This document shows, one piece after another, positions 1 through 64,000 of a stretch of DNA of 64,000 nucleotides. How positions within the stretch are numbered: the stretch's first letter is position 1; each line of letters opens with the position of its first letter. The stretch comes from Pseudovibrio brasiliensis (GTDB lineage Bacteria > Pseudomonadota > Alphaproteobacteria > Rhizobiales > Stappiaceae). The stretch spans positions 3,638,341 through 3,702,340 of the forward strand of contig NZ_CP074126.1 in assembly GCF_018282095.1 (NCBI RefSeq), given 5' to 3'. The position numbers and the translations under genes were made by a program. The notes under the pieces were generated by a model. That model had not been told where the DNA came from and did not search any database. It saw nothing but the letters and a program-made list of their open reading frames with translations.

Positions 1-558
1 AGCGCCGCCCGCGTTGTCTACGGCACGGCGATGGGACAGGTTCTCTGGGGCCTCACAGTCACACAGGCCTCCTACGCCATGGCCATCACCGCCTTCAGCT
101 GGACAGCCGCAGCATGGATCGTCGCACGCGTACAGACACCGCACGTACAAACCTACCTGATCCGTGTGGGAACCCTCAGCATCATCGCAGGTTCACTGCT
201 CACCATGTGGGCCCTCTCCGCCATGTCCCTCTGGATCTTCCTCGTCTCCTCGATCTTTGCCGGAGCAGGGTTTGGCATGAGCAGCCAGTTCCTCAAGAAG
301 GCAATCATCTATGCGGAGCAGGATGATGAGCGCGACAGAGCCTCTGGCTTCATCGGTCCGCTGCAATCCGCAGGCATGGCAATCGGCGCGGCCTTGGCTG
401 GCCTGCTGGCAGGTCTCACCGGTTTCTCCATCCCCGGTGCGGAAGATCTGATCACATTGGAAAATGCAGCTTCATCCGGCCCCCTCGTCTTCCTCATCAT
501 GGCACTGATCTCCAGCCTCGCCGCCATTGCGGCGTTCAAAATGCCAAAGATGACCTAA
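1..558 (+). CDS. MFS transporter, C-terminal part (start lies before the window)
   Basis: The reading frame is open from base 1, so the N-terminus is missing. The 185 visible residues hold about five hydrophobic helices, short polar turns and a Gly/Ala-rich stretch typical of the C-terminal half of a major facilitator superfamily permease. A cytoplasmic-type loop around KKAIIYAEQDDERDRASG precedes a glycine-rich helix resembling MFS TM10-11. It would move a small solute or drug across the inner membrane. The substrate cannot be told from this half. It ends at TAA 556-558 and is followed at once by a palindromic repeat. The family call is an inference from the helix pattern. Confidence 0.8.
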   Translation, partial: SAARVVYGTAMGQVLWGLTVTQASYAMAITAFSWTAAAWIVARVQTPHVQTYLIRVGTLSIIAGSLLTMWALSAMSLWIFLVSSIFAGAGFGMSSQFLKKAIIYAEQDDERDRASGFIGPLQSAGMAIGAALAGLLAGLTGFSIPGAEDLITLENAASSGPLVFLIMALISSLAAIAAFKMPKMT

Positions 559-566
559 GCTTTAAA

Positions 567-666
567 GCGTATCTCTGAAAAGTGGATACCGGTTTTCAGA
601 TAAAGATACGAAAAAACAAAAGCTAAAGCAGATCAAGCGTTTCAGCTTAAACGCGAACTGCTTTAG
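567..666. repeat. Palindromic intergenic repeat, copy A (two hairpins)
   Basis: The core (567-610) has outer arms CGTATCT/AGATACG and inner arms CTGAAAA/TTTTCAG around GTGGATACCGG. A second module follows with arms CTAAAGCAG (about 623-631) and CTGCTTTAG (about 657-665) and an inner GCGTTT/AAACGC stem. The core matches three other places in the window (26466, 32539, 53315). It resembles the Rhizobiales intergenic palindromes with a GAAAAGTGG..CCGGTTTTC core; the family name is by resemblance only. Confidence 0.85.
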
Positions 667-769
667 AGGAGAGACAGCATGTGCCGCAAATGTGGAGACA
701 ACTCCGGCCGCGATCCGCCAGAAACATAGGCACCGGCCGGTGCTCAAATTAAAGGACGTCCATCCGGAT

Positions 770-1162
770 TTACCGAGGCAGCGGCTGCCCCGGTGGCGGT
801 GCAGGCGGCTGCCGCAAAGGTTGATCAAAATATCTGTCAGGCCCATGACCACCCCACCCAACATTGTGCATGCGGCTCATCATCACAAACATCATAATCG
901 CGACAATCACCACCAGAACAAGCAGGGTCGTGACAATCGAAGCCACAATCACCCATCCCCACCCCGGCTTCCGCTCCACAGCAGCCCGCAACCCATCCAG
1001 TTCCCGACGAAAATCTTCCGGCTCCATATCCCTGCTCCAATGAACAACCAGGAGCAAGAATGGCAGAAACACCGACATGAGAAGCATTACAATTACACTC
1101 ACTGCATTTATCAAAAAAGAGGAAGTCAGATAACTGGGCAAAGCAGACTGAGTTTTTTTCAT
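770..1162 (-). CDS. Small two-helix membrane protein of unknown function
   Basis: The 130-residue product has two strong hydrophobic segments, at about residues 15-42 and 70-97. A charged linker with an arginine/glutamate-rich helix lies between them, and the tail is Pro/Gln-rich. That order of helices, polar linker and disordered tail looks like a genuine inner-membrane protein. I recognise no family. ATG at 1160-1162 is preceded by a weak GGTG. The plus-strand frame across the same bases (692-1207) is His/Pro-rich and lacks domain character, so the minus strand is preferred. It stands alone between the repeat and the RTX gene. No function is assigned. Confidence 0.6.
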   Translation of the reverse strand: MKKTQSALPSYLTSSFLINAVSVIVMLLMSVFLPFLLLVVHWSRDMEPEDFRRELDGLRAAVERKPGWGWVIVASIVTTLLVLVVIVAIMMFVMMSRMHNVGWGGHGPDRYFDQPLRQPPAPPPGQPLPR

Positions 1163-1351
1163 ACATCACCAAAGCTATCTCAAAATGAATTGAGTTCAAA
1201 AAAATAACCCAAATACAAACCGGCAGCTTATGAAAATTTAATGCATATAGAACCCAAAATAGAAAATATTTAATTCCCACAATGCAATGAAAATTGATTA
1301 GTATTCAGCTTCAAATAATACGATTTTTCTCACACAATTGGAATTATTAAA

Positions 1352-4048
1352 ATGTGTGCATTTTGCCAACCAGGCCGCCTTGGTTGTTTTGATGAAGATA
1401 TCTCTGCAAATAACCTAGTTAATTATACACTCAATGAATCAAGCCAAACTCAATGGTTGGGAAGACAATCAAACGGTCAACCTGCAACCAGTGCGAGTTA
1501 TATTATGTTTTCTACAGGAAGTCGCAATCTAGATGCACTTCTCATCGGAACCAAATGGAATACTACTGCCGTCACCTATAAGTTCCCTACATTCAAGTCA
1601 GATGTATCAGCCCCTTTGATACAAAACGACGGCACCGCAACAACTTCCTTCCAGCCTATGAATGGCAGCTGGAAATCTGCGGTGAAGTCTGTTTTCGATA
1701 TGTATGAATCTGTTAGTCAGCTCACATTTACTGAAAAAGCAAGTAATGATGATGCAAACTTGGTACTCAGTAGAACAACTGATCCTAGTTTGAATACTGC
1801 GTACGGAATCTTCCCAAATCAGAACGGCTATTCATTTCAATGGTATAAGTCTAGCAATTATGACACTCACCCCAAGATGGGGAGTTATACATGGCATACA
1901 ATCATTCATGAAACAGGGCATACAATGGGTTTGGCACATGGTCATTCAGCCGATTTTTTTGGCCATCCCTTGTCTCAACTCGTAGATGGAGAAACGCTAT
2001 CCGATAACAGGGACTCTATGGAATTTTCCATAATGACTTATAGGTCTTATGTAGGAGATGATTTAAACGGATACACCAATGAGACTTGGGGATATTCTCA
2101 GTCTCTCATGATGTACGATATCGCTGCACTTCAAGAGCTTTATGGTGCCAATTACGAAACGAATAGCGACGACACCACATATACTTTCTCGAGTGCTACT
2201 GGCGAAATGTTCGTAAACGGCATCGGACAAGGTAAGCCTGGCGGCAACCGAATATTCCGAACTATTTGGGACGGTAACGGTGAGGACACTTATGATTTAT
2301 CGAATTATAATCAAGGTATCAAAGTAGATTTAACACCTGGCAAATGGTCATTATTCTCTGAAAATCAGCAAGCCTATCTTGGTGGAGGAAAGTTCGCTCG
2401 AGCAAATGTATTCAATGCACTAACTCATGATGGAGATACTCGCTCATTTATCGAAAATGCTATCGGCGGTAAAGGTAACGATATCTTACTTGGAAACGCA
2501 GGCGACAATAAACTCTCAGGTGGTAACGGAAATGATACTCTTATAGGTGGCGAAGGCTCTGATACACTAAGAGGAGGCGAAGGCTCTGATACAATGAGCG
2601 GCGGAGATGGGAACGATACCATCTATTTTGATAGAAGCGATAAGTTTTGGGAGAACGACAGAAAACCAATAAATATTGGTGGTGAGGGAAGCGACACCCT
2701 AATTCTTGAAACTGGAGCTTCATTCAACACCAGTAATCTGTCCATGTATGGCTTCGAAAAGTTTATCGGCGCAGATCGAGCTGACAGAGTAAGGGGGGCC
2801 TCAGATGCTGTCGATTATTACCTCAACGGTGGCGGTGGCGATGACAAGCTAATAGGTGCTGGAGGCAACGATACTCTTATAGGTGGCGAAGGCTCTGATA
2901 CACTAAGAGGTGGCAAAGGCTCTGATACAATGAGTGGCGGAGATGGAAACGATACCATCTATTTTGATAGAAGCGATAAGTTTTGGGAGAACGACAGAAA
3001 ACCAATAAATATTGGTGGTGAGGGAAGCGACACCCTAATTCTTGAAACTGGAGCTTCATTCAACACCAGTAATCTGTCCATGTATGGCTTCGAAAAGTTT
3101 ATCGGCGCAGATCGAGCTGACAGAGTAAGGGGGGCCTCAGATGCTGTCGATTATTACCTCAACGGTGGCGGTGGTGATGACAAGCTAATAGGTGCTGGAG
3201 GCAACGATACGCTAAGAGGTGGCAAAGGCTCTGATACAATGAGCGGCGGAGATGGAAACGATACCATCTATTTTGATAGAAGCGATAAGTTTTGGGAGAA
3301 CGACAGAAAACCAATAAATATTGGTGGTGAGGGAAGCGACACCCTAATTCTTGAAACTGGAGCTTCATTCAACACCAGTAATCTGTCCATGTATGGCTTC
3401 GAAAAGTTTATCGGCGCAGATCGAGCTGACAGAGTAAGGGGGGCCTCAGATGCTGTCGATTATTACCTCAACGGTGGCGGTGGCGATGACAAGCTAATAG
3501 GTGCTGGAGGCAACGATATTCTCACAGGTGGTGAGGGAAGCGATATCCTTACCGGTAACCGAGGAAACGATACTTATTTTGTCGACAATTTTGGAGATAA
3601 AGTAAACGAAAATAACAACTCAGGCATCGATACTATTATCAGCAGTATTTCATTTAAACTCACTGACAATATTGAAAATCTCACCTTGACTGGGACAGCA
3701 GATAACTATGCAGTCGGAAACTCTGAAGATAATACGATAATTGGAAACGACGGAGACAATCATATCGAAGGTGGAGCCGGCACAGATGTTCTGACAGGTG
3801 GAGCAGGGTCTGATCTATTTAACTTCAGAGAAGGTATGGGGAACGATATAATCACAGACTTTGAAGTCGGCATTGATAAAATAAACATCCCAGCCGGACC
3901 AGCACCTGATTATCCAGATTTTGTGATCACCAATATAGGCGATGGTACATTGGTCGAATATAATGGCGATAGCTTTTTACTCAAAGGCATTGACGCGGCT
4001 CTAATCGCCCCCAATGCATTCAGTTGGGACTGGGACTTGCCATACTAA
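1352..4048 (+). CDS. Serralysin-like RTX zinc metalloprotease (M10-type)
   Basis: This is an 898-residue secreted zinc protease. The catalytic motif HETGHTMGLAH is at residues 186-196 (His186, Glu187, His190, His196). The Met-turn SIMTY has Met228, with Tyr230 as the likely extra zinc ligand of the serralysin type. Calcium-binding GGxGxDxxx nonapeptides begin near residue 370 and continue to about residue 830, followed by a C-terminal M10_C-like region. There is no N-terminal signal peptide, as expected for type I secretion through a C-terminal signal. The C-terminus ends in DLPY. An interrupted RTX block of 112 residues occurs three times almost unchanged. The gene and its upstream region are clearly AT-richer than the flanks, which suggests transfer. 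No type I exporter genes lie nearby. GGAA precedes the ATG by about 8 bases. Confidence 0.93.
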   Translation: MCAFCQPGRLGCFDEDISANNLVNYTLNESSQTQWLGRQSNGQPATSASYIMFSTGSRNLDALLIGTKWNTTAVTYKFPTFKSDVSAPLIQNDGTATTSFQPMNGSWKSAVKSVFDMYESVSQLTFTEKASNDDANLVLSRTTDPSLNTAYGIFPNQNGYSFQWYKSSNYDTHPKMGSYTWHTIIHETGHTMGLAHGHSADFFGHPLSQLVDGETLSDNRDSMEFSIMTYRSYVGDDLNGYTNETWGYSQSLMMYDIAALQELYGANYETNSDDTTYTFSSATGEMFVNGIGQGKPGGNRIFRTIWDGNGEDTYDLSNYNQGIKVDLTPGKWSLFSENQQAYLGGGKFARANVFNALTHDGDTRSFIENAIGGKGNDILLGNAGDNKLSGGNGNDTLIGGEGSDTLRGGEGSDTMSGGDGNDTIYFDRSDKFWENDRKPINIGGEGSDTLILETGASFNTSNLSMYGFEKFIGADRADRVRGASDAVDYYLNGGGGDDKLIGAGGNDTLIGGEGSDTLRGGKGSDTMSGGDGNDTIYFDRSDKFWENDRKPINIGGEGSDTLILETGASFNTSNLSMYGFEKFIGADRADRVRGASDAVDYYLNGGGGDDKLIGAGGNDTLRGGKGSDTMSGGDGNDTIYFDRSDKFWENDRKPINIGGEGSDTLILETGASFNTSNLSMYGFEKFIGADRADRVRGASDAVDYYLNGGGGDDKLIGAGGNDILTGGEGSDILTGNRGNDTYFVDNFGDKVNENNNSGIDTIISSISFKLTDNIENLTLTGTADNYAVGNSEDNTIIGNDGDNHIEGGAGTDVLTGGAGSDLFNFREGMGNDIITDFEVGIDKINIPAGPAPDYPDFVITNIGDGTLVEYNGDSFLLKGIDAALIAPNAFSWDWDLPY
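2534..3520 (+). repeat. Three near-identical tandem units inside the RTX gene
   Basis: Unit 1 begins at the GATACTC at 2534 and recurs 336 bases later at 2870. The third recurrence is 309 bases after the second when compared at GATACCATC (2615, 2951, 3260). The shortfall is exactly 27 bases, one RTX nonapeptide. Only scattered single-base differences separate the units, such as GGCGATGAC versus GGTGATGAC. Each unit encodes RTX repeats plus a non-RTX insert of about 70 residues containing FDRSDKFWENDRKPINIGG. Confidence 0.93.
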
Positions 4049-4072
4049 AATTACCAATTTTCAAGTTTAATT

Positions 4073-4097
4073 GGAGGGACATTGTGCCCTCCTTTTT
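4073..4097 (+). terminator. Intrinsic terminator of the RTX protease gene
   Basis: GGAGGG (4073-4078) pairs with CCCTCC (4087-4092) and is followed by a run of T, 25 bases after the stop codon. Confidence 0.8.
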
Positions 4098-4155
4098 TAC
4101 TTCAGGCTTTGATCACAAACTAAACTAACTCAGTAGATACTCGGCACAAAGACAG

Positions 4156-4191
4156 CCTGAGTGTACAACGCACCTCCTGCGCATTCTCAGG
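4156..4191 (+). promoter_or_regulatory. Nested hairpin exposing CCTCC, upstream of the coiled-coil gene
   Basis: The outer stem is CCTGAG/CTCAGG. The inner stem is CGCA (4169-4172) with TGCG (4178-4181), and the loop is CCTCC (4173-4177), an anti-Shine-Dalgarno sequence. It lies about 110 bases upstream of the likely start at 4301. It may be a leader structure or chance; no terminator follows it. Confidence 0.3.
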
Positions 4192-4300
4192 AGATCGCAT
4201 CACCAAGCGGCGGCCTCCCTAACAAATGACAGTAGGCTCCCTTCAAGTTCTCCGGCAAGCTGAACACATCTTTGACGATTGCAGGATCGGAAACTCTCTC

Positions 4301-4798
4301 ATGGCACACTTCTTAGAGGCCATAGCCTCCGCGATTAAAGCCTTCTTTCTGCTGGTCATCGCCATTTTCCTGCTGGCTGCGTTCACCTACCCGGAAGAAA
4401 CAGGAATTCGCGTTAAAGCTCACCTGAAGAAGGCAGGCTGGAAGATCTCGGAGTTCAACATCGCCGGTCTTAAGCTGGTTCTGGACGAGCAGGAAAACGC
4501 ATTGAAGCAAAGCAATGCAGCGCTTTCCTCCGCCAAGATTGAGATTGATGCCTTGAAGAAGCAAGTTACCCAACTCAACAGCGCATTGTTGCAAAGCCCT
4601 TCACCAATCACACCGAACGGGGCCATGGACCGACGAAGACCATCCTTTCTCCCTTTGCCATCGCCCTCCCCTCAGGACGAACTCCTGCAGAGCAGAGAAA
4701 CACAAAAGCTGCAAAATCAGCTGGATGAAGCTCTGCGTGGCAACAGTCAGGCACTTGAGCTGAACAAAAGGCTCATCCTCCAGCTCCCTCCGCAATAA
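4301..4798 (+). CDS. Membrane-anchored coiled-coil protein of unknown function
   Basis: From ATG 4301 the product has 165 residues. An N-terminal hydrophobic helix (about residues 8-32) contains AIKAFFLLVIAIFLLAAF. A basic amphipathic stretch follows, then a heptad-like coiled coil (about residues 55-100) and a Pro/Ser-rich linker, then a second short coiled coil. The frame could start at 4226, but that adds a polar segment ahead of the membrane helix and has no ribosome site, so 4301 is preferred. It is likely an inner-membrane protein with a cytoplasmic or periplasmic coiled-coil stalk. No family is recognised. It converges with rpoD and shares a terminator with it. Confidence 0.65.
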   Translation: MAHFLEAIASAIKAFFLLVIAIFLLAAFTYPEETGIRVKAHLKKAGWKISEFNIAGLKLVLDEQENALKQSNAALSSAKIEIDALKKQVTQLNSALLQSPSPITPNGAMDRRRPSFLPLPSPSPQDELLQSRETQKLQNQLDEALRGNSQALELNKRLILQLPPQ

Positions 4799-4810
4799 GC
4801 ACCCAACAAA

Positions 4811-4842
4811 AAAGCCGGCCCCTTCACAGAGACCGGCTTCTT
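4811..4842. terminator. Bidirectional terminator between the coiled-coil gene and rpoD
   Basis: AAGCCGG pairs with CCGGCTT around CCCCTTCACAGAGA. The A-run on the left serves rpoD read on the minus strand, and TTCTTAATT follows on the plus strand. Confidence 0.75.
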
Positions 4843-4864
4843 AATTCTCAACCAGTGCAGCAGC

Positions 4865-6970
<2,106 letters not shown>

Positions 6971-7509
6971 ATTCTGCTCCAAAGTCGCTGGTCGTGCGCC
7001 AGCGAACTATTGCGTTACGCAACCCATCGCCCCCGTGCATGAACCCACACAGGCAGCATTTGAATCACATTTGACTTTGGGGTTTAACGCAAAGTCCCTT
7101 AAACCTGACTTAACCCTGGTATCAAAATGTTTTCACGGAATTGAAAACCCAAAACACATACGGGCAGGAGTGCTCACCGGCATCCCTACCGTTTTAGGCC
7201 GTCTCCGGCACATTCCAGGCATCGACAGCGCTGATTATCCGACTATGATTTCGCCGCTCTAGTGACATCTGTGGTCTACGGGCGCTCGTATCGGCTGTCT
7301 GACTTAGTGTATGTAGCTCGCCTTTTGTGATTCGCAAGGGCGATTCGGCTTGGTCAATCTGATTCTGGGGGATTTTGGACAGATCATTGCCAGTTTTTCT
7401 GGATAACTTTGAAAAACAACAGCTCTTCTATCACAAATCTACCTCAAGTTGTCATCACCCAATCCCGCAGGGTGAACCAACAAATTGACCGGAAATTCCG
7501 CTTCAGACG
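6971..7509. other. Intergenic region between dnaG and rpoD
   Basis: These 539 bases have no convincing gene. On the minus strand it must carry the rpoD leader and probably its promoter, but I could not pick a -35/-10 pair with confidence. A short hairpin TCACCC/GGGTGA lies at about 7455-7475 downstream of dnaG without a T-run. Confidence 0.6.
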
Positions 7510-9474
7510 TTATGCAAGAACGGAACTTTTCGTAGAGCGCATCTTGGCGGCACGCTCTGCCAGCTCCTGCTCATCACGCAAACATTCCTCACGGCGGCGA
7601 GACAGATCCTGCTGCAAGGCCTGAAAACGGCTCCAGCTTTCTTCTGTCAGATCCTGCTCCATCGCCCGAGTCTCATGCTCAAGCTCCAACTCCAACATGC
7701 GCAACTCAAGCATATCGGCATAGTTCAGGAACAGCATCTCCACGAAGTCTTCCGGCGGATCTTCTTTCAGGATCTGCAGACGGTTGGTCAGCGCATCCCA
7801 ACGCCGCAGCGTCGTACTCTTGCTGCCATCATCTTCAGTCTTCGAGCTCACAATGGCTTCCTGGAGGATCTGATAGAACCGCTCATCCAGCTTGTTATAG
7901 ATCTGCGTGACGGCTCCTTCGGCAAGGTCCGTCGCAATCCGCACCAACGCTGCCATAAACATGGAATGCAGCTCGTTGGAGTAAGTCAGCTGCGAAATAC
8001 GCTCAAAGTGCCGCTCAAACAGTTCCGGATACATCAGGCACATGGTGCAAAAGCTACGCTCCACGCCATAAGACGGCGTATCAGGTGCTTCCACTCTCGC
8101 CAGCGAGGCGCGATCATCGCCACCACCAGATTGCTTGCCACGCCAACCACCATCACGGCCACCACCCTGTCCGCGGCTCCGTCGGCTCTCCTCATAAAAC
8201 AGGTTGGAGAGTTTGAGGCGTAGGTCCATCCGGTAGCGCTTTTGAACGCGCTCATCCTTAATGGTGCCCACCAGATCTTCAACGGCTTTCTCAAGAGCCG
8301 CCTTGCGCTCTGGCGTATCAATCCGCGCATGCTCACTCTCACGCTGCCAGACAACCTCAGAAAGCGGCAGCGCCTTCTCAAGTTCGCCGTACATGGCAGA
8401 GGTGCCACCAGCGTTGATCACATCATCCGGGTCCTGCCCGTCTGGCAGAAACGCAAATTGGAAGGACTTGCCACTGGTCAGCACAGGTAGAATACGATCA
8501 ACGGCTCTATGCGCCGCAGAGATACCGGCCACATCACCGTCAAAACAGATCACCGGCTCATCGGCAAACTTCCAAAGCCGCATGATCTGGTCTTCGGTGA
8601 ACGCAGTACCAAGGCTCGCAACCGTGCCTTTCATACCCGCCTGCCAAAGAGCGATGGCATCCATATAGCCTTCCACCACAATCGCCTGCCCGGCTTCATA
8701 AGCAGGCTGGCGGGCGCGGTGAGCATTGAACAGCATCGTCCCTTTATGGAAGAGCGGCGTTTCCGGCGAGTTCAGATACTTCGGCTGCCCATCCGGATCC
8801 ATGGTACGGCCACCAAACGCCACCGCTCTGCCGCGATCATCATGGATCGGGATCATAAGGCGGTTGCGGAAACGGTCGTAAGACGGACGGCCATCATCCG
8901 GCTTGATCAGCAGGCCAACCTCAATCAGCTCAGCTTCACTGATGTCTTTCGCCATCAGAGCTTTCTTCAGGTTATCACGGCCCGGAGGTGCAAACCCGAA
9001 CTGAAACTCATTCAGCGTCTCTGCCGACAAACCGCGCCGCTGCACATACTCTTGCGCGGCACGCCCTTCAACAGACTGGAACATATGGCGATAATACCGC
9101 GCCGCCATCTCACAGACATCAGTCAGTGTATTGCGTTTAGCAGCACGTTTCGCGGCCTGAGGGTCTGGTGCGGGCATGGCGATTCCTGCCAAACCGGCCA
9201 ATTCTTCCACAGCTTCAGGAAAACTGAGGCCCTCTGTCTCCATCAGAAACTTGAAATGATCTCCACTTTCACCACAACCAAAGCACTTATAGCGGTTGCG
9301 ACGCTCATCCACGTGGAAGCTCGGAGACTTCTCAGAATGGAAGGGACAGCAGGCCCAGTAGTCGCCCTTTCCGGGCTGCGATTTGCGTCGATCCCAGGTT
9401 ACACGTCGCCCCACCACGTCCGTAAGCGAAACGCGGTTGCGAATGTCATCAAGGAAGAGCTGATCAAAGCGCAT
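7510..9474 (-). CDS. dnaG: DNA primase DnaG
   Basis: This enzyme synthesises RNA primers at the replication fork. The N-terminal CHC2 zinc-binding domain is clear (Cys43-x2-His46 and Cys64-x2-Cys67, in CCPFHSEKSPSFH and KCFGCGESGD). A TOPRIM catalytic core follows, with VVEGYMDAIALWQAG and ICFDGDVAGI carrying the acidic metal ligands. The last 200 residues form the helical, DnaB-binding C-terminal domain. At 654 residues it is normal for alphaproteobacteria. A Gly/Arg-rich linker lies around residues 430-445. ATG 9472-9474 is used. It is upstream of rpoD on the same strand, the usual arrangement for coupling replication and transcription genes. Confidence 0.97.
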   Translation of the reverse strand: MRFDQLFLDDIRNRVSLTDVVGRRVTWDRRKSQPGKGDYWACCPFHSEKSPSFHVDERRNRYKCFGCGESGDHFKFLMETEGLSFPEAVEELAGLAGIAMPAPDPQAAKRAAKRNTLTDVCEMAARYYRHMFQSVEGRAAQEYVQRRGLSAETLNEFQFGFAPPGRDNLKKALMAKDISEAELIEVGLLIKPDDGRPSYDRFRNRLMIPIHDDRGRAVAFGGRTMDPDGQPKYLNSPETPLFHKGTMLFNAHRARQPAYEAGQAIVVEGYMDAIALWQAGMKGTVASLGTAFTEDQIMRLWKFADEPVICFDGDVAGISAAHRAVDRILPVLTSGKSFQFAFLPDGQDPDDVINAGGTSAMYGELEKALPLSEVVWQRESEHARIDTPERKAALEKAVEDLVGTIKDERVQKRYRMDLRLKLSNLFYEESRRSRGQGGGRDGGWRGKQSGGGDDRASLARVEAPDTPSYGVERSFCTMCLMYPELFERHFERISQLTYSNELHSMFMAALVRIATDLAEGAVTQIYNKLDERFYQILQEAIVSSKTEDDGSKSTTLRRWDALTNRLQILKEDPPEDFVEMLFLNYADMLELRMLELELEHETRAMEQDLTEESWSRFQALQQDLSRRREECLRDEQELAERAAKMRSTKSSVLA

Positions 9475-9594
9475 AGTAGTCCATAGTGTGGTTCTGGCCC
9501 GAAAGCAGCTGGCATGGCTATTTTATAACCATGTCCCCCCGGAGAAGCCAGCAAAACCCCCAGAACACTGGCTTAACGCATGAATTTGCTTCAG

Positions 9595-9632
9595 GAAAAA
9601 AGAAAAGCCGCATCATGACGACGCGGCGACCT
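9595..9632 (-). terminator. Intrinsic terminator after the yqeY-like gene
   Basis: On the minus strand GCCGC and GCGGC (9607-9611 and 9623-9627) form a stem followed by TTTTCTTTTTT, just past the stop at 9656. Confidence 0.8.
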
Positions 9633-9655
9633 AAAAGTGCTCCGAAAATACGGAT

Positions 9656-10117
9656 TTATTGCGGAGCACGGAGCATTTGCTTGACCATGCAGCTGGCCTT
9701 CGCAAAGTCCATCTGGCCCGGATAACGCTCTTTAAGCTCGGCCATGCAACGACCCATGTCACGCAGTCCGCGCGCTTCAACGCACTCGACAACCGTTTGA
9801 CAAACAAGCTTCATTTCGTACTCGCTCAGCTGAGAAGGCAGGAATTCACGGATCATTTCCGCTTCCTCACGCTCCTGGACAGCAAGCTCAACCTTGCCGC
9901 TCGCTTCACAGTGCGTCGCTTCCTGCTCACGCTGTACCAGCATGGTGTGCAGCAGGTCCATAAGCTCTTCTTCGCTCAAGCCATCGCGTCCCTGCTCACG
10001 AGCAGCCATATCCCGGTCCATGATGGCGGCGGTGATCAGGCGCAACGTGGCGGCACGTCTCTTGTTATTGTCTTCTTGCGCGGCTTTCAGCGCATTCGCT
10101 ATTTTGTCTCGCAACAT
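9656..10117 (-). CDS. GatB/YqeY domain protein
   Basis: This 153-residue cytoplasmic protein matches the stand-alone YqeY family, which resembles the tRNA-binding tail of the amidotransferase subunit GatB. It starts MLRDKIANALKAAQ and carries the typical RRAATLRLITAAI and FLPSQLSEYEM segments. The frame is open further upstream to 10336, but those residues do not belong to the family; ATG 10115-10117 gives the usual length. Family members are thought to act around tRNA-dependent amidation, but no firm function is known. It is divergent from carA over a 250-base spacer, and its own terminator separates it from dnaG. Confidence 0.92.
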   Translation of the reverse strand: MLRDKIANALKAAQEDNNKRRAATLRLITAAIMDRDMAAREQGRDGLSEEELMDLLHTMLVQREQEATHCEASGKVELAVQEREEAEMIREFLPSQLSEYEMKLVCQTVVECVEARGLRDMGRCMAELKERYPGQMDFAKASCMVKQMLRAPQ

Positions 10118-10241
10118 ACTAAAGGAACCCTGACGCGGAAACTTTAAAAGAGGCTCTCTAAATCCCGGATAAGACGCCTCATCCTTCTGATTTAGGCTAA
10201 TTTCCTGTAACTCGCGCGCGATTATTTCTACACGAGTGATA

Positions 10242-10270
10242 TTGACCAGAGTGACCCCTTCTCCTATGGT
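10242..10270 (+). promoter_or_regulatory. Predicted sigma-70 promoter of carA
   Basis: TTGACC (10242-10247), a 17-base spacer, then TATGGT (10265-10270). It lies about 100 bases ahead of the carA ATG at 10368 in the divergent yqeY-carA spacer. Confidence 0.45.
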
Positions 10271-10367
10271 CCCGGCCTTGATGCGACTGTGACGCGCCAA
10301 AGTCAAGTCCCTTCGGTGCGTTTCAGATGGACGCATATTGTCATCAACCGTATCAAGAAAGCAAGTG

Positions 10368-11558
10368 ATGAAAGCTCAAGACGCGTGGTCAGCACCCAAA
10401 CCTACCGCCCTCCTCGTTCTCGCAGATGGCACAGTCATTGAAGGCCGAGGCGTTGGAGCTCTTGGAAAAGCGTCCGGCGAAGTCTGCTTCAATACGGCAA
10501 TGACCGGGTATGAAGAGATTCTCACAGATCCTTCCTACGCAGGACAGATCATCACCTTCACGTTCCCTCATGTCGGCAATGTGGGAACCAACGAAGATGA
10601 TATCGAAACTGTAGACATGGAAGGCACCAATGGCGTTCGTGGTGCGATTCTGCGCACCGACATCACCACTCCTTCCAACTATCGCTCTGGCAATCACTTC
10701 GATGCCTGGCTCAAAGCCCGTGGTATTGTTGGTCTAACAGGCGTGGACACCCGAGCACTCACCGCCCTCATCCGCGAAAAAGGCATGCAGAACGCCATCA
10801 TCGCGCATAATCCTGAAGGCGAGTTTGATGTGGACGCACTGAAAGCAGAAGCGGCTAGCCTGCCAGATCTGGAAGGCATGGACCTTGCAAAAGGCGTCAG
10901 CACGCAGAAGACCTACGACTGGAACGAAACCACCTGGGAATGGAATGACGGTTTCGGAGCTCAGGAAAAGCCAGCCCACCATGTGGTTGCAATGGACTTC
11001 GGCGTAAAGCGTAACATCCTGCGCCTTCTGGCTGAAGCTGGCTGCCGTGTCACCGTTGTACCTGCAAACACCTCAGCTGATGACATCCTTGCATTGAAGC
11101 CGGACGGAGTGTTCCTCTCCAATGGTCCTGGCGATCCAGCTGCAACAGGTGAGTATGCAGTTCCAACCATTCAGGGTCTGGTAAAGTCCGGCCTGCCACT
11201 CTTCGGCATTTGCCTCGGTCACCAGATGCTGGCACTTGCTTTGGGCGGAACAACCCAGAAGATGCATCAGGGCCACCATGGTGCAAACCATCCGGTCCAC
11301 GATTACACCACCAACAAGGTTGAGATCACCAGCATGAACCACGGCTTTGCTGTGAGCGCTGGTAGCCTGCCAGATAACGTGGAAGAAACACACGTTTCTT
11401 TATTCGATGGCACCAACTGTGGTCTGCGTGTAAAAGATGCACCTGTCTTCTCAGTACAGCACCATCCGGAAGCATCCCCGGGCCCGCAGGACAGCCACTA
11501 CCTGTTCTCTCGCTTCATCGAGCAGATCGAGAACCACAAGGCTGCAGCGGCCGCATAA
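10368..11558 (+). CDS. carA: Carbamoyl-phosphate synthase small subunit
   Basis: This is the glutamine amidotransferase subunit. It hydrolyses glutamine and passes ammonia to CarB for carbamoyl phosphate, the precursor of arginine and pyrimidines. The N-terminal CPSase_sm_chain domain spans residues 10-140 and the class I GATase domain about 205-385. The nucleophile is Cys282 in FGICLGHQML, and the catalytic His366 and Glu368 lie in HHPEASPG. An upstream TTG at 10338 keeps the frame open, but ATG 10368 gives the usual 396 residues and is preferred, although its ribosome site is weak. carB lies 2.3 kb downstream, separated by a MerR gene, an AT-rich gap and an HTH gene. Confidence 0.97.
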   Translation: MKAQDAWSAPKPTALLVLADGTVIEGRGVGALGKASGEVCFNTAMTGYEEILTDPSYAGQIITFTFPHVGNVGTNEDDIETVDMEGTNGVRGAILRTDITTPSNYRSGNHFDAWLKARGIVGLTGVDTRALTALIREKGMQNAIIAHNPEGEFDVDALKAEAASLPDLEGMDLAKGVSTQKTYDWNETTWEWNDGFGAQEKPAHHVVAMDFGVKRNILRLLAEAGCRVTVVPANTSADDILALKPDGVFLSNGPGDPAATGEYAVPTIQGLVKSGLPLFGICLGHQMLALALGGTTQKMHQGHHGANHPVHDYTTNKVEITSMNHGFAVSAGSLPDNVEETHVSLFDGTNCGLRVKDAPVFSVQHHPEASPGPQDSHYLFSRFIEQIENHKAAAAA

Positions 11559-11584
11559 CTGAGCCAGACAGTGAAAAACGATTG

Positions 11585-11613
11585 AAAGCGGGGCCAGGTG
11601 TCCCGCTTTTTCT
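11585..11613 (+). terminator. Intrinsic terminator of carA
   Basis: AAAGCGGG pairs with CCCGCTTT around GCCAGGTGT, followed by a T-run. Confidence 0.85.
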
Positions 11614-11657
11614 TTGCCGGGAACCTGAGAGCCATGAGCTCTACAAACTCAGGACAA

Positions 11658-11688
11658 CAAAAAACCCGGCACCAATGGAGCCGGGTTC
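11658..11688 (-). terminator. Intrinsic terminator of the MerR gene
   Basis: Read on the minus strand, ACCCGGC pairs with GCCGGGT and leads into TTTTTT. It sits 25 bases past the stop at 11713. Confidence 0.85.
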
Positions 11689-11712
11689 CATATTAAGAAA
11701 ACAAAGAAGCGA

Positions 11713-12168
11713 TTAAGCTGCTTCTGTTTCCAGCATGTTGGTCAGTGCCTGAGAAACACCGCGAACTTCCGCAATCTGCTCTTGAAGCGCTTGCTCCTGC
11801 TCATGAAGCAGCTGCTCTTGCGCACCACAAATTTCCTGAAGTTCTTTAAGCTGGTCTGCACGAGGGCTGGAACCCTCAACAAGCTTGATAATGCGTCGAA
11901 CCTCTGCAAGCGTCAGACCGATCTTCTTGGCCTGCAAAATCACGCGCATACGACTTACGTCACGACCTCTGTAGAAGCGGCGTGCGCCACGACGTACAGG
12001 ATTAAGAAGGCCCTTCTCCTCATAGAAGCGAAGTGTACGCAGAGTTACACTAAACAACTCTGACATCTCAGAGATTGCCAGCAGCTGACCGTCCCCATCG
12101 TCCTCACGAATTGGTCCAGCGATATCTGCCGCGACATCTAGCTTACTAGGAATACTGTTCATTTCCAT
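11713..12168 (-). CDS. MerR-family transcriptional regulator
   Basis: This 151-residue DNA-binding regulator has a winged helix (about residues 30-100) with the MerR signature VTLRTLRFYEEKGLL, followed by RRFYRGRDVSRMRVI. The C-terminal part is a long dimerising coiled coil (GAQEQLLHEQEQALQEQ). There are no paired cysteines of the metal-sensing type, so the effector is unknown. Start ATG 12166-12168; a second in-frame ATG at 12162 is equally possible, and neither has a strong ribosome site. It lies between carA and carB but points the other way, towards carA. Regulation of the car genes would be conjecture. Confidence 0.9.
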   Translation of the reverse strand: MEMNSIPSKLDVAADIAGPIREDDGDGQLLAISEMSELFSVTLRTLRFYEEKGLLNPVRRGARRFYRGRDVSRMRVILQAKKIGLTLAEVRRIIKLVEGSSPRADQLKELQEICGAQEQLLHEQEQALQEQIAEVRGVSQALTNMLETEAA

Positions 12169-13087
12169 TTGCCCGGTGGTTTGTATGTTAAACCTTAGAA
12201 GAGTTACAAAAGCTCATCATTTCAGCTCCCCACCCGGTGCTTCCATGAATTCCCCTAATAACTTTTGTACTCCCCCACTTCTGTACTAGCTTGTGTAGTA
12301 GAATTTGATACCCACTCACACTGTAGAAGCTTTCCCATGTTCATATGAACATTGATCCAGGCATCTCCCAGTGAGGAATGAGTACCCCCACTTTCAAAGC
12401 CCTCTATGAAATCTATGATAATTCATATTGGACATCTCATAATCTACACAAGGAAACCGATAAAATATAGCCCGCCTTGGTATTTTTTACTTCGTAAATG
12501 CAACGTATACACTAGGGCATATCAGAATTAACATCATAAGTAGTTATACTAGATAAGTAATATGGAAAAATTTCGGCACATATTTTTGCTATGATGCTGA
12601 TCTATTCTACATTTCGCGTCATTTTTCCAAAGATGTTCCTGCGTTATCCGAGATGATATACTAGAAAACCGTCAATTACATATTGTCTATAATATGTGAA
12701 CATGACGAAGAGATAGCGAGAACGAACAATAAAACTTTTAACTACTCGCCTTCTTTAGATCTGCTCTGACTTTATTCTTTCTCAGCAAAACGAAAATTGG
12801 CCGACCAAATAACCGCACTGCACATTTTTTAAACAGGATGTTCATTTTTCGCGCTGCAAAACTTTTACCTTACCTCGCGTACAGAGGGGATAACGGGCAG
12901 TCTGATACATAAACAGGCAGGATATTGGGAAAATCGCACCAGCAAAATGCACTAAAAAATGCGCATTGCACAATTTTGGCCACCCAATTTCATTAATTGA
13001 AACTTCTTCAGCTTGTGCAAACCAAAACAATCAGGCAATAGCCAGAACTTCCATCACACAAAAATGCCGTGCCGTTAAAACCCGAAC
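12169..13087. other. AT-rich intergenic region without a recognised gene
   Basis: These 919 bases have a base composition clearly lower in GC than the flanking car genes. I see no convincing coding frame. It contains a perfect 16-base palindrome at 12337-12352. A 62-residue minus-strand frame at 12842-13030 was judged spurious. The stretch may be a remnant of transferred DNA or a long regulatory region. Confidence 0.6.
12337..12352. promoter_or_regulatory. Perfect 16-base palindrome, candidate operator
   Basis: ATGTTCATATGAACAT reads identically on both strands. It lies 170 bases upstream of the MerR start in a gene-free stretch. The cognate protein is unknown. Confidence 0.35.
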
Positions 13088-13348
13088 TTGCGTTTAGCCC
13101 TTCAAGAGGCCATTGACGATCCGTCTGATTTGAAACCTGAACGTGGCATGCCGATGCACATCCATCTTTTTGCCCTTCAGATTAGCCCGATAGAGGATGA
13201 GTTCGTTGAGCATGAGTATCTCCTTAATGAGCTGTATGAATGGAAAGCCACCTCAGCTTTATGTGCATCAATCGCACAGGCTTACAGAAGTTTTCCTGAT
13301 ACACCCACAATTATAAGCGCACAAATTGCGCCTCATCAAGGTAAATAG
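13088..13348 (+). CDS. Possible small hypothetical protein
   Basis: The 86-residue frame starts at TTG 13088 or, more naturally, at ATG 13148 or 13154. The composition is balanced (acidic, with LFALQISPIEDEFVEHEYLL), and a clean hairpin terminator begins at the stop codon, which favours a real gene. I recognise no family. It lies 110 bases ahead of the HTH gene in the AT-rich gap. It may also be a fragment of a decayed gene. Start and reality are both uncertain. Confidence 0.35.
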   Translation: MRLALQEAIDDPSDLKPERGMPMHIHLFALQISPIEDEFVEHEYLLNELYEWKATSALCASIAQAYRSFPDTPTIISAQIAPHQGK

Positions 13349-13369
13349 CGCAATTTTTGCGCCTTTTTC
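13348..13369 (+). terminator. Compact hairpin terminator
   Basis: GCGCAA (13348-13353) and TTGCGC (13357-13362) form a perfect stem with a TTT loop, followed by CTTTTTC. It begins at the last base of the stop codon of the preceding frame. Confidence 0.7.
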
Positions 13370-13458
13370 ATTCTATTGTATGCAATAGTACCAATGCAGA
13401 TTATTATGCATCAGTCTGTACAATGAATTTTCAGTCTGGGAATCATTAGGTTAGTATC

Positions 13459-13692
13459 ATGAAACCATCTCAGTTTCGGGCTTGGCGCAAGTCGATGGGT
13501 TATAAGCAAAAAGAGGCTGCAGAACGTCTCGGCTTAAAAAAACGAATGATTCAATATTACGAAAACGGCAATCGTGACGGTAAACCGGTAGAAATTCCTA
13601 AGTCTGTCCGATTGGCCTGCTATGCTCTGAGCAACGGCATTGCTGACTTTGATGGTGAGAAAACCACAGAGAACTCGACTTTAGCTGAATAA
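13459..13692 (+). CDS. Small XRE/Cro-CI-type HTH protein
   Basis: This is a 77-residue protein. Residues 4-45 form a helix-turn-helix of the Cro/CI type (FRAWRKSMGYKQKEAAERLG then MIQYYENG). The C-terminus has VRLACYALSNGI, a short helix common in small alphaproteobacterial XRE proteins. It probably represses or autoregulates. An inverted repeat CTATTG/CAATAG at 13373-13388, 70 bases upstream, is a candidate operator. A TAGGTTAG sequence lies ahead of the ATG. It is in the AT-rich gap between carA and carB and transcribed towards carB. No partner toxin is recognised beside it. Confidence 0.8.
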   Translation: MKPSQFRAWRKSMGYKQKEAAERLGLKKRMIQYYENGNRDGKPVEIPKSVRLACYALSNGIADFDGEKTTENSTLAE

Positions 13693-13810
13693 ACTCCCCT
13701 TAAGTCTTGAGAAAAAAAACCGGATTATTTCGGAAATAGGCGTTGGTTGGGGTTTATCATTACTCCAATATTTCTTATAACGCGCGCTCAGCCGACATAC
13801 TCCTATAGAG

Positions 13811-13846
13811 GGCACCACCAGAGCACCAATCGGGTGCACTGGTGCT
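13811..13846 (+). promoter_or_regulatory. carB leader with two mutually exclusive hairpins
   Basis: AGCACCA (13822-13828) can pair with TGGTGCT (13840-13846). Alternatively GCACC (13823-13827) can pair with GGTGC (13832-13836). The two cannot form together. The segment ends 25 bases before the carB ATG. Confidence 0.4.
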
Positions 13847-13871
13847 TAAACGCGAGCATATGTGAGTCACC

Positions 13872-16800
13872 ATGCCTAAACGCAATGACATCCAATCTAT
13901 CATGATCATCGGGGCTGGACCCATCGTGATTGGTCAAGCCTGTGAGTTCGATTATTCCGGAACTCAGGCTTGTAAGGCACTGCGAGATGAGGGCTACCGA
14001 ATAATCTTGGTGAACTCTAATCCGGCGACCATCATGACCGACCCGGATCTGGCTGACGCGACCTACATCGAGCCAATCACCGCAGACGCCGTTGAAAAGA
14101 TCATCGCCAAGGAAAAGCCGGACGCGCTCCTGCCAACCATGGGCGGACAGACCGCACTCAACTGCGCGCTGGAGCTGGACCGCAAAGGCGTGCTGAAGAA
14201 ACACGGTGTTGAGATGATCGGTGCAAAAGCCGACGTGATCGACAAGGCTGAAGACCGTGAGAAATTCCGCGCAGCAATGGATAAGATCGGCCTGGAAAAC
14301 CCACGCGCCGCAATCGCATCCTCTCCGCCAATCCTTGATGATGAAGGCAACATCACCGGATACGACCGCGGGGCAGGCTATGCTGAAGCCATGCGCCAGA
14401 TCGACACCATCGGCCTGCCGGCCATCATCCGCCCGGCTTTCACCCTGGGTGGCACCGGCGGCGGTGTAGCGTATAACCGTGAAGAGTACGAACAGATTGT
14501 TCGCTCCGGTATCGACGCGTCTCCAAACGGTCAGGTACTCATCGACGAAAGCTTGCTCGGCTGGAAAGAATACGAGATGGAAGTAGTTCGCGATACAGCG
14601 GACAACTGCATCATCATCTGTTCTATTGAGAACATCGACCCAATGGGTGTGCATACAGGCGACTCCATCACCGTCGCACCTGCCCTCACCCTGACGGACA
14701 AAGAATACCAGATCATGCGGAACGCCTCGATTGCAGTTCTGCGTGAGATCGGCGTGGAAACCGGCGGTTCCAACGTTCAGTTTGCGGTGAACCCGGACAA
14801 TGGACGTCTGGTCGTCATCGAAATGAACCCACGCGTATCCCGCTCTTCCGCTCTGGCATCCAAAGCAACCGGCTTCCCGATCGCAAAGATCGCGGCAAAG
14901 CTGGCAGTCGGCTACACACTGGACGAGCTGGAAAACGACATCACCGGCGGTGCAACACCAGCGTCCTTCGAACCAACAATCGACTACGTGGTCACCAAGA
15001 TCCCGCGCTTCGCATTCGAAAAGTTCCCGGGCTCTGAACCAACCCTGACCACTGCGATGAAGTCCGTTGGTGAAGTGATGGCCATTGGCCGGACCTTCAA
15101 GGAGAGCATGCAGAAAGCTCTGCGCGGTCTGGAAACCGGCCTCACCGGCCTCGATCCAATCGATGTAGATGGCCTCGGCCACGGCGACGATTCCAATGCC
15201 ATCCGCAAGGCGCTGGCTGTGCCAACTCCGACACGCCTGCTCAACGTTGCGCAGGCAATGCGCCTTGGTACCACCAACAAAGAGATCTTCGATATCTGTA
15301 AGATCGATCCATGGTTCCTTGAGCAGATCAGAGAAATCGTGGAGATGGAACAGAAGGTCGTTGAACACGGCTTGCCGAACAACACCGAAGCCATGCGCAT
15401 GGTCAAAGCCATGGGCTTCTCTGACAGCCGCTTGGCGGTTCTGGCAGAAACCACAGCCGACAAAGTCGCAACCCTCCGCGCTGAGTTGGATGTGAAGCCG
15501 GTCTACAAGCGCATCGACACTTGCGCAGCTGAGTTCGCTTCTCCGACCGCTTACATGTACTCCACCTATGAGACACCAACCGCTGGCTTGCCATCCTGTG
15601 AAGCACAGCCAAGCGAGCGCCAGAAGGTTGTTATTCTGGGCGGTGGTCCTAACCGTATCGGTCAGGGCATTGAGTTCGACTACTGCTGCTGTCACGCGGC
15701 CTTCGCTCTGAAGGACGCTGGCTACGAAGCCATCATGGTCAACTGTAACCCGGAAACGGTTTCCACCGACTACGACACCTCCGACCGTCTGTACTTCGAA
15801 CCACTCACCTCCGAAGACGTTCTGGAAATCCTGCGCCTTGAACAGTCCAAAGGCACCCTGAAGGGCGTGATCGTTCAGTTTGGTGGCCAAACCCCACTGA
15901 AACTGGCGGAAGCTCTCGTAGAAGCTGGCATCCCAATTCTGGGTACCGCACCGGACATGATCGACCTTGCAGAAGATCGCGACCGCTTCCTGCGCCTGCT
16001 GCACAAGATCGATCTGAAGCAACCAGAAAACGGCATCGCGTACTCTGTCGAACAGGGCCGCCTGATCGCCAACCAGCTTGGCCTGCCGCTCGTTGTTCGT
16101 CCTTCCTACGTACTGGGTGGCCGCGCAATGCAGATCATTCGCGACGAAGAAGCACTCAACAACTACCTGCTCGGCACTCTGCCAGAGCTAGTACCGCATG
16201 ATGTGCGCGCCAAGTACCCGAATGATAAGACCGGTCAGATCAACACCCTGCTCGGCACCAACCCGCTTCTGTTCGACCGTTACCTCGACGGCGCAATCGA
16301 AGTGGACGTGGATGCCCTGTGCGACGGCGAAGACGTCTTCATCTGTGGCATCATGGAGCACATTGAAGAAGCTGGCATCCATTCCGGCGACAGCGCATGT
16401 TCCCTGCCTGCATACACACTGGACGACAAAACCCTCGCTGAACTGGAAGAGCAGGCGCGCAAACTTGCTCTGGCTCTGAACGTTGTCGGCCTGATGAACG
16501 TACAGTTCGCAATCAAGGATGGAGAGATCTACGTTCTGGAAGTGAACCCACGCGCATCAAGAACCGTTCCGTTCGTGGCAAAAACCATCGGTGAGCCAAT
16601 CGCCAAGATCGCAGCACGCGTGATGGCTGGCGAGAAACTGTCAGCCTTTGATCTGAAGCCTAAGAAGCTGGATCACGTGGCGGTTAAAGAAGCTGTCTTC
16701 CCATTCGCTCGCTTCCCAGGCGTTGATACGGTCCTCGGCCCGGAAATGCGCTCCACTGGGGAAGTCATGGGTCTGGACACCGACTTCTCCTTCGCATTCG

Positions 16801-17234
16801 CCAAGTCTCAGCTCGGCGGTGGCACCGTTATTCCGGAAGGTGGAACTGTCTTCATCTCCTTGAAAGATGCAGACAAGCCGAAAATTCTTGAGGCAGCTAA
16901 AAAACTGGTCGCATCAGGATTTTCCATTATATCCACCGAGGGCACGCAAAGATACTTGGAAAACCAAGGCATCCCGTGCGCAAAGGTCAATAAGGTGCTT
17001 GAAGGGCGTCCTCATATCGTTGATGCTATCAAGAACGGAGAAGTTCAGCTCGTCTTCAATACAACCGAAGGCGCGCAAGCACTCTCTGACAGTCGGTCGC
17101 TTCGCCAAGCTGCGCTGATGAACAAGGTTCCTTACTACACGACAGTGGCAGGAGCCGTAGCAGCAGCTCAGGGCATTGAAGCTTTCCGCGCAAAAACGCT
17201 TGAAGTAAGGTCCCTACAATCTTACTTTTGCTAA
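13872..17234 (+). CDS. carB: Carbamoyl-phosphate synthase large subunit
   Basis: This 1120-residue catalytic subunit makes carbamoyl phosphate from bicarbonate, ammonia supplied by CarA, and two ATP. The two homologous ATP-grasp halves are visible. The first opens [20 protein letters not shown] and the second [20 protein letters not shown]; each carries its own LGG loop and metal-binding ExNPR motif ([14 protein letters not shown] and [14 protein letters not shown]). A C-terminal MGS-like allosteric domain (about residue 960 on) has [13 protein letters not shown]. The length is normal. The start fits the family exactly. Some bases ahead of it form alternative hairpins. An antisense frame of 739 codons over its first two thirds is a composition artefact. 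It ends in its own terminator before greA. Confidence 0.98.
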
Positions 17235-17248
17235 GATAGCTTAACAGG

Positions 17249-17286
17249 TCCGGGTTGAGGCTTCTCAGCCCGGTCAGTTTTTTAGT
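17249..17286 (+). terminator. Intrinsic terminator of carB
   Basis: CCGGGTTGAG pairs with CTCAGCCCGG (one G-T pair) around GCTT, then TCAGTTTTTT. Confidence 0.85.
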
Positions 17287-17329
17287 GTGATGGGCCACAC
17301 CACCACAACGTTAGAAAGGTGTACGAGCC

Positions 17330-17803
17330 ATGGAAAAGGTACCTATGACGCCGGAAGGTTATGCGATGCTCACAGAAGAGCTGAAGCATCGCACGACCGG
17401 AGAACGCCCGCGCATTATCGCAGCCATTTCCGAAGCACGTGCTCACGGTGATCTTTCAGAGAATGCGGAATATCACGCAGCGAAAGAACAGCAGAGCCTG
17501 AACGAAGGCCGGATCAACGAACTGGAAAGTCTTCTCGGCCTTGCAGAAGTCATCGATCTGACCAAACTCAGCGGCGACACTGTAAAGTTTGGCGCAACTG
17601 TATCTCTCCTGGACGAAGATACTGAGGAAGAGAAGAAATACATGATCGTTGGCGATGTTGAAGCTGACGTGAAACGTGGCCGTATTTCCATCTCCTCCCC
17701 AATCGCTCGTGCGCTCATCGGCAAGTCCGTTGGCGACAGCGTTGAAGTTGCGGCACCAGGTGGCGCACGCGGTTACGAGATCGTCGAAGTCGAATTCGGT
17801 TAA
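17330..17803 (+). CDS. greA: Transcription elongation factor GreA
   Basis: This 157-residue factor rescues backtracked RNA polymerase by stimulating transcript cleavage. The N-terminal coiled coil (residues 1-75) has the acidic tip region [20 protein letters not shown], and the C-terminal FKBP-like domain has the [18 protein letters not shown] signature. It starts [11 protein letters not shown], as in other alphaproteobacteria. AGAAAGGTG precedes the ATG. It lies 95 bases after carB, behind the carB terminator, so it likely has its own promoter. Confidence 0.97.
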
Positions 17804-18191
17804 GTAAATTATAGAGCTGAATTCATCGTTTCAAAGCTTCTCATGAACTGAGGTAATCTTTGAAGAAATTTAGCCCCCTATGATTTCAAGAAATAAAAGT
17901 GCCGCCTCGTGCGGCATTTTTTGTGCAACCCGCACGGGTTATCCACTAGTTGCAGAACAGGTAATCGGTTTTTTGATAAGTTAACGCATTCACTTCAAAC
18001 AGCCGAAAAAGCCGCAGAAAACTGCGACAATCTGGCACAGATCCCTGCTTAAAAAGCTCATATCACATCACAATCTGCGCTTACTCACACACTTTTAGGT
18101 ATATATTCGAAATTTAGCATAAATAAATCTACCTACTGTTAACCCTTGTAAATGCAAATGATCTCGACAAATTGACGGGAAATTTGCTGCC
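17804..18191. other. Intergenic region between greA and the chemoreceptor
   Basis: It holds the greA terminator near its start. The rest is AT-rich leader and promoter DNA for the chemoreceptor gene, with TATATATTCG near 18105 but no confident -35/-10 pair. Confidence 0.55.
17900..17922 (+). terminator. Intrinsic terminator of greA
   Basis: TGCCGC and GCGGCA flank CTCGT and are followed by TTTTTT. Confidence 0.85.
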
Positions 18192-19532
18192 ATGACCACC
18201 AATTCATTTTCAGGTCTGAAAAGCCAGCTCGGTTTTTTCAAAATCGATAGTCAGACCATACAAACACTTTCAGATCTCTGGCCGCTTGTTGAAGGCCACC
18301 TGACCCAGATTTTAAGTGATTTTTACAACCACGTTCAGCTTGATCCTGAGCTGAAAAAGAAGGTTGCGGGCAAAGTACCTGGCTTGAAATCAGCTCAAGC
18401 GAGCCACTGGAAGATCCTCTTCACCGCAGGCTTTGATTCCACCTACATGGAACGCGTCGACAAGATTGGCCGCGCGCACGTGTACACCGACCTTGAGCCG
18501 GATTGGTATATCGGTGGTTATACGTTTATCCTCGAAGAGCTGACCAAAGTCCTCTCCAGTAAGATGCGCTTTTCTCCGGGCCGCCTGTCCCGCAGCCTGA
18601 TTGCACTGCAAAAAGCCGTCATGTTCGACATGGGTCAGGCTGTTGCTGCGTATCACCGCCATTACACCGAAGAACGTGATGAACGCACCAACCAGCTAGA
18701 AACCGCAATCAACTCCTTCGAGCAGACTATCAGCAAACGTATGGAACTGACCGGCGAAGTGGGCTCACGCGTTGAGAACTCCGCCCTCACCCTGCGCGAA
18801 ACCTCTGAGCAGAGCCAGATGGCAGCAGAAGCCGCCAGTCAGTCTGCCGACTATACTGCATCTGACGTTCAAACCGGCGCTGCTGCCGTTGAAGAGATGT
18901 CTGCCAACGTCTCCGAGATCGGCAGTCAGGTCAGCCGCTCTGCAGAAACCGCCCGCACCGTGTCCAAGGACGCTGAGCGCACCAACGACACCGTTCTCGG
19001 CCTCCAGACCGCGACCAACGAGATCGGCGCCGTCACCGAGCTGATCAGTGCAATCGCAGAGCAGACCAACCTTCTCGCACTCAACGCCACCATTGAGGCA
19101 GCCCGTGCAGGTGAAGCAGGTCGAGGCTTTGCTGTTGTTGCAAGCGAAGTAAAAGACCTCGCCAGCCAGACCGGTCAGGCAACCGACGAGATCGCCTCCA
19201 AAATCAGCGCGATCCAGAGCGAAACCCGCCGCTGCGTGGAAGAGATCTCTGCAATCTCCCAGAAGATTGAGGAAGTCAGCTCCACCGCAACAGCGATCGC
19301 AGATGCCGTCGATCAGCAGACCGTGGCCACTAACGAGATCTCGTCCAGCATTCAGTCTGCCTCTCAAAATGCTCGAGGCGTAACCAACGAGCTGAGCAAC
19401 ATCCTCGCCACTGCTGAAGAATCCAAGCGTGCCGTTGCCACTGCGACCAGCGCCGCAACAGAGCTCAGCCAGCAGAGCGAAGCGATGTCCGAAGAAATCT
19501 CCCAATTCTTCACCAGCATCCGCACCATCTGA
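18192..19532 (+). CDS. Globin-coupled methyl-accepting chemotaxis protein
   Basis: This is a 446-residue soluble chemoreceptor. Residues 10-165 form a protoglobin sensor domain with the conserved [19 protein letters not shown] segment; His96 is the likely proximal haem ligand. Residues 190-440 form the MCP signalling domain with the hairpin tip [20 protein letters not shown], which contacts CheA and CheW. There is no transmembrane helix, so it acts in the cytoplasm like HemAT-type oxygen sensors. Binding of O2 or another gas to haem would alter kinase control and swimming. No che genes are adjacent, so it must feed a chemotaxis cluster elsewhere. Function is inferred from domains. Confidence 0.93.
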
Positions 19533-19563
19533 CGGCTGGCGATCACAAACTGAGAAATTGAAC

Positions 19564-19589
19564 GGCCTTCCAAACGGAGGGCCATTTTT
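19564..19589 (+). terminator. Intrinsic terminator of the chemoreceptor gene
   Basis: GGCCTTCC pairs with GGAGGGCC (one G-T pair) around AAAC, then ATTTTT. Confidence 0.8.
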
Positions 19590-19790
19590 CTATGCACAGA
19601 CATCCCGGCTTTCACACGACACCCAGAAGAGGCATAAACACGCCGATAAATCCCCTCTGGAAAGCCTTGTACAGTCGTACAGTGATGGGAGACATCACAG
19701 AGAGCGCCAAACAAGCTCAAACCGCACTGAAGGGCTTTACAACAGCTGGATAGTGACAATCACGGTCGGCAAGTGGACGTAATCGCTCAT

Positions 19791-19822
19791 AAAAAAACGG
19801 CCTTCCTACGCGAAGGCCGTTT
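19791..19822. terminator. Strong terminator downstream of lrp
   Basis: AAACGGCCTTC and GAAGGCCGTTT form an 11-base stem. Read on the minus strand it ends in TTTTTTT, 25 bases past the lrp stop. Confidence 0.85.
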
Positions 19823-19846
19823 GCAAGTTCTCCCAATATCGAAAGC

Positions 19847-20329
19847 CTAGAAATATTCAGGCTTGTCAATTGGCACGTTTGGCTCATCCTTGATACGGCG
19901 GATGGTCAGTGCTGTGCGAACGTGATCCACATTCTTGGTGGAGGTCACATCGCGAATAATAAAGTTCTGGAAGGTCTCCAGATCCTTGGCAGTGCAACGC
20001 ATGATGAAGTCAACTTCACCGGAAACCATATAGCTCTCCCGAACCAATGGCCATTCCTTGACTTGCGCTTCAAAAGCGACGAGATCATTCTCTGTTTGGT
20101 TATGCAATCCAACCATCACAAAGGCGGTGACTTCATATCCCAGTTGTTTCTCATCAAGTAGAGTGCGGTAGCCGCGAATGAGTCCTGCTTCTTCCAGGGC
20201 TCGAACCCTGCGCAAACATGGAGGCGCAGAAATTCCTACACGACGAGCCAGCTCAACATTGGTAATGCGGCCGTCTCCCTGCAGCTCCTTCAAAATTTGC
20301 CAGTCGATCGAATCCAGACGCGCTTTCAA
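19847..20329 (-). CDS. Lrp/AsnC-family transcriptional regulator
   Basis: This 160-residue regulator has an N-terminal helix-turn-helix (LDSIDWQILKELQGDGRIT, then VGISAPPCLRRVRALEEAGL) and a C-terminal RAM/AsnC ligand-binding domain that binds amino acids and builds octamers. The N-terminus is of the true Lrp type (SAPPCLRRV). The start is a TTG at 20327-20329, supported by AAAGGAG seven bases upstream; no ATG lies in the right place. It likely controls amino-acid metabolism genes. It diverges from the Elm1-like gene over a 160-base spacer that includes TTAACAGTTAA. Confidence 0.93.
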   Translation of the reverse strand: MKARLDSIDWQILKELQGDGRITNVELARRVGISAPPCLRRVRALEEAGLIRGYRTLLDEKQLGYEVTAFVMVGLHNQTENDLVAFEAQVKEWPLVRESYMVSGEVDFIMRCTAKDLETFQNFIIRDVTSTKNVDHVRTALTIRRIKDEPNVPIDKPEYF

Positions 20330-20490
20330 GCTCGTCTCCTTTGCTTGTCCTATTGGATTAACAGTTAACCTGTTTTACAACACTGCCTAAAACACGAAGT
20401 TAGGCAAAATGCTAGTTTATTGCTTATTTGCGACAGACTATATCAACAAATAGCATTTTGCAGACACTTCCCGAAAGCTGGGGGAACAAA

Positions 20491-21450
20491 ATGTCGCAAA
20501 ACCTGTGGGTTTTAACAGATGGCAAAATCGGAGATGTAGCGCAATGCATCGGCGTCGCCGAAGCTTTGGACCTGCCCTACGAAATTCGAATAGTTGCCCC
20601 CCGCAAGCTTTTTACCTACGCAATGCCATGGGGTCCGATAGATCCCAAAGACGCACCACATAAGCCAGAAAGCCCGCTTGCACCCCCATATCCCGCGGTC
20701 GCGATTGCATCCGGGCGCAGAGCGGTGCCCTACTTACGCGCACTAAAGCGGCTTTCCAAGGGCCAGACCTTTACTGTTTTCCTGAAGGACCCAAAGATCA
20801 ACAGCAAATTTGCTGATTTTGTCTGGGCGCCGGAACACGACGGAATTTCCGGAGAAAACATAGTAACAACACTTACGTCACCTCATCGATTTTCCGCACA
20901 AAAGCTACAGGAAGCTCGCAAAAATCCGCTTGAGCACATCGCTGCCCTGCCGCAGCCAAAAGCAGCCGTGTTAATTGGTGGCAACTCCCAGCACCACACC
21001 TTTACGCCCGAAAATATCAACACGCTTCTCGCCGCACTTAAAAATCTGTCGCAGACCCATTCTCTCATGATCACCTGCTCCCGCCGCACCCCACGCGAGC
21101 TGGCAACCGAGCTGCACGACCTCGGCAGATCTGAAGGCAACTTATTCTGGAATGGTGAAGGCGAAAATCCAATCGTGCAGTATCTGGCAAACGCAGAACT
21201 CATTGTTGTTACAACGGACTCCACCAATATGGTGGGGGAAGCCGCGGCCACCGGAAAGCCCATTTACGGCTTCCGTCCAACAGGTGCTCACAAGAAGTTT
21301 GATAGGTTTTTATCAAAAATGGAGGGTTTGGGAGTACTTCATCCCTTCCCCGGAGACATATTAGCACCTACTTATGAACCGATAGACGCAACACCGGATA
21401 TTGCGGATGCCATATCCAAAGCGATTGAACAAAAGCAAGCGAGCGGATAG
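20491..21450 (+). CDS. Mitochondrial fission ELM1-like family protein
   Basis: This 319-residue protein matches the bacterial branch of the Elm1 family (DUF1022). It starts LWVLTDGKIGDVAQCIGVAEAL, and later has ILIGGNSQHH-like and TTDSTNMVGEAAATGKPIYG segments that recall the donor-binding half of GT-B glycosyltransferases. Plant Elm1 acts in mitochondrial division; the bacterial role is unknown, with an envelope-sugar function as one guess. The frame is open back to 20428, but ATG 20491 has GGGGA five bases ahead and aligns with the conserved start. It is on the same strand as trxB, 63 bases upstream, and could be cotranscribed. Confidence 0.9.
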   Translation: MSQNLWVLTDGKIGDVAQCIGVAEALDLPYEIRIVAPRKLFTYAMPWGPIDPKDAPHKPESPLAPPYPAVAIASGRRAVPYLRALKRLSKGQTFTVFLKDPKINSKFADFVWAPEHDGISGENIVTTLTSPHRFSAQKLQEARKNPLEHIAALPQPKAAVLIGGNSQHHTFTPENINTLLAALKNLSQTHSLMITCSRRTPRELATELHDLGRSEGNLFWNGEGENPIVQYLANAELIVVTTDSTNMVGEAAATGKPIYGFRPTGAHKKFDRFLSKMEGLGVLHPFPGDILAPTYEPIDATPDIADAISKAIEQKQASG

Positions 21451-21513
21451 AACCCCTCCCTAACACTGCACTGGTACTATCCAAGCGCGCACGAAATTAA
21501 AGGTTCTGAGGAA

Positions 21514-22476
21514 ATGACTGTTAAGCACACCAAACTCTTGATCGTAGGATCCGGTCCTGCAGGCTACACCGCCGCCATCTATGGCGCGCGCGCAATGCTG
21601 GAGCCGCTTCTGGTCACAGGTGTGCAGACCGGCGGTCAGCTGACCATCACCACCGACGTTGAAAACTACCCAGGCTTTGCTGATCCGATTCAGGGTCCAT
21701 GGCTGGTGGAAGAAATGCGCAAGCAGGCAGAAAATGTCGGCACCAAGATTGATTACGACACCATTCTGGAAGCTGACCTGTCCAAGCGTCCGTTTGAACT
21801 AAAAGGCGACAGCGGCACCATCTACACCGCAGATGCGCTCGTCATCGCAACCGGTGCGCAGGCAAAATGGCTCGGCCTGCCATCCGAAGAAAAGTATCAG
21901 GCTGGCGGCGTATCCGCATGTGCAACCTGTGACGGTTTCTTCTACCGCGGCAAGGAAGTTGTTGTGGTCGGCGGCGGCAACACCGCTGTTGAAGAAGCGC
22001 TTTACCTCGCAAACCTCGCAAGCAAGGTCACTCTGGTTCACCGCCGTGATGCCCTACGCTCCGAAAAGATCCTTCAGGACCGTCTCTTCAAAAACGAGAA
22101 GATCGAAGTGATCTGGGACAGCCAGGTGGAAGAAATCCTCGGCACCGAGAGTCCTGCAGTTGTGACCGGCGTTCGCCTGAAAAACCGCAAGACCGGTGAA
22201 ACCACCGAGATGTCCACTGACGGCGTATTCATCGCAATCGGACACGCTCCAGCGGTTGATCTTGTCAAAGATCAGGTAAAGATGAAGGAATCCGGTTACA
22301 TTTGGACCGAAGCTGATTCAACCCAGACTTCCATTCCGGGCGTGTACGCAGCTGGCGACGTGACAGACGAGCACTACCGTCAAGCTGTAACCGCAGCAGG
22401 AATGGGCTGTATGGCTGCACTGGAAGCAGAACGCTACCTGGCAGCTCTGGAAGCTGAAACCGAAGCAGCTGAATAA
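21514..22476 (+). CDS. trxB: Thioredoxin reductase
   Basis: This 320-residue FAD enzyme reduces thioredoxin with NADPH. It has the FAD-binding start LLIVGSGPAGYTAAIYGARA, the redox-active pair Cys136-Ala-Thr-Cys139 in SACATCDGFF, the NADPH-binding VVGGGNTAVEEAL, and the C-terminal FAD motif VYAAGDVTDEHYRQAVTAAG. Length is standard. The gene is followed after 27 bases by a LysR regulator on the same strand, so the two likely form an operon. An Ala/Glu-rich tail of about 15 residues ends the protein. Confidence 0.97.
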   Translation: MTVKHTKLLIVGSGPAGYTAAIYGARAMLEPLLVTGVQTGGQLTITTDVENYPGFADPIQGPWLVEEMRKQAENVGTKIDYDTILEADLSKRPFELKGDSGTIYTADALVIATGAQAKWLGLPSEEKYQAGGVSACATCDGFFYRGKEVVVVGGGNTAVEEALYLANLASKVTLVHRRDALRSEKILQDRLFKNEKIEVIWDSQVEEILGTESPAVVTGVRLKNRKTGETTEMSTDGVFIAIGHAPAVDLVKDQVKMKESGYIWTEADSTQTSIPGVYAAGDVTDEHYRQAVTAAGMGCMAALEAERYLAALEAETEAAE

Positions 22477-22503
22477 CAAACTGGGAAGATTGGGGGAAAG
22501 CAG

Positions 22504-23415
22504 ATGCCAGGCCGTTCTTTAGATTGGGACAAGCTGCGAATTTTTCATGCAGCAGCGCAGGCAGGAAGCTTTACCCACGCAGGCGAAGCTCTCAACATGA
22601 GCCAGTCGGCTGTCAGCCGTCAGGTGAGTGCCCTTGAAGCTGAGCTGGGTGTCCCCCTCTTCCACCGTCATGCGCGAGGACTGATCCCGACAGAACAGGG
22701 CGAGCTCCTTTACAGAACCGCCCGTGAAGTTCTGCTAAAACTGGAGACCGTTCAGTCCCGCCTGACAGACAGCAAGGAAAAGCCGAGCGGCACGCTCCGT
22801 GTCACCACCACTGTAGGTCTCGGCTCAACCTGGCTTACAGCTCGAGTGAACGAGTTCGTGGATCTTTATCCGGACATGCGTCTGGAAATCATCTGTATGG
22901 ATGATGAGCTGGATCTGGGCATGCGTGAGGCCGATGTGGCCATTCGCCTGCGCCAGCCAACCCAGCCGGACCTTATCCAGCGCAAGCTCTTCACTGTGCA
23001 CTTCCACGTCTACGCATCACCGAAATACATCGAGCGCTATGGCAGCCCAAGCACCATTGACGATCTGGACCATCACCGCCTGATCACTATCGGCGACAAC
23101 ATGGCCTCCTATCTGCGCGCCATGAACTGGCTGGCAACCGCTGGCCTGCCAAACGGTGAGCGTCGTGACGTCTCCCTGCGCGTGAACAACCTCTCTGGCA
23201 TCAAGAAGGCAGTTCAGACCGGCGTAGGCATCGCGATCCTGCCGGACTACATGGTTGAGCCGGGAGCAGGTATCAAACGCGTCATGTCCGTCACGCAGGA
23301 AGAACTGCCAAGCTTCGACACTTACTTCGTGTATCCGTCCGAACTGAAGAACACTGCTCGCGTGACCGCATTCAGAGACTTCCTCGTCTCCTACGCAGAA
23401 CGCTGGACTCACTAG
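22504..23415 (+). CDS. LysR-family transcriptional regulator
   Basis: This 303-residue protein has an N-terminal winged helix (residues 6-65, DKLRIFHAAAQAGSFTHAGE then SQSAVSRQVSALE) and a periplasmic-binding-protein-like effector domain (residues 95-295). GGGGAAAG is a strong ribosome site eight bases before ATG 22504. It lies just 27 bases after trxB, as in many Hyphomicrobiales, so it may be read through from trxB and may respond to redox state or to a small effector; the effector is not visible. A strong terminator follows at 23531. Confidence 0.93.
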   Translation: MPGRSLDWDKLRIFHAAAQAGSFTHAGEALNMSQSAVSRQVSALEAELGVPLFHRHARGLIPTEQGELLYRTAREVLLKLETVQSRLTDSKEKPSGTLRVTTTVGLGSTWLTARVNEFVDLYPDMRLEIICMDDELDLGMREADVAIRLRQPTQPDLIQRKLFTVHFHVYASPKYIERYGSPSTIDDLDHHRLITIGDNMASYLRAMNWLATAGLPNGERRDVSLRVNNLSGIKKAVQTGVGIAILPDYMVEPGAGIKRVMSVTQEELPSFDTYFVYPSELKNTARVTAFRDFLVSYAERWTH

Positions 23416-23530
23416 TTCAAAACGCAGTTCAGGCGCCGCAAAAGAACTGATTTGGCTTGATTAGCCTCCTCAGTGGAATCAACCAGAAGTTTTGCACCGC
23501 AAAATAAAAAATATTTCTGATCTCTTTTGA

Positions 23531-23560
23531 AGCCTCTCAAGCAACATGAGAGGCTTTTTT
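23531..23560 (+). terminator. Intrinsic terminator of the trxB-lysR unit
   Basis: AGCCTCTCA (23531-23539) pairs with TGAGAGGCT (23546-23554), followed by TTTTTT. Confidence 0.88.
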
Positions 23561-23692
23561 GAGGCCTGCGCATCCCGAAATGACAATATCTTACGCAGAG
23601 TTAGCTTTATGATAGTTGTCAGATCCTGCAAGGAAGTTCCGAGCGCCTCAAGCTCTTCACAAAATGCATAGCTGCAATGCAAAAATTAAGGA

Positions 23693-23721
23693 TTGCTGTT
23701 TCGGCGCTGCACTGCATATAT
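23693..23721 (+). promoter_or_regulatory. Predicted promoter of the candidate small RNA
   Basis: TTGCTG (23693-23698), a 17-base spacer and ATATAT (23716-23721). Transcription would start near 23728. Confidence 0.45.
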
Positions 23722-23727
23722 ACACCT

Positions 23728-23870
23728 GCTGTTGATCAGTTGCTGCCACACCTCTCCTCCCAGTGGCTCCAACATTCGATCAACTGTTCCCCTCTGGAAG
23801 GTGATTGCACCCATTAGGTGCTTTATCATTCATCACTTCTAAACCGGACCGCATGGTCCGGTTTTTTTTT
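23728..23870 (+). ncRNA. Candidate trans-acting small RNA with an anti-Shine-Dalgarno loop
   Basis: About 140 bases without an ORF, framed by a promoter-like pair and a perfect terminator. GTTGATC (23731-23737) pairs with GATCAAC (23778-23784). Inside it GCCAC (23745-23749) pairs with GTGGC (23763-23767), leaving the pyrimidine loop ACCTCTCCTCCCA, complementary to ribosome-binding sites. A second CU-rich stretch, GTTCCCCTCTGG, is single-stranded. A second hairpin has GCACC/GGTGC (23807-23811 and 23817-23821), with GTGAT/ATCAC outside it. The layout recalls the anti-SD sRNAs of alphaproteobacteria (alpha-r14/alpha-r15 style), which repress mRNAs for transporters through base pairing. Family membership is an inference; transcription is unproven. 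Confidence 0.6.
23841..23870 (+). terminator. Terminator of the candidate small RNA
   Basis: AACCGGACC and GGTCCGGTT form a nine-base perfect stem with a GCAT loop and a run of nine or more T. Confidence 0.92.
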
Positions 23871-24361
23871 GCCAAATCGCTGAAGTGACCAAGGGGCTTC
23901 CTTAGGTTTTTAGCCAGAAAAATCTTCCTAAGCCCACCATGCCTCAACCCACTTAAAGCCAGTTCCAAGCCTAATCAGCTGTTCTCTATGTGGTTTTTGA
24001 GAAATGTGGAGGCTCGAAAAGTACCGCTCCACCAGCACCGAAATCACACTGCCCAACAACAAAGCAAGCCCGCTCACATTTTGGGCAAACTAAAAAATCA
24101 ACTATCTCAGATGCACGCAGAGACATGCGGATTCAACAGGCTATTGCGCAGCCAGACTAAGGGAAAACCCATTAGATTCGAGGTATTTCCAAACTATCAA
24201 AACTAGTAATTCCTGCAAAATACACTTGAATTAACTATAAATTTCCTAGGTAAATCTTCAAACAGTGAAATTTCACCACCCCTAATCAGCGAAATTACAA
24301 ATCACCTTGCATCCTTTACTTATCGAATCATACCTATTGGCAAATATCCGAGGTAGTGGAT

Positions 24362-24505
24362 GTGAATGACCTGAGAAAAGCATTTTACACTCTGGTTGCC
24401 TGCGCACTTTTCGCAATCTATGGCGAAATCTCCCACGCCATCAGCGAAGCCGACAAGGCAGAGCGTATGAGCACCCAAATCACTTTGCACATTCCGGCAG
24501 AATAA
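24362..24505 (+). CDS. Candidate 47-residue secreted or membrane protein
   Basis: The frame runs from GTG 24362 to TAA 24503-24505. GAGGT lies about seven bases ahead. The product has a short basic start (NDLRKAF), a hydrophobic stretch (YTLVACALFAIYG) ending near SHA, then a polar tail of about 25 residues, a signal-peptide-like or anchored design. A 9-base stem AAAAGCGGC/GCCGCTTTT (24504-24551) begins at its stop codon. An alternative GTG start is at 24356. No family is recognised. The gene sits alone between the small RNA and msrP. It could be a chance frame. Confidence 0.42.
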   Translation: MNDLRKAFYTLVACALFAIYGEISHAISEADKAERMSTQITLHIPAE

Positions 24506-24551
24506 AAGCGGCCTGAACTGATTCCTCTTTTGACGAGGACACGCCGCTTTT
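24504..24551 (+). terminator. Possible terminator of the small ORF
   Basis: AAAAGCGGC (24504-24512) pairs with GCCGCTTTT (24543-24551); an inner CCTC/GAGG helix closes the long loop. The T-run is short. Confidence 0.5.
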
Positions 24552-24682
24552 CAATTATCCACAGCATCAGGCAGTTTATCCTTCCAGTTTAGTCCTGCCC
24601 AAAGCTGCAACCATCAAAACCCATTGAGTATCCGGGCGATTTCACCAAACGCAGTCACAACCGCGCGCCGGAATGCACCTAC

Positions 24683-24715
24683 AAAAAAGGCCCAAGCGGA
24701 TTTCGCTCAGGCCTC
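24683..24715 (-). terminator. Intrinsic terminator of msrP
   Basis: Read on the minus strand, AGGCCTGAGCG pairs with CGCTTGGGCCT (two wobble pairs) around AAATC, followed by TTTTTT. Confidence 0.85.
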
Positions 24716-24739
24716 TTTTAAAGCTCGTGGTAGTGCCTC

Positions 24740-25714
24740 TTACTTGTAGAGGTCCTGCCCTTGCAGATCTTTGTAAAGGTGCGCCACCTGCTCTGCGTAG
24801 CCGTTGAACAGCTGTGTCGGCACACGTTCATCCGTTCCCAGCAAACGCTCCGTTGCTTGAGACCAACGCGCATGCGGCACTTCAGGGTTCACATTCGCCC
24901 AGAAGCCATACTCGCTCGGGCCAATCTTTTCCCAGAAGCTGACTGGACGCTCATCAGTGAAGGTGATCTTCACGATGGACTTGATGGACTTGAAGCCATA
25001 CTTCCACGGCATCACCAGACGGATCGGCGCGCCATACTGCTTCAGCAGCGGCTTGCCATAGATACCGGTCGCAACAAACGCCAGATCGTTCATCGCTTCA
25101 TCCATGGTCACACCTTCAACGTAAGGCCATGGATACCAGAACTGACGCTGACCACTGGCCACGTCGGAATCTTCAAAGGTCTCAAAGCGAATGTACTTGG
25201 CACCGTTCTGAGGCCCAGCGTACTTCACCAGCTCCGCCAGCGGGAAACCAGTCCACGGCACAGCCATCGCCCACGCTTCCACGCAGCGGTGACGGTACAA
25301 ACGCTCCTGCAACGGCATCTTGCGCACCAGATCATCAAAATCGATGGTCTGCGGATTGTCGACAAGACCATCAATGGTGATCGCCCAAGGGCGGATCTTC
25401 AGCGCCTGCGCGGCACCAGAAATGCGCTTGTGAGAGCCAAACTCATAGAAGTTGTTATAGACCGAAGTCACGCTCTCCGGCGTAATCGCGCGCTTGAGCG
25501 TAAAGTCAGGGTTCTGCTTGGCCGGGTAAAGGTCAAGCGTCGGATCTTTACCCTCTTGAGCAAACACACTGCTCACAAGGCCACCACCGCCAGCTGCCAG
25601 ACCAAGGCCTACGGCACCCAAGCCTTTCATAAACCTGCGCCGGTTGAAGAACACATCCTCAGGTGTCGCTTCTCTTTCCGGAATAATCCATTCAGGCCTA
25701 TGAATAATGTTCAT
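24740..25714 (-). CDS. msrP: Protein-methionine-sulfoxide reductase, catalytic molybdoenzyme subunit
   Basis: This 324-residue periplasmic molybdenum enzyme (YedY/MsrP) repairs oxidised methionine in envelope proteins. A twin-arginine signal (NRRRFMKG, residues 24-31) is followed by a glycine-rich hydrophobic stretch and an AQ cleavage region near residue 52. The molybdenum-ligating cysteine is Cys144 in YRHRCVEAWAM. The rest is the sulfite-oxidase fold with WPYVEGV and MPWKYGFKS. It needs molybdopterin; moaD and moaE lie at the far end of the window. The haem membrane partner MsrQ normally follows msrP but is not found within the neighbouring genes. GGGAG lies eight bases before the ATG. Confidence 0.95.
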   Translation of the reverse strand: MNIIHRPEWIIPEREATPEDVFFNRRRFMKGLGAVGLGLAAGGGGLVSSVFAQEGKDPTLDLYPAKQNPDFTLKRAITPESVTSVYNNFYEFGSHKRISGAAQALKIRPWAITIDGLVDNPQTIDFDDLVRKMPLQERLYRHRCVEAWAMAVPWTGFPLAELVKYAGPQNGAKYIRFETFEDSDVASGQRQFWYPWPYVEGVTMDEAMNDLAFVATGIYGKPLLKQYGAPIRLVMPWKYGFKSIKSIVKITFTDERPVSFWEKIGPSEYGFWANVNPEVPHARWSQATERLLGTDERVPTQLFNGYAEQVAHLYKDLQGQDLYK

Positions 25715-25958
25715 GCTGCCATCTCCCAGCGGGTAAGGGTTACGGTAATCTCTACCAATATTGCCTATGACTTAGCTGCGAAACTCCCTAAACTTCAAGT
25801 AAAGCCCCCGTGATACCGCGCGTGATCGAAGACGAGAAGCGGCTACATTGCCGTCGATTGACAGAAGTGAAGAAGAGTGAACGTCCCCGAAGCATTGTCG
25901 GATCCAGCAGCTGTGCTAATCTCCAAGCTTTAAGCCTGCTGCGTTTTTCGAGTGCACC

Positions 25959-26408
25959 ATGACCGATTGCTTTGTCTGTACCAAACACAAGACCCTCACA
26001 TCCAACCTGATGATCAATATCGATGGATATGACGACTTCGTTGTTGCACATGCTCCGGATCGGACTGAGGACGGGTCAAACCTCATTGGAGCTTTGATCA
26101 TTGAGCCGCGAACTCACGTTCAGAATTGGTCAGAGCTCAACCCTGTACAGGCAGGCAAGCTTGGCTCTCTGATTGGGCAAATCACTGGTATCCTCTATGC
26201 TCATGAGAATATTGAGCACGTCTATACGTGGGTGTTTGGTGATGCAGTTGCCCATCTCCATGTCTGGCTCATGCCCCGCTACAAAGGCACACCTAGAGAG
26301 TACTGGGGGACAAAGGTAACCGAATGGCCAGAAGCTCCGAAAGGTGGGTATTCTGAGATGGCACAGTTCATCTCCGAGTTTAAAGAGCTGATGACCGAGA
26401 GCGTCTGA
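25959..26408 (+). CDS. HIT-superfamily protein with an HxHxW motif
   Basis: This is a 149-residue cytoplasmic protein. The N-terminus has CFVCTKHK, which recalls the zinc knuckle of HIT proteins. The signature region is VAHLHVWLMPRY: the first two histidines of HxHxHxx are present, but the third position is Trp. The second histidine is the nucleophile in the family, so nucleotide hydrolase or transferase activity may remain. The C-terminus (YWGTKVTEWPEAPKGGYSEM) is typical for a subfamily I cannot name. It is divergent from msrP over a 244-base spacer and ends in a terminator. Substrate unknown. Confidence 0.83.
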   Translation: MTDCFVCTKHKTLTSNLMINIDGYDDFVVAHAPDRTEDGSNLIGALIIEPRTHVQNWSELNPVQAGKLGSLIGQITGILYAHENIEHVYTWVFGDAVAHLHVWLMPRYKGTPREYWGTKVTEWPEAPKGGYSEMAQFISEFKELMTESV

Positions 26409-26420
26409 TCTCCAACAGAA

Positions 26421-26452
26421 AAACCCGGAGCTCGGCCCCGGGTTCTTTTTCT
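26421..26452 (+). terminator. Intrinsic terminator of the HIT gene
   Basis: AACCCGG and CCGGGTT form the stem (26422-26428 and 26438-26444), followed by CTTTTTCT. Confidence 0.82.
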
Positions 26453-26465
26453 GTCTCACGCTGGA

Positions 26466-26509
26466 GCGTATTCCCGAAAAGTGGCTCCGGTTTTCGGATA
26501 AGAATACGC
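26466..26509. repeat. Palindromic intergenic repeat, copy B (core only)
   Basis: Outer arms GCGTATTC/GAATACGC and inner arms CCGAAAA/TTTTCGG surround GTGGCTCCGG. It lacks the CTAAAGCAG tail of copy A and separates two converging genes. Confidence 0.85.
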
Positions 26510-26526
26510 GCGCAAGCTCTGGAGTG

Positions 26527-28587
26527 TTAGGCAGGTGCTGTCGCACTCTCGATGACTTTGTCCGCGGCCTTGCCAGAAAGCTCGGCCAAATGGTCAAAGT
26601 TGCGGGAGAATGTGGCCACACCGGCTGTTGCAGAGCGCAGCTCCACAATGAGGTCGCTGAGCTCACTCTCTGGGATCATAGCTTCCACTTCATCCCAGCC
26701 ATCCCAGTCATCACGAGCGTCAAACCCGAGGATCTGACCACGACGACCGGAAACAATCGCATTGATGCGTGCCGTCGTCTCTGACGGGCAAGCCACAACA
26801 ACCTTATCGATTGGCTCAAGCAGCACAGGCTTACATTCCTTCAGGCCATCTCTCATGGCAAGAATACCAGCCATACGGAACGCCTGATCAGAGCTGTCCA
26901 CGGAGTGGTAGGAACCATCCTTCAGCGTCACAGCCACATCGACAACAGGGAAGCCCAGAGGCCCTTTCTCAAGCGCTTCTTTCACGCCTTCACCAACAGA
27001 TGGAATGTATTGCTTCGGCACCACACCACCAGTGATCGTGTCATTGAAGCTGTGGCCTTCACCGCGAGGCATCGGCTGAATGGCCAGCACCACATCACCA
27101 AACTGACCATGACCGCCACTCTGTTTCTTATGGCGTCCACGCAGCTCAGTTTTACCGCGAATGGTCTCCTTGTATGGAATGCGAGGTTCAAAGCTCTTCA
27201 CGGATAGACCATAGCGCCCTGTCAGCTTTTCAAGAGCAACACGCAGGTGCATTTCACCCTGGCCTTCCATCACGGTCTCACCCGTACTTTGGATTTGAGT
27301 GATGCTCAGGGAAGGATCTTCATCCACCAGTTTGGAAAGAGCGGTAGAGAGGCGCACCTCGTCTTTGCGCTCTGTAGCCTTGATGCCCTTGGAAAGCACT
27401 GGATCAGGGCTGTCCGGCACAAAGAAAGTTTCCTTAGGCTTGGCACCCACACCAAGCGTCATGCCTGTCTCGATGTTATCCAGCTTGCCAAGTGCCACCA
27501 GATCACCAGCCGCAGCTTCTGTAATCTTCTTCGGCTGCAAACCAAACATCTCAAAGAGACCAGAAGGACGATACTCTTCGCCATGGCTATCATAGAGAAG
27601 CGCGCCTTCTTTCAGCGAACCACCAAACAGACGGGCAACAGAGAGCTTGCCGCCATGAGAGGTGTGATAGGTCTTCAGCACCTGAAGAACCGCCTCATCT
27701 TCACCAAGGCCAAGGCGCTTGCGGGTATCAGCCACATCCGGTGCATCATGGCGCAGTGCCTTCAGCAAGCGGCGAATACCATTGCCTTTGATCGCGCTGC
27801 CAATGAACACAGGGCAGATCTCACCGCGCTGCATTTCCTGCACAAGGTCATCAAAAATGATTTCATTCTCAGGAGACTCATCCTCAAGGAGCTGCTCCAT
27901 CAGAACATCATCGTGGTCAGCCAGCATTTCCATCATGGCATAGCGCGCTTCCACCTCACGGCCGCGCTCATCATCAGGAATTTCAATGGTCTTGCTTGGC
28001 TTGCCATCCTGGTAAACAAAGGCCCGTTCCAGCGCCAGGTCAATAAAGCCTGTCGCCACGCCGTTCTCCCAGATCGGGATCTGGCGCAGAACCATCGGCA
28101 AACTGGAAGCTGGCTGCAATGCCTGAAGCATCGCCCGCACACTGCCGGTTGCCTTATCAATTTTGTTCAGGAAGAGAACATGCGGGATATTCCGCTGTTC
28201 AAGTGATTTCAGAATGAGCTGAAGAGCCGCTGTCTTCTTTTCATCTGGTTCAGCAACAACAACGGCAATATCAACACCGTTTAAGACACTGTTGCCTTCA
28301 TGAAGAAATTCTACGGATCCAGGGCAGTCGATAAATGTGAAGTGATCGCCCTTGTAGGTGCAGGTGGCAATGTTCGCTTCAACGCTCATTGCGTGATCGC
28401 GTGCTTCGTCACTGCTGTCACCCAGTGAGCTTTTCGCGTCAACACTACCCTGTCGCCCAATAGCCCCCGTTCGCGCTAGAAGAGCTTCCAGCAGTGTGGT
28501 CTTGCCACTTGCGAAAGGTCCAATAATGGCAACCGAACGAGGGCTGCTAACCCTGCCTCCGGCAACTCCGACATGCTTTTCTCCCAT
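26527..28587 (-). CDS. Elongation factor G-like GTPase (second EF-G)
   Basis: This is a 686-residue translational GTPase. G1 is GPFASGKTT (residues 23-31), G3 is DCPG and G4 is NKID. The EF-G domain II, III, IV (SGGHGQFGDVVLAIQP) and V regions follow in order. The G1 loop and the missing classical switch II sequence place it with the divergent EF-G-like proteins found in alphaproteobacteria and actinobacteria, not the main FusA, which sits with rpsL/rpsG. A role in ribosome recycling, stress or tetracycline-like resistance is known only for some relatives. Start ATG 28585-28587 has GGGAG upstream; the frame extends to 28782 without homology. Confidence 0.93.
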   Translation of the reverse strand: MGEKHVGVAGGRVSSPRSVAIIGPFASGKTTLLEALLARTGAIGRQGSVDAKSSLGDSSDEARDHAMSVEANIATCTYKGDHFTFIDCPGSVEFLHEGNSVLNGVDIAVVVAEPDEKKTAALQLILKSLEQRNIPHVLFLNKIDKATGSVRAMLQALQPASSLPMVLRQIPIWENGVATGFIDLALERAFVYQDGKPSKTIEIPDDERGREVEARYAMMEMLADHDDVLMEQLLEDESPENEIIFDDLVQEMQRGEICPVFIGSAIKGNGIRRLLKALRHDAPDVADTRKRLGLGEDEAVLQVLKTYHTSHGGKLSVARLFGGSLKEGALLYDSHGEEYRPSGLFEMFGLQPKKITEAAAGDLVALGKLDNIETGMTLGVGAKPKETFFVPDSPDPVLSKGIKATERKDEVRLSTALSKLVDEDPSLSITQIQSTGETVMEGQGEMHLRVALEKLTGRYGLSVKSFEPRIPYKETIRGKTELRGRHKKQSGGHGQFGDVVLAIQPMPRGEGHSFNDTITGGVVPKQYIPSVGEGVKEALEKGPLGFPVVDVAVTLKDGSYHSVDSSDQAFRMAGILAMRDGLKECKPVLLEPIDKVVVACPSETTARINAIVSGRRGQILGFDARDDWDGWDEVEAMIPESELSDLIVELRSATAGVATFSRNFDHLAELSGKAADKVIESATAPA

Positions 28588-28833
28588 GATCCATACTCCC
28601 TGTTTGGGTTTGGGAAGCAGGCACGGGCGTCTGCGCCATGGCGGCGCAAAATCACACGCGCCTTCCAGAGAATTATAAGACTCTGGATAAGTATCGTCAC
28701 TCGGAAACGCTGTGATATGCAAGCGCCAAAACAGCGACGGACTGAAACGTGACAGTCCGCCGCACAATATGAACCGGTGCAATTTATAAGGATCAAAGGG
28801 TTAGGTTTCTCCATCCCCCTAAGATTTAAAGGA

Positions 28834-29343
28834 TCACTGCTTGGTCAGCCGCAACCCCGTTACACCAGCCGTGATGTTCGCGCCGGTCTGCCCCTGCAGG
28901 CTCAAAGGCTGCAGTGCGATAGAGCGGTTCAGGCCGCCCAGCAAAACGTTGGCTTGCACACCAGCACCCAGCGTCACACCCGCTGAGACACCGCCATAGT
29001 TCCCGGCAAGAGACCCCGGTTTCAGATTGGCCTTAGGTGCCACAACACCCCAAACCAGCGTACCAGAGGTCACAGGGCCGATATCCAGACCATAGCTGTT
29101 GATGGTGCCGGTATAGCCCTCAATGCGTTTGCCACTGGGTGACTTGAAGACGCAGGACAGCTCATGGGAGGAGCCAACAATGAAGTTGGTGCCAGCCACC
29201 AGATCACAGGTCAAAGACCCGACTTCCACACCGGGACGATCTTTCTTTGGTTCTTCGGGAGGAGTTGTAGGAGTGTCAGCAGAATAGGCGGAAGTGCTGA
29301 AACCAAGAGCGGCGACAGCAGCTAAAGCAAGGCATTTTCTCAT
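28834..29343 (-). CDS. DUF992 secreted protein
   Basis: This 169-residue protein has an N-terminal signal peptide (MRKCLALAAVAALGFSTSAY, cut after SA near residue 22) and a Pro/Glu/Lys-rich linker. The body matches DUF992 (VEVGSLTCDLVAGTNFIVGS, then CVFKSPSGKRIEGYTG). Two cysteines probably form a disulfide. The DUF992 family is largely confined to alphaproteobacteria and has no known function. The frame runs upstream to 29394, but GGAG eight bases before ATG 29341-29343 fixes the start. Confidence 0.87.
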   Translation of the reverse strand: MRKCLALAAVAALGFSTSAYSADTPTTPPEEPKKDRPGVEVGSLTCDLVAGTNFIVGSSHELSCVFKSPSGKRIEGYTGTINSYGLDIGPVTSGTLVWGVVAPKANLKPGSLAGNYGGVSAGVTLGAGVQANVLLGGLNRSIALQPLSLQGQTGANITAGVTGLRLTKQ

Positions 29344-29791
29344 TATTGTTCTCCAATGCTCAGGCACGACGACCTTTGCACAATGGGAGACCAAACAGTA
29401 TGGCCTGTCAAAGCCTTGCTACGATCACAGTGAACACTCCGCTTAGTTCAGCTGTTATTTTTACCTAGTGATTAGCGTTAGAATTCGTGATTAGGATTTT
29501 CACCATAAACTCTGGACAGCCCCTTCTCACCTAGCTCTCCCCCACGCCAGTTAACCCTAAGTTTTCCTTAAAGGATTTACCCGCGCCTACGAAAAGCCAC
29601 GCATCCAGAACGGCTTAGCTCAGAAAAATCGATAAATCATATATCACAAACAGATTTCAGTTAGCCGTAAACCGATTATTAACCATAGATATTAAGCCTA
29701 ACGATTTGACCCAAAATGGGACACTTTAGAACAATGTTTTAAATAAAAAACGGAATGCTCCACTCAGAAAATTGAGTACGGAGAATCAGCA
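29344..29791. other. Divergent spacer between the DUF992 gene and a surface protein gene
   Basis: It is AT-rich and without genes. It contains GTGATTAG twice, 19 bases apart (29468-29475 and 29487-29494), and TTAACCAT at about 29679, which resembles a CtrA half-site. It should hold promoters for both flanking genes. Confidence 0.5.
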
Positions 29792-30505
29792 ATGCGCTCC
29801 AATTTTAAGACACTATTGTTTGGCGTAACCGGTGCAATAGCCATTGCAACTCTTCCAGCGATCGCGCAGGCAAATCCCATCAATGCCCGCATCACCACTG
29901 CTTTCGGGGCTCTCGAAGGCAAGATGCTGGGTCTGTTGTCAGGAACAGCTGCGTTCGGGCAGGGCCCGGGCTTTGCATCACAGTTTGATGCGACCGCAGG
30001 CGGAACCAGAGACTATGGCTTCTATGCCGGCACTGGCCGCATGGGCTTCCGCACGCAGGACTACAACTACTTCGGTCTTGTAGGCTCTGCAGCACAGATC
30101 AACGGTGGCGCCGGATCCCTCGGCTACGTTGGTGCAGAAGCACAGGTTCACTTTGAAAATCTGTCCATCGACGGTTTGATCGGCGTTCAGATGATCGACG
30201 ACATGGGCTCTGTCATGGGTGGTGCAACCGCATCTTACTATGCCAGCGAAAACGCCCGCTTCTATGCCGGCTACCGCTACCTGCGTGACAGCCATATCTA
30301 TGCGATGGGTATGGAGTTCAAGCCAGGTACAGAAACTGCCAATGGCATGACAATGTTCGCGGACTTGCGCTCAGAGAAGCTCGAAAACGCATCCATCATG
30401 GCTGGCGTTCGCTTCTCCTTCGCCGATGCACAAACACTGGTTGAAGAAAGCCGCGGCACATTCGTCAACAACAGCTACATTCTGGACGCCCTCCTCCCGG
30501 ACTAA
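29792..30505 (+). CDS. Secreted beta-rich surface protein, possible outer-membrane barrel
   Basis: This is a 237-residue protein. A clear signal peptide (NFKTLLFGVTGAIAIATLPA, ending AQA near residue 28) is followed by repeated short beta-strand-like blocks rich in Gly, Tyr and Phe (YGFYAGTGRMGFRTQDYNYF, ARFYAGYRYLRD), an alternation seen in small outer-membrane barrels. Its C-terminus is not the usual aromatic residue. I recognise no family. GGAG lies seven bases ahead of the ATG. The gene is monocistronic, bounded by a strong terminator. Its location is inferred from the composition. Confidence 0.75.
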   Translation: MRSNFKTLLFGVTGAIAIATLPAIAQANPINARITTAFGALEGKMLGLLSGTAAFGQGPGFASQFDATAGGTRDYGFYAGTGRMGFRTQDYNYFGLVGSAAQINGGAGSLGYVGAEAQVHFENLSIDGLIGVQMIDDMGSVMGGATASYYASENARFYAGYRYLRDSHIYAMGMEFKPGTETANGMTMFADLRSEKLENASIMAGVRFSFADAQTLVEESRGTFVNNSYILDALLPD

Positions 30506-30532
30506 GCCTCCAGTCTCGCGAAACACCTAAAA

Positions 30533-30568
30533 CAAAAAAGGCGCTGCGTGATGCAGCGCCTTTTTTGT
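30533..30568. terminator. Bidirectional terminator between the surface protein gene and aatA
   Basis: AAGGCGCTGC and GCAGCGCCTT form a ten-base stem with a GTGAT loop, flanked by A- and T-runs, so it works in both directions. Confidence 0.9.
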
Positions 30569-30626
30569 ATCTGCCGCTTGAAACCGGATGCCTGAGCTCT
30601 CCCAGACATCCATTTCAGAAATTCGC

Positions 30627-31880
<1,254 letters not shown>

Positions 31881-32100
31881 CTAAGGCGCAGACCATGGCT
31901 TGGCAAGCGCAAACAGGCTAGTTTTTCGGCTCAAATTTCGCCAAAGACTGCAGATTTTTTCAAATATTACTCCCCAGATATAATCGCAGGTTCTGTGACG
32001 CAGCGTCTCTTGTATTTCTGGCAGAACAGCGATAAGCAGCCCATACATTGCGACATCAAGAAATTTTGCTGGTGAAACCAGAACAGAGAGCCCAACTCCC

Positions 32101-32499
32101 GTGAACATCCTGCTGCGAAAACTCCTAGAAAATCAGTTCATTCGCTTTGGAATGGTCGGCGGCTCCGGTCTTGTGGTGGATCTCGCCGCCCTCGCCTTCT
32201 TCTGGCAGGTTGTCGGTCTCGATCCCCTCATCGCGCGAATCCTGTCCATCTGGGTTGCCATGACCAACAACTGGTTCTGGAATCGCGTCTTCACCTTCCG
32301 CTCAGAAGGCAGCCCACTGGGGGAGTATTTCAGATTCGTTCTGGTCAACAGCGTGGGCGCGGTCATCAACTACAGCACCTATGGCGCACTCATCACCCTG
32401 ATCGACGGCTTCTCCACGTATCTGGCCGTGATCCTCGCTACGCTGGTCTCCATGACATTCAACTTCGTGCTCTCAAAGATCTACGCCTTCAAAAGCTGA
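32101..32499 (+). CDS. GtrA-like membrane protein
   Basis: This 132-residue integral membrane protein has four predicted helices (about residues 12-30, 38-58, 75-95 and 103-125) and the GtrA-type motifs FIRFGMVGGSGLVVDLAALAF and AMTNNWFWNRVFTFRS. GtrA proteins help flip undecaprenyl-linked sugars for O-antigen or teichoic-acid glycosylation. The start is GTG 32101 with a poor ribosome site, preceding a typical N-terminal amphipathic stretch. No glycosyltransferase neighbours are present, which leaves its pathway open. Confidence 0.9.
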   Translation: MNILLRKLLENQFIRFGMVGGSGLVVDLAALAFFWQVVGLDPLIARILSIWVAMTNNWFWNRVFTFRSEGSPLGEYFRFVLVNSVGAVINYSTYGALITLIDGFSTYLAVILATLVSMTFNFVLSKIYAFKS

Positions 32500-33008
32500 T
32501 AGCAGTCTGTTCTGTCAAATGAATTGGAGAATTTTGCAGCGTATCTCCGAAAAGTGGGAACCGGTTTTCGGACAAAGATACGTTAAAACAAAAACTAAAG
32601 CAGTGCCGACAGGGCAATATACAACCCTGCCAGCACCATGCACTCAGGTCCGCCAGCACCTATAAATTCTGGGAGATTTGATTGTAATTTCGCCCTTGAA
32701 TCAAATGCTACTCGCAGGTGCAGCGCACAAACAAGTCCTGCCCTGGCGGTATATACTGTTTTTTTTAACCATAACGATACCGAGTATTCCGCTCAGTAGA
32801 ACTACATACGAAAAGTTTGAGCAGTTCACTAACGGCCATTTAACCAAATCCCTTTTCTTTTCCGCTGCTTAAATCACCTATTACAGCTGGCAGCGCCATA
32901 CTGCCGTTCAGCCCGATTGGAATGCAGGCAGGTGTTCCATAAGTTCCACTTGCAGAATAATTCCGAACAGGAGTAACGTTCTCCTACAGCAATAAGCGGG
33001 GACGCAAG
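32500..33008. other. Intergenic region upstream of the DUF3775 gene
   Basis: It contains palindromic repeat copy C at its start. A frame at 32678-32872 (64 residues, hydrophobic centre, TTG start too close to its purine-rich tract) is not supported. TTAACCAT occurs at about 32765. No other gene is seen. Confidence 0.5.
32539..32604. repeat. Palindromic intergenic repeat, copy C (core plus partial tail)
   Basis: The core has arms GCGTATCT/AGATACG and CCGAAAA/TTTTCGG, continuing into AAAACAAAAACTAAAGCAG like copy A, but the second half of the tail stem is absent. Confidence 0.85.
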
Positions 33009-33419
33009 ATGGCCGTAGAACTAGCACTATCTGCAGATACTGTTCGCATGATCGTACAAAAAGCGCGCGCTGTTTCCGAAAGCCTGCCAGACACTTACGA
33101 AGACGGGCACGAAGGCGATCTGTCCTTCGACACGGAAAAACTGGAAAACGTTCACCACCATGACGGGCTTGCAGAAGAAGAGCACGATGACTTTTCTGAG
33201 TCTGAGCTGAGAGAAATCATCGACGATCTGAACGTCGACGAAGCAACTGAGCTGGTCGCCATCGCGTGGATTGGACGTGGTGATTACGACCAAAACGATC
33301 TGGATATCGCTTTCTCTGAAGCACGCGAGCGATCCACATCTCCGGTCTCAACCTACCTTTTGGGACTACCGCTCTTGCCTGATTATCTTGAGGCTGGTCT
33401 CGAAGCTCTGAATCTATGA
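33009..33419 (+). CDS. DUF3775 domain protein
   Basis: This 136-residue acidic cytoplasmic protein has an N-terminal helix (LSADTVRMIVQKARAVSE), a very acidic stretch rich in Asp/Glu/His, and a conserved C-terminal block (VDEATELVAIAWIGRGDYD, then TSPVSTYLLGLPLLPDYLE) that defines DUF3775. Function is unknown; homologues are mostly in alphaproteobacteria. GGGGACG precedes the ATG. It lies ahead of the small membrane ORF on the same strand with a 170-base spacer. Confidence 0.86.
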   Translation: MAVELALSADTVRMIVQKARAVSESLPDTYEDGHEGDLSFDTEKLENVHHHDGLAEEEHDDFSESELREIIDDLNVDEATELVAIAWIGRGDYDQNDLDIAFSEARERSTSPVSTYLLGLPLLPDYLEAGLEALNL

Positions 33420-33587
33420 GAAAATATGGGCAATAGCAGTTTTGCAATTGAGTGATCTGCTTAAGCTCAACCTGTGGTATCTCGAACACACCAAAATCCA
33501 GTAATATATACTTTCTGTATTCGATGTTATCCGCGTCTATCGGCCCCTACTCAGGAACACAACTGACCCGGGCCGCAGGGGGACACA

Positions 33588-33716
33588 ATGAGAACCTCGC
33601 CAGTTGACTACCATCGTAAAGAACACGCCGACCATGCCCAGTCACCATGGCCTGTGGCGGCCACTGTCATTGCCGCCTTTGTCGGCATAATGTTCATGGT
33701 CCTCTTCGTCTTTTGA
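33588..33716 (+). CDS. Candidate 42-residue single-helix membrane protein
   Basis: ATG 33588-33590 to TGA 33714-33716. A strong GGGGG lies seven bases upstream. The product is MRTSPVDYHRKEHADHAQSP followed by one transmembrane segment of about 22 residues (VAATVIAAFVGIMFMVLFVF). The amphipathic His-rich start and the single helix resemble many short bacterial membrane subunits. A perfect 14-base hairpin begins six bases past the stop. No family is recognised. Its strand matches the flanking DUF3775 and EamA genes. Conservation is untested. Confidence 0.52.
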   Translation: MRTSPVDYHRKEHADHAQSPWPVAATVIAAFVGIMFMVLFVF

Positions 33717-33721
33717 AGCGC

Positions 33722-33753
33722 TTCTCATTTGGTTGAGCCCAACCAGATGAGAA
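33722..33753. terminator. Long hairpin downstream of the small membrane ORF
   Basis: TTCTCATTTGGTTG pairs with CAACCAGATGAGAA (14 bases, one wobble) around AGCC. There is no T-run, so it may be a stabilising or processing structure instead of a classic terminator. Confidence 0.45.
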
Positions 33754-33915
33754 AGAGCCTTGCTTAAAGATCACGAGCTGACACACGCAGCGCGAGTGTA
33801 AACAAACGCGACGTATCTGGCAGTGATCAGAAGCTCAAAATCGTCTTGAGAGAATTTCAACGGAAGCGTTGACAGACCGCTTGCAGCGCCTATTCGCTTG
33901 CAGTACAGCTGCGGC

Positions 33916-34815
33916 ATGACTAGGGCATCTGCAAACATTCTTCTTCTTATGGCCGGCCTCATCTGGGGCATGGCCTTTGTCGCGCAGTCAACCGCAATGG
34001 AAAATCTTGGCCCATTGCAGTTCACTGGCCTGCGCTTTCTTCTCGCGACCTTGGTGATCCTGCCATTTGCTCTGCGAGAACGCCGCATTCACAACACCAA
34101 AAAGCTGACCAAGGCACACATGCCGGCACTTTTGATGATTTGTGTTGCCTTCACTCTGGGCACGGTTCTGCAGCAATACGGCATCGTCATCACCAGCGTC
34201 ACCAACGCTGGTTTTCTGACAGCCATCTACGTTGTATTGACGCCGATCCTCGTAACGCTGTTCTTTAAAGGACGTCCCCACTTCCTCGTCTGGCCTGCCA
34301 GCTTGTTCACACTACTCGGCATCTACCTGCTCGGCGGAGGTTTGACAGCCCTGAACGCAGGCGATCTGCTCATGCTGTTTTGCGCCGTCTTCTGGGCCCT
34401 TCAGGTGATCTTCGTGGGACGCCTCGCAAGCACATCAGGCCGCCCAATCACCATCGCCGTCATCCAGTTCGCATCCATCGGCGTGATCTGCGTGTTCCTC
34501 TCACTCTTCTTCGAGAGCTACTCCCTGCAGTCATTGCAGAACGCATGGTTTGAGATCTTCTTCGCAGGCGCTTTGTCAGGCGGCGTTGCCTTCACATTCC
34601 AGGCATTCGGCCAGCAATGGACAACCCCATCCGACGCCGCAATCATGCTCTCATCAGAAGCACTGTTCGCAGCTCTCGCAGCTGCTGTCATTCTGGGAGA
34701 ACGCATCGCCCCAATCGGCATGGTCGGCTGCGCTCTGATCTTCAGCGGCATCCTGCTGGTGGAAGTCGGTCCGCACTACATCAAATCCAGACGCAGTGTG
34801 GCACAGGCTGAATAG
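33916..34815 (+). CDS. EamA-family (DMT) permease
   Basis: This 299-residue inner-membrane protein has ten helices in two EamA repeats (about residues 5-135 and 148-290), with the typical ends LMAGLIWGMAFVAQ and SSEALFAALAAAVILGERI. Members export amino acids, metabolites or drugs with proton exchange. The substrate is unknown. The frame opens at TTG 33898, but ATG 33916 begins the first helix. It stands alone and ends in a shared terminator facing pseudoazurin. Confidence 0.92.
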   Translation: MTRASANILLLMAGLIWGMAFVAQSTAMENLGPLQFTGLRFLLATLVILPFALRERRIHNTKKLTKAHMPALLMICVAFTLGTVLQQYGIVITSVTNAGFLTAIYVVLTPILVTLFFKGRPHFLVWPASLFTLLGIYLLGGGLTALNAGDLLMLFCAVFWALQVIFVGRLASTSGRPITIAVIQFASIGVICVFLSLFFESYSLQSLQNAWFEIFFAGALSGGVAFTFQAFGQQWTTPSDAAIMLSSEALFAALAAAVILGERIAPIGMVGCALIFSGILLVEVGPHYIKSRRSVAQAE

Positions 34816-34834
34816 CCTCACGGACACCACCATC

Positions 34835-34866
34835 AAAAAAGGCAGCCCTTCGGCTGCCTTTGTTAT
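34835..34866. terminator. Bidirectional terminator between the permease and pseudoazurin genes
   Basis: AAGGCAGCC and GGCTGCCTT pair around CTTC, with AAAAAA to the left so that the minus-strand transcript ends in Ts. Confidence 0.85.
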
Positions 34867-34874
34867 GTCTGGAC

Positions 34875-35339
34875 TTACTTGTCTTCCAGCCGATCCAGTA
34901 TCTGAGAGATCTTGGTGCCCATACGGCCACCCGGCACCACGGTGCGCGCACTCTTCAGATCCTCAGCATTGTCTTCACCCACCTTGATAATCATCGCCAT
35001 ACCAAAGCGACCATGAATACCGCAGGTCACACCATAAATACCCGGCGTATCAAAGGTCACATTCCGGTCAGGAGACATCTTGCTGAACTTGAACTTTGGC
35101 CCGCCTTCCGGTGTCATCTTCTTGATCGAGATAACAGTGTGGTTGCCGTCAAAATTATCAAACTTAACAGTGGCACCCAGCGGAACCTCAAGCAGATCCG
35201 GCTCAAACCGGAACATATGAGAAGGCGTATTCGCACTGGCATCAGTCACCTGATTGACCATATACGTCTTGCCCTCCTCAGCAAGCGCACCACCCACCAT
35301 CAAAACACTTAGGGCAAGGGTTGAGAGAATTCTTTTCAT
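34875..35339 (-). CDS. Pseudoazurin, type 1 copper protein
   Basis: This 154-residue periplasmic cupredoxin has a signal peptide (MKRILSTLALSVLMVGGALA). The copper ligands are visible: His67 (GNHTV), Cys106, His109 and Met114 (TCGIHGRFGM). The conserved MVNQV and FEPDLLEVPLGATVKFDNFDG also match. Pseudoazurins carry electrons from cytochromes to nitrite or nitrous-oxide reductases; no denitrification gene is in view, so the partner is elsewhere. A Crp/Fnr-like box lies about 65 bases upstream. ATG 35337-35339 has GGTGG upstream. Confidence 0.93.
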   Translation of the reverse strand: MKRILSTLALSVLMVGGALAEEGKTYMVNQVTDASANTPSHMFRFEPDLLEVPLGATVKFDNFDGNHTVISIKKMTPEGGPKFKFSKMSPDRNVTFDTPGIYGVTCGIHGRFGMAMIIKVGEDNAEDLKSARTVVPGGRMGTKISQILDRLEDK

Positions 35340-35403
35340 CGAGAAACATCCACCTGCAATTCGGAATTATTATCAAGAATGCGTCCCTAACGGGCAGACT
35401 GCA

Positions 35404-35417
35404 TTGATCTAACGCAG
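35404..35417 (-). promoter_or_regulatory. Crp/Fnr-type box upstream of pseudoazurin
   Basis: TTGAT-CTAA-CGCAG (written on the plus strand) matches a hybrid of TTGAT..ATCAA and TTGCG..CGCAA with one mismatch in the right arm. It lies about 65 bases before the ATG, with GATAAT at 35369-35374 as a possible -10. Anaerobic or nitric-oxide control is a guess. Confidence 0.35.
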
Positions 35418-35627
35418 CTAAATCTCAAAATGCACCATTTGAGCTGTCTCTGAATGCTCAATCATCACCAACATCTCGCTCAAAAATCTAAGCAACCAGA
35501 GATATGCTCGTTTTCTGCCAACAAAGCAGAGATTGATAAGTTAAGTTAGGATTACCAAGTCCAAAAACAAAGGCTATTCCAATCGCCCGAGCCAGCAGAC
35601 CAAACACCTCATAAAGGATTGTGCCCA

Positions 35628-37544
35628 ATGGAACTGATGGAAGAAACTCGCCTCATACCCCGACGGACTTTTTTCGATCCTTTTGAACGCCTTTTGGTCC
35701 GGATTAGCCCTTGTGGGCAGTGGGTCGCCTTTAAAGCACCCATCAATGGCGTTCTCAATCTTTGGCTTATGAGTATTGAAGATCGTAAGTCAGCTCGTCC
35801 ACTCACATCCTTCAGTGATCGCCATATCGGTCTCACACTCCACTGGTCTTCCGACAGCACCCGAATTCTGATTTCTCGAGACAAGCTTGGCGACGAAAAC
35901 TATCATATACTAAGCGTTCCGATTGATGGTTCAAATCCGGTGGCTTTAAGCCCGGAAAACGGCGTCAAAGCATTTCTTCAGGAACCTCCAACCAAACACA
36001 CGGATGAAGTCCTGATTGCTCACAATCAAAGGACAGTAAAACGCTTCGATCTCTACAGTGTCTCTCTAACCACCGGAAACAGCCAACTTATAGAGAAAAA
36101 CGACCAGTTTGCTGGCTTCTTCACCGACGGCGATTTCAACGTCCGCCTCGCTCGCCGTTACACGGAGGATGGTGAGATAGAATATCTCCATCGACCAGAT
36201 GGCAAGGAGTGGCGGCGCTACACTCTCATCCCCTTCGAAGACAGCCTGACAACCAGACCTGCTGAATTCAGCAATGACGGGCAAACCTTGTTCTGGCTCG
36301 ACAGTCGTGGCCGAGACAAAGCAGCAGTCATTGCAGAAGATGTGCAAACACGAACTACCACTTTACTCACACAACATCCGCAAGCAGATATCAGCAACTT
36401 ACTGCTCCATCCTCGCACAAACCACCCTCTAGCCGCGGCAGCTACGTATGCTCGCAAAGATTGGCTCCCAATAGATCCAGCTCTCGAACCGACACTCTCT
36501 CACTTACACGAGGCTTTTTCTGGCGATGTAGACATCACCAGTATATCTAATGACACACAAAAACTCATTCTTGCTCATATGCAAGATAAGAAGCCGATTG
36601 AGTACTTCTACTTCGATAGAGCGACCCAAAAGGCCACACCTCTATTTTCAGCGCAGCCAAAACTAAGCGATATACCTCTGGCAAACATGTTACCCGTAGA
36701 CGTAAAGACTAGGGATGGTCTTAATCTGGTCTGCTATCTGTCACAGCCAGTCAAAACAGAAAAACCTTGTCCTATGGTGTTGGTCGTTCACGGCGGCCCG
36801 TACATGAGAGACTTTTGGGGATTGAATCCAACACACCAATGGTTGGCAAACCGAGGCTATGCGGTGCTCTCTGTCAACTTCAGAGGCTCTACCGGATTTG
36901 GAAAGAGGTTCGTGAATGCTTCCACCAAAGAGTGGGGCGGCAAGATGCAAACTGATTTGCTGGATACTGTGGACTGGGCCATTGAAAAAGGCATAACCGA
37001 TCCAGACCACATCGCCATAATGGGCGGTAGTTATGGCGGCTTTGCAGCCCTGACAGGTCTCACTCAGACCCCAAAGAAGTTTGCCTGTGCCGTTGATTTA
37101 GTCGGTATATCCAACCTCGTGAGTTTCCTAAACAGCATCCCCCACTATTGGAAAACATGGAAGACAGTCTATAAAAACCGGCTAGGCGATTACACAACTG
37201 AAGAAGGTCGCGCCTTCCTGAAAGAGCGCTCTCCTCTGACACACGTCAATCGCATTGAGAAACCACTACTCATCGTTCAGGGCGGCCAAGACGTTCGCGT
37301 CAAGGCATCTGAGTCAGAACAAATCGTCTCCGCCATGCAAGATCACGATATCCCTGTAACTTACGCCCTTTTCCCGGACGAAGGCCACGGCATTCAGAAG
37401 ATGCACAACCGTCGTGCTTATCATGCGATTGTCGAGCAGTTCCTTGCCCAGCATTTGGGTGGCAAGGCTGAGCCTGTCGGAACTGACTTTGAAGGATCAT
37501 CCCTTCAGTTTCCGGCAGGCCGAGAGTTGATCGAAGGTCTTTGA
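35628..37544 (+). CDS. S9-family serine peptidase (prolyl oligopeptidase type)
   Basis: This 638-residue peptidase has an N-terminal beta-propeller-like half (about residues 10-370) that gates access, and a C-terminal alpha/beta-hydrolase catalytic half (about 385-615). The nucleophile is Ser468 in MGGSYGGFAAL; Asp in GGQDVRV and His in DEGHGI complete the triad. The oxyanion motif HGGPYMRDFW is present. It resembles acylaminoacyl/dipeptidyl peptidases acting on short peptides in the cytoplasm; there is no signal peptide. ATG 35628 is preferred to TTG 35619, with AAGGA nine bases ahead. Confidence 0.92.
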   Translation: MELMEETRLIPRRTFFDPFERLLVRISPCGQWVAFKAPINGVLNLWLMSIEDRKSARPLTSFSDRHIGLTLHWSSDSTRILISRDKLGDENYHILSVPIDGSNPVALSPENGVKAFLQEPPTKHTDEVLIAHNQRTVKRFDLYSVSLTTGNSQLIEKNDQFAGFFTDGDFNVRLARRYTEDGEIEYLHRPDGKEWRRYTLIPFEDSLTTRPAEFSNDGQTLFWLDSRGRDKAAVIAEDVQTRTTTLLTQHPQADISNLLLHPRTNHPLAAAATYARKDWLPIDPALEPTLSHLHEAFSGDVDITSISNDTQKLILAHMQDKKPIEYFYFDRATQKATPLFSAQPKLSDIPLANMLPVDVKTRDGLNLVCYLSQPVKTEKPCPMVLVVHGGPYMRDFWGLNPTHQWLANRGYAVLSVNFRGSTGFGKRFVNASTKEWGGKMQTDLLDTVDWAIEKGITDPDHIAIMGGSYGGFAALTGLTQTPKKFACAVDLVGISNLVSFLNSIPHYWKTWKTVYKNRLGDYTTEEGRAFLKERSPLTHVNRIEKPLLIVQGGQDVRVKASESEQIVSAMQDHDIPVTYALFPDEGHGIQKMHNRRAYHAIVEQFLAQHLGGKAEPVGTDFEGSSLQFPAGRELIEGL

Positions 37545-37550
37545 GACCTG

Positions 37551-38192
37551 TTACTTCAACGCCTCTGCAACTGCACCCGTCAGGTTTGTCGCCACTGGGG
37601 CGCCGGTGGCGATGAGGCGGTTGTGGGCGTACATGCCGGTGGAGACGAGAACAGCGGAAGCGCCGAGGCCCTTTGCTGCGTCAAAGTCATCAATGCTGTC
37701 GCCAATCACACAGACACTGGAAGGATCAACGCCAAGCTTATCGATATGCGCACGAAGGGCATCAATCTTGAAGTGCTTACTCAGATCCTGCGCACCATCA
37801 ACTCGGGTGAAGTGCTCATAGATGCCGTTGTGGCGCACCAGAGAGACCAGCTCCTCATGCGGTGCCATGGAGAGAATGGACTGGCTCTTGCCTGCACCGC
37901 TGATAGTCTCAAGCGCGTGCAACGCGTCAGGTGCCAGAGGCAAATCGTACATCACCGGCTCATAGACCGCACCAAAACCGCTATAAAATTCAGAGAGCTC
38001 AACCTCTGTTGCGTCGCGCCCCATCACAGCCTTGAGATAATCTGCAAAAGGACGCGTATGATGCTGCCGCACATCATCGAACGTTACGCCGGTCAAACCA
38101 GCTTTCGCAAAAGTATCGATGCCATATTGTGCTGTGATCTCAAAATCATCCAGCAGGGTACCGTTCCAGTCCCAGACAATGTGCTTAATCAT
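37551..38192 (-). CDS. HAD-superfamily hydrolase
   Basis: This 213-residue cytoplasmic phosphatase-like protein has motif I DWNGTLLDD (residues 8-16), where the usual DxD is DxN. A cap helix region, motif II (SMAPHEE) and motif IV GDSIDDFDAA (about residues 165-174) follow. The DWNGT variant is seen in a branch of phosphoglycolate-phosphatase-like enzymes. Substrate unknown. It converges with the S9 peptidase with only six bases between stop codons and has no visible terminator there. Confidence 0.9.
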   Translation of the reverse strand: MIKHIVWDWNGTLLDDFEITAQYGIDTFAKAGLTGVTFDDVRQHHTRPFADYLKAVMGRDATEVELSEFYSGFGAVYEPVMYDLPLAPDALHALETISGAGKSQSILSMAPHEELVSLVRHNGIYEHFTRVDGAQDLSKHFKIDALRAHIDKLGVDPSSVCVIGDSIDDFDAAKGLGASAVLVSTGMYAHNRLIATGAPVATNLTGAVAEALK

Positions 38193-38337
38193 AGACCTAA
38201 CCAGTTTCAGGATATCACCGTAAAGTGCCCGGTGGCGCTAACGGATATGCAAACAGAACATTTGCCTCACATGTGGTGCAAACAGTGACGACTGTCAATG
38301 CTGCGCATATCCGTAGAAAGAGACAAAAAGCAACAAA

Positions 38338-38360
38338 CTAAAGCAGTTGGGCTGCTTTAG
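38338..38360 (-). terminator. Terminator overlapping the uvrB stop codon
   Basis: CTAAAGCAG and CTGCTTTAG flank TTGGG; read on the minus strand the stem is followed by TTTGTTGCTTTTTG. The stem includes the uvrB stop codon at 38357-38359 and matches the tail arms of palindromic repeat copy A. Confidence 0.7.
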
Positions 38361-41266
38361 CTCTTCTTCCTGAATGTCCGCGTACCCGGACGCCCACCAG
38401 AGCTGCGGCCTGATGTGGTCCGGCGTTTCTTCTTCTCGCCCGTAGCACCTGCAGGTGTCGGCAGGTCCGTTCCCGGTCCCATTTCGCCCAGTCGTGGTTT
38501 GTGCACTTTGCTGCCAGCGTCCTCGGCCTTATCCGCCTCTGCCTTTGGCAGGTTGCCGGAAGCACCGTACTTCTTCTTGCCAGTAAAGCCACCGGTCTGC
38601 TGTTCAACGGAAGACTGCCGCGCCATTGGATCATCAGCAACCGCAAGCTCGGTTTCCTGCAGGCGCTTGATTTCATCACGCAGCCGCGCCGCTGTCTCAA
38701 ACTCAAGATCCGCCGCCGCTTCACGCATCTGCTTCTCAAGGTCTTCAATGTGGGCCTTGAGGTTGTGACCAATAGTGGCCCCTTCCTCAGCAAAGCCAGC
38801 ATCGACAGAAACGTGATCCTGCTCGTAAACGCTTTCCAGAATATCGCCGATAGAGCGTTTCACGCTCTCAGGCGTAATGCCATGCTCTTCGTTATACGCT
38901 TCCTGCTTTGCACGACGACGATTGGTCTCCGCAATCGCCCGCTCCATGGAGCCGGTCATGTTATCCGCGTAAAGGATAACCTTGCCATCCACGTTACGCG
39001 CCGCACGGCCAATGGTCTGTACCAATGAGGTTTCAGAACGCAGGAAGCCTTCCTTATCCGCATCTAGAATAGCCACCAGCGCGCACTCAGGAATATCGAG
39101 CCCCTCACGCAACAGGTTAATGCCGATCAGCACATCAAACGCCCCGAGACGCAGGTCGCGAATGATCTCAATACGTTCCAACGTGTCAATGTCAGAGTGC
39201 ATGTAGCGCACACGCACACCGTTCTCATGCAGATATTCAGTCAGATCCTCTGCCATGCGCTTGGTCAGCGTGGTCACCAGCGTACGGAAGCCATTCGCCG
39301 CCTTCTCACGCACTTCACCCAGCAGATCATCCACCTGTGTCTTGGCAGGCCGGATCTCGATATCAGGGTCAGTCAGACCGGTCGGACGAATGACCTGCTC
39401 GGCAAACACACCGCCGCTCTCATCCATCTCCCAGCCGCCCGGCGTCGCGGACACAGCAACCGTCTGCGGACGCATAGCATCCCACTCTTCAAACCGGAGA
39501 GGACGGTTGTCCATGCAGGACGGCAAGCGGAATCCATACTCCGCCAGCGTTGCCTTACGTCTGAAGTCACCTCGGTACATCGCACCAATCTGCGGAACCG
39601 TGACGTGGCTCTCATCAATAAACACCAGCGCATTGTCAGGCAGATATTCAAAAAGCGTTGGCGGTGGCTCACCCGGCGCACGGCCTGTCAGATAGCGGGA
39701 GTAGTTCTCAATACCCGCACAGGCACCGGTCGCTTCCATCATCTCCAGATCAAACGTACAGCGCTGGTCCAGCCGCTGCGCTTCCAGCAGGCGGCCATGA
39801 TCATTCAGCTCATCCAAACGATGCTTCAGCTCTTTCTTGATGGACTTGATCGCCTGATTAAGGGTCGGCTTCGGCGTCACATAGTGCGAGTTCGCATAGA
39901 TCTTCACCAGCTGCAACTCACCGGATTTCTTACCGGTCAGCGGGTCAAACTCGGTGATGCTTTCAATCTCATCGCCCCAAAGGGAAATACGCCAGGCACG
40001 GTCCTCGTAGTGCGCCGGGAACACTTCAATCGTATCCCCCCGCACGCGGAACGTTCCACGCTGGAAAGCCGCATCATTGCGCTTGTAGTGCAAGGCCACC
40101 AGATCCGCGAGCAACTGACGCTGCTCAATCTTCTCGCCAACCTCCAGCTTGAAGGTCATCGCCGTATAGGTCTCTACCGAACCAATACCGTAGATACAGG
40201 AAACCGACGCCACGATGATAACATCATCCCGCTCCAGCAGGGCACGGGTCGCCGAGTGGCGCATCCGGTCAATCTGTTCGTTGATGGAGCTTTCCTTCTC
40301 AATGAAGGTATCCGTCCGCGCCACATACGCTTCCGGCTGATAGTAGTCATAGTAGGAAACGAAGTACTCAACCGCATTGTTCGGGAAGAACGCTTTGAAC
40401 TCACCATAAAGCTGCGCCGCCAGTGTCTTGTTCGGCGCAAGGATCAACGCCGGGCGCTGGGTCTGCGCAATCAGCTGCGCCATGGTGAAGGTCTTACCGG
40501 ACCCCGTTACACCCAACAGCACCTGTGTTTTATCACCATCCCCTAAACCAGCTTTCAGATCCGCAATCGCTGTCGGCTGATCACCTTTCGGCTCAAACTC
40601 AGATTCCAGAGAAAAGGCAACGCCGCCTTCAGACTTCTGCGGACGCTCCGGTCGATGCGGCACCCAAGCATCTTCCCCCGTCTCATCAGAACGCCCCTGC
40701 TCAATCAACCGTGCCAGCGCCTGAACAGTCGCAGTCGCACCGGTGATCGTCTCTTCCTTCGCCTTCTTCCGCTTTTTCTTCGTCTCCTTGACGTGCGTAT
40801 CAAGCAGCTTCTCAGCGTCTTCCAGCGAGATGTCCAAGCCGGCAATTGGGTTCAAACCACCCTTGGCCCGCTCACGCGGATCACTGGTCGCGCCCATAGA
40901 CGTACCCCGCGCAGATTTCGCAGATGCCTTCTTCGCCTTCGCCGCAGGTTTTTTGGCTGCAGTTTTGACGGCAGCTTTCTTCTTCGGTGCAGGCTTCTCT
41001 TCAGCAGGTTGCTCGGCTTCTTTCTTTGCCTTCAGGCCAGAAAGATCTTCTTCTGCGAGCTGGTCAGCCCAGTCAGAAACGGAGCCGGACAACGGACTGC
41101 CAGAAAGAACTGGCTGCGGAGCCTCACCAAAGCCGGCGGAAGACCCTTCAGCTTCTGGGAGTGAGGATGAACTGGAAGTTTTTGTGGGGCGCTTAGTCAT
41201 GGGCACACTATGCCGTGAGTCATTTGGAAAAGAAAGTATGTTCTTCCTTCGTTCCATCACTCTCAC
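38357..41266 (-). CDS. uvrB: Excinuclease ABC subunit B
   Basis: This is the damage-verifying helicase of nucleotide excision repair, acting with UvrA and UvrC. The conserved UvrB core begins near residue 230 ([14 protein letters not shown]) with Walker [11 protein letters not shown], the beta-hairpin region, DESHVT, and helicase motifs up to [13 protein letters not shown] motif ([20 protein letters not shown]) near the C-terminus binds UvrC. The N-terminus carries about 225 extra residues including an Ala/Lys-rich histone-H1-like block; a basic Ser/Gly/Arg tail ends the protein. The start is GTG 41266 because AGAGGA lies ahead; ATG 41257 and 41200 are alternatives. Its stop lies inside a terminator stem. 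Confidence 0.96.
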
Positions 41267-41454
41267 GTAATCATCCTCTTAATTTGTAAGGACAGTTTTG
41301 AAAGAACCCGTTGCCCTCTCTTAACCAGACTGAATGCATTGGATTGAGCGGTGCCTGAGGTTGCCGCAGACTGCACCTCAACAGCCAGAGCGTGTTCTGG
41401 CACGCCCAGACAAACACAACCGCTCACTCTCACTCACCGAGCAGGACAATAAGA

Positions 41455-41940
41455 ATGAAAAAAACACCTTTCGGACTTGGTGCCATAACCACATTTTCAG
41501 CCGCTCTCCTCCTCGCGTCCACCGCCCAAGCAGCACCTTCCAAAAACGTAAGCGGTGAGGTCCTCGTCCCACTCAACTACATCATCGGCTTAAAAGAAGA
41601 CGGTTCATCCGACCAGGCTGTGACAGAAGCCTGCGAGAAAAAGTACGAAGTGGGCATGGGCAAGGAAATCTTTGTCGAATACCAGATCAGCCCAACACAA
41701 AACCGCGCAGTAGCATTGGTGGAGGACACCGAAGTCAGGCTCACCCCTCTCGGCATTCCGGAGACCTACTCTTTCACCTCAGATAAAATGCCAGATGTCC
41801 TGAAGCAGAAAGGCTTCCTGCGCGTGATCTTCACAATGGAAGATGATTTTGATGACGAAGTGGTCCACATCATCGCCGCCGGAGATCAGCCAACAGACAA
41901 GTGCTTCCTCAGCACCGAAGCCTTCAAGCTGAGACAATAA
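41455..41940 (+). CDS. Small secreted protein of unknown function, first of two related genes
   Basis: This 161-residue protein has a signal peptide (MKKTPFGLGAITTFSAALLL, ending AQA near residue 29) and a mature domain with two cysteines, one in EACEKKYEVG and one in TDKCFLS near the end. Start ATG 41455 has AGGA eight bases ahead; the frame extends upstream but lacks signals. The mature region parallels the next gene (VSGEVLVPL vs VSEELMLPI; IFVEYQIS vs VFVDYEID), so the two are paralogues, five bases apart and probably cotranscribed. I recognise no named family. Likely periplasmic. Confidence 0.72.
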   Translation: MKKTPFGLGAITTFSAALLLASTAQAAPSKNVSGEVLVPLNYIIGLKEDGSSDQAVTEACEKKYEVGMGKEIFVEYQISPTQNRAVALVEDTEVRLTPLGIPETYSFTSDKMPDVLKQKGFLRVIFTMEDDFDDEVVHIIAAGDQPTDKCFLSTEAFKLRQ

Positions 41941-41945
41941 GGCGA

Positions 41946-42446
41946 ATGCCTCAAGCAGCAACCACTCTCAAGCACACACCGCTCCGCACATTCGCAGTGA
42001 TACTGTGTTTTGGCTCTGCAGTTCTTTCGGGATCAGCAGGCAACGCAAACGCCCGGCTGGTCTCAGAAGAACTCATGCTGCCCATCGCCCACTTCGGCAC
42101 CGCCGTCAGCACCGGACTGGCTTCCTCAAACATGACGGACCACTGCCAGTCCATCTATGACGAATTTCGCGGAACCGCTGTCTTTGTCGACTATGAAATC
42201 GACACCAGCTCAACCTACGCCTTTGCCGAGATCGCCGTCGCAGGCGAAGTAGTGAAAATGACCCCGCACCCCATCAAGGCCCACTACAAGTTCTTCAGCA
42301 ACAAGCTGCCAAAACACCTGGCGAGCCTCGGCGCACAAGCAGTCATCTTCCGGATCAACAATAAGTTCAAACAACCATCCGTCGAAATCCGCTTCAGCCA
42401 CAACAACCGCTACGAATGCCACCTCATCGCCTCATCCCCAAAATGA
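41946..42446 (+). CDS. Small secreted protein of unknown function, second of two related genes
   Basis: This 166-residue protein starts MPQAATTLKHTPLR, with a signal-like hydrophobic stretch (TFAVILCFGSAVLSGSAG) ending NANA. Cysteines in DHCQSIYDE and YECHLI occupy the same places as in the upstream paralogue, suggesting one conserved disulfide. The gene begins five bases after the previous stop, with AAGGCGA inside the junction as its ribosome site. Function unknown; the pairing suggests two subunits or divergent copies of one envelope protein. Confidence 0.72.
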   Translation: MPQAATTLKHTPLRTFAVILCFGSAVLSGSAGNANARLVSEELMLPIAHFGTAVSTGLASSNMTDHCQSIYDEFRGTAVFVDYEIDTSSTYAFAEIAVAGEVVKMTPHPIKAHYKFFSNKLPKHLASLGAQAVIFRINNKFKQPSVEIRFSHNNRYECHLIASSPK

Positions 42447-42478
42447 AAAAAGGGCCAGAGATCACCATCCCCGGCCCC
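42446..42478 (-). terminator. Terminator of the first FadL-like gene
   Basis: On the minus strand GGGGCCGG pairs with CTGGCCC across a GATGGTGATCT loop and runs into TTTTTT. Confidence 0.75.
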
Positions 42479-42501
42479 ATAATTCTCAAAAATACAAAAT
42501 C

Positions 42502-43758
42502 TTAGAACGCAACGCGGATCTTGGAAGAAACAGCGAAGTTCCAGGAGGAGTCGTATTCGTATTCAGCATTAACTTCTGAAGGCGTACCAGCTGTTGTTCT
42601 GGTGATATCGTAAGAGCCTTCACCAGCAGTTTTGTAAATTGCCTTACCACCAAGAGTGAACTTGAGGTTCTCTGTCAAATCGTAAGAACCACCAAGACCT
42701 ACTGCATAGTAGTCAGAGTAAGGACCACCAATACCTTTGTCCCAAGTCAGGTTACCACCTACACTCAGTTTTTCGGTAAGCTGGTGACCAACACCGGCTT
42801 CAACAATCCAGCCATCTTTATAGTTCAAAGAACGGACCAGATTGGAAGGAGCTCTTGGATCAGCACTATCCAGATTAACCGCCAGTTCGTTCAACACGCT
42901 CCAATCAGTCCATTTAACACCGAGAGAAACAAGCCAGCCCGGTGCTACACCAGTCTGAATTTTCGCTTCGATCGATTGAGGAAGCGTTGCGCTAGCAGCC
43001 GCATTAGCATTGACTGGCCCACCTGCGGCAGCAGGAAGGGCAACCACAAAATCGCCATCAAGATCCAAGTCGATTTCAGACTCATAAGACACTAATGCAC
43101 GCAAAGCGATTTCAGGAACTTCAAATGCTGCCCCCAAACGGAAACCATATTCACGTTCGGTTTCAACATTAACAGCAACATCCGCTGCACCGTATGGAGG
43201 AGGTGTCAAAGGAGGGACAATCAAGGTGTTTGATAACTGCTCATAGTCGACGGTCACAGAACGAACACCGCCGAACACACGGACAAATTTCCCCTCTGAA
43301 ACTTCGTGCTTGTAGCTCAGCATTGCATCAATACCAAGAGCATCAGCATTAGTCTCACCAATTGCGTATTGGCCGCTCCAATCAAAGCCAGGCTGCTCAC
43401 TAATCACATATGGCTGATTAATGCGCGCAAAGAGATCAATATTATCAGTCAGACCAAACTTCACAGAACCAGAGTTAAACCAGACATTAGGTGCCATATC
43501 ATCAGCACTATCTGTGCCTGGGTTTGCAGCAAGTGCTGAAATTGGTGCGCCATTTACCGTGGTTTTTGCATTTTTGAAGTCAACATTGCGAAGCGCTACT
43601 GTTGACTGAGCCTCAAATGCAAAACGCTCTTTCGCAAACAGAAGATCGTAGTCTGCGATACCTTCAGTGGACCAACCGCCAGCAAAAGCAGCAGCAGGAA
43701 TCATGGATACCGCGCAGCCCAGAACGGTTGTCTGAGCCAATGTCTTGAGAACACGCAT
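42502..43758 (-). CDS. FadL/OmpP1-family outer-membrane protein 1
   Basis: This 418-residue barrel has a signal peptide (residues 1-26, ending AAAFAG), alternating beta-strands, and an aromatic C-terminal residue (RVAF) as required for outer-membrane insertion. FadL-type motifs such as SVKFGLTDNIDLFARINQPY, LPQSIEAKIQTGVAPGWLV and GVKWTDWSV are visible. Members take up long-chain fatty acids or aromatic hydrocarbons through a lateral gate. GGGGGAGAGGG precedes the ATG. It shares roughly a third or more of its residues with the next gene. A TGTTT-A-AAACA palindrome lies 32 bases upstream. Confidence 0.88.
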   Translation of the reverse strand: MRVLKTLAQTTVLGCAVSMIPAAAFAGGWSTEGIADYDLLFAKERFAFEAQSTVALRNVDFKNAKTTVNGAPISALAANPGTDSADDMAPNVWFNSGSVKFGLTDNIDLFARINQPYVISEQPGFDWSGQYAIGETNADALGIDAMLSYKHEVSEGKFVRVFGGVRSVTVDYEQLSNTLIVPPLTPPPYGAADVAVNVETEREYGFRLGAAFEVPEIALRALVSYESEIDLDLDGDFVVALPAAAGGPVNANAAASATLPQSIEAKIQTGVAPGWLVSLGVKWTDWSVLNELAVNLDSADPRAPSNLVRSLNYKDGWIVEAGVGHQLTEKLSVGGNLTWDKGIGGPYSDYYAVGLGGSYDLTENLKFTLGGKAIYKTAGEGSYDITRTTAGTPSEVNAEYEYDSSWNFAVSSKIRVAF

Positions 43759-44371
43759 GCCCTCTCCCCCTTATGTTTCCCTGTATACAATGTTTAAAAC
43801 ACTGATTTCAGGTTCATTCAGTTGGGAGCACTTGCTTAAGATACGGAAATTGCAGCGTGTTTCGCCCCAATGCGACACACATGCCATCCGCACTTAACGA
43901 GTCTCTACGTGTCTCGCGCCAGTGCAATCCCACCAATTTGCAGAGCAAACTGATATAGTTCTGACTGCATGCATAACGCATTGAGAGAAATAATCACCCC
44001 TCCCATAGTATAAATACTACGCCATTTCGTTTGGGCAGGCATTTCAAGACTTAAATATAACCTAAGGTAAATAATGATGATATATTTACTTAACTTCGGA
44101 GCAACGAAGTTAATCACCAGATGGCGCTATGTATTAGACTATAGTCAAACTTACCTATACGTAAATTACTTAAGAGTTTTGAGCTAGATTTTCCAACAAA
44201 TCAACATGCTCATTTCTCCACAAAACTGTTGCACAAACAGCACAAATCGGGGTGTTGCTTGCACAAATCACACACAGTGAGGGATTCCCCGCAAATCGCA
44301 GTATGAACACCCAAAACGACAAAAGCCGGAGACAGCGCCTCCGGCTTCGCATTTGAGTTCTCGTAAATGTA
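43759..44371. other. Intergenic region between the two FadL-like genes
   Basis: These 613 AT-rich bases hold the promoter region of the first FadL-like gene and the terminator of the second. GCACAAA occurs three times (44231, 44240, 44261), twice as GCACAAATC. A 70-residue minus-strand frame at 43905-44117 is not supported. Confidence 0.5.
44321..44347 (-). terminator. Terminator of the second FadL-like gene
   Basis: On the minus strand AGCCGGAG and CTCCGGCT pair around GCGCTGT, followed by TTTGTCG. Confidence 0.75.
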
Positions 44372-45571
44372 TCAGAACGACAAACGTATCTTAGTATTCA
44401 CTGCGTAAGCCCATGACGCATCGTAGTCATACTCGTTGACCGTACCTGATGCAAAGTTAGTTGCATCACCCGATCCTGCAGTTTTGTAAATAGCTGCAGT
44501 CCCAACAGTAAATTTCACATTTTTATTGGCAGCATAAGAGCCACCAAAACCAAAAGTATAGGTATCAGAGTAACTACCACCGACACCACGATCCCACTGC
44601 AGTGAACTTCCCAAGCTCACCTTCTCATTAAGGGCATGACCAATCCCAGCTTTTACAGTCCAGCCATCCTTAAAGTTGAGCTTCCGATGAACTGTCTCAC
44701 CCTCCGCAGCTCCACTCACAGGGTGAAAGCTATCTACAGACAAGACATCAATTACAGACCAATCAACCCACTTCACACCAGCACTCACCAACCAACCTGG
44801 AGCAATACCAGATTGCACATTCAGTTCGACCGACTGAGGTAAAGTTAAGGATGCAGTGCTGTCAAAAGCCTTCGAGCCTCCTACGATTGTATCGCCACTG
44901 AGATCTGTTTCGATTTGAGAATCATAAATCAGACTGGCGCGTAATGCGTATGCAGGCACTTCGTACGCGACACCAACGCGCCAACCGTAATCCAATCCAT
45001 CAGCTTTCAGATCCACCTCAGCAGTTCCAGCTAGCGGGTGAGCTCCCTTTGAATAATAGCTCAGATCCTGAGCTTTCACCCCTGCGATTGCACGGAAATA
45101 TCGTCCCTCGCCCACTTGAAATCTGTAGGCGCAGGTTGCATCAAATGCGAGCGTCCGAGCTTGTGTCTCATAACCAGAAAAACGGCCACGCCAATCAGGA
45201 TCCATTTCCTCCTCAATTGATAGAGGATTATTTATGCGCGCCATGCAGTCCGCATTGTCCGTAATACCGAATTTTAATGCACCCTGATAATTCCAAATGT
45301 TTGGAGTAGCGCGTGAAGTTGCTGGTCCACCTGGGTTGACTACAGTTGGCGGCACGCCTGGAATAACAAAACTGGCCGCAGTGTTGTCGTAGTCCACATT
45401 GCGATCAACGTAGGTCACAGAACCTTCGACCACAAACTTCTCAGGCGCAAAAAGCAACTCAGACGAGCCGATACCAAGCGTATCCCACGCGCCAGCTAAA
45501 GCTGAGCCTGATCCGGCCAGCACAAAGCAGCCTGCTGCGAGGCCGCGGCCTGCATTCTTTAAAACCCGCAT
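44372..45571 (-). CDS. FadL/OmpP1-family outer-membrane protein 2
   Basis: This 399-residue paralogue of the preceding barrel has a signal peptide (VLKNAGRGLAAGCFVLAGSG, ending ALAG), beta-strand alternation and a C-terminal Phe (KIRLSF). Shared landmarks are ALKFGITDNADCMARINNPL, LPQSVELNVQSGIAPGWLVS and GVKWVDWSVIDVL. Three cysteines are unusual for the family. GGGGGAAGAG precedes the ATG. The two genes are 613 bases apart on one strand and each has its own promoter region and terminator, so they may respond to different conditions. Confidence 0.88.
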   Translation of the reverse strand: MRVLKNAGRGLAAGCFVLAGSGSALAGAWDTLGIGSSELLFAPEKFVVEGSVTYVDRNVDYDNTAASFVIPGVPPTVVNPGGPATSRATPNIWNYQGALKFGITDNADCMARINNPLSIEEEMDPDWRGRFSGYETQARTLAFDATCAYRFQVGEGRYFRAIAGVKAQDLSYYSKGAHPLAGTAEVDLKADGLDYGWRVGVAYEVPAYALRASLIYDSQIETDLSGDTIVGGSKAFDSTASLTLPQSVELNVQSGIAPGWLVSAGVKWVDWSVIDVLSVDSFHPVSGAAEGETVHRKLNFKDGWTVKAGIGHALNEKVSLGSSLQWDRGVGGSYSDTYTFGFGGSYAANKNVKFTVGTAAIYKTAGSGDATNFASGTVNEYDYDASWAYAVNTKIRLSF

Positions 45572-46306
45572 ACTCTTCCCCCAATGCTAATGGGTCTCGG
45601 GCAACTCCCCAGGGCCGGACCCACGTTTGAAGGGATGCGAAGATATGTCGTGAAAGAAGAGCCCACCTCGAAAGAGGTAGTTCTATGTTTAAAACATTAT
45701 TTGAGCATAGATTACGACTATACTTCTCCCACCAGCACGAAAATCCCAACATCACTTCATAATAACTGCGTATATTTACCAAGTGATATATTATCCGCAC
45801 ATTTATCGTGGTCAATACCATCAATATGTAGTTTTGAGTATTTTTCTTCTGAAACTAACTTTATGTAAGATGCACAAATGAGCAAAGTATGACTTGTACA
45901 TTAAAATGAAAACTCAAGCCCGAATGGAAAAACTCATTCAATTCTAGAGCTTACGCTTGGGTAATGTCAGAAAATGTGTCGCAACACTGCGGGCTAGCTC
46001 GCAATGCCACCCCCCTTAGATTTCAGCGGACAAAAAAAGCATATTTTTTCAATGCAATAACGACACAGCAGCATATTTGAGGCTTAACACCGCAAATATG
46101 CTGAAGCTCGAGGCCCAACTGATTCACGACTAACCCCATCACACATGGCACGGGCATATCTTTTTTGAGGAGGGAGGATAAACTCTGACACCAGAGGGAA
46201 TATCTCAGCTTTCAGCATATCCCTGAAGACTGAAAGCAGCCAGAGAAGCACTCAGCAAAAAACGAACCACAGCAACGCAAATTTCCCAGCGCGAGCCCCG
46301 ATAGCT
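45572..46306. other. Intergenic region upstream of the second FadL-like gene
   Basis: 735 AT-rich bases without a supported gene. Inverted repeats occur at 46071-46079/46093-46101 (GCATATTTG) and 46208-46215/46230-46237 (GCTTTCAG). A CCTC-GAAA-GAGG hairpin lies at about 45666 in the leader of the FadL-like gene. Confidence 0.5.
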
Positions 46307-47251
46307 CTAGGGCCGCAAGCACACCTGAAACACTTGCTGCGCAATCTCACGCACATCAGGATCATTCGGCCGAACCAGTAGATCTTCCCAAACACCACGA
46401 TCCATCAACTCAGCAGAAGTACACTCACAAGCTCGCGCACATTGCTGCGCATCCACTGTCTGGCTACACACCGTGGTACATGACTGCTGAAAGCTTCGCA
46501 CCTGCACATCCCCGAACAGACCGACATTCACACCAACCCAAACAACACCAAACAGGATCGGCTGATGAAGAAGGTAGGTCGCGAGGGAATGGCGACCAAA
46601 CCACGCAAAGCAACGCGAAATAACGCTTGGCGACGCAGAACCGCGCAAAAACCGCAAAAGGTCGTAGCGGGCAAAGATATCCCCGCAGCCTACGCCCAAC
46701 AGCACAGGGCCAAACCAGGGAATAAGCGGCACATAATCAACGGAAACTTCGGGCAATGAGTTGAGCCCCAGCCAGAAGAACTGGCGATAAGGCAGCACGT
46801 AATCCCCCAGCCAGTGGTAGAGCAAAATCACCCCTGCTCCACATAGCAACGCAATTATAGAGTGAACTCGCAAAAACGGCAGAGCGAGCAAGCTGGAAAC
46901 CACAATGGAATGTAGAATACCAAAGCGAACCCATTGATCCTGAAAGATAAAGTAGGTTGCGACAGAAACCGCCAGCGCAGCAATAGCAACCTTGATCTCC
47001 CGCCGCCAGAAACTCTCCCACCGGATGCCATTTCTATGCGCCAGCACAAGACTGAAACCAACAAGAAACAGGAAACTGCCAGCAATCAACTGGGCGAACA
47101 GGCGCCAACCCGGCGCACCTGAGACATCCCAGTCAACAACATTGAACCAAGAGAGATCCCAGGAGAAATGGTAAATCGCCATTGCCAGAAGCGCGAGACC
47201 GCGGGCAACGTCCGCGAGGATAAGTCTGCTTAGCAATGGGCTTTGCTGCAC
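46307..47251 (-). CDS. HGSNAT-like (DUF1624) membrane acyltransferase homologue
   Basis: This 314-residue protein has about seven helices. It starts LADVARGLALLAMAIYHFSWDLSWF, the conserved first helix with a catalytic-type His of the heparan-alpha-glucosaminide N-acetyltransferase catalytic family, which moves acyl groups across membranes. Near residue 180, YVPLIPWFGPVLLGVGCGDI is another family block, and FGRHSLATYLLHQP closes the core. The last 60 residues are soluble and Cys-rich (SCTTVCSQTVDAQQCARACE), an addition not typical of the family. The acyl acceptor is unknown; it may modify envelope glycans. Confidence 0.86.
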   Translation of the reverse strand: MQQSPLLSRLILADVARGLALLAMAIYHFSWDLSWFNVVDWDVSGAPGWRLFAQLIAGSFLFLVGFSLVLAHRNGIRWESFWRREIKVAIAALAVSVATYFIFQDQWVRFGILHSIVVSSLLALPFLRVHSIIALLCGAGVILLYHWLGDYVLPYRQFFWLGLNSLPEVSVDYVPLIPWFGPVLLGVGCGDIFARYDLLRFLRGSASPSVISRCFAWFGRHSLATYLLHQPILFGVVWVGVNVGLFGDVQVRSFQQSCTTVCSQTVDAQQCARACECTSAELMDRGVWEDLLVRPNDPDVREIAQQVFQVCLRP

Positions 47252-47417
47252 GTTATTCCCCTATTCAGGATCTGCGAAAGTGGCTCGCACCACTACAAAC
47301 GCGTTGATTATCTTCAATCTACATAAACCAACTCACCAACACAGAAAATCTCTCCGGTCCCTAAAACAAGGGAAACCCTGTATAAATAGGGAATCTAAAT
47401 AGCCAATAGGCTTCGGA

Positions 47418-47909
47418 ATGTCCTGGAACAATAAAGGCTTAGCCCACCGTGGCAGCCGCATCTACGCCCTCCTCCTTCTCATCACCGCCATCGTGATCGT
47501 GTTTGTTGCCTTCATTTTGCGCCCCCATCAGGTTGAGATAAAAACCTCATCCCAATGCGGTGAGGCTTCCTGGTATGCCCTCACCTCTCAAACGGCCAGC
47601 GGGGAAATGATGGACCCGTCCAAACTCACGGCGGCCCACCTCACGCTTCCGATGGGTACCCGAGTTCTGGTCACAAACCTCACCAATGGCAAATCACTCA
47701 CCGTCCGCATCAATGATCGCGGCCCTTATGCGCAAAACCGATTGATAGACCTTTCCAAAGCAGCAGCTGCGGAACTTGGCTTCATTAAAAGCGGTGTAAC
47801 TCAGGTAAAAATCTCAGTAGCCAATGAGTTCAAACAACATTTAAAAGGCCACAAATGTAATAATCAGCAATATACTTTTAATAGTGCAGCAAATACGTTG
47901 ACTGAATAA
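47418..47909 (+). CDS. RlpA-like double-psi beta-barrel protein
   Basis: This 163-residue protein has one N-terminal membrane helix (residues 15-34) with no lipobox, then the RlpA double-psi barrel (about residues 46-135). Key residues ASWYALTSQTASGEMMDP, HLTLPMGTRVLV and RINDRGPY (Asp100) match the RlpA lytic transglycosylases that cut naked glycan strands of peptidoglycan. There is no SPOR domain, so septal targeting is not expected. It is followed after 72 bases by the DUF1402 gene on the same strand. Enzyme activity is inferred from family. Confidence 0.88.
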   Translation: MSWNNKGLAHRGSRIYALLLLITAIVIVFVAFILRPHQVEIKTSSQCGEASWYALTSQTASGEMMDPSKLTAAHLTLPMGTRVLVTNLTNGKSLTVRINDRGPYAQNRLIDLSKAAAAELGFIKSGVTQVKISVANEFKQHLKGHKCNNQQYTFNSAANTLTE

Positions 47910-47981
47910 AATTTTAGGACAATTACTCTACACATAGACAATCAGAACCTAAAACAATTAATAGCCCAGAGTTCGATTGCT

Positions 47982-48959
47982 ATGAAGTTACCGCGTAAAA
48001 CCAGTACTGTTCTTTTGGCGTTATCCCTGATATTATCAAGTGCTGACCTATTACTGAACCCAGCAAAGGCCAACGTGCCGCTTGTTGTCCCCGCTGGCAA
48101 CCGGTTAAAGATCCAGCCAACAATCCCAACTGCATCCGCAACTCGCACCAAAGCGTTCAATCGAACCTACGAGAAGAAGTTCCAGCGTATCCTCTCTGTC
48201 CTTAAAAGAGAAAACCGCCTGATCCGGAACATCAAAAAAGTCGCTTCTCTCTATAATATTGATCCCGTTCACATCCTCGGCGCCATCGTCGGCGAGCACA
48301 CCTACAATTACGACAGCCTCGACACCGCACAGGGCTATTATATGAAAGCCCTGCAATACGCCCGAATTCCCATTTCATTTCAATATGATGGCGAAAAGGT
48401 CTGGAGCTTTGTTGAGCGCCCGCAGTTTGATACTTGCCACCGCGAAGAGACCAGTAACAGTCGTTGGAGATGCTATGAACTCATCTGGAACACCAGGTTC
48501 ATGGGCAAACGCGTTGGTGGCATCCATTATCCCAGAGAGCCATTCCACCGCGCATTTTTCCGCCCAATGTTCGCCGGTCAAAGCTTTGGCTTAGGTCAGA
48601 TAACTCCGCTGACCGCTTTGAAAATGAACGATATGGTCAGCAGCATCAGCGGCCTCCCGAGGCTCAACTCCAAAGACGCTTCAGGACTTTATAAAACAGT
48701 GATGGACCCGAACAAGTCCATCCACTACACCGCCGCTGTTTTAAGAGACGCAATCAACGCCTACAAGCAGATCGCGAACGTCGACATCTCTGAGAACCCT
48801 GGGATCACCTCCACGCTCTATAACCTTGGAAACCCTTGGGAACGCGCGATTTCTTACAGAAACAAGCGTCGCATCAGACCAGCTCATCTGCCCCGCGAGA
48901 ACTATTACGGCTGGCTGATCAATGAGCGCATTGATGAGCTCAGAGCAATCCTGCAATAA
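47982..48959 (+). CDS. DUF1402 protein with a lysozyme-like look
   Basis: This is a 325-residue secreted protein with a signal peptide (about residues 1-31, ending AKA). The body matches DUF1402. VHILGAIVGEHTYNYDS (Glu105) and, about 95 residues later, AGQSFGLGQITPLTA resemble the Glu-helix and the FGLxQ block of lysozyme-like lytic transglycosylases. YNLGNPWERA is near the C-terminus. With the adjacent RlpA-like gene, a role in cell-wall turnover is a reasonable inference. The gene ends directly in a bidirectional terminator. Confidence 0.82.
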   Translation: MKLPRKTSTVLLALSLILSSADLLLNPAKANVPLVVPAGNRLKIQPTIPTASATRTKAFNRTYEKKFQRILSVLKRENRLIRNIKKVASLYNIDPVHILGAIVGEHTYNYDSLDTAQGYYMKALQYARIPISFQYDGEKVWSFVERPQFDTCHREETSNSRWRCYELIWNTRFMGKRVGGIHYPREPFHRAFFRPMFAGQSFGLGQITPLTALKMNDMVSSISGLPRLNSKDASGLYKTVMDPNKSIHYTAAVLRDAINAYKQIANVDISENPGITSTLYNLGNPWERAISYRNKRRIRPAHLPRENYYGWLINERIDELRAILQ

Positions 48960-48984
48960 AAAAGGGGAGCTGAAACTCCCCTTC
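48960..48984. terminator. Bidirectional terminator between DUF1402 and the hydrolase gene
   Basis: GGGGAG and CTCCCC pair around CTGAAA, with AAAAAAA to the left giving T-run termination for the minus-strand gene. Confidence 0.85.
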
Positions 48985-49003
48985 CCGCTGCAGTATCTGA
49001 GGC

Positions 49004-49669
49004 TTACTTCAGATATGGGTTGTTCAGCCGCTCATGACCAAGCGAAGACGCAGGACCATGTCCCGGCAAGAACGTAATGTCATCACCCAGCGGTAAAAGC
49101 TTCTCTTTGATAGATGCAATCAGCGTATCATGATCACCACCCGGCAGATCGGTACGCCCGATAGAGCCAGCAAACAGAACATCACCGGAAATCGCCAGCT
49201 TCAGGTCTGTATTGTAGAAGACAACGTGTCCCGGAGCATGGCCTGGGCAATGCAGAACCTGAAACTCAGCACCACCGGCAGTGACTACGTCCCCTTCGAC
49301 AAGCCACTGATCTGGTTCAACTTTACGCACCGCATCTAGACCAAACTGCTTCGCCTGATCTTCAACGCGGTCAATCAGTGGACGGTCAGCTTCATGCGGG
49401 CCAATCACTTTCACACCCAAAGTTTCCGCCAGCTCCGCAGCTCCGCCAATATGATCGATATGCCCGTGAGTGATGAGGATATGTTCAACAGTAACACCAA
49501 GCTCTTTCAACGCAGCAAGGATGTGGTCAACATCCCCACCCGGATCAACAACAACTGCTTTTTGCGTATTCTTGTTCCAGACGATGCTACAGTTCTGCTG
49601 GAAGGCAGTGACCGGGACAACAGTAATCTGAATTCCTGACAGATCTGCTTTATTGCTGGCATCACTCAT
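49004..49669 (-). CDS. Metallo-beta-lactamase-fold hydrolase (glyoxalase II-like)
   Basis: This 221-residue cytoplasmic hydrolase has the full metal-binding set: HGHIDH (His68, His70, Asp72, His73), CPGHAPGH, SGDVLF and LPGHGP. This order matches small glyoxalase II-like enzymes such as YcbL, which act on thioesters, though the substrate is not certain. The first 20 residues are polar without a signal. It converges with the DUF1402 gene over a shared terminator. Confidence 0.93.
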   Translation of the reverse strand: MSDASNKADLSGIQITVVPVTAFQQNCSIVWNKNTQKAVVVDPGGDVDHILAALKELGVTVEHILITHGHIDHIGGAAELAETLGVKVIGPHEADRPLIDRVEDQAKQFGLDAVRKVEPDQWLVEGDVVTAGGAEFQVLHCPGHAPGHVVFYNTDLKLAISGDVLFAGSIGRTDLPGGDHDTLIASIKEKLLPLGDDITFLPGHGPASSLGHERLNNPYLK

Positions 49670-50217
49670 AAGTGCTCAATCTCCAAATTCCGAGTTCCAC
49701 GCACCATACAGTAATCATATTTAGCGGGCTACTCTCCGCTTCATTTGAACTCAGCAAATATTATCAATTACAAATACAACCTCAAAACAAAGCCCAAATA
49801 AATACCATTTATAATTGCGATCACAGTCAAACATGCAAAATTCATTTGTCATCGCAAAAATATTCGGTGTTTTGGAGATAAAATATACCACTTTGCCCTC
49901 TAATTTCTGATCAAACCCCCAATTTCATATGGTTTTACCTCCACCTTCCCTAGGAAAAGCTTGCTCTATTACCCAACTGAACCCTATTATATGCCGCACA
50001 TTCGTGAAGACTGCCTATGTTGAACTGGCCAATATTATTACCCGGCCAAGCAAATTAGGGAGCATTTGCGGTGTAAGGCAGGTAGGAGCTCTTAACCAAA
50101 GCCCCACTAGGACATTTGATTTTATTATTTGTTTGTTTCGGACGGGCATTTGGCTTTGAGAAAGCGAGTACATGCGGATACTGGCAGGTTTAAATCCGCA
50201 GGAAAGGCGATATTGTA
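49670..50217. other. AT-rich upstream region of the cold-shock gene
   Basis: 548 bases with no supported coding frame. The last 50 bases hold a hairpin and the ribosome site of the cold-shock gene; a long untranslated leader is likely, but no promoter pair stands out. Confidence 0.5.
50173..50200 (+). promoter_or_regulatory. Leader hairpin directly before the cold-shock ribosome site
   Basis: TGCGGAT (50173-50179) pairs with ATCCGCA (50194-50200); GGAAAGG follows immediately at 50201. The arrangement could modulate ribosome access with temperature. Confidence 0.45.
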
Positions 50218-50862
50218 ATGCATAATGGGAATTCGGGTCGTCGTCCACGCAGCAAGCGAGGCGGCAAGCGCGAATTTGGGGATTCGCAGAATTTCGGCCC
50301 GGAGTTTGGGGCACCAGCTTATTTTCCAGGAGATTCCGAGCGCAATGCCTACGCGCCTCCAGTGATGGAAAATGAACGCAGAGGCCCCTATGGGAACCGC
50401 AACTCGGGAGGGTTTGGCGGTGACCGGAATAACGGTTATCGCGCAAGCGGACACGGAGATGGTGACCGCGGCGGATATGGCAATCGCGGTGGCGGCGGAG
50501 GCGGTGGCTTCCGTGATGGTCCAAACGGTGGTGGCGGCGGTCGACGCAGCTATCCTCCGGTAGAACGTGGCCCACGCCAATCAGGCACCGTTAAGTTCTT
50601 CAAACTGGATAAGGGCTTTGGCTTTATCACTCCAGATGAAGGCGAAAACGATGTATTCGTCCATATCTCAGCCGTTGAACGCTCCGGCCTGACCACGCTC
50701 GATAGCGGCCAGCGGATTTCCTTTGAGACAGAACCTGATCGCCGGGGCAAAGGTCCAAAGGCAGTTGAACTGCGACTGGAAGATGGTCCTGCAGCTTCAT
50801 CTGAAGACTCTCAATCTCAGCCAGAGATGAACAACGATTTTGACAGCATGGGTCAGGACTAA
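50218..50862 (+). CDS. Cold-shock domain protein with Arg/Gly-rich N-terminus
   Basis: This 214-residue nucleic-acid-binding protein has a disordered N-terminal region (residues 1-115) rich in Gly, Arg and Asn, including long glycine runs, ahead of a cold-shock domain (about residues 120-187). RNP1 is KGFGFITP and RNP2 is DVFVHISA. The acidic tail is Ser/Glu-rich. CSD proteins melt RNA structure and act as chaperones during cold or stationary phase. Many Hyphomicrobiales have this RG-rich plus CSD layout. The upstream leader carries a hairpin next to the ribosome site. Confidence 0.92.
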   Translation: MHNGNSGRRPRSKRGGKREFGDSQNFGPEFGAPAYFPGDSERNAYAPPVMENERRGPYGNRNSGGFGGDRNNGYRASGHGDGDRGGYGNRGGGGGGGFRDGPNGGGGGRRSYPPVERGPRQSGTVKFFKLDKGFGFITPDEGENDVFVHISAVERSGLTTLDSGQRISFETEPDRRGKGPKAVELRLEDGPAASSEDSQSQPEMNNDFDSMGQD

Positions 50863-50891
50863 GCTTCCTGAAACAGCTCTGTTGATTTTCT

Positions 50892-50920
50892 AAAGGCAGC
50901 ATTTCGCTGCCTTTAGTTTT
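50892..50920 (+). terminator. Intrinsic terminator of the cold-shock gene
   Basis: AAAGGCAGC and GCTGCCTTT pair around ATTTC, then AGTTTTG. Confidence 0.83.
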
Positions 50921-51058
50921 GTCTGCAACCTGCCTCTTTGCGCCTTGTCTCCTCCCCCGCCATCAGACTATAAGGCCGACAACAAACTCAGTAACAAGCG
51001 CGTCCAACGGCATCACATTCCCTCCGGCAGCGCGAAACAAAGGCCAACAGGCGCCACT

Positions 51059-51913
51059 ATGAACTACCGGCACATTTATCATGCAGGCAACATCGGCGAT
51101 GTCCTCAAACACGTCGTTCTTGCCAACATCCTGAAGTACCTCCAGAAAAAAGATGGAGCCTACCGGGTGCTCGATACGCATGCCGGTATCGGCCTGTATG
51201 ACCTGACCTCAGAAAAAGCACAGAAAACCGGTGAATGGCAGCAGGGCGTCGGCAAAGTGTTGGAGAACATCGATGCCGCTTCTGACCAAGTGAAGGAAGT
51301 CCTCGCCCCGTGGCTCGAAACCGTTGAGAATCTCAACCCGGGTGGTGGCGTCCAGTTCTATCCAGGCTCCCCGGAAATTGCCTGTATGCTTGCCAGAAAG
51401 CAGGATCGCCTGACGCTGACAGAACTTCATCCAGAAGATTTTGAAGAGCTGAAGAACAATTACGGCGGGGACAAAAAGGTCAAGGTGATTGCACTGGATG
51501 CTTGGCTGGCATTGGGTAGCTTCCTCCCCCCAAAAGAAAGACGCGGCCTTGTACTGATCGATCCGGCTTTCGAGGTGGAAGACGAGTTCAAGCGTCTGGC
51601 TGAGGGAGTCATCCGCGGCTGGAAGCGCTGGCAAACCGGCACATTCGCAATCTGGTATCCGGTCAAAAACCAGCGTGTCGTCAACCAACTCATTGCAACA
51701 CTTGAAGAAGCTGGCATCCGCAACGCTGTAAAGCTGGAACTCTCCGCAGGCCAGATCAGCGATGACAGACCAATGAAGTCCAGTGGCATGCTGGTCATCA
51801 ATCCCCCTTGGACGCTCACAAGAGACATGAACACAGCCCTGCCATGGCTTTGTCAGACTCTTTCTCAGGGCAAAGGTGCAGAATGGTCTGTGAAGCAGGT
51901 CATTGCTGAGTAA
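51059..51913 (+). CDS. rlmJ: 23S rRNA (adenine-2030-N6)-methyltransferase RlmJ
   Basis: This 284-residue SAM-dependent methyltransferase modifies A2030 of 23S rRNA. It begins MNYRHIYHAGNIGDVLKHVV and contains DTHAGIGLYDL (SAM site), HPEDFEELK, and IDPAFE in place of the usual D-P-P-F/Y motif. The frame is open to 50945, but ATG 51059-51061 gives the RlmJ length and conserved start. It stands alone on the plus strand between the cold-shock and a secreted-protein gene. The Pro-to-Ala change in the catalytic motif could matter or be tolerated. Confidence 0.93.
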   Translation: MNYRHIYHAGNIGDVLKHVVLANILKYLQKKDGAYRVLDTHAGIGLYDLTSEKAQKTGEWQQGVGKVLENIDAASDQVKEVLAPWLETVENLNPGGGVQFYPGSPEIACMLARKQDRLTLTELHPEDFEELKNNYGGDKKVKVIALDAWLALGSFLPPKERRGLVLIDPAFEVEDEFKRLAEGVIRGWKRWQTGTFAIWYPVKNQRVVNQLIATLEEAGIRNAVKLELSAGQISDDRPMKSSGMLVINPPWTLTRDMNTALPWLCQTLSQGKGAEWSVKQVIAE

Positions 51914-52091
51914 CCCCTCAGAACCTTTGATTGACCAGAATCCGCAAATCACTGATTGCTTAAAGCGCAGGGTCAAAGCTCATGCGCTTTTTGTATCTCG
52001 TCGCGCCTCATAAAGAGGCTGGTGCATTCACGCTTCCTGCAAGCAGCCTTCTGCTGTTCAAGACCAGCCAGCCTTTCCGTGGAGAGTGTTA

Positions 52092-52616
52092 ATGCGCGCG
52101 AGATCAATCCTCACACTATTGACTGCAACTGTATTGAGTGTTGCCACCGGGACGACATTTGCCGCTGATCTTGTCCCTCCGGGAACTTATGACTCCAACA
52201 TCCCTCAAATAGACAAGGAAGACTTCATCGATCCAGATGAGAAGGTCTATTTCGGATGGTCCGGCGACTACCTACCAGCCTGCGACTCCGGCAAAGCCCA
52301 ACGCGCTGTCGCCCGCCAGATCGCCCGTGCAGTGCCCAGCTACTATGGCGGATTGCAGATCAAGCTGATTGAAGACATTCGCGAATCCGAGTTCACAATC
52401 AGAAGACCCAGTCCCGTTGGACGACGTTACTGCAATGGCATCGCCACACTGACAGACGATGCCCGCTACCGAATTTATTACGCGCTCGTACAATACGATG
52501 GCTTCCTTGGCATTTCATGGGGAGTCAAAGCGTGTATCGATGGCCTCGACAAGTTCCGGGTCTATGACGGCGAGTGTCGAACCGTTCGCCCAGAGCAGGA
52601 AATCATTCCGCGCTAG
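52092..52616 (+). CDS. Secreted protein of unknown function
   Basis: This 174-residue protein has a signal peptide (RARSILTLLTATVLSVATG, ending TFAA near residue 23) and a mature domain with four cysteines (PACDSG, RYCNG, KACIDG, DGECRT) and many Tyr residues. The ribosome site GGAGAG sits seven bases before ATG 52092. It resembles small conserved exported proteins of Hyphomicrobiales, but I can name no family. Two disulfides are likely. Role unknown. Confidence 0.75.
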   Translation: MRARSILTLLTATVLSVATGTTFAADLVPPGTYDSNIPQIDKEDFIDPDEKVYFGWSGDYLPACDSGKAQRAVARQIARAVPSYYGGLQIKLIEDIRESEFTIRRPSPVGRRYCNGIATLTDDARYRIYYALVQYDGFLGISWGVKACIDGLDKFRVYDGECRTVRPEQEIIPR

Positions 52617-52700
52617 CAGCCTTGCTACATCATGCCTCGTAGGACGAAGGAAGCTGGAGATCTATAATTCATCCAGCTCAGTCCTACGGGTATGCAGTTG

Positions 52701-53249
52701 ATGAAACACTATCTCGCCTACGCAAGCCATGATGGCCAAACCAGAAAAATAATTGGCAAGATCTCAGAGATTCTTGAACTTAAAGGAGAAAAGGTTGTCT
52801 TCCTCCCCCTTGCAACGGGGATGGAGCCACTCCCCTCTGATCTGCAAGATGCCAGCATTCTGATCGGTGCACCTATCCGCTACGGCTTCCATCTCAAACC
52901 TATACGCCAGTTCGTACAGCAAAACCTGAACGAACTAAACGCAGCTCATGCTGCCTTCTTCTCAGTCAATCTGACAGCTCGAAAAGCCGAGAAGAGCACG
53001 CCAGAAACCAACGCATACATCAGGAAGTTCCTCGAAAAATCAAAGTTTCAGCCAAAACAGGCTGCTGTCTTTGCAGGTGCGCTCAACTACCCCAATTACA
53101 AACCGTGGGATCGCCTGATGATCCAGCTCATTATGAAGATGACCAACGGTCCAACAGACCCGTCCCTCTCCATCGAGTTCACGGATTGGCGAGCGGTTGA
53201 ACGCTTCGCAGTAGAACTCGCAAGCCCACGAGAGGCACGGGCACTTTAG
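52701..53249 (+). CDS. hemG: Protoporphyrinogen oxidase, menaquinone-dependent type (HemG-like)
   Basis: This flavodoxin-fold enzyme oxidises protoporphyrinogen IX to protoporphyrin IX in haem synthesis, passing electrons to quinone. It starts MKHYLAYASHDGQTRKI with the FMN-binding loop and has SVNLTARKAEKSTPETNAYI, the HemG-specific insert, and GALNYPNYKPWDRLMIQLI. ATG 52701 is preferred because it aligns with HemG starts; ATG 52692 is nine bases earlier. The C-terminal ERFA helix is present. Most alphaproteobacteria use HemJ, so this may be a second, transferred enzyme. Confidence 0.86.
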   Translation: MKHYLAYASHDGQTRKIIGKISEILELKGEKVVFLPLATGMEPLPSDLQDASILIGAPIRYGFHLKPIRQFVQQNLNELNAAHAAFFSVNLTARKAEKSTPETNAYIRKFLEKSKFQPKQAAVFAGALNYPNYKPWDRLMIQLIMKMTNGPTDPSLSIEFTDWRAVERFAVELASPREARAL

Positions 53250-53314
53250 TAGCGAAGTCACTTGCATTATTGGAAGAAACACGGATATCGTGCAGACCAC
53301 TCAATTCTCCTAGA

Positions 53315-53358
53315 GCGTCTCCCCGAAAAGTAATTCCGGTTTTCGGACAAGGATGCGC
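53315..53358. repeat. Palindromic intergenic repeat, copy D
   Basis: GCGTCTCCCCGAAAAGTAAT then CCGGTTTTCGG. The outer arms are diverged (GCGTCT/GGATGCGC), but the inner CCGAAAA/TTTTCGG stem is intact. It lies in the leader of the first GST-like gene. Confidence 0.8.
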
Positions 53359-53394
53359 GTAACAACATGATTTAGTGTTTTACAGGTGACTGCC

Positions 53395-54012
53395 ATGCAA
53401 ACTCTTCGTTCCTCCAGCGCTTCTCCATTTGGTCGCAAAATCAAGCTTGCGCTATATGTGTTAGGCTTCGCAGACAAAGTGAACGTGGAAGTCGCTAAGA
53501 CACTGGATCCAAACGATACGCTGCGCCAGCAAAACCCGCTCGGCAAGATCCCGTGTCTCATTCTTGAAGACGGCAACGTACTCTATGATAGCCGCGTGAT
53601 CACCGAGTATCTGGACTACATGGCAGGCGGTGAAAAGCTGATCCCTGCCGGAGCTGAACGCTTCGACATCCTCACCAAACAAGCACTTGCAGATGGCATC
53701 TGTGATGCAGCTATTCAGATCGTCTATGAAGGCCGTATGCGCCCTGAAGAAAAGAAGCATCAGGATTGGGTAGACTACCAGCAAGCCAAAGTAGATCGCG
53801 CTCTCACAGCCTTTGAAAACACCCCACTCCCACAGGTTCAGCACAACTCACCAGATGCTGCACAGATCGCTCTGGCTTGCGCGCTCGGATATCTTGACCT
53901 TCGCTTTGCAGGTGAATGGCGCAAGTCCTATCCAAAACTCGTCGCTTGGCTTGATGACTTCGCATCCAGCGTCCCAGCCTACGACAAAACTAAGCCTGAG
54001 CCAGGAGCATAA
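53395..54012 (+). CDS. Glutathione S-transferase-like protein 1
   Basis: This 205-residue GST-fold protein has an N-terminal thioredoxin-like domain (TLRSSSASPFGRKIKLALYV, KIPCLILEDGNVLYDSRVI, with the cis-Pro and glutathione-binding Asp-Ser) and a C-terminal helical domain (VDRALTAFEN, ALGYLDLRFAG). Ser at the start of the SPFGRK loop is the likely glutathione-activating residue. ATG 53395 has AGGTGA five bases ahead. It is followed after eight bases by a related gene. Substrate unknown; detoxification or thiol exchange is likely. Confidence 0.88.
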   Translation: MQTLRSSSASPFGRKIKLALYVLGFADKVNVEVAKTLDPNDTLRQQNPLGKIPCLILEDGNVLYDSRVITEYLDYMAGGEKLIPAGAERFDILTKQALADGICDAAIQIVYEGRMRPEEKKHQDWVDYQQAKVDRALTAFENTPLPQVQHNSPDAAQIALACALGYLDLRFAGEWRKSYPKLVAWLDDFASSVPAYDKTKPEPGA

Positions 54013-54020
54013 GAACTGCA

Positions 54021-54653
54021 ATGATCATCCTTCGCACATCACCAACCTCTCCTTATGGGAGGAAGGCTCGTATTGCTGCAGCTGTTCTCGGCCTTGAAGA
54101 TCAGATCAAAGTCGACTGGGCAGACACCCGAGCCTCTGAAGGGTCTTTGTACGAGCAGAACCCGCTTGCAAAAGTCCCGACACTCCTTCTTGAAAACGGC
54201 GAGATCGTTTACGACAGCCGCGTTGCGCTGGAGCTGCTCGACACGCTCGCAGGCAGCGGCAAGATCATCCCAGCAGGTGAAGCACGCATCTCAGCGCTGA
54301 CAAAGCAGGCAATGGCGGATGGCATCACGGATGCAGCCATTCAGGCGCAGATCGAAACCAGAAATCATCCTGAAGAACACTGGAACGCAGTCTGGATCGA
54401 GCGGCAACAAGGCAAGGTCAACCGCACACTCAAAGCGTTCAATGACCAACCGCTTCCAACGCCAGCACAAACCAATGGCATCCCGGACTGCGCTCAAATC
54501 GCTCTGGCATGTTCACTGGGCTACTTGGACTTGCGGGCCAACGGCGACTGGCGCCGCGAAAATCCGGAGCTCGTACGCTGGCATGACGCCTTTGTAGAGC
54601 AAGTGCCTGCCTACAATGAAACACTGGCACCAGAGATGCTTGAAAGAAGCTAA
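54021..54653 (+). CDS. Glutathione S-transferase-like protein 2
   Basis: This 210-residue paralogue of the gene just upstream has TSPTSPYGRKARIAAAVLGL, KVPTLLLENGEIVYDSRVAL and SLGYLDLRANGDWR. It shares strand and operon with the first, eight bases apart. The same domain layout suggests a tandem duplication with diverged substrate range. A strong shared terminator follows. No function is proved. Confidence 0.88.
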   Translation: MIILRTSPTSPYGRKARIAAAVLGLEDQIKVDWADTRASEGSLYEQNPLAKVPTLLLENGEIVYDSRVALELLDTLAGSGKIIPAGEARISALTKQAMADGITDAAIQAQIETRNHPEEHWNAVWIERQQGKVNRTLKAFNDQPLPTPAQTNGIPDCAQIALACSLGYLDLRANGDWRRENPELVRWHDAFVEQVPAYNETLAPEMLERS

Positions 54654-54657
54654 TACA

Positions 54658-54690
54658 AAAAAGGCGCATGCCAGAAGCATGCGCCTTTAA
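54658..54690. terminator. Bidirectional terminator between the GST genes and the Omp25-like gene
   Basis: AAGGCGCATGC and GCATGCGCCTT form an 11-base stem around CAGAA with A-rich DNA on the left, giving a T-run on the minus strand. Confidence 0.88.
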
Positions 54691-54708
54691 TGCAGAAGAT
54701 CCGTTCAA

Positions 54709-55374
54709 TTAGAACTTCATGGACACGCCTGCGCGTACCAGATTTTCATCGATTTTGGTTTTTTCAGTAGTACCACCGAAGTCAAACTTCTGGTCGCCGA
54801 AATCCTGGTAGAGGTATTCGAGGCGAGCAGTCAAAGTGTCGGTTACTGCATGTTCAACACCAGCACCTACAACGTAGCCAATCGCAGTTTTCTCATCCTT
54901 GCCTGCAGAAGATTTTGCAGTCAGGTCTTTGAATGCAGCACCACCTGTACCGTATACAAGGGTACGGTCAAGAGCGTAACCAGCACGAGCGCGAACAGTC
55001 GCATTCCAGTCAGACTGCAGCTCTACGCCAGCGCTTTTCTCTTCAAGGTCATTGTACTGAATGTCAGCTTCACCACCCAGCACAACGCTAGGAGCAACCA
55101 TGAAGTTGTAACCAGCGTGAACGCCTGCAGTTACACCGTTCTGGTCGTCATCCAGAGCACCGGATGCACCGCTTTTGCCATCAGCGCCGAGGAATCCCCA
55201 GCCAGCGTTGGCACCAATGTAAGCGCCGGACCAGTCATACGCAGAAAAGGTCGCTGGTGTTTCATAAGAAATTTCTGGCTGACTTGGCTGCACTGGCTGA
55301 GGGAGGTCAGCAGCAAGGGAAGTGCCGGCCATCAGACCGAAAGCAATAGCGGTACAAGACGCAATACGCAGCAT
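54709..55374 (-). CDS. Omp25/Omp31-type outer-membrane beta-barrel protein
   Basis: This 221-residue protein has a signal peptide (MLRIASCTAIAFGLMAGTSL, cut at AA-D near residue 22), a Pro-rich linker (LPQPVQPSQPE), and an eight-strand barrel starting AYDWSGAYIGANAGWGF and ending GVSMKF with a C-terminal Phe. The design is that of the Brucella Omp25/31 and Bartonella Hbp family, abundant structural outer-membrane proteins. GGAG lies ahead of the ATG. It is monocistronic. Confidence 0.9.
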   Translation of the reverse strand: MLRIASCTAIAFGLMAGTSLAADLPQPVQPSQPEISYETPATFSAYDWSGAYIGANAGWGFLGADGKSGASGALDDDQNGVTAGVHAGYNFMVAPSVVLGGEADIQYNDLEEKSAGVELQSDWNATVRARAGYALDRTLVYGTGGAAFKDLTAKSSAGKDEKTAIGYVVGAGVEHAVTDTLTARLEYLYQDFGDQKFDFGGTTEKTKIDENLVRAGVSMKF

Positions 55375-55769
55375 GTATCATTCTCCAACAAATTATAAGC
55401 GGAGCGTATGAAACGCATCCGCTGGGGGAAGGCGATCAAATGAGACCGCCCCGGGATGGAGAAAGGTATGATTTGACTTTGTGGCTGGATCTGACGCGAA
55501 TTCTGGTTAATTCAAGGCAAACTACAGAAAGAATATGGCGACTTTGACAACCTGTTGTTTACGCTAGGTAATATATACTATTTGAGTGGCCTTTTTACTA
55601 TACACAAGCTGTGATCATTTCTGCCGACTGAAATTTTTGCAGAGATCAAGTATCAAAAGTGATCTGAGACACTTCAAGAACGCCGCAAACCTGTCTATAT
55701 ACCCGGTCAGACTCTTGTCTGCCCCCTTCGGTGTAAACAAAAAACCATACATAACTGGAATTTCAGCCT
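55375..55769. other. Divergent spacer between the Omp25-like and exchanger genes
   Basis: 395 bases without a supported gene; TTGTTTACGC near 55555 and TATATAC near 55576 suggest promoter-like AT-rich DNA, but I assign no site. Confidence 0.45.
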
Positions 55770-56756
55770 ATGCTTTTCTCATATGCTGCCCTCCTCGGAG
55801 GTCTCGCACTCTTGATCTTTGCCGGTGACCTGCTTGTACGCGGCGCTGTGTCAATTGCTCAGGCATTGGGAATTCCAACACTCATCATCGGCTTGACCAT
55901 CGTCGCCTTTGGTACCTCTGCACCAGAACTCTTCATCTCTCTGAAGGCTGCCTTCGATGGCGTAAGCGGCGTTGCAATCGGCAATGTTGTTGGTTCTAAC
56001 ATCGCCAACGTTCTGCTCGTGCTCGGCGTCCCAGCCCTCATCGCCACAACACCATGCGATGAAAATGGTGCTCAGAGAAACGCCCTGTTCATGCTGGTAG
56101 TCTCTGTAATCTTCGCAGCACTTTGCTTTATGGGTACCCTTACCCACTACGCAGGCATCGGCCTTCTCATCTTGCTCGCAATCTTCCTTGGCGATTCCGT
56201 TCGCGCAACGAAGAAGCACAAGAAAGAAAACGGCTCCTGCTGCACGACAAGCTCCGACGATGATGAAGAAGATGATCTCGACGTCGATTCCGTACCGGAA
56301 AACAAAGGCATTGCAGCCCTCTTCCTGATCCTGGGCCTCATCGGCCTACCACTCGGCGCCCAGCTGACCATCTCAGGCGCGACCGACGTGGCTTCTTCCT
56401 GGGGCGTATCTGATGCTGTGATCGGCCTGACTGTCGTTGCCCTTGGCACCTCCTTGCCAGAGCTCGCCACAACCGTGATGGCAGCCATCCGTCAGCATTC
56501 CGCAGTCGCACTTGGCAACGTTATTGGCTCCAACGTCTTCAATCTACTCGCTATCATGGGTATCACGGTCACTGTTATCCCGATCCCGATCCCTGAGCAG
56601 ATCCTCGTCTATGATATCTGGGTCATGCTGGCCTGTGCCGTACTGCTCTACATCTTCGCAGCCAAGCGTCTCTGCCTTGGCAAAGCATGGGGCATTTTCC
56701 TAAGCGTTGCTTACGTCGCTTACATCTACGGCGTATTTGCTCTGGATTTCATCTAA
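55770..56756 (+). CDS. Sodium/calcium exchanger-family (CaCA) antiporter
   Basis: This 328-residue inner-membrane protein has ten helices in two inverted halves. Both alpha-repeats are clear: GTSAPELFISLKAAFDG with GNVVGSNIANVLLVLG, and GTSLPELATTVMAAI with GNVIGSNVFNLLAIMG. The central loop is strongly acidic (SSDDDEEDDLDVDS), a feature often linked to ion sensing. It resembles E. coli YrbG. It would exchange Ca2+ or another cation for Na+ or H+. Monocistronic; a terminator follows. Confidence 0.93.
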   Translation: MLFSYAALLGGLALLIFAGDLLVRGAVSIAQALGIPTLIIGLTIVAFGTSAPELFISLKAAFDGVSGVAIGNVVGSNIANVLLVLGVPALIATTPCDENGAQRNALFMLVVSVIFAALCFMGTLTHYAGIGLLILLAIFLGDSVRATKKHKKENGSCCTTSSDDDEEDDLDVDSVPENKGIAALFLILGLIGLPLGAQLTISGATDVASSWGVSDAVIGLTVVALGTSLPELATTVMAAIRQHSAVALGNVIGSNVFNLLAIMGITVTVIPIPIPEQILVYDIWVMLACAVLLYIFAAKRLCLGKAWGIFLSVAYVAYIYGVFALDFI

Positions 56757-56785
56757 GAGACACAACTAAAACGCTTTTGAGAGAA

Positions 56786-56819
56786 CGCACCTGCCGTTGA
56801 ATCGGGTAAGGTGCGTTTC
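56786..56819 (+). terminator. Intrinsic terminator of the exchanger gene
   Basis: CGCACCT and AGGTGCG pair across a 16-base loop, followed by TTTCC. Weak T-run. Confidence 0.5.
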
Positions 56820-56857
56820 CATATTTTACTTCTGAACATACCGAAAGCGAACGGACC

Positions 56858-58891
56858 ATGGCCAAAGACACATCCGACATGCCTGCTCAAGCAGAAGACA
56901 ATGTCGATGTGCCTGAGAGAACTCCGGAAATCCAGTTCGAAAGCAACGCCTCCCCGCGCAAGCCGGGCGTAAAAGGCGTTGAAGTCATCGCTGATTTCGT
57001 CAAACGCCTGCCTCTTGGTCCTGGCGTTTACCGTATGTTTGATGAGGACGGCGAAGTCCTCTACGTCGGCAAGGCCCGCTCGCTCAAAAAACGTGTGACC
57101 AACTATACGCGGCTGCAAGGCCAGTCCAACCGCATCATGCGGATGATCATGGCAACGGCTGCCATGGAGTTTGTCGAAACCCGCACAGAGCCTGAAGCCC
57201 TGCTGCTGGAAGCAAATCTGATCAAGCGACTGCGTCCTCGCTTCAACGTGCTTTTGCGTGACGACAAATCTTTCCCGTACATCCTGATCAGTGCAGATCA
57301 CGAGGCCCCTGCCCTGATCAAGCACCGCGGTGCCCGTGCCCGCAAAGGGGATTACTTCGGGCCATTCGCCTCCGCTGGCGCCGTCAACGACACAATCAAC
57401 GCCATGCAAAAGGCGTTTCTCATCCGGAACTGCTCCGACAGCTATTACTCCAACCGTTCACGCCCTTGTCTGCTCTATCAAATCAAACGCTGCGCAGCTC
57501 CATGCACCGGCGAGATCTCGATAGAAGACTATAAAGGCCTTGTAGCTGAAGCAAAGTCGTTCCTCTCTGGAAAAAGCCAGCTCATCAAGCAGGAACTCGC
57601 TCAGGCCATGGAGAAGGCCTCCGAGAATCTCGACTTCGAGCAAGCCGCTGTTTATCGCGACCGTATTGCAGCACTCTCTCACGTTCAGAGCCATCAGGGG
57701 ATTAACCCGCAAGGCATCGAAGAAGCTGACGTCTTCGCCACCTATCAGGAAGGCGGCCAGACATGCGTTCAGGTCTTCTTCTTCCGTACTGGACAGAACT
57801 GGGGCAACCGCGCTTACTTCCCGAAGGCGGACAAAAGCTACGAGCCCTCTGAAATTCTGGAAAGCTTCCTCTCCCAGTTCTACGAGGACAAACCACCACC
57901 ACGTATGGTCCTGCTTTCTCATGACCTCGAAGAACAGGATCTGCTGGCAGAAGCCCTGACAGCCCGCGCAAACCGCAAGGTTGAAGTCGCAACACCAAAA
58001 CGCGGGGAAAAACGCGAGCTGGTGGAACACGCACTCACCAACGCCAAAGGCGCACTAGGCCGCAGACTTGCCGAAACCTCAAGCCAGTTGAAACTCCTGA
58101 AAGGTGTTGCAGAAGCCTTTGGGCTGGATCGCACCCCACGCCGCATCGACGTCTTCGATAACTCCCACATTTCGGGAACCAACGCGGTCGGCGGAATGAT
58201 CGTTGCTGGTTCTGATGGCTTCGCCAAGGGCCAATACAGAAAATTCAACATCAAGTCCGAAGACCTGATCCCCGGCGATGATTACGGTATGATGCGAGAA
58301 GTCCTCTCCCGCCGTTTTGCACGCCTCCAGAAAGAAAACCCGGAAGGTTACGAACAGGCTGCTCGCTTCAAGGCACAATCCAAAGCGAGCCAAGAAGCCA
58401 AAAGTGATGAGCAGGACATCGCGCCTTCAAACGCCGACATCCCCGCTTGGCCAGATCTGGTTCTGATCGATGGTGGTAAAGGACAGCTGAGCGCTGTGCG
58501 TGAAACACTGGAAGAAATGGGCATTACCGACATACCACTCGTCGGCATCGCAAAAGGCCCGGACCGCGACGCAGGCCGCGAAAAATTCTTCGTCACTGGA
58601 GAGCAAAGTTTCATGCTGCCGGAGCGCGACCCGGTTCTGTATTTCGTCCAACGTATGCGAGATGAAGCCCATCGCTTTGCCATCGGCTCTCACAGAGCCC
58701 GCCGTAAAAAAGCTATTGTTGCCAACCCACTGGATGAAATCGCTGGCATCGGCCCGGCAAGAAAGCGCGTTTTGCTCCGTCATTTCGGTACGGCAAAAGC
58801 CGTCTCAAAGGCAGGCATCGACGATCTGAGAGCTGTCTCTGGTATCTCCGAAAGCATCGCCAAGCTGATTTACAATCACTTTCACGAATAA
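56858..58891 (+). CDS. uvrC: Excinuclease ABC subunit C
   Basis: This 677-residue nuclease makes both incisions in nucleotide excision repair. The GIY-YIG domain (about residues 55-140) contains [20 protein letters not shown], followed by a UVR motif ([14 protein letters not shown]), the UvrC RNase H-like domain with [16 protein letters not shown], and a helix-hairpin-helix pair at the end ([20 protein letters not shown]). It has a polar N-terminal extension of about 50 residues. uvrB lies 15 kb away in the same window. Start is ATG 56858. Confidence 0.97.
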
Positions 58892-58974
58892 TCACGGGAT
58901 AACGCATTGTTTTTACAAATGGAAAACGACTCTGCGCTATTCTCGATAAAATTTAACAGCCAAAGGTGAAGTCA

Positions 58975-60006
58975 GTGCGGTCAGACAGGGTATTTTTAAA
59001 GAAGAAGCAAAATACCCCAATACTGCTTCATCTGGTCCGTGCCGGAACCCTTGCTGTCACCTTCCTGCTTCTGTTCTCTCTGGTTGCACCGGGCAACCTT
59101 CTCAGCGAAGCAGCTGCTTTCTTCATCCCACAACTCATCGCAGCAGGTTTTGTCGGTCTCCTGATCTGGCTTGTCATGGCCAGAAGGCTGCATTGGCTTC
59201 ATCTACTGTGCCTGCTGGGCTTGATCATCTCCAGTTTCTGGATGGTCACCAGCATTCGCCTTGTCAGACAGCCCACCGCTATTCTGGAGAACCATCCAGA
59301 AAGTAAGAGCTTCAACGTCATGAGCCTCAACCTCCTGCATATGCAGTTCGGGAAAGAAGCTCTGCAGGAACTTATCGAAAAACGCCAACCCGATCTGATC
59401 GTGTTCCAGGAAACCGCGAGCGCAACACCGCGCCTTCAAGCATTCCTAAGAGAAAACTATCAGTACGCGATCCTGCCACCTGAAAAGAAAGACACCGACC
59501 TCACAGTCTTCAGTAAGTTCCCGTTAGAAAACTCAAAGCGCAACCTTGTACCGGGGCTGGGGTTCAACGGTTACATTCCCCGTGAGTTCTTGAGCGCAGA
59601 CGTCAATGTCAACGGCAGGAAAATTCAGCTTTACGCAATCCACCCAGCAAGCCCACGCAGCAAACGTCGACTGAATGGACGCACAACCTACGTGGATTAC
59701 GTGTCCAAGCACATCCAAAAACATCGGACAGATACACCCATTATGGTTTTAGGGGACTGGAACACTCCGGTCTGGTCAGATACCTTCCAGAAGTTGCTGG
59801 CTGACCTGAAGCTGAAAACAACATTCACAAGCTTCGTTCCGCAGACCACGCGATATTTTATCAATCCATTCCTTGGAAAGGTACTGGGATCTAAAGTCGA
59901 TCACATCACCTCTTCTGAAAAAATAATCATCAAAGACCTTATGATTGGCGAAGACGTCGGCTCAGACCATTTTCCAATCTTCGCAACACTTCACATATTA
60001 CCTTAA
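58975..60006 (+). CDS. Membrane-anchored endonuclease/exonuclease/phosphatase-family protein
   Basis: This 343-residue protein has three N-terminal helices (about residues 20-90) and a periplasmic EEP domain (about 115-340). FNVMSLNLLH, IVFQETAS, LYAIHPASP, VLGDWNTPVW and SDHFPIFA carry the metal-binding and catalytic positions of the DNase I/phosphatase fold (Glu, Asp-Asn, Asp-His). The start is GTG 58975 because AAAGGTGA lies six bases ahead; GTG 58966 is another choice. The substrate may be a nucleic acid or a phospholipid head group; this is open. Confidence 0.86.
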   Translation: MRSDRVFLKKKQNTPILLHLVRAGTLAVTFLLLFSLVAPGNLLSEAAAFFIPQLIAAGFVGLLIWLVMARRLHWLHLLCLLGLIISSFWMVTSIRLVRQPTAILENHPESKSFNVMSLNLLHMQFGKEALQELIEKRQPDLIVFQETASATPRLQAFLRENYQYAILPPEKKDTDLTVFSKFPLENSKRNLVPGLGFNGYIPREFLSADVNVNGRKIQLYAIHPASPRSKRRLNGRTTYVDYVSKHIQKHRTDTPIMVLGDWNTPVWSDTFQKLLADLKLKTTFTSFVPQTTRYFINPFLGKVLGSKVDHITSSEKIIIKDLMIGEDVGSDHFPIFATLHILP

Positions 60007-60055
60007 AGTAAGGCTATAATAACTTTCTAGGAACTAATCCGGAGGGAAACTTGGA

Positions 60056-60745
60056 ATGCCACGAGAATTGCTCATATCGTTCGACGCAGACCAAACCCTC
60101 TTTGACTTTCAACGCATTCTCGATGAAGCCTTAATCACCACTGCAAGCTTTCTCAGCCATTATTCAGAAAAACCCGTCACTCCCAGGCGCTTGAAGAGAA
60201 TACTCAAGTCTCTTCTAGAAGACGCAGATCCCAACAATATCCGGCTGTTGGAAATACGAAGAGCCTCTTTCGAGCAAGCCCTTAATCCACTGAGCAATGC
60301 TAAGGAGTTGTCGGAGCAAGCACTGGAGATCTTCAAAAGAGTCCGATTTGGTGATCCCTACTTCTACCCTCATGTCAAAGAAACACTCGCGACACTAAAG
60401 CGAAACTACAAAACAGCGCTGATCACCAACGGCAACTCCTGTCCCAAAAGCGCAGGGATCGCCCACCTCTTCGACTTTGTGGTGATGGCAGAAGAATACC
60501 CCTACAGAAAACCAGATCCTCGCCTCTTCGATGCCATGCTCTCAATGGCAGGTATGAGCCCCGACAAACTCATTCATGTCGGAGATTCACTGGAGCACGA
60601 CATCGCAGGTGCAAACAATATCGGCGCCACATCCGTCTGGTTTAACCCTCTTCATCACGACAACAGCTCCCCTGTCCTGCCAGATCATTCCATCGCCTGC
60701 ATGAGAGAATTACCTAGTTTGGTAGCGGGATATGCCTCCCGCTGA
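60056..60745 (+). CDS. HAD-superfamily phosphatase (YjjG-like)
   Basis: This 229-residue phosphatase has motif I SFDADQTLFDF, motif II ALITNGNS and motifs III/IV RKPDPRLFD and HVGDSLEHDI. This layout matches the HAD-IA nucleotidases such as YjjG, which dephosphorylate odd or pyrimidine nucleotides. Its neighbour tdk makes dTMP, so a nucleotide substrate fits. GGAGGG lies ahead of ATG 60056. The exact substrate is inferred. Confidence 0.88.
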   Translation: MPRELLISFDADQTLFDFQRILDEALITTASFLSHYSEKPVTPRRLKRILKSLLEDADPNNIRLLEIRRASFEQALNPLSNAKELSEQALEIFKRVRFGDPYFYPHVKETLATLKRNYKTALITNGNSCPKSAGIAHLFDFVVMAEEYPYRKPDPRLFDAMLSMAGMSPDKLIHVGDSLEHDIAGANNIGATSVWFNPLHHDNSSPVLPDHSIACMRELPSLVAGYASR

Positions 60746-60862
60746 AAGTTTGCCACTGAACCTTGTGAGTAACCTCCCATGGTTCTGGCCTCATTCGCGA
60801 ATCCATGTATGAAGACCTAATCAGATTGAACGCGATGAGGCGCTCTGCGCCGCGAAGGGCCA

Positions 60863-61498
60863 ATGGCAAAACTATATTTCAATTTCTCCGCAATGAATGC
60901 TGGTAAGTCCACCCTGCTGCTGCAGGCCTCCTACAACTATCAGGAACGTGGCATGCGCAGCCTGCTGTTCACAGCAGCGCTCGACAACCGCACCAAGGTC
61001 GGAGAAATTTCCTCGCGTATTGGCCTCAAATCAGACGCTCTGATCTATGACACCAAGCTTGATCTGTTCGCCTGCATCGAAGAGCAGCTCAAAGAGCAGC
61101 AAATTAACGCCGTCTTTATCGACGAAGCGCAGTTCCTGACAGAAGAGCAGGTCTGGCAACTCGCCCGTGTTGCTGATCACCTCCGCATTCCTGTGATGGC
61201 ATATGGCCTTAGAACCGATTTCCAAGGCAAGATGTTCCCGGGCAGTGCCGCGCTTCTTGCAATCGCAGACATCCTTCGCGAAGTTAGAACCATCTGCTGG
61301 TGCGGCTCTAAAGCAACGATGGTGGCGCGTATGGATGAGAGCGGCAACATTGTTGAAGAAGGCGATCAGGTTGTCATCGGCGGTGAGGAATCCTACATCT
61401 CGCTCTGCAGAAAACACTGGTCCATGCGCAAACTTGGCGAGCCAACTGAAAACAAGGATGCGCTCGCAGACATCCTGTGCGAACCTGTAGACCACTGA
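60863..61498 (+). CDS. tdk: Thymidine kinase
   Basis: This 211-residue type II thymidine kinase salvages thymidine to dTMP with ATP. The P-loop is [17 protein letters not shown]. The catalytic Glu lies in VFIDEAQFL. The lasso/zinc region has [18 protein letters not shown] (Cys-x-Cys) and SLCRKHW. GAAGGG lies ahead of the ATG. The gene follows the HAD phosphatase on the same strand after 117 bases and precedes the HlyU-family gene by 27 bases. Confidence 0.95.
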
Positions 61499-61525
61499 AA
61501 CCACGTTTAGTCTGGGAGAACTACC

Positions 61526-61807
61526 ATGGGCTTTTTCTCACGTCTGTTTGGCGGCAACAAAGACGAAAACTCAGCTCCAGCTGCAAAAGCAGAAGAGTTC
61601 GAGGGTTATCTGATCTACCCCGAGCCATCCCGCCGTGGTGGCCAGTGGCAAACCGCAGGCCGCATCACCAAGCAGTTTGGTGAAGAGATCAAAGAACATG
61701 TCTTCATCCGAGCAGACACACATGCCTCTGAGGATGAAGCAAAAGAGTTCTCATCGCGCAAAGCAAAGCAGATCATTAAGGAAATGGGTGACGGGATGTT
61801 TACATAA
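61526..61807 (+). CDS. HlyU-family protein
   Basis: This 93-residue protein starts MGFFSRLFGGNKDEN and continues GYLIYPEPSRRGGQWQTAGR and EHVFIRADTHASEDEA, the typical blocks of the HlyU family (PF10115). The family takes its name from a haemolysin activator, but most short members in alphaproteobacteria have no proven DNA-binding role. GGGAG lies eight bases ahead of the ATG. It lies 27 bases after tdk and may be cotranscribed. Confidence 0.86.
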   Translation: MGFFSRLFGGNKDENSAPAAKAEEFEGYLIYPEPSRRGGQWQTAGRITKQFGEEIKEHVFIRADTHASEDEAKEFSSRKAKQIIKEMGDGMFT

Positions 61808-61924
61808 TCCCACATACTCCCCCAAAGTCCTGCACAAATACGCGGGCCACAATTGACAGGACCCGCTTGGATGTGCACACCCTGAGTATGAGCGCTTGTT
61901 AGCCGCGTAAACTTGAAGGTCCAT

Positions 61925-62497
61925 ATGTCCCGTAAGCTTATATTTTCGCTTCCAAATATTCTTACTTACGGCCGCATTGCTGCTGTGCCAGCTCTGGCTG
62001 TGTGTTTCTATTTCCCGACCCACACTGCACGTTGGATTGCATTAGGTATCTTCTTCGTAGCTGCAATCACGGATTTCTTTGACGGATATCTCGCCAGAAT
62101 TTGGCAGCAACAGTCCGCCTTAGGCCGCATGCTTGACCCGATTGCTGACAAGCTTCTTGTTTCAGTTTGCCTCCTTATGTTGGCATGGGATCAGACAATC
62201 GGAAACTGGTCCATCTTTGCAGCAATCATTATTCTCTGCCGAGAGATCCTAGTTTCCGGCTTGCGTGAGTTCCTTGCTGAGCTTCGTGTTTCAGTGCCCG
62301 TGACCAAACTGGCTAAATGGAAAACCACCGTCCAGCTCATTGCACTTGGCTTTCTGTTGGCAGGCCAGGCAGGGGACGTCATCTTCCCGTACACCACTTC
62401 AACCGGCATCGTGCTACTTTGGGTCGCAGCGATTTTGACCCTATATACGGGCTATGACTACTTCCGCGCTGGAATTGGCCATCTGATTGAAGACTAA
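61925..62497 (+). CDS. pgsA: CDP-diacylglycerol-glycerol-3-phosphate phosphatidyltransferase
   Basis: This 190-residue inner-membrane enzyme makes phosphatidylglycerophosphate, the first committed step to phosphatidylglycerol. The CDP-alcohol phosphotransferase motif D-G-x2-A-R-x8-G-x3-D-x3-D is seen as FFDGYLARIWQQQSALGR then MLDPIADK. Four to five helices follow. The frame opens at TTG 61913, but ATG 61925 has AAGG five bases ahead. It is followed by moaD and moaE in the usual Hyphomicrobiales order. Confidence 0.95.
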   Translation: MSRKLIFSLPNILTYGRIAAVPALAVCFYFPTHTARWIALGIFFVAAITDFFDGYLARIWQQQSALGRMLDPIADKLLVSVCLLMLAWDQTIGNWSIFAAIIILCREILVSGLREFLAELRVSVPVTKLAKWKTTVQLIALGFLLAGQAGDVIFPYTTSTGIVLLWVAAILTLYTGYDYFRAGIGHLIED

Positions 62498-62557
62498 TTC
62501 CTGTAAAAGACGAGGCTTCCACTCAAAGGAAGCTATATAAGACCGGGGCTCAATCTC

Positions 62558-62809
62558 ATGAAAATTCGTTACTTCGCTTGGCTGCGTGAACGTACTGGAA
62601 CCTCCGAGGAAACCATTGAGCTTCCGGAAAACGTCAAAACAACTGGTGAGTTGATGAGTTGGCTTGCAGCTCGCGATGAAGGCTATGCTTTCGCGTTTGA
62701 GCAGCCAGAAACCATTCGTATTGCCGTTGACCAGGAACACGTAGAGGAAGACCACGTTCTGACTGGAACGGAAGAAGTCGCATTCTTCCCGCCAATGACA
62801 GGCGGTTGA
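62558..62809 (+). CDS. moaD: Molybdopterin synthase sulfur-carrier subunit
   Basis: This 83-residue ubiquitin-like protein carries sulfur on its C-terminal Gly-Gly (FFPPMTGG) for dithiolene formation in molybdopterin. It starts MKIRYFAWLRERTGTSEETI. It lies between pgsA and moaE, 46 bases from the latter, on one strand. MsrP in this window is one client enzyme. Length and ending are normal. Confidence 0.95.
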   Translation: MKIRYFAWLRERTGTSEETIELPENVKTTGELMSWLAARDEGYAFAFEQPETIRIAVDQEHVEEDHVLTGTEEVAFFPPMTGG

Positions 62810-62855
62810 GGACCACTTTTCCTTCTTCCAGCAATTTCGAAAGTCTGCGAGTACC

Positions 62856-63341
62856 ATGGCAAACAGCACCACAGAGTATACAGTCCGCGTTCAGGCTGAG
62901 GATTTCGATGTTCTGGCAGAGACCGAAATCCTCACCAAAGGCCGCAAAGATGTTGGCGCAATCGTAACATTTACAGGCCTTTGCCGTGATGAAGGCGGCA
63001 CACTCGAAGCCCTCGAGCTGGAGCACTACCCGGGGATGGCTGAGGCTCAGATCTCCAAATTTGCACAGCAAGCCGTGGACCGCTGGCCAATCACCGGCCT
63101 CACCATCATTCACCGTTTTGGCAAAATCCCACCGGGTGAGAACATCGTGTTGGTCATTGCAACCAGCCCACACCGCCGTGCAGCATTTGAAGCCGCGGAC
63201 TTCCTGATGGACTTCCTGAAAACGCAGGCTCCCTTCTGGAAGAAGGAACATCTTAAAGATGCTTCTGAAGGCACCTGGGTTGAAGCCAAAGCAGCAGATG
63301 ATGCAGATGCTGCCCGCTGGATTGAAGAAAAAGCCAAATAA
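62856..63341 (+). CDS. moaE: Molybdopterin synthase catalytic subunit
   Basis: This 161-residue subunit binds precursor Z and forms molybdopterin with MoaD. The conserved blocks are VGAIVTFTGLCRDE, LELEHYPGMAE, IIHRFGKIPPGENIVLVI, SPHRRAAFEA and KTQAPFWKKE with the active-site lysines. It has an Ala/Asp-rich tail of about 20 residues. No terminator is obvious before the MFS gene. Confidence 0.95.
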   Translation: MANSTTEYTVRVQAEDFDVLAETEILTKGRKDVGAIVTFTGLCRDEGGTLEALELEHYPGMAEAQISKFAQQAVDRWPITGLTIIHRFGKIPPGENIVLVIATSPHRRAAFEAADFLMDFLKTQAPFWKKEHLKDASEGTWVEAKAADDADAARWIEEKAK

Positions 63342-63391
63342 CTTCAGCATCTCATAAACATGCATCACGCAACAATGGACTGGCACTTGCC

Positions 63392-63421
63392 TTGACATAA
63401 CCATGTTTGCCAGTTCAAATA
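63392..63421 (+). promoter_or_regulatory. Possible promoter and operator of the efflux gene
   Basis: TTGACA (63392-63397) with CAAATA (63416-63421) 18 bases on. CTGGCA (63380-63385) and TGCCAG (63408-63413) flank the -35 as an inverted repeat. The -10 is poor. Confidence 0.33.
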
Positions 63422-63492
63422 GAAGCTAATTTAAGTTTATTAGGTCGCAATCGCGGCCTCTTACCTTTTTGCACCCAACAAACAGGTCTCTG

Positions 63493-64000
63493 ATGTCTGC
63501 AGTTTCTGATCTGCGGCATGAGCGAGTACCTCATCCTGGGCTTTCCTTATGGGAAATTGTCAGCCTTGTTGCAGCGCTTATGGCGCTGAACGCGGTTGCG
63601 ACGTCTATGATGCTTCCGGCTCTCCCAGCCATGAGCGAAGCATTGTCTGTCGCTGACAATGATCGCCAACTGGTGATCACGGCCTACATGATTGGTCTTG
63701 CTTGTGCTTCCCTCTTTTTCGGCCCTCTCTCGGATACGATTGGTCGAAGAACTACGCTTTTGATCGGCCTTAGCCTTTACATCATAGGCGGAGTGTACTC
63801 GACGTTTGCCATGAGCTACGAGCACATGCTCGCCGCCCGTGCGCTGCAGGGTGTTGGCGCGGCGGCCCCAAGGGTTGCCTCCATCTCCATGATCAGAGAC
63901 TGGTACAATGGCCGTCAGATGGGCAAAGTGATGTCTCTCGTCATGGTCGCCTTCCAGATTGCACCTGTCGTAGCCCCATTCCTGGGTCAGGTCGTGCTGT
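63493..64000 (+). CDS. Bcr/CflA-type MFS efflux transporter, N-terminal part (runs past the window)
   Basis: The open frame starts at ATG 63493 and continues to the last base. The first 169 residues hold four or five helices with the Bcr/CflA signatures VATSMMLPALPAMSEAL, GPLSDTIGRRTTLLIGL (MFS motif A) and ARALQGVGAAAPRVASISMI. Such drug:H+ antiporters expel chloramphenicol, bicyclomycin or other compounds; the exact substrate is not visible. It follows moaE after 150 bases. The C-terminal half is missing here. Confidence 0.9.
   Translation, partial: MSAVSDLRHERVPHPGLSLWEIVSLVAALMALNAVATSMMLPALPAMSEALSVADNDRQLVITAYMIGLACASLFFGPLSDTIGRRTTLLIGLSLYIIGGVYSTFAMSYEHMLAARALQGVGAAAPRVASISMIRDWYNGRQMGKVMSLVMVAFQIAPVVAPFLGQVVL

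What the first reader, a model, noticed from the sequence alone, without database searches (positions are those of the whole stretch)
23693..23870. Candidate small RNA with an anti-Shine-Dalgarno loop
Seen: a gene-free 140-base stretch with a promoter-like pair (TTGCTG, 17 bases, ATATAT), a closing GTTGATC/GATCAAC stem around a GCCAC/GTGGC hairpin whose 13-base loop is CU-rich (CTCTCCTCCC), a second single-stranded CCCCTCTGG, a second hairpin and a perfect nine-base terminator with a long T-run. Known: several alphaproteobacterial regulators (alpha-r14 and alpha-r15 style) expose CU-rich loops to block ribosome sites. Inference: this is a trans-acting sRNA, perhaps a member or relative of those groups.
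Basis: partly seen in the sequence, partly recalled or inferred. Interest (0 to 1): 0.75.

Follow-up and report, generated by a model that had tools for sequence, protein, structure and literature searches.

The report
AbcR-type small RNA beside lysR
This stretch of a marine bacterium's genome most likely encodes a small regulatory RNA of the known AbcR kind, which in related soil bacteria dampens nutrient uptake by blocking ribosome sites; it is a new member of a known kind rather than a new system.

Summary
Window 23728-23870 folds far better than its shuffles (z -6.07). Among 26 aligned copies, 14 of 28 consensus pairs show compensatory changes. The element is best read as an ortholog of the AbcR (alpha-r15, RF02345) sRNAs. 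It lies behind an LsrB/VtlR-type lysR (trxB - lysR - sRNA - msrP), carries both AbcR anti-Shine-Dalgarno motifs (CUCCUCCC, UUCCCCUC), and has an exact LsrB box at the published distance from the predicted start. A covariance model built from it finds 86 of 87 family genomes and, in 16 named loci, all 14 copies that Rfam accepts as ar15. Rfam itself does not accept the window copy (31 against 40 bits), so membership is claimed by descent. Only one copy was found in the host genome, unlike Rhizobiaceae and Brucellaceae. Expression and targets are untested; a target test favours ABC solute-binding mRNAs only weakly. Alpha-r14 membership, a SorX relation and a coding role are disfavoured. Verdict: real, new member of a known kind, moderate interest.

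The parts
23727..23870 (+). predicted sRNA, about 144 nt (AbcR ortholog); start inferred from promoter and LsrB-box spacing, end from the terminator
   Evidence: 139.4 bits with model R1 (the model was built partly from this copy)
23666..23678 (+). LsrB/VtlR-type box GCATAGCTGCAAT, exact match to GCAT-N3-TG-N3-T, at -61 to -49 of the predicted start 23727
   Evidence: consensus and spacing from PMC8844928 section 5; exact in 19 of 28 copies, the window's included; conserved block 23666-23685. The pattern alone is not rare (17 in the window, 13.15 expected), so the weight rests on position and conservation
23693..23698 (+). -35-like hexamer TTGCTG (alternative frame: ATTGCT 23692-23697 with CATATA 23715-23720)
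   Evidence: not listed by the consensus scan
23716..23721 (+). -10-like hexamer ATATAT within the conserved block TGCACTGCATATATA
23731..23784 (+). closing stem GTTGATC (23731-23737) / GATCAAC (23778-23784)
   Evidence: helix 1: changes on both sides at 5 of 9 pairs
23745..23767 (+). inner hairpin GCCAC/GTGGC with 13-base loop 23750-23762
   Evidence: helix 2: changes on both sides at 5 of 6 pairs
23754..23761 (+). aSD1 CUCCUCCC, predicted unpaired (mean probability 1.00)
   Evidence: its core UCCUCCC in 28 of 28 copies; motif as in PMC8844928 section 8
23787..23794 (+). aSD2 UUCCCCUC, predicted mostly unpaired (mean probability 0.84)
   Evidence: in 26 of 28 copies, exceptions L016 and L034; motif as in PMC8844928 section 8
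23807..23821 (+). second hairpin GCACC/GGTGC
   Evidence: not in the alignment consensus, so no covariation test
23841..23870 (+). intrinsic terminator, 10-pair stem and T-run
   Evidence: helix 4: changes on both sides at 4 of 8 pairs
22504..23415 (+). lysR, LsrB/VtlR ortholog, likely activator of the sRNA
   Evidence: 57% identical over 298 residues to the lysR beside tandem ar15 copies in Sinorhizobium shofinae, L062
21514..22476 (+). trxB, thioredoxin reductase, conserved upstream neighbour
   Evidence: TIGR01292 414.9 bits over cut-off 343.45
24740..25714 (-). msrP, methionine sulfoxide reductase catalytic subunit, conserved downstream neighbour
   Evidence: NF003767 420.1 bits over cut-off 207

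Best explanation
Window 23727-23870 is the AbcR (alpha-r15) sRNA gene of a Pseudovibrio-type genome, in a single copy, and an ortholog by descent of the AbcR1 type of Sinorhizobium and Agrobacterium. The LysR regulator encoded just upstream (LsrB/VtlR ortholog) most likely binds the box at 23666-23678 and activates transcription from about 23727. The RNA ends at the terminator at 23870 and is probably bound by Hfq. It exposes CUCCUCCC in its first loop and UUCCCCUC in the linker, pairs through these with ribosome-binding sites of transporter and metabolic mRNAs, and blocks their translation. Shown here: sequence, structure with covariation, locus, box, copy number, conservation and presence of hfq. 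Inferred from the known AbcR RNAs: expression, LsrB control, Hfq binding, targets and direction of regulation.
For: Fold z -6.07. Covariation: 14 of 28 pairs with changes on both sides; 0 of 500 shuffles reach the observed covariation score, percentage paired or number of such pairs; slid structures pair in 23-49% of cells against 95.3%. Best Rfam match is ar15, E 2.4e-4 in 801 bases and 4.3e-4 in the whole genome. aSD1 and aSD2 match the motifs dissected in S. meliloti. LsrB box exact and at the published spacing. In the 28 loci (window's own included) the lysR ortholog is upstream in 28, trxB was seen in 27 and msrP in 27. Model R1 finds 86 of 87 family genomes at E<=1e-3 (63 of the 64 that gave no sequence to the model) and 136 of 397 order genomes at E<=1e-6. 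In 16 named loci R1 recovers all 14 copies that Rfam accepts as ar15; 13 of these 16 loci hold the lysR ortholog. Hfq gene present.
Against: Rfam's curated cut-off for ar15 is not reached (31 against 40 bits), nor by any of the 16 loci. The Sinorhizobium and Ensifer copies score only 27-38 bits with R1. Three of the 16 named loci (L099 with two accepted copies, L040, L056) show no lysR ortholog within the stretch held, and 50 of 129 copies in the 119 named loci lack it within 1.2 kb, 12 of these having less than 1.2 kb of DNA upstream. One copy was found, whereas PMC3712013 says that alpha-r15 sRNAs always occur in several copies in Rhizobiaceae and Brucellaceae. The pattern test for aSD2-complementary ribosome sites is not specific: 29 places against 9 for the reversed pattern, but a scrambled SD-like pattern gave 45 against 12. 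The duplex test is weak (one-sided p 0.019 for aSD2, 0.12 for aSD1; with shuffle correction 0.030 and 0.60). One covariation measure, further pair types, does not exceed shuffles (27 against 27.8). The promoter is not listed by the consensus scan. No transcript data.
Confidence: 0.9

Rival explanations
1. It belongs to the alpha-r14 (NfeR1-type) anti-SD sRNAs rather than AbcR.
For: ar14 scores almost as high, 30 bits, and the CU-rich loop is shared.
Against: 30 bits is about half of ar14's cut-off of 58.8. The trxB-lysR locus, the UUCCCCUC linker motif and the LsrB box are those of AbcR, and R1 recovers accepted ar15 copies.
Confidence: 0.03
2. It is an unrelated sRNA that acquired anti-SD loops by convergence and only works like AbcR.
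For: CU-rich anti-SD loops occur in several sRNA families (PMC3927594 passages); the Rfam score is below the cut-off.
Against: The same place behind trxB-lysR in Stappiaceae, Kaistia, Chelatococcus, Nitratireductor and Sinorhizobium loci; nearly invariant linker; intermediates such as Nitratireductor L038 match both Rfam ar15 (44.1 bits, over the cut-off) and R1 (42.9 bits).
Confidence: 0.04
3. It is a 3'-UTR product or an attenuator belonging to lysR rather than an independent gene.
For: It begins 311 bases downstream of lysR on the same strand.
Against: A terminator-like hairpin lies between (23530-23556, read; not listed by the scan); a promoter block and regulator box are conserved directly upstream; in relative G012 three other ORFs separate lysR and the sRNA, yet the box stays with the sRNA.
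Confidence: 0.04
4. The stretch encodes a small protein.
For: ORFs of 46 and 49 codons cross it on the same strand, and ORFs of 27 and 21 codons begin inside it.
Against: The two longer ORFs begin upstream of the predicted transcript start; conservation follows base pairs and loops, and the alignment has many gaps that are not multiples of three.
Confidence: 0.01

Closest known systems
AbcR1/AbcR2 (alpha-r15, Rfam RF02345) of Sinorhizobium meliloti
   Same: Place beside lsrB; 5' hairpin and terminator; aSD1 CUCCUCCC in the 5' loop and aSD2 UUCCCCUC between the first two stem-loops; LsrB box at -61 to -49 of abcR1 (PMC8844928 sections 5 and 8; PMC3712013 passages).
   Different: One copy found instead of a tandem; about 144 nt, with stems diverged so far that the Rfam model scores 31 bits; msrP downstream instead of the ArsR-type gene SMc01226.
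AbcR1 of Agrobacterium tumefaciens under VtlR
   Same: VtlR directly activates abcR1 there (PMC7486931 abstract, outline and section 10); an orthologous regulator is encoded upstream here.
   Different: Control by the LysR protein is only inferred here.
alpha-r14 (RF02344, NfeR1 type)
   Same: CU-rich anti-SD loop.
   Different: About half of the cut-off score; the lsrB-type locus and the UUCCCCUC linker are AbcR features.
SorX (RF02784) of Rhodobacter sphaeroides
   Same: One relative, L032, scores 31.9 bits, cut-off 46.6; SorX also dampens a transporter, PotA (PMC9438474 passages).
   Different: The match begins behind the anti-SD motifs and covers only the second hairpin and the terminator; SorX is cut from the 3' end of an OmpR-type gene. 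Judged a chance resemblance.

Membership tests
AbcR / alpha-r15 | anti-SD motif UCCUCCC exposed in the 5' hairpin loop | tested here: met
   23754-23761, unpaired probability 1.00; UCCUCCC in 28 of 28 copies
AbcR / alpha-r15 | second anti-SD motif UUCCCCUC between first and second stem-loops | tested here: met
   23787-23794, unpaired 0.84; 26 of 28 copies
AbcR / alpha-r15 | three-hairpin fold ending in an intrinsic terminator | tested here: met
   covariation supports the 5' hairpin and the terminator, the second hairpin is not in the consensus
AbcR / alpha-r15 | locus beside the LsrB/VtlR-type lysR (as for S. meliloti AbcR1/2) | tested here: met
AbcR / alpha-r15 | LsrB/VtlR box upstream of the promoter (AbcR1 type) | tested here: met
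   23666-23678 exact; 19 of 28 copies exact
AbcR / alpha-r15 | score at or above the Rfam RF02345 gathering cut-off (a detection threshold, not a biological feature of the RNA) | tested here: not met
   31 against 40 bits; therefore claimed as an ortholog by locus, motifs, structure and profile link, not as an accepted RF02345 hit
AbcR / alpha-r15 | linked by a profile to accepted family copies | tested here: met
   R1 recovers 14 of 14 Rfam-accepted copies in 16 of the 119 named loci, E 1.7e-5 or better
AbcR / alpha-r15 | several copies per genome (stated for Rhizobiaceae and Brucellaceae only) | tested here: not met
   one copy found in the host genome; the statement does not cover this family
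AbcR / alpha-r15 | represses ABC-transporter mRNAs by pairing at ribosome sites | tested here: inconclusive
   27 solute-binding-protein starts against 30 dehydrogenase starts: one-sided p 0.019 for aSD2, 0.12 for aSD1; pattern test not specific
AbcR / alpha-r15 | expression and Hfq dependence | not testable with these tools
   only the presence of an hfq gene was seen
alpha-r14 (RF02344) | gathering score 58.8 bits | tested here: not met
   30 bits
[quoted passage not shown]
   neighbour is a LysR-type gene and a promoter block lies directly upstream; SorX origin

The most novel reading that the evidence does not exclude
Stappiaceae keep the ancestral, single-copy form of the AbcR circuit inside a redox cluster (trxB - lsrB - abcR - msrP), so that thiol or methionine-sulfoxide stress sensed by the LysR protein throttles nutrient uptake through one RNA; the tandem AbcR1/AbcR2 of rhizobia would then be a later duplication with split control.
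Probability: 0.4. Interest if true: 0.45.

Novelty: new member of a known kind. Interest (0 to 1): 0.3.

Why it matters
It extends a well-studied regulator of nutrient uptake and host interaction to a mainly marine family (habitat recalled). Rfam's cut-off was reached by none of the 17 Stappiaceae loci scanned (13, 4). No paper in the held library has both AbcR and Pseudovibrio, or both AbcR and Labrenzia. A one-copy genome is a cleaner place to study AbcR function than rhizobia, where two copies overlap. The conserved trxB and msrP neighbours, together with the report that LsrB transduces the cell's redox state (PMC8844928 abstract), suggest a testable link between redox state and nutrient uptake.

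Tried and rejected
Alpha-r14 membership: about half the cut-off, and the locus is that of AbcR. SorX homology, raised by L032: the alignment covers only the second hairpin and the terminator, the SorX parent gene is of another type, and no paper in the library holds both SorX and AbcR. A second AbcR copy in the same genome: none found; next best 23.3 bits, with 150 of 1214 first-look candidates scored; eight weak places, seven of them R1 places, gave only two sub-threshold leucine-leader matches in Rfam. Rfam ar15 run over whole genomes at E<=10 rang in 12 of 14 control genomes, over the cut-off in none, so low-scoring matches mean little. Small protein: rejected. Pattern search for aSD2 sites before ATG: not specific (read). 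Duplex test of 27 solute-binding-protein starts against 30 dehydrogenase starts (the best 30 of 45): weak support only; start codons were chosen by my own rule and accessibility was ignored. E. coli-type promoter scan: does not list the promoter. The LsrB pattern by itself is not rare in the window. One family genome, G060, has trxB and lysR but no sRNA match behind lysR, so the gene can be lost.

Rows dropped: of 30 loci L007-L036, L035 and L036 (E 0.196 and 0.29; none of the three neighbour genes) were left out. Of the 28 kept, which include the window's own copy L007, L008 (100% identical to the window over the query) and L011 (96%, very close to L010) were left out of alignment A1; several rows were trimmed at the 5' end, and L020 and L023 have incomplete terminators in A1. 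More than half of the 28 (16) are Pseudovibrio, so conservation counts are weighted towards one genus. One search used 16 of the 28 loci.

Full report
What is there. The 143-base stretch 23728-23870 folds to -50.1 kcal/mol against -29.6 for shuffles, z -6.07, 0 of 200 as good. The two CU-rich motifs are predicted to be open: CUCCUCCC (23754-23761) with mean unpaired probability 1.00 and UUCCCCUC (23787-23794) with 0.84. The gene-free gap between lysR and msrP is about 1.3 kb.

Related sequences. In 41 genomes, the 183-base query gave clear matches (E 1.1e-11 or better) in all 16 of the genus, the own genome included, and E 8.3e-7 or better in 8 of the 9 other family genomes; the ninth, G020, gave only 0.13 but proved to have the locus. 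Of 16 genomes from other families of the order, three (G034, G036, G037) gave matches of E 0.0075 or better. Two contigs of the genus have the same lengths as named records of Pseudovibrio stylochi and Pseudovibrio axinellae, so the window is most likely from Pseudovibrio, family Stappiaceae (inference; taxonomy). An alignment of 26 copies, the window's included (A1), gives a consensus of 28 pairs. Counted on 24 distinct rows, 95.3% of cells pair, 14 pairs show changes on both sides and the covariation score is 0.342 against 0.193 in shuffles, with 0 of 500 as high. Sliding the partners by 1-3 columns drops pairing to 23-49%. One measure, the number of further pair types, does not exceed the shuffles (27 against 27.8). 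Shuffles do not keep relatedness, so the slid control counts for more. Support is strong for the closing stem, the inner hairpin and the terminator. The small helix around the linker shows no compensatory change (four of its five pairs are broken in one row each), and the second hairpin is not in the consensus.

Upstream region. In an alignment of 28 copies over 23546-23735, only two blocks are strongly conserved (identical in at least 25 of 28): 23666-23685, 10 of 20 positions, and 23706-23725, 13 of 20; other 20-base blocks have 0 or 1. The first holds GCATAGCTGCAAT, an exact match to the LsrB consensus GCAT-N3-TG-N3-T, which PMC8844928 (section 5 read) places at -61 to -49 of the S. meliloti abcR1 promoter. 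The box is exact in 19 of 28 copies. The second block is the -10 region. The consensus promoter scan does not list this promoter.

Locus. The upstream gene is a LysR regulator and the one before it trxB; downstream, on the other strand, is msrP. In the 28 loci the lysR ortholog is present upstream in 28 (26 in the flanks, two more in the wider stretches), trxB was seen in 27 and msrP in 27. In G012 three other ORFs separate lysR and the sRNA, but the box stays with the sRNA. Of the 50 copies without that lysR, 12 have less than 1.2 kb of DNA upstream and 24 have the box all the same. Examples with the lysR are tandem copies in Sinorhizobium shofinae, Sinorhizobium fredii and Ensifer adhaerens, and one copy in Nitratireductor indicus, where trxB, lysR, sRNA and msrP stand in the same order as in the window.

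Family. Rfam's best match is ar15 (RF02345), 31 bits, below its cut-off of 40; ar14 gives 30 against 58.8. No Rfam family reaches its cut-off anywhere in the window. Of 16 loci scanned, five (L007, which is the window's own copy, L012, L024, L026, L032) match ar15 at E 0.1 or better, and none reaches the cut-off. A covariance model built from A1 (R1) scores the Sinorhizobium and Ensifer copies with 27-38 bits. In 16 named loci it recovers all 14 copies that Rfam accepts as ar15, and in addition copies in Roseibium, Pseudovibrio, Kaistia and Chelatococcus that Rfam does not accept; three further R1 matches, of 17-19 bits, are on the opposite strand over the same places. Thirteen of the 16 loci hold the lysR ortholog; L099, L040 and L056 do not within the stretch held. 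Together with the two anti-SD motifs dissected in S. meliloti (PMC8844928 section 8 read) and the LsrB box, this makes the element an AbcR ortholog. It is not an accepted RF02345 hit, and I claim membership by descent only.

Distribution and copy number. R1 finds 86 of 87 genomes of the family at E<=1e-3; 23 of these had given a sequence to the model, so 63 of the 64 others match (two of the 63, G006 and G002, are identical or very close to rows in the model). All 86 best matches score 73 bits or more, and only G092 and G102 have a second copy of that strength, in tandem; further second matches are of 35 bits or less. Both copies in G092 carry the LsrB box. G060 has trxB and lysR but no sRNA behind them. 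In the order, 136 of 397 genomes match at E<=1e-6, with filters that lose weak matches and family members among the 397. In the host genome one copy was found, 139.4 bits, the next place scoring 23.3 (150 of 1214 candidates scored). PMC3712013 (passages read) says that alpha-r15 sRNAs always occur in several copies in Rhizobiaceae and Brucellaceae; by these searches Stappiaceae are mostly single-copy.

How it most likely works. By analogy with S. meliloti and A. tumefaciens (PMC8844928 abstract and sections 5 and 8; PMC7486931 abstract, outline and section 10), the LysR protein binds the box and activates the sRNA, and the sRNA pairs through either anti-SD motif with ribosome sites of transporter mRNAs. 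Hfq is encoded in the genome. My target test is only weakly positive: at 27 starts of solute-binding proteins (PF00496 and PF13458) the aSD2 stretch pairs better than at 30 short-chain dehydrogenase starts (the best 30 of 45), one-sided p 0.019; aSD1 gives 0.12, and with shuffled-stretch correction the values are 0.030 and 0.60. With several measures tried, this is suggestive at most. The pattern test was not specific.

Literature. I read the named sections of PMC8844928 and PMC7486931 and their abstracts, passages of PMC3712013, PMC9438474, PMC6238624 and PMC3927594, and only listings for the rest. No paper in the held library has both AbcR and Pseudovibrio, or both AbcR and Labrenzia. Most subscription journals are not in it, and the original alpha-r15 survey was not read.

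Verdict. It is an ordinary but well-supported new member of a known sRNA kind, below the standard model's cut-off in the Stappiaceae loci scanned, with a single-copy state and a redox gene neighbourhood that make it useful to study.

Noticed in passing
23530-23560: A 10-pair terminator-like hairpin after lysR with a short T-run; its TGAGAGGC arm also contains GAGAGG, complementary to part of the sRNA's first loop. Probably just the lysR terminator.
   Followed up: no
24356-24505: Small ORF of 49 codons on the + strand in the lysR-msrP gap with a hydrophobic N-terminal stretch; not tested for conservation.
   Followed up: no
L310 and L314 (G060): One family genome keeps trxB and lysR but has no sRNA match behind lysR: an apparent natural loss that could be used for comparison.
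   Followed up: partly
L315 2230-2706 (G092): Tandem duplicate of the sRNA, each copy with its own exact LsrB box and with GUUCCCUC instead of GUUCCCCUC in the linker.
   Followed up: partly
L312 3567-8116 (G012): Three ORFs, one of them another LysR (31% identical), lie between the lsrB-type gene and the sRNA, whose box is kept.
   Followed up: yes
L016 (G009): Linker motif changed to GUUCCCCAAUUGAA, so aSD2 is altered while aSD1 is kept.
   Followed up: no
L159 1503-1616 and L160 1618-1685 (host genome, near C1:2292824 and C1:3138439): Sub-threshold leucine-leader matches (34.1 and 31.6 bits against a cut-off of 50).
   Followed up: no
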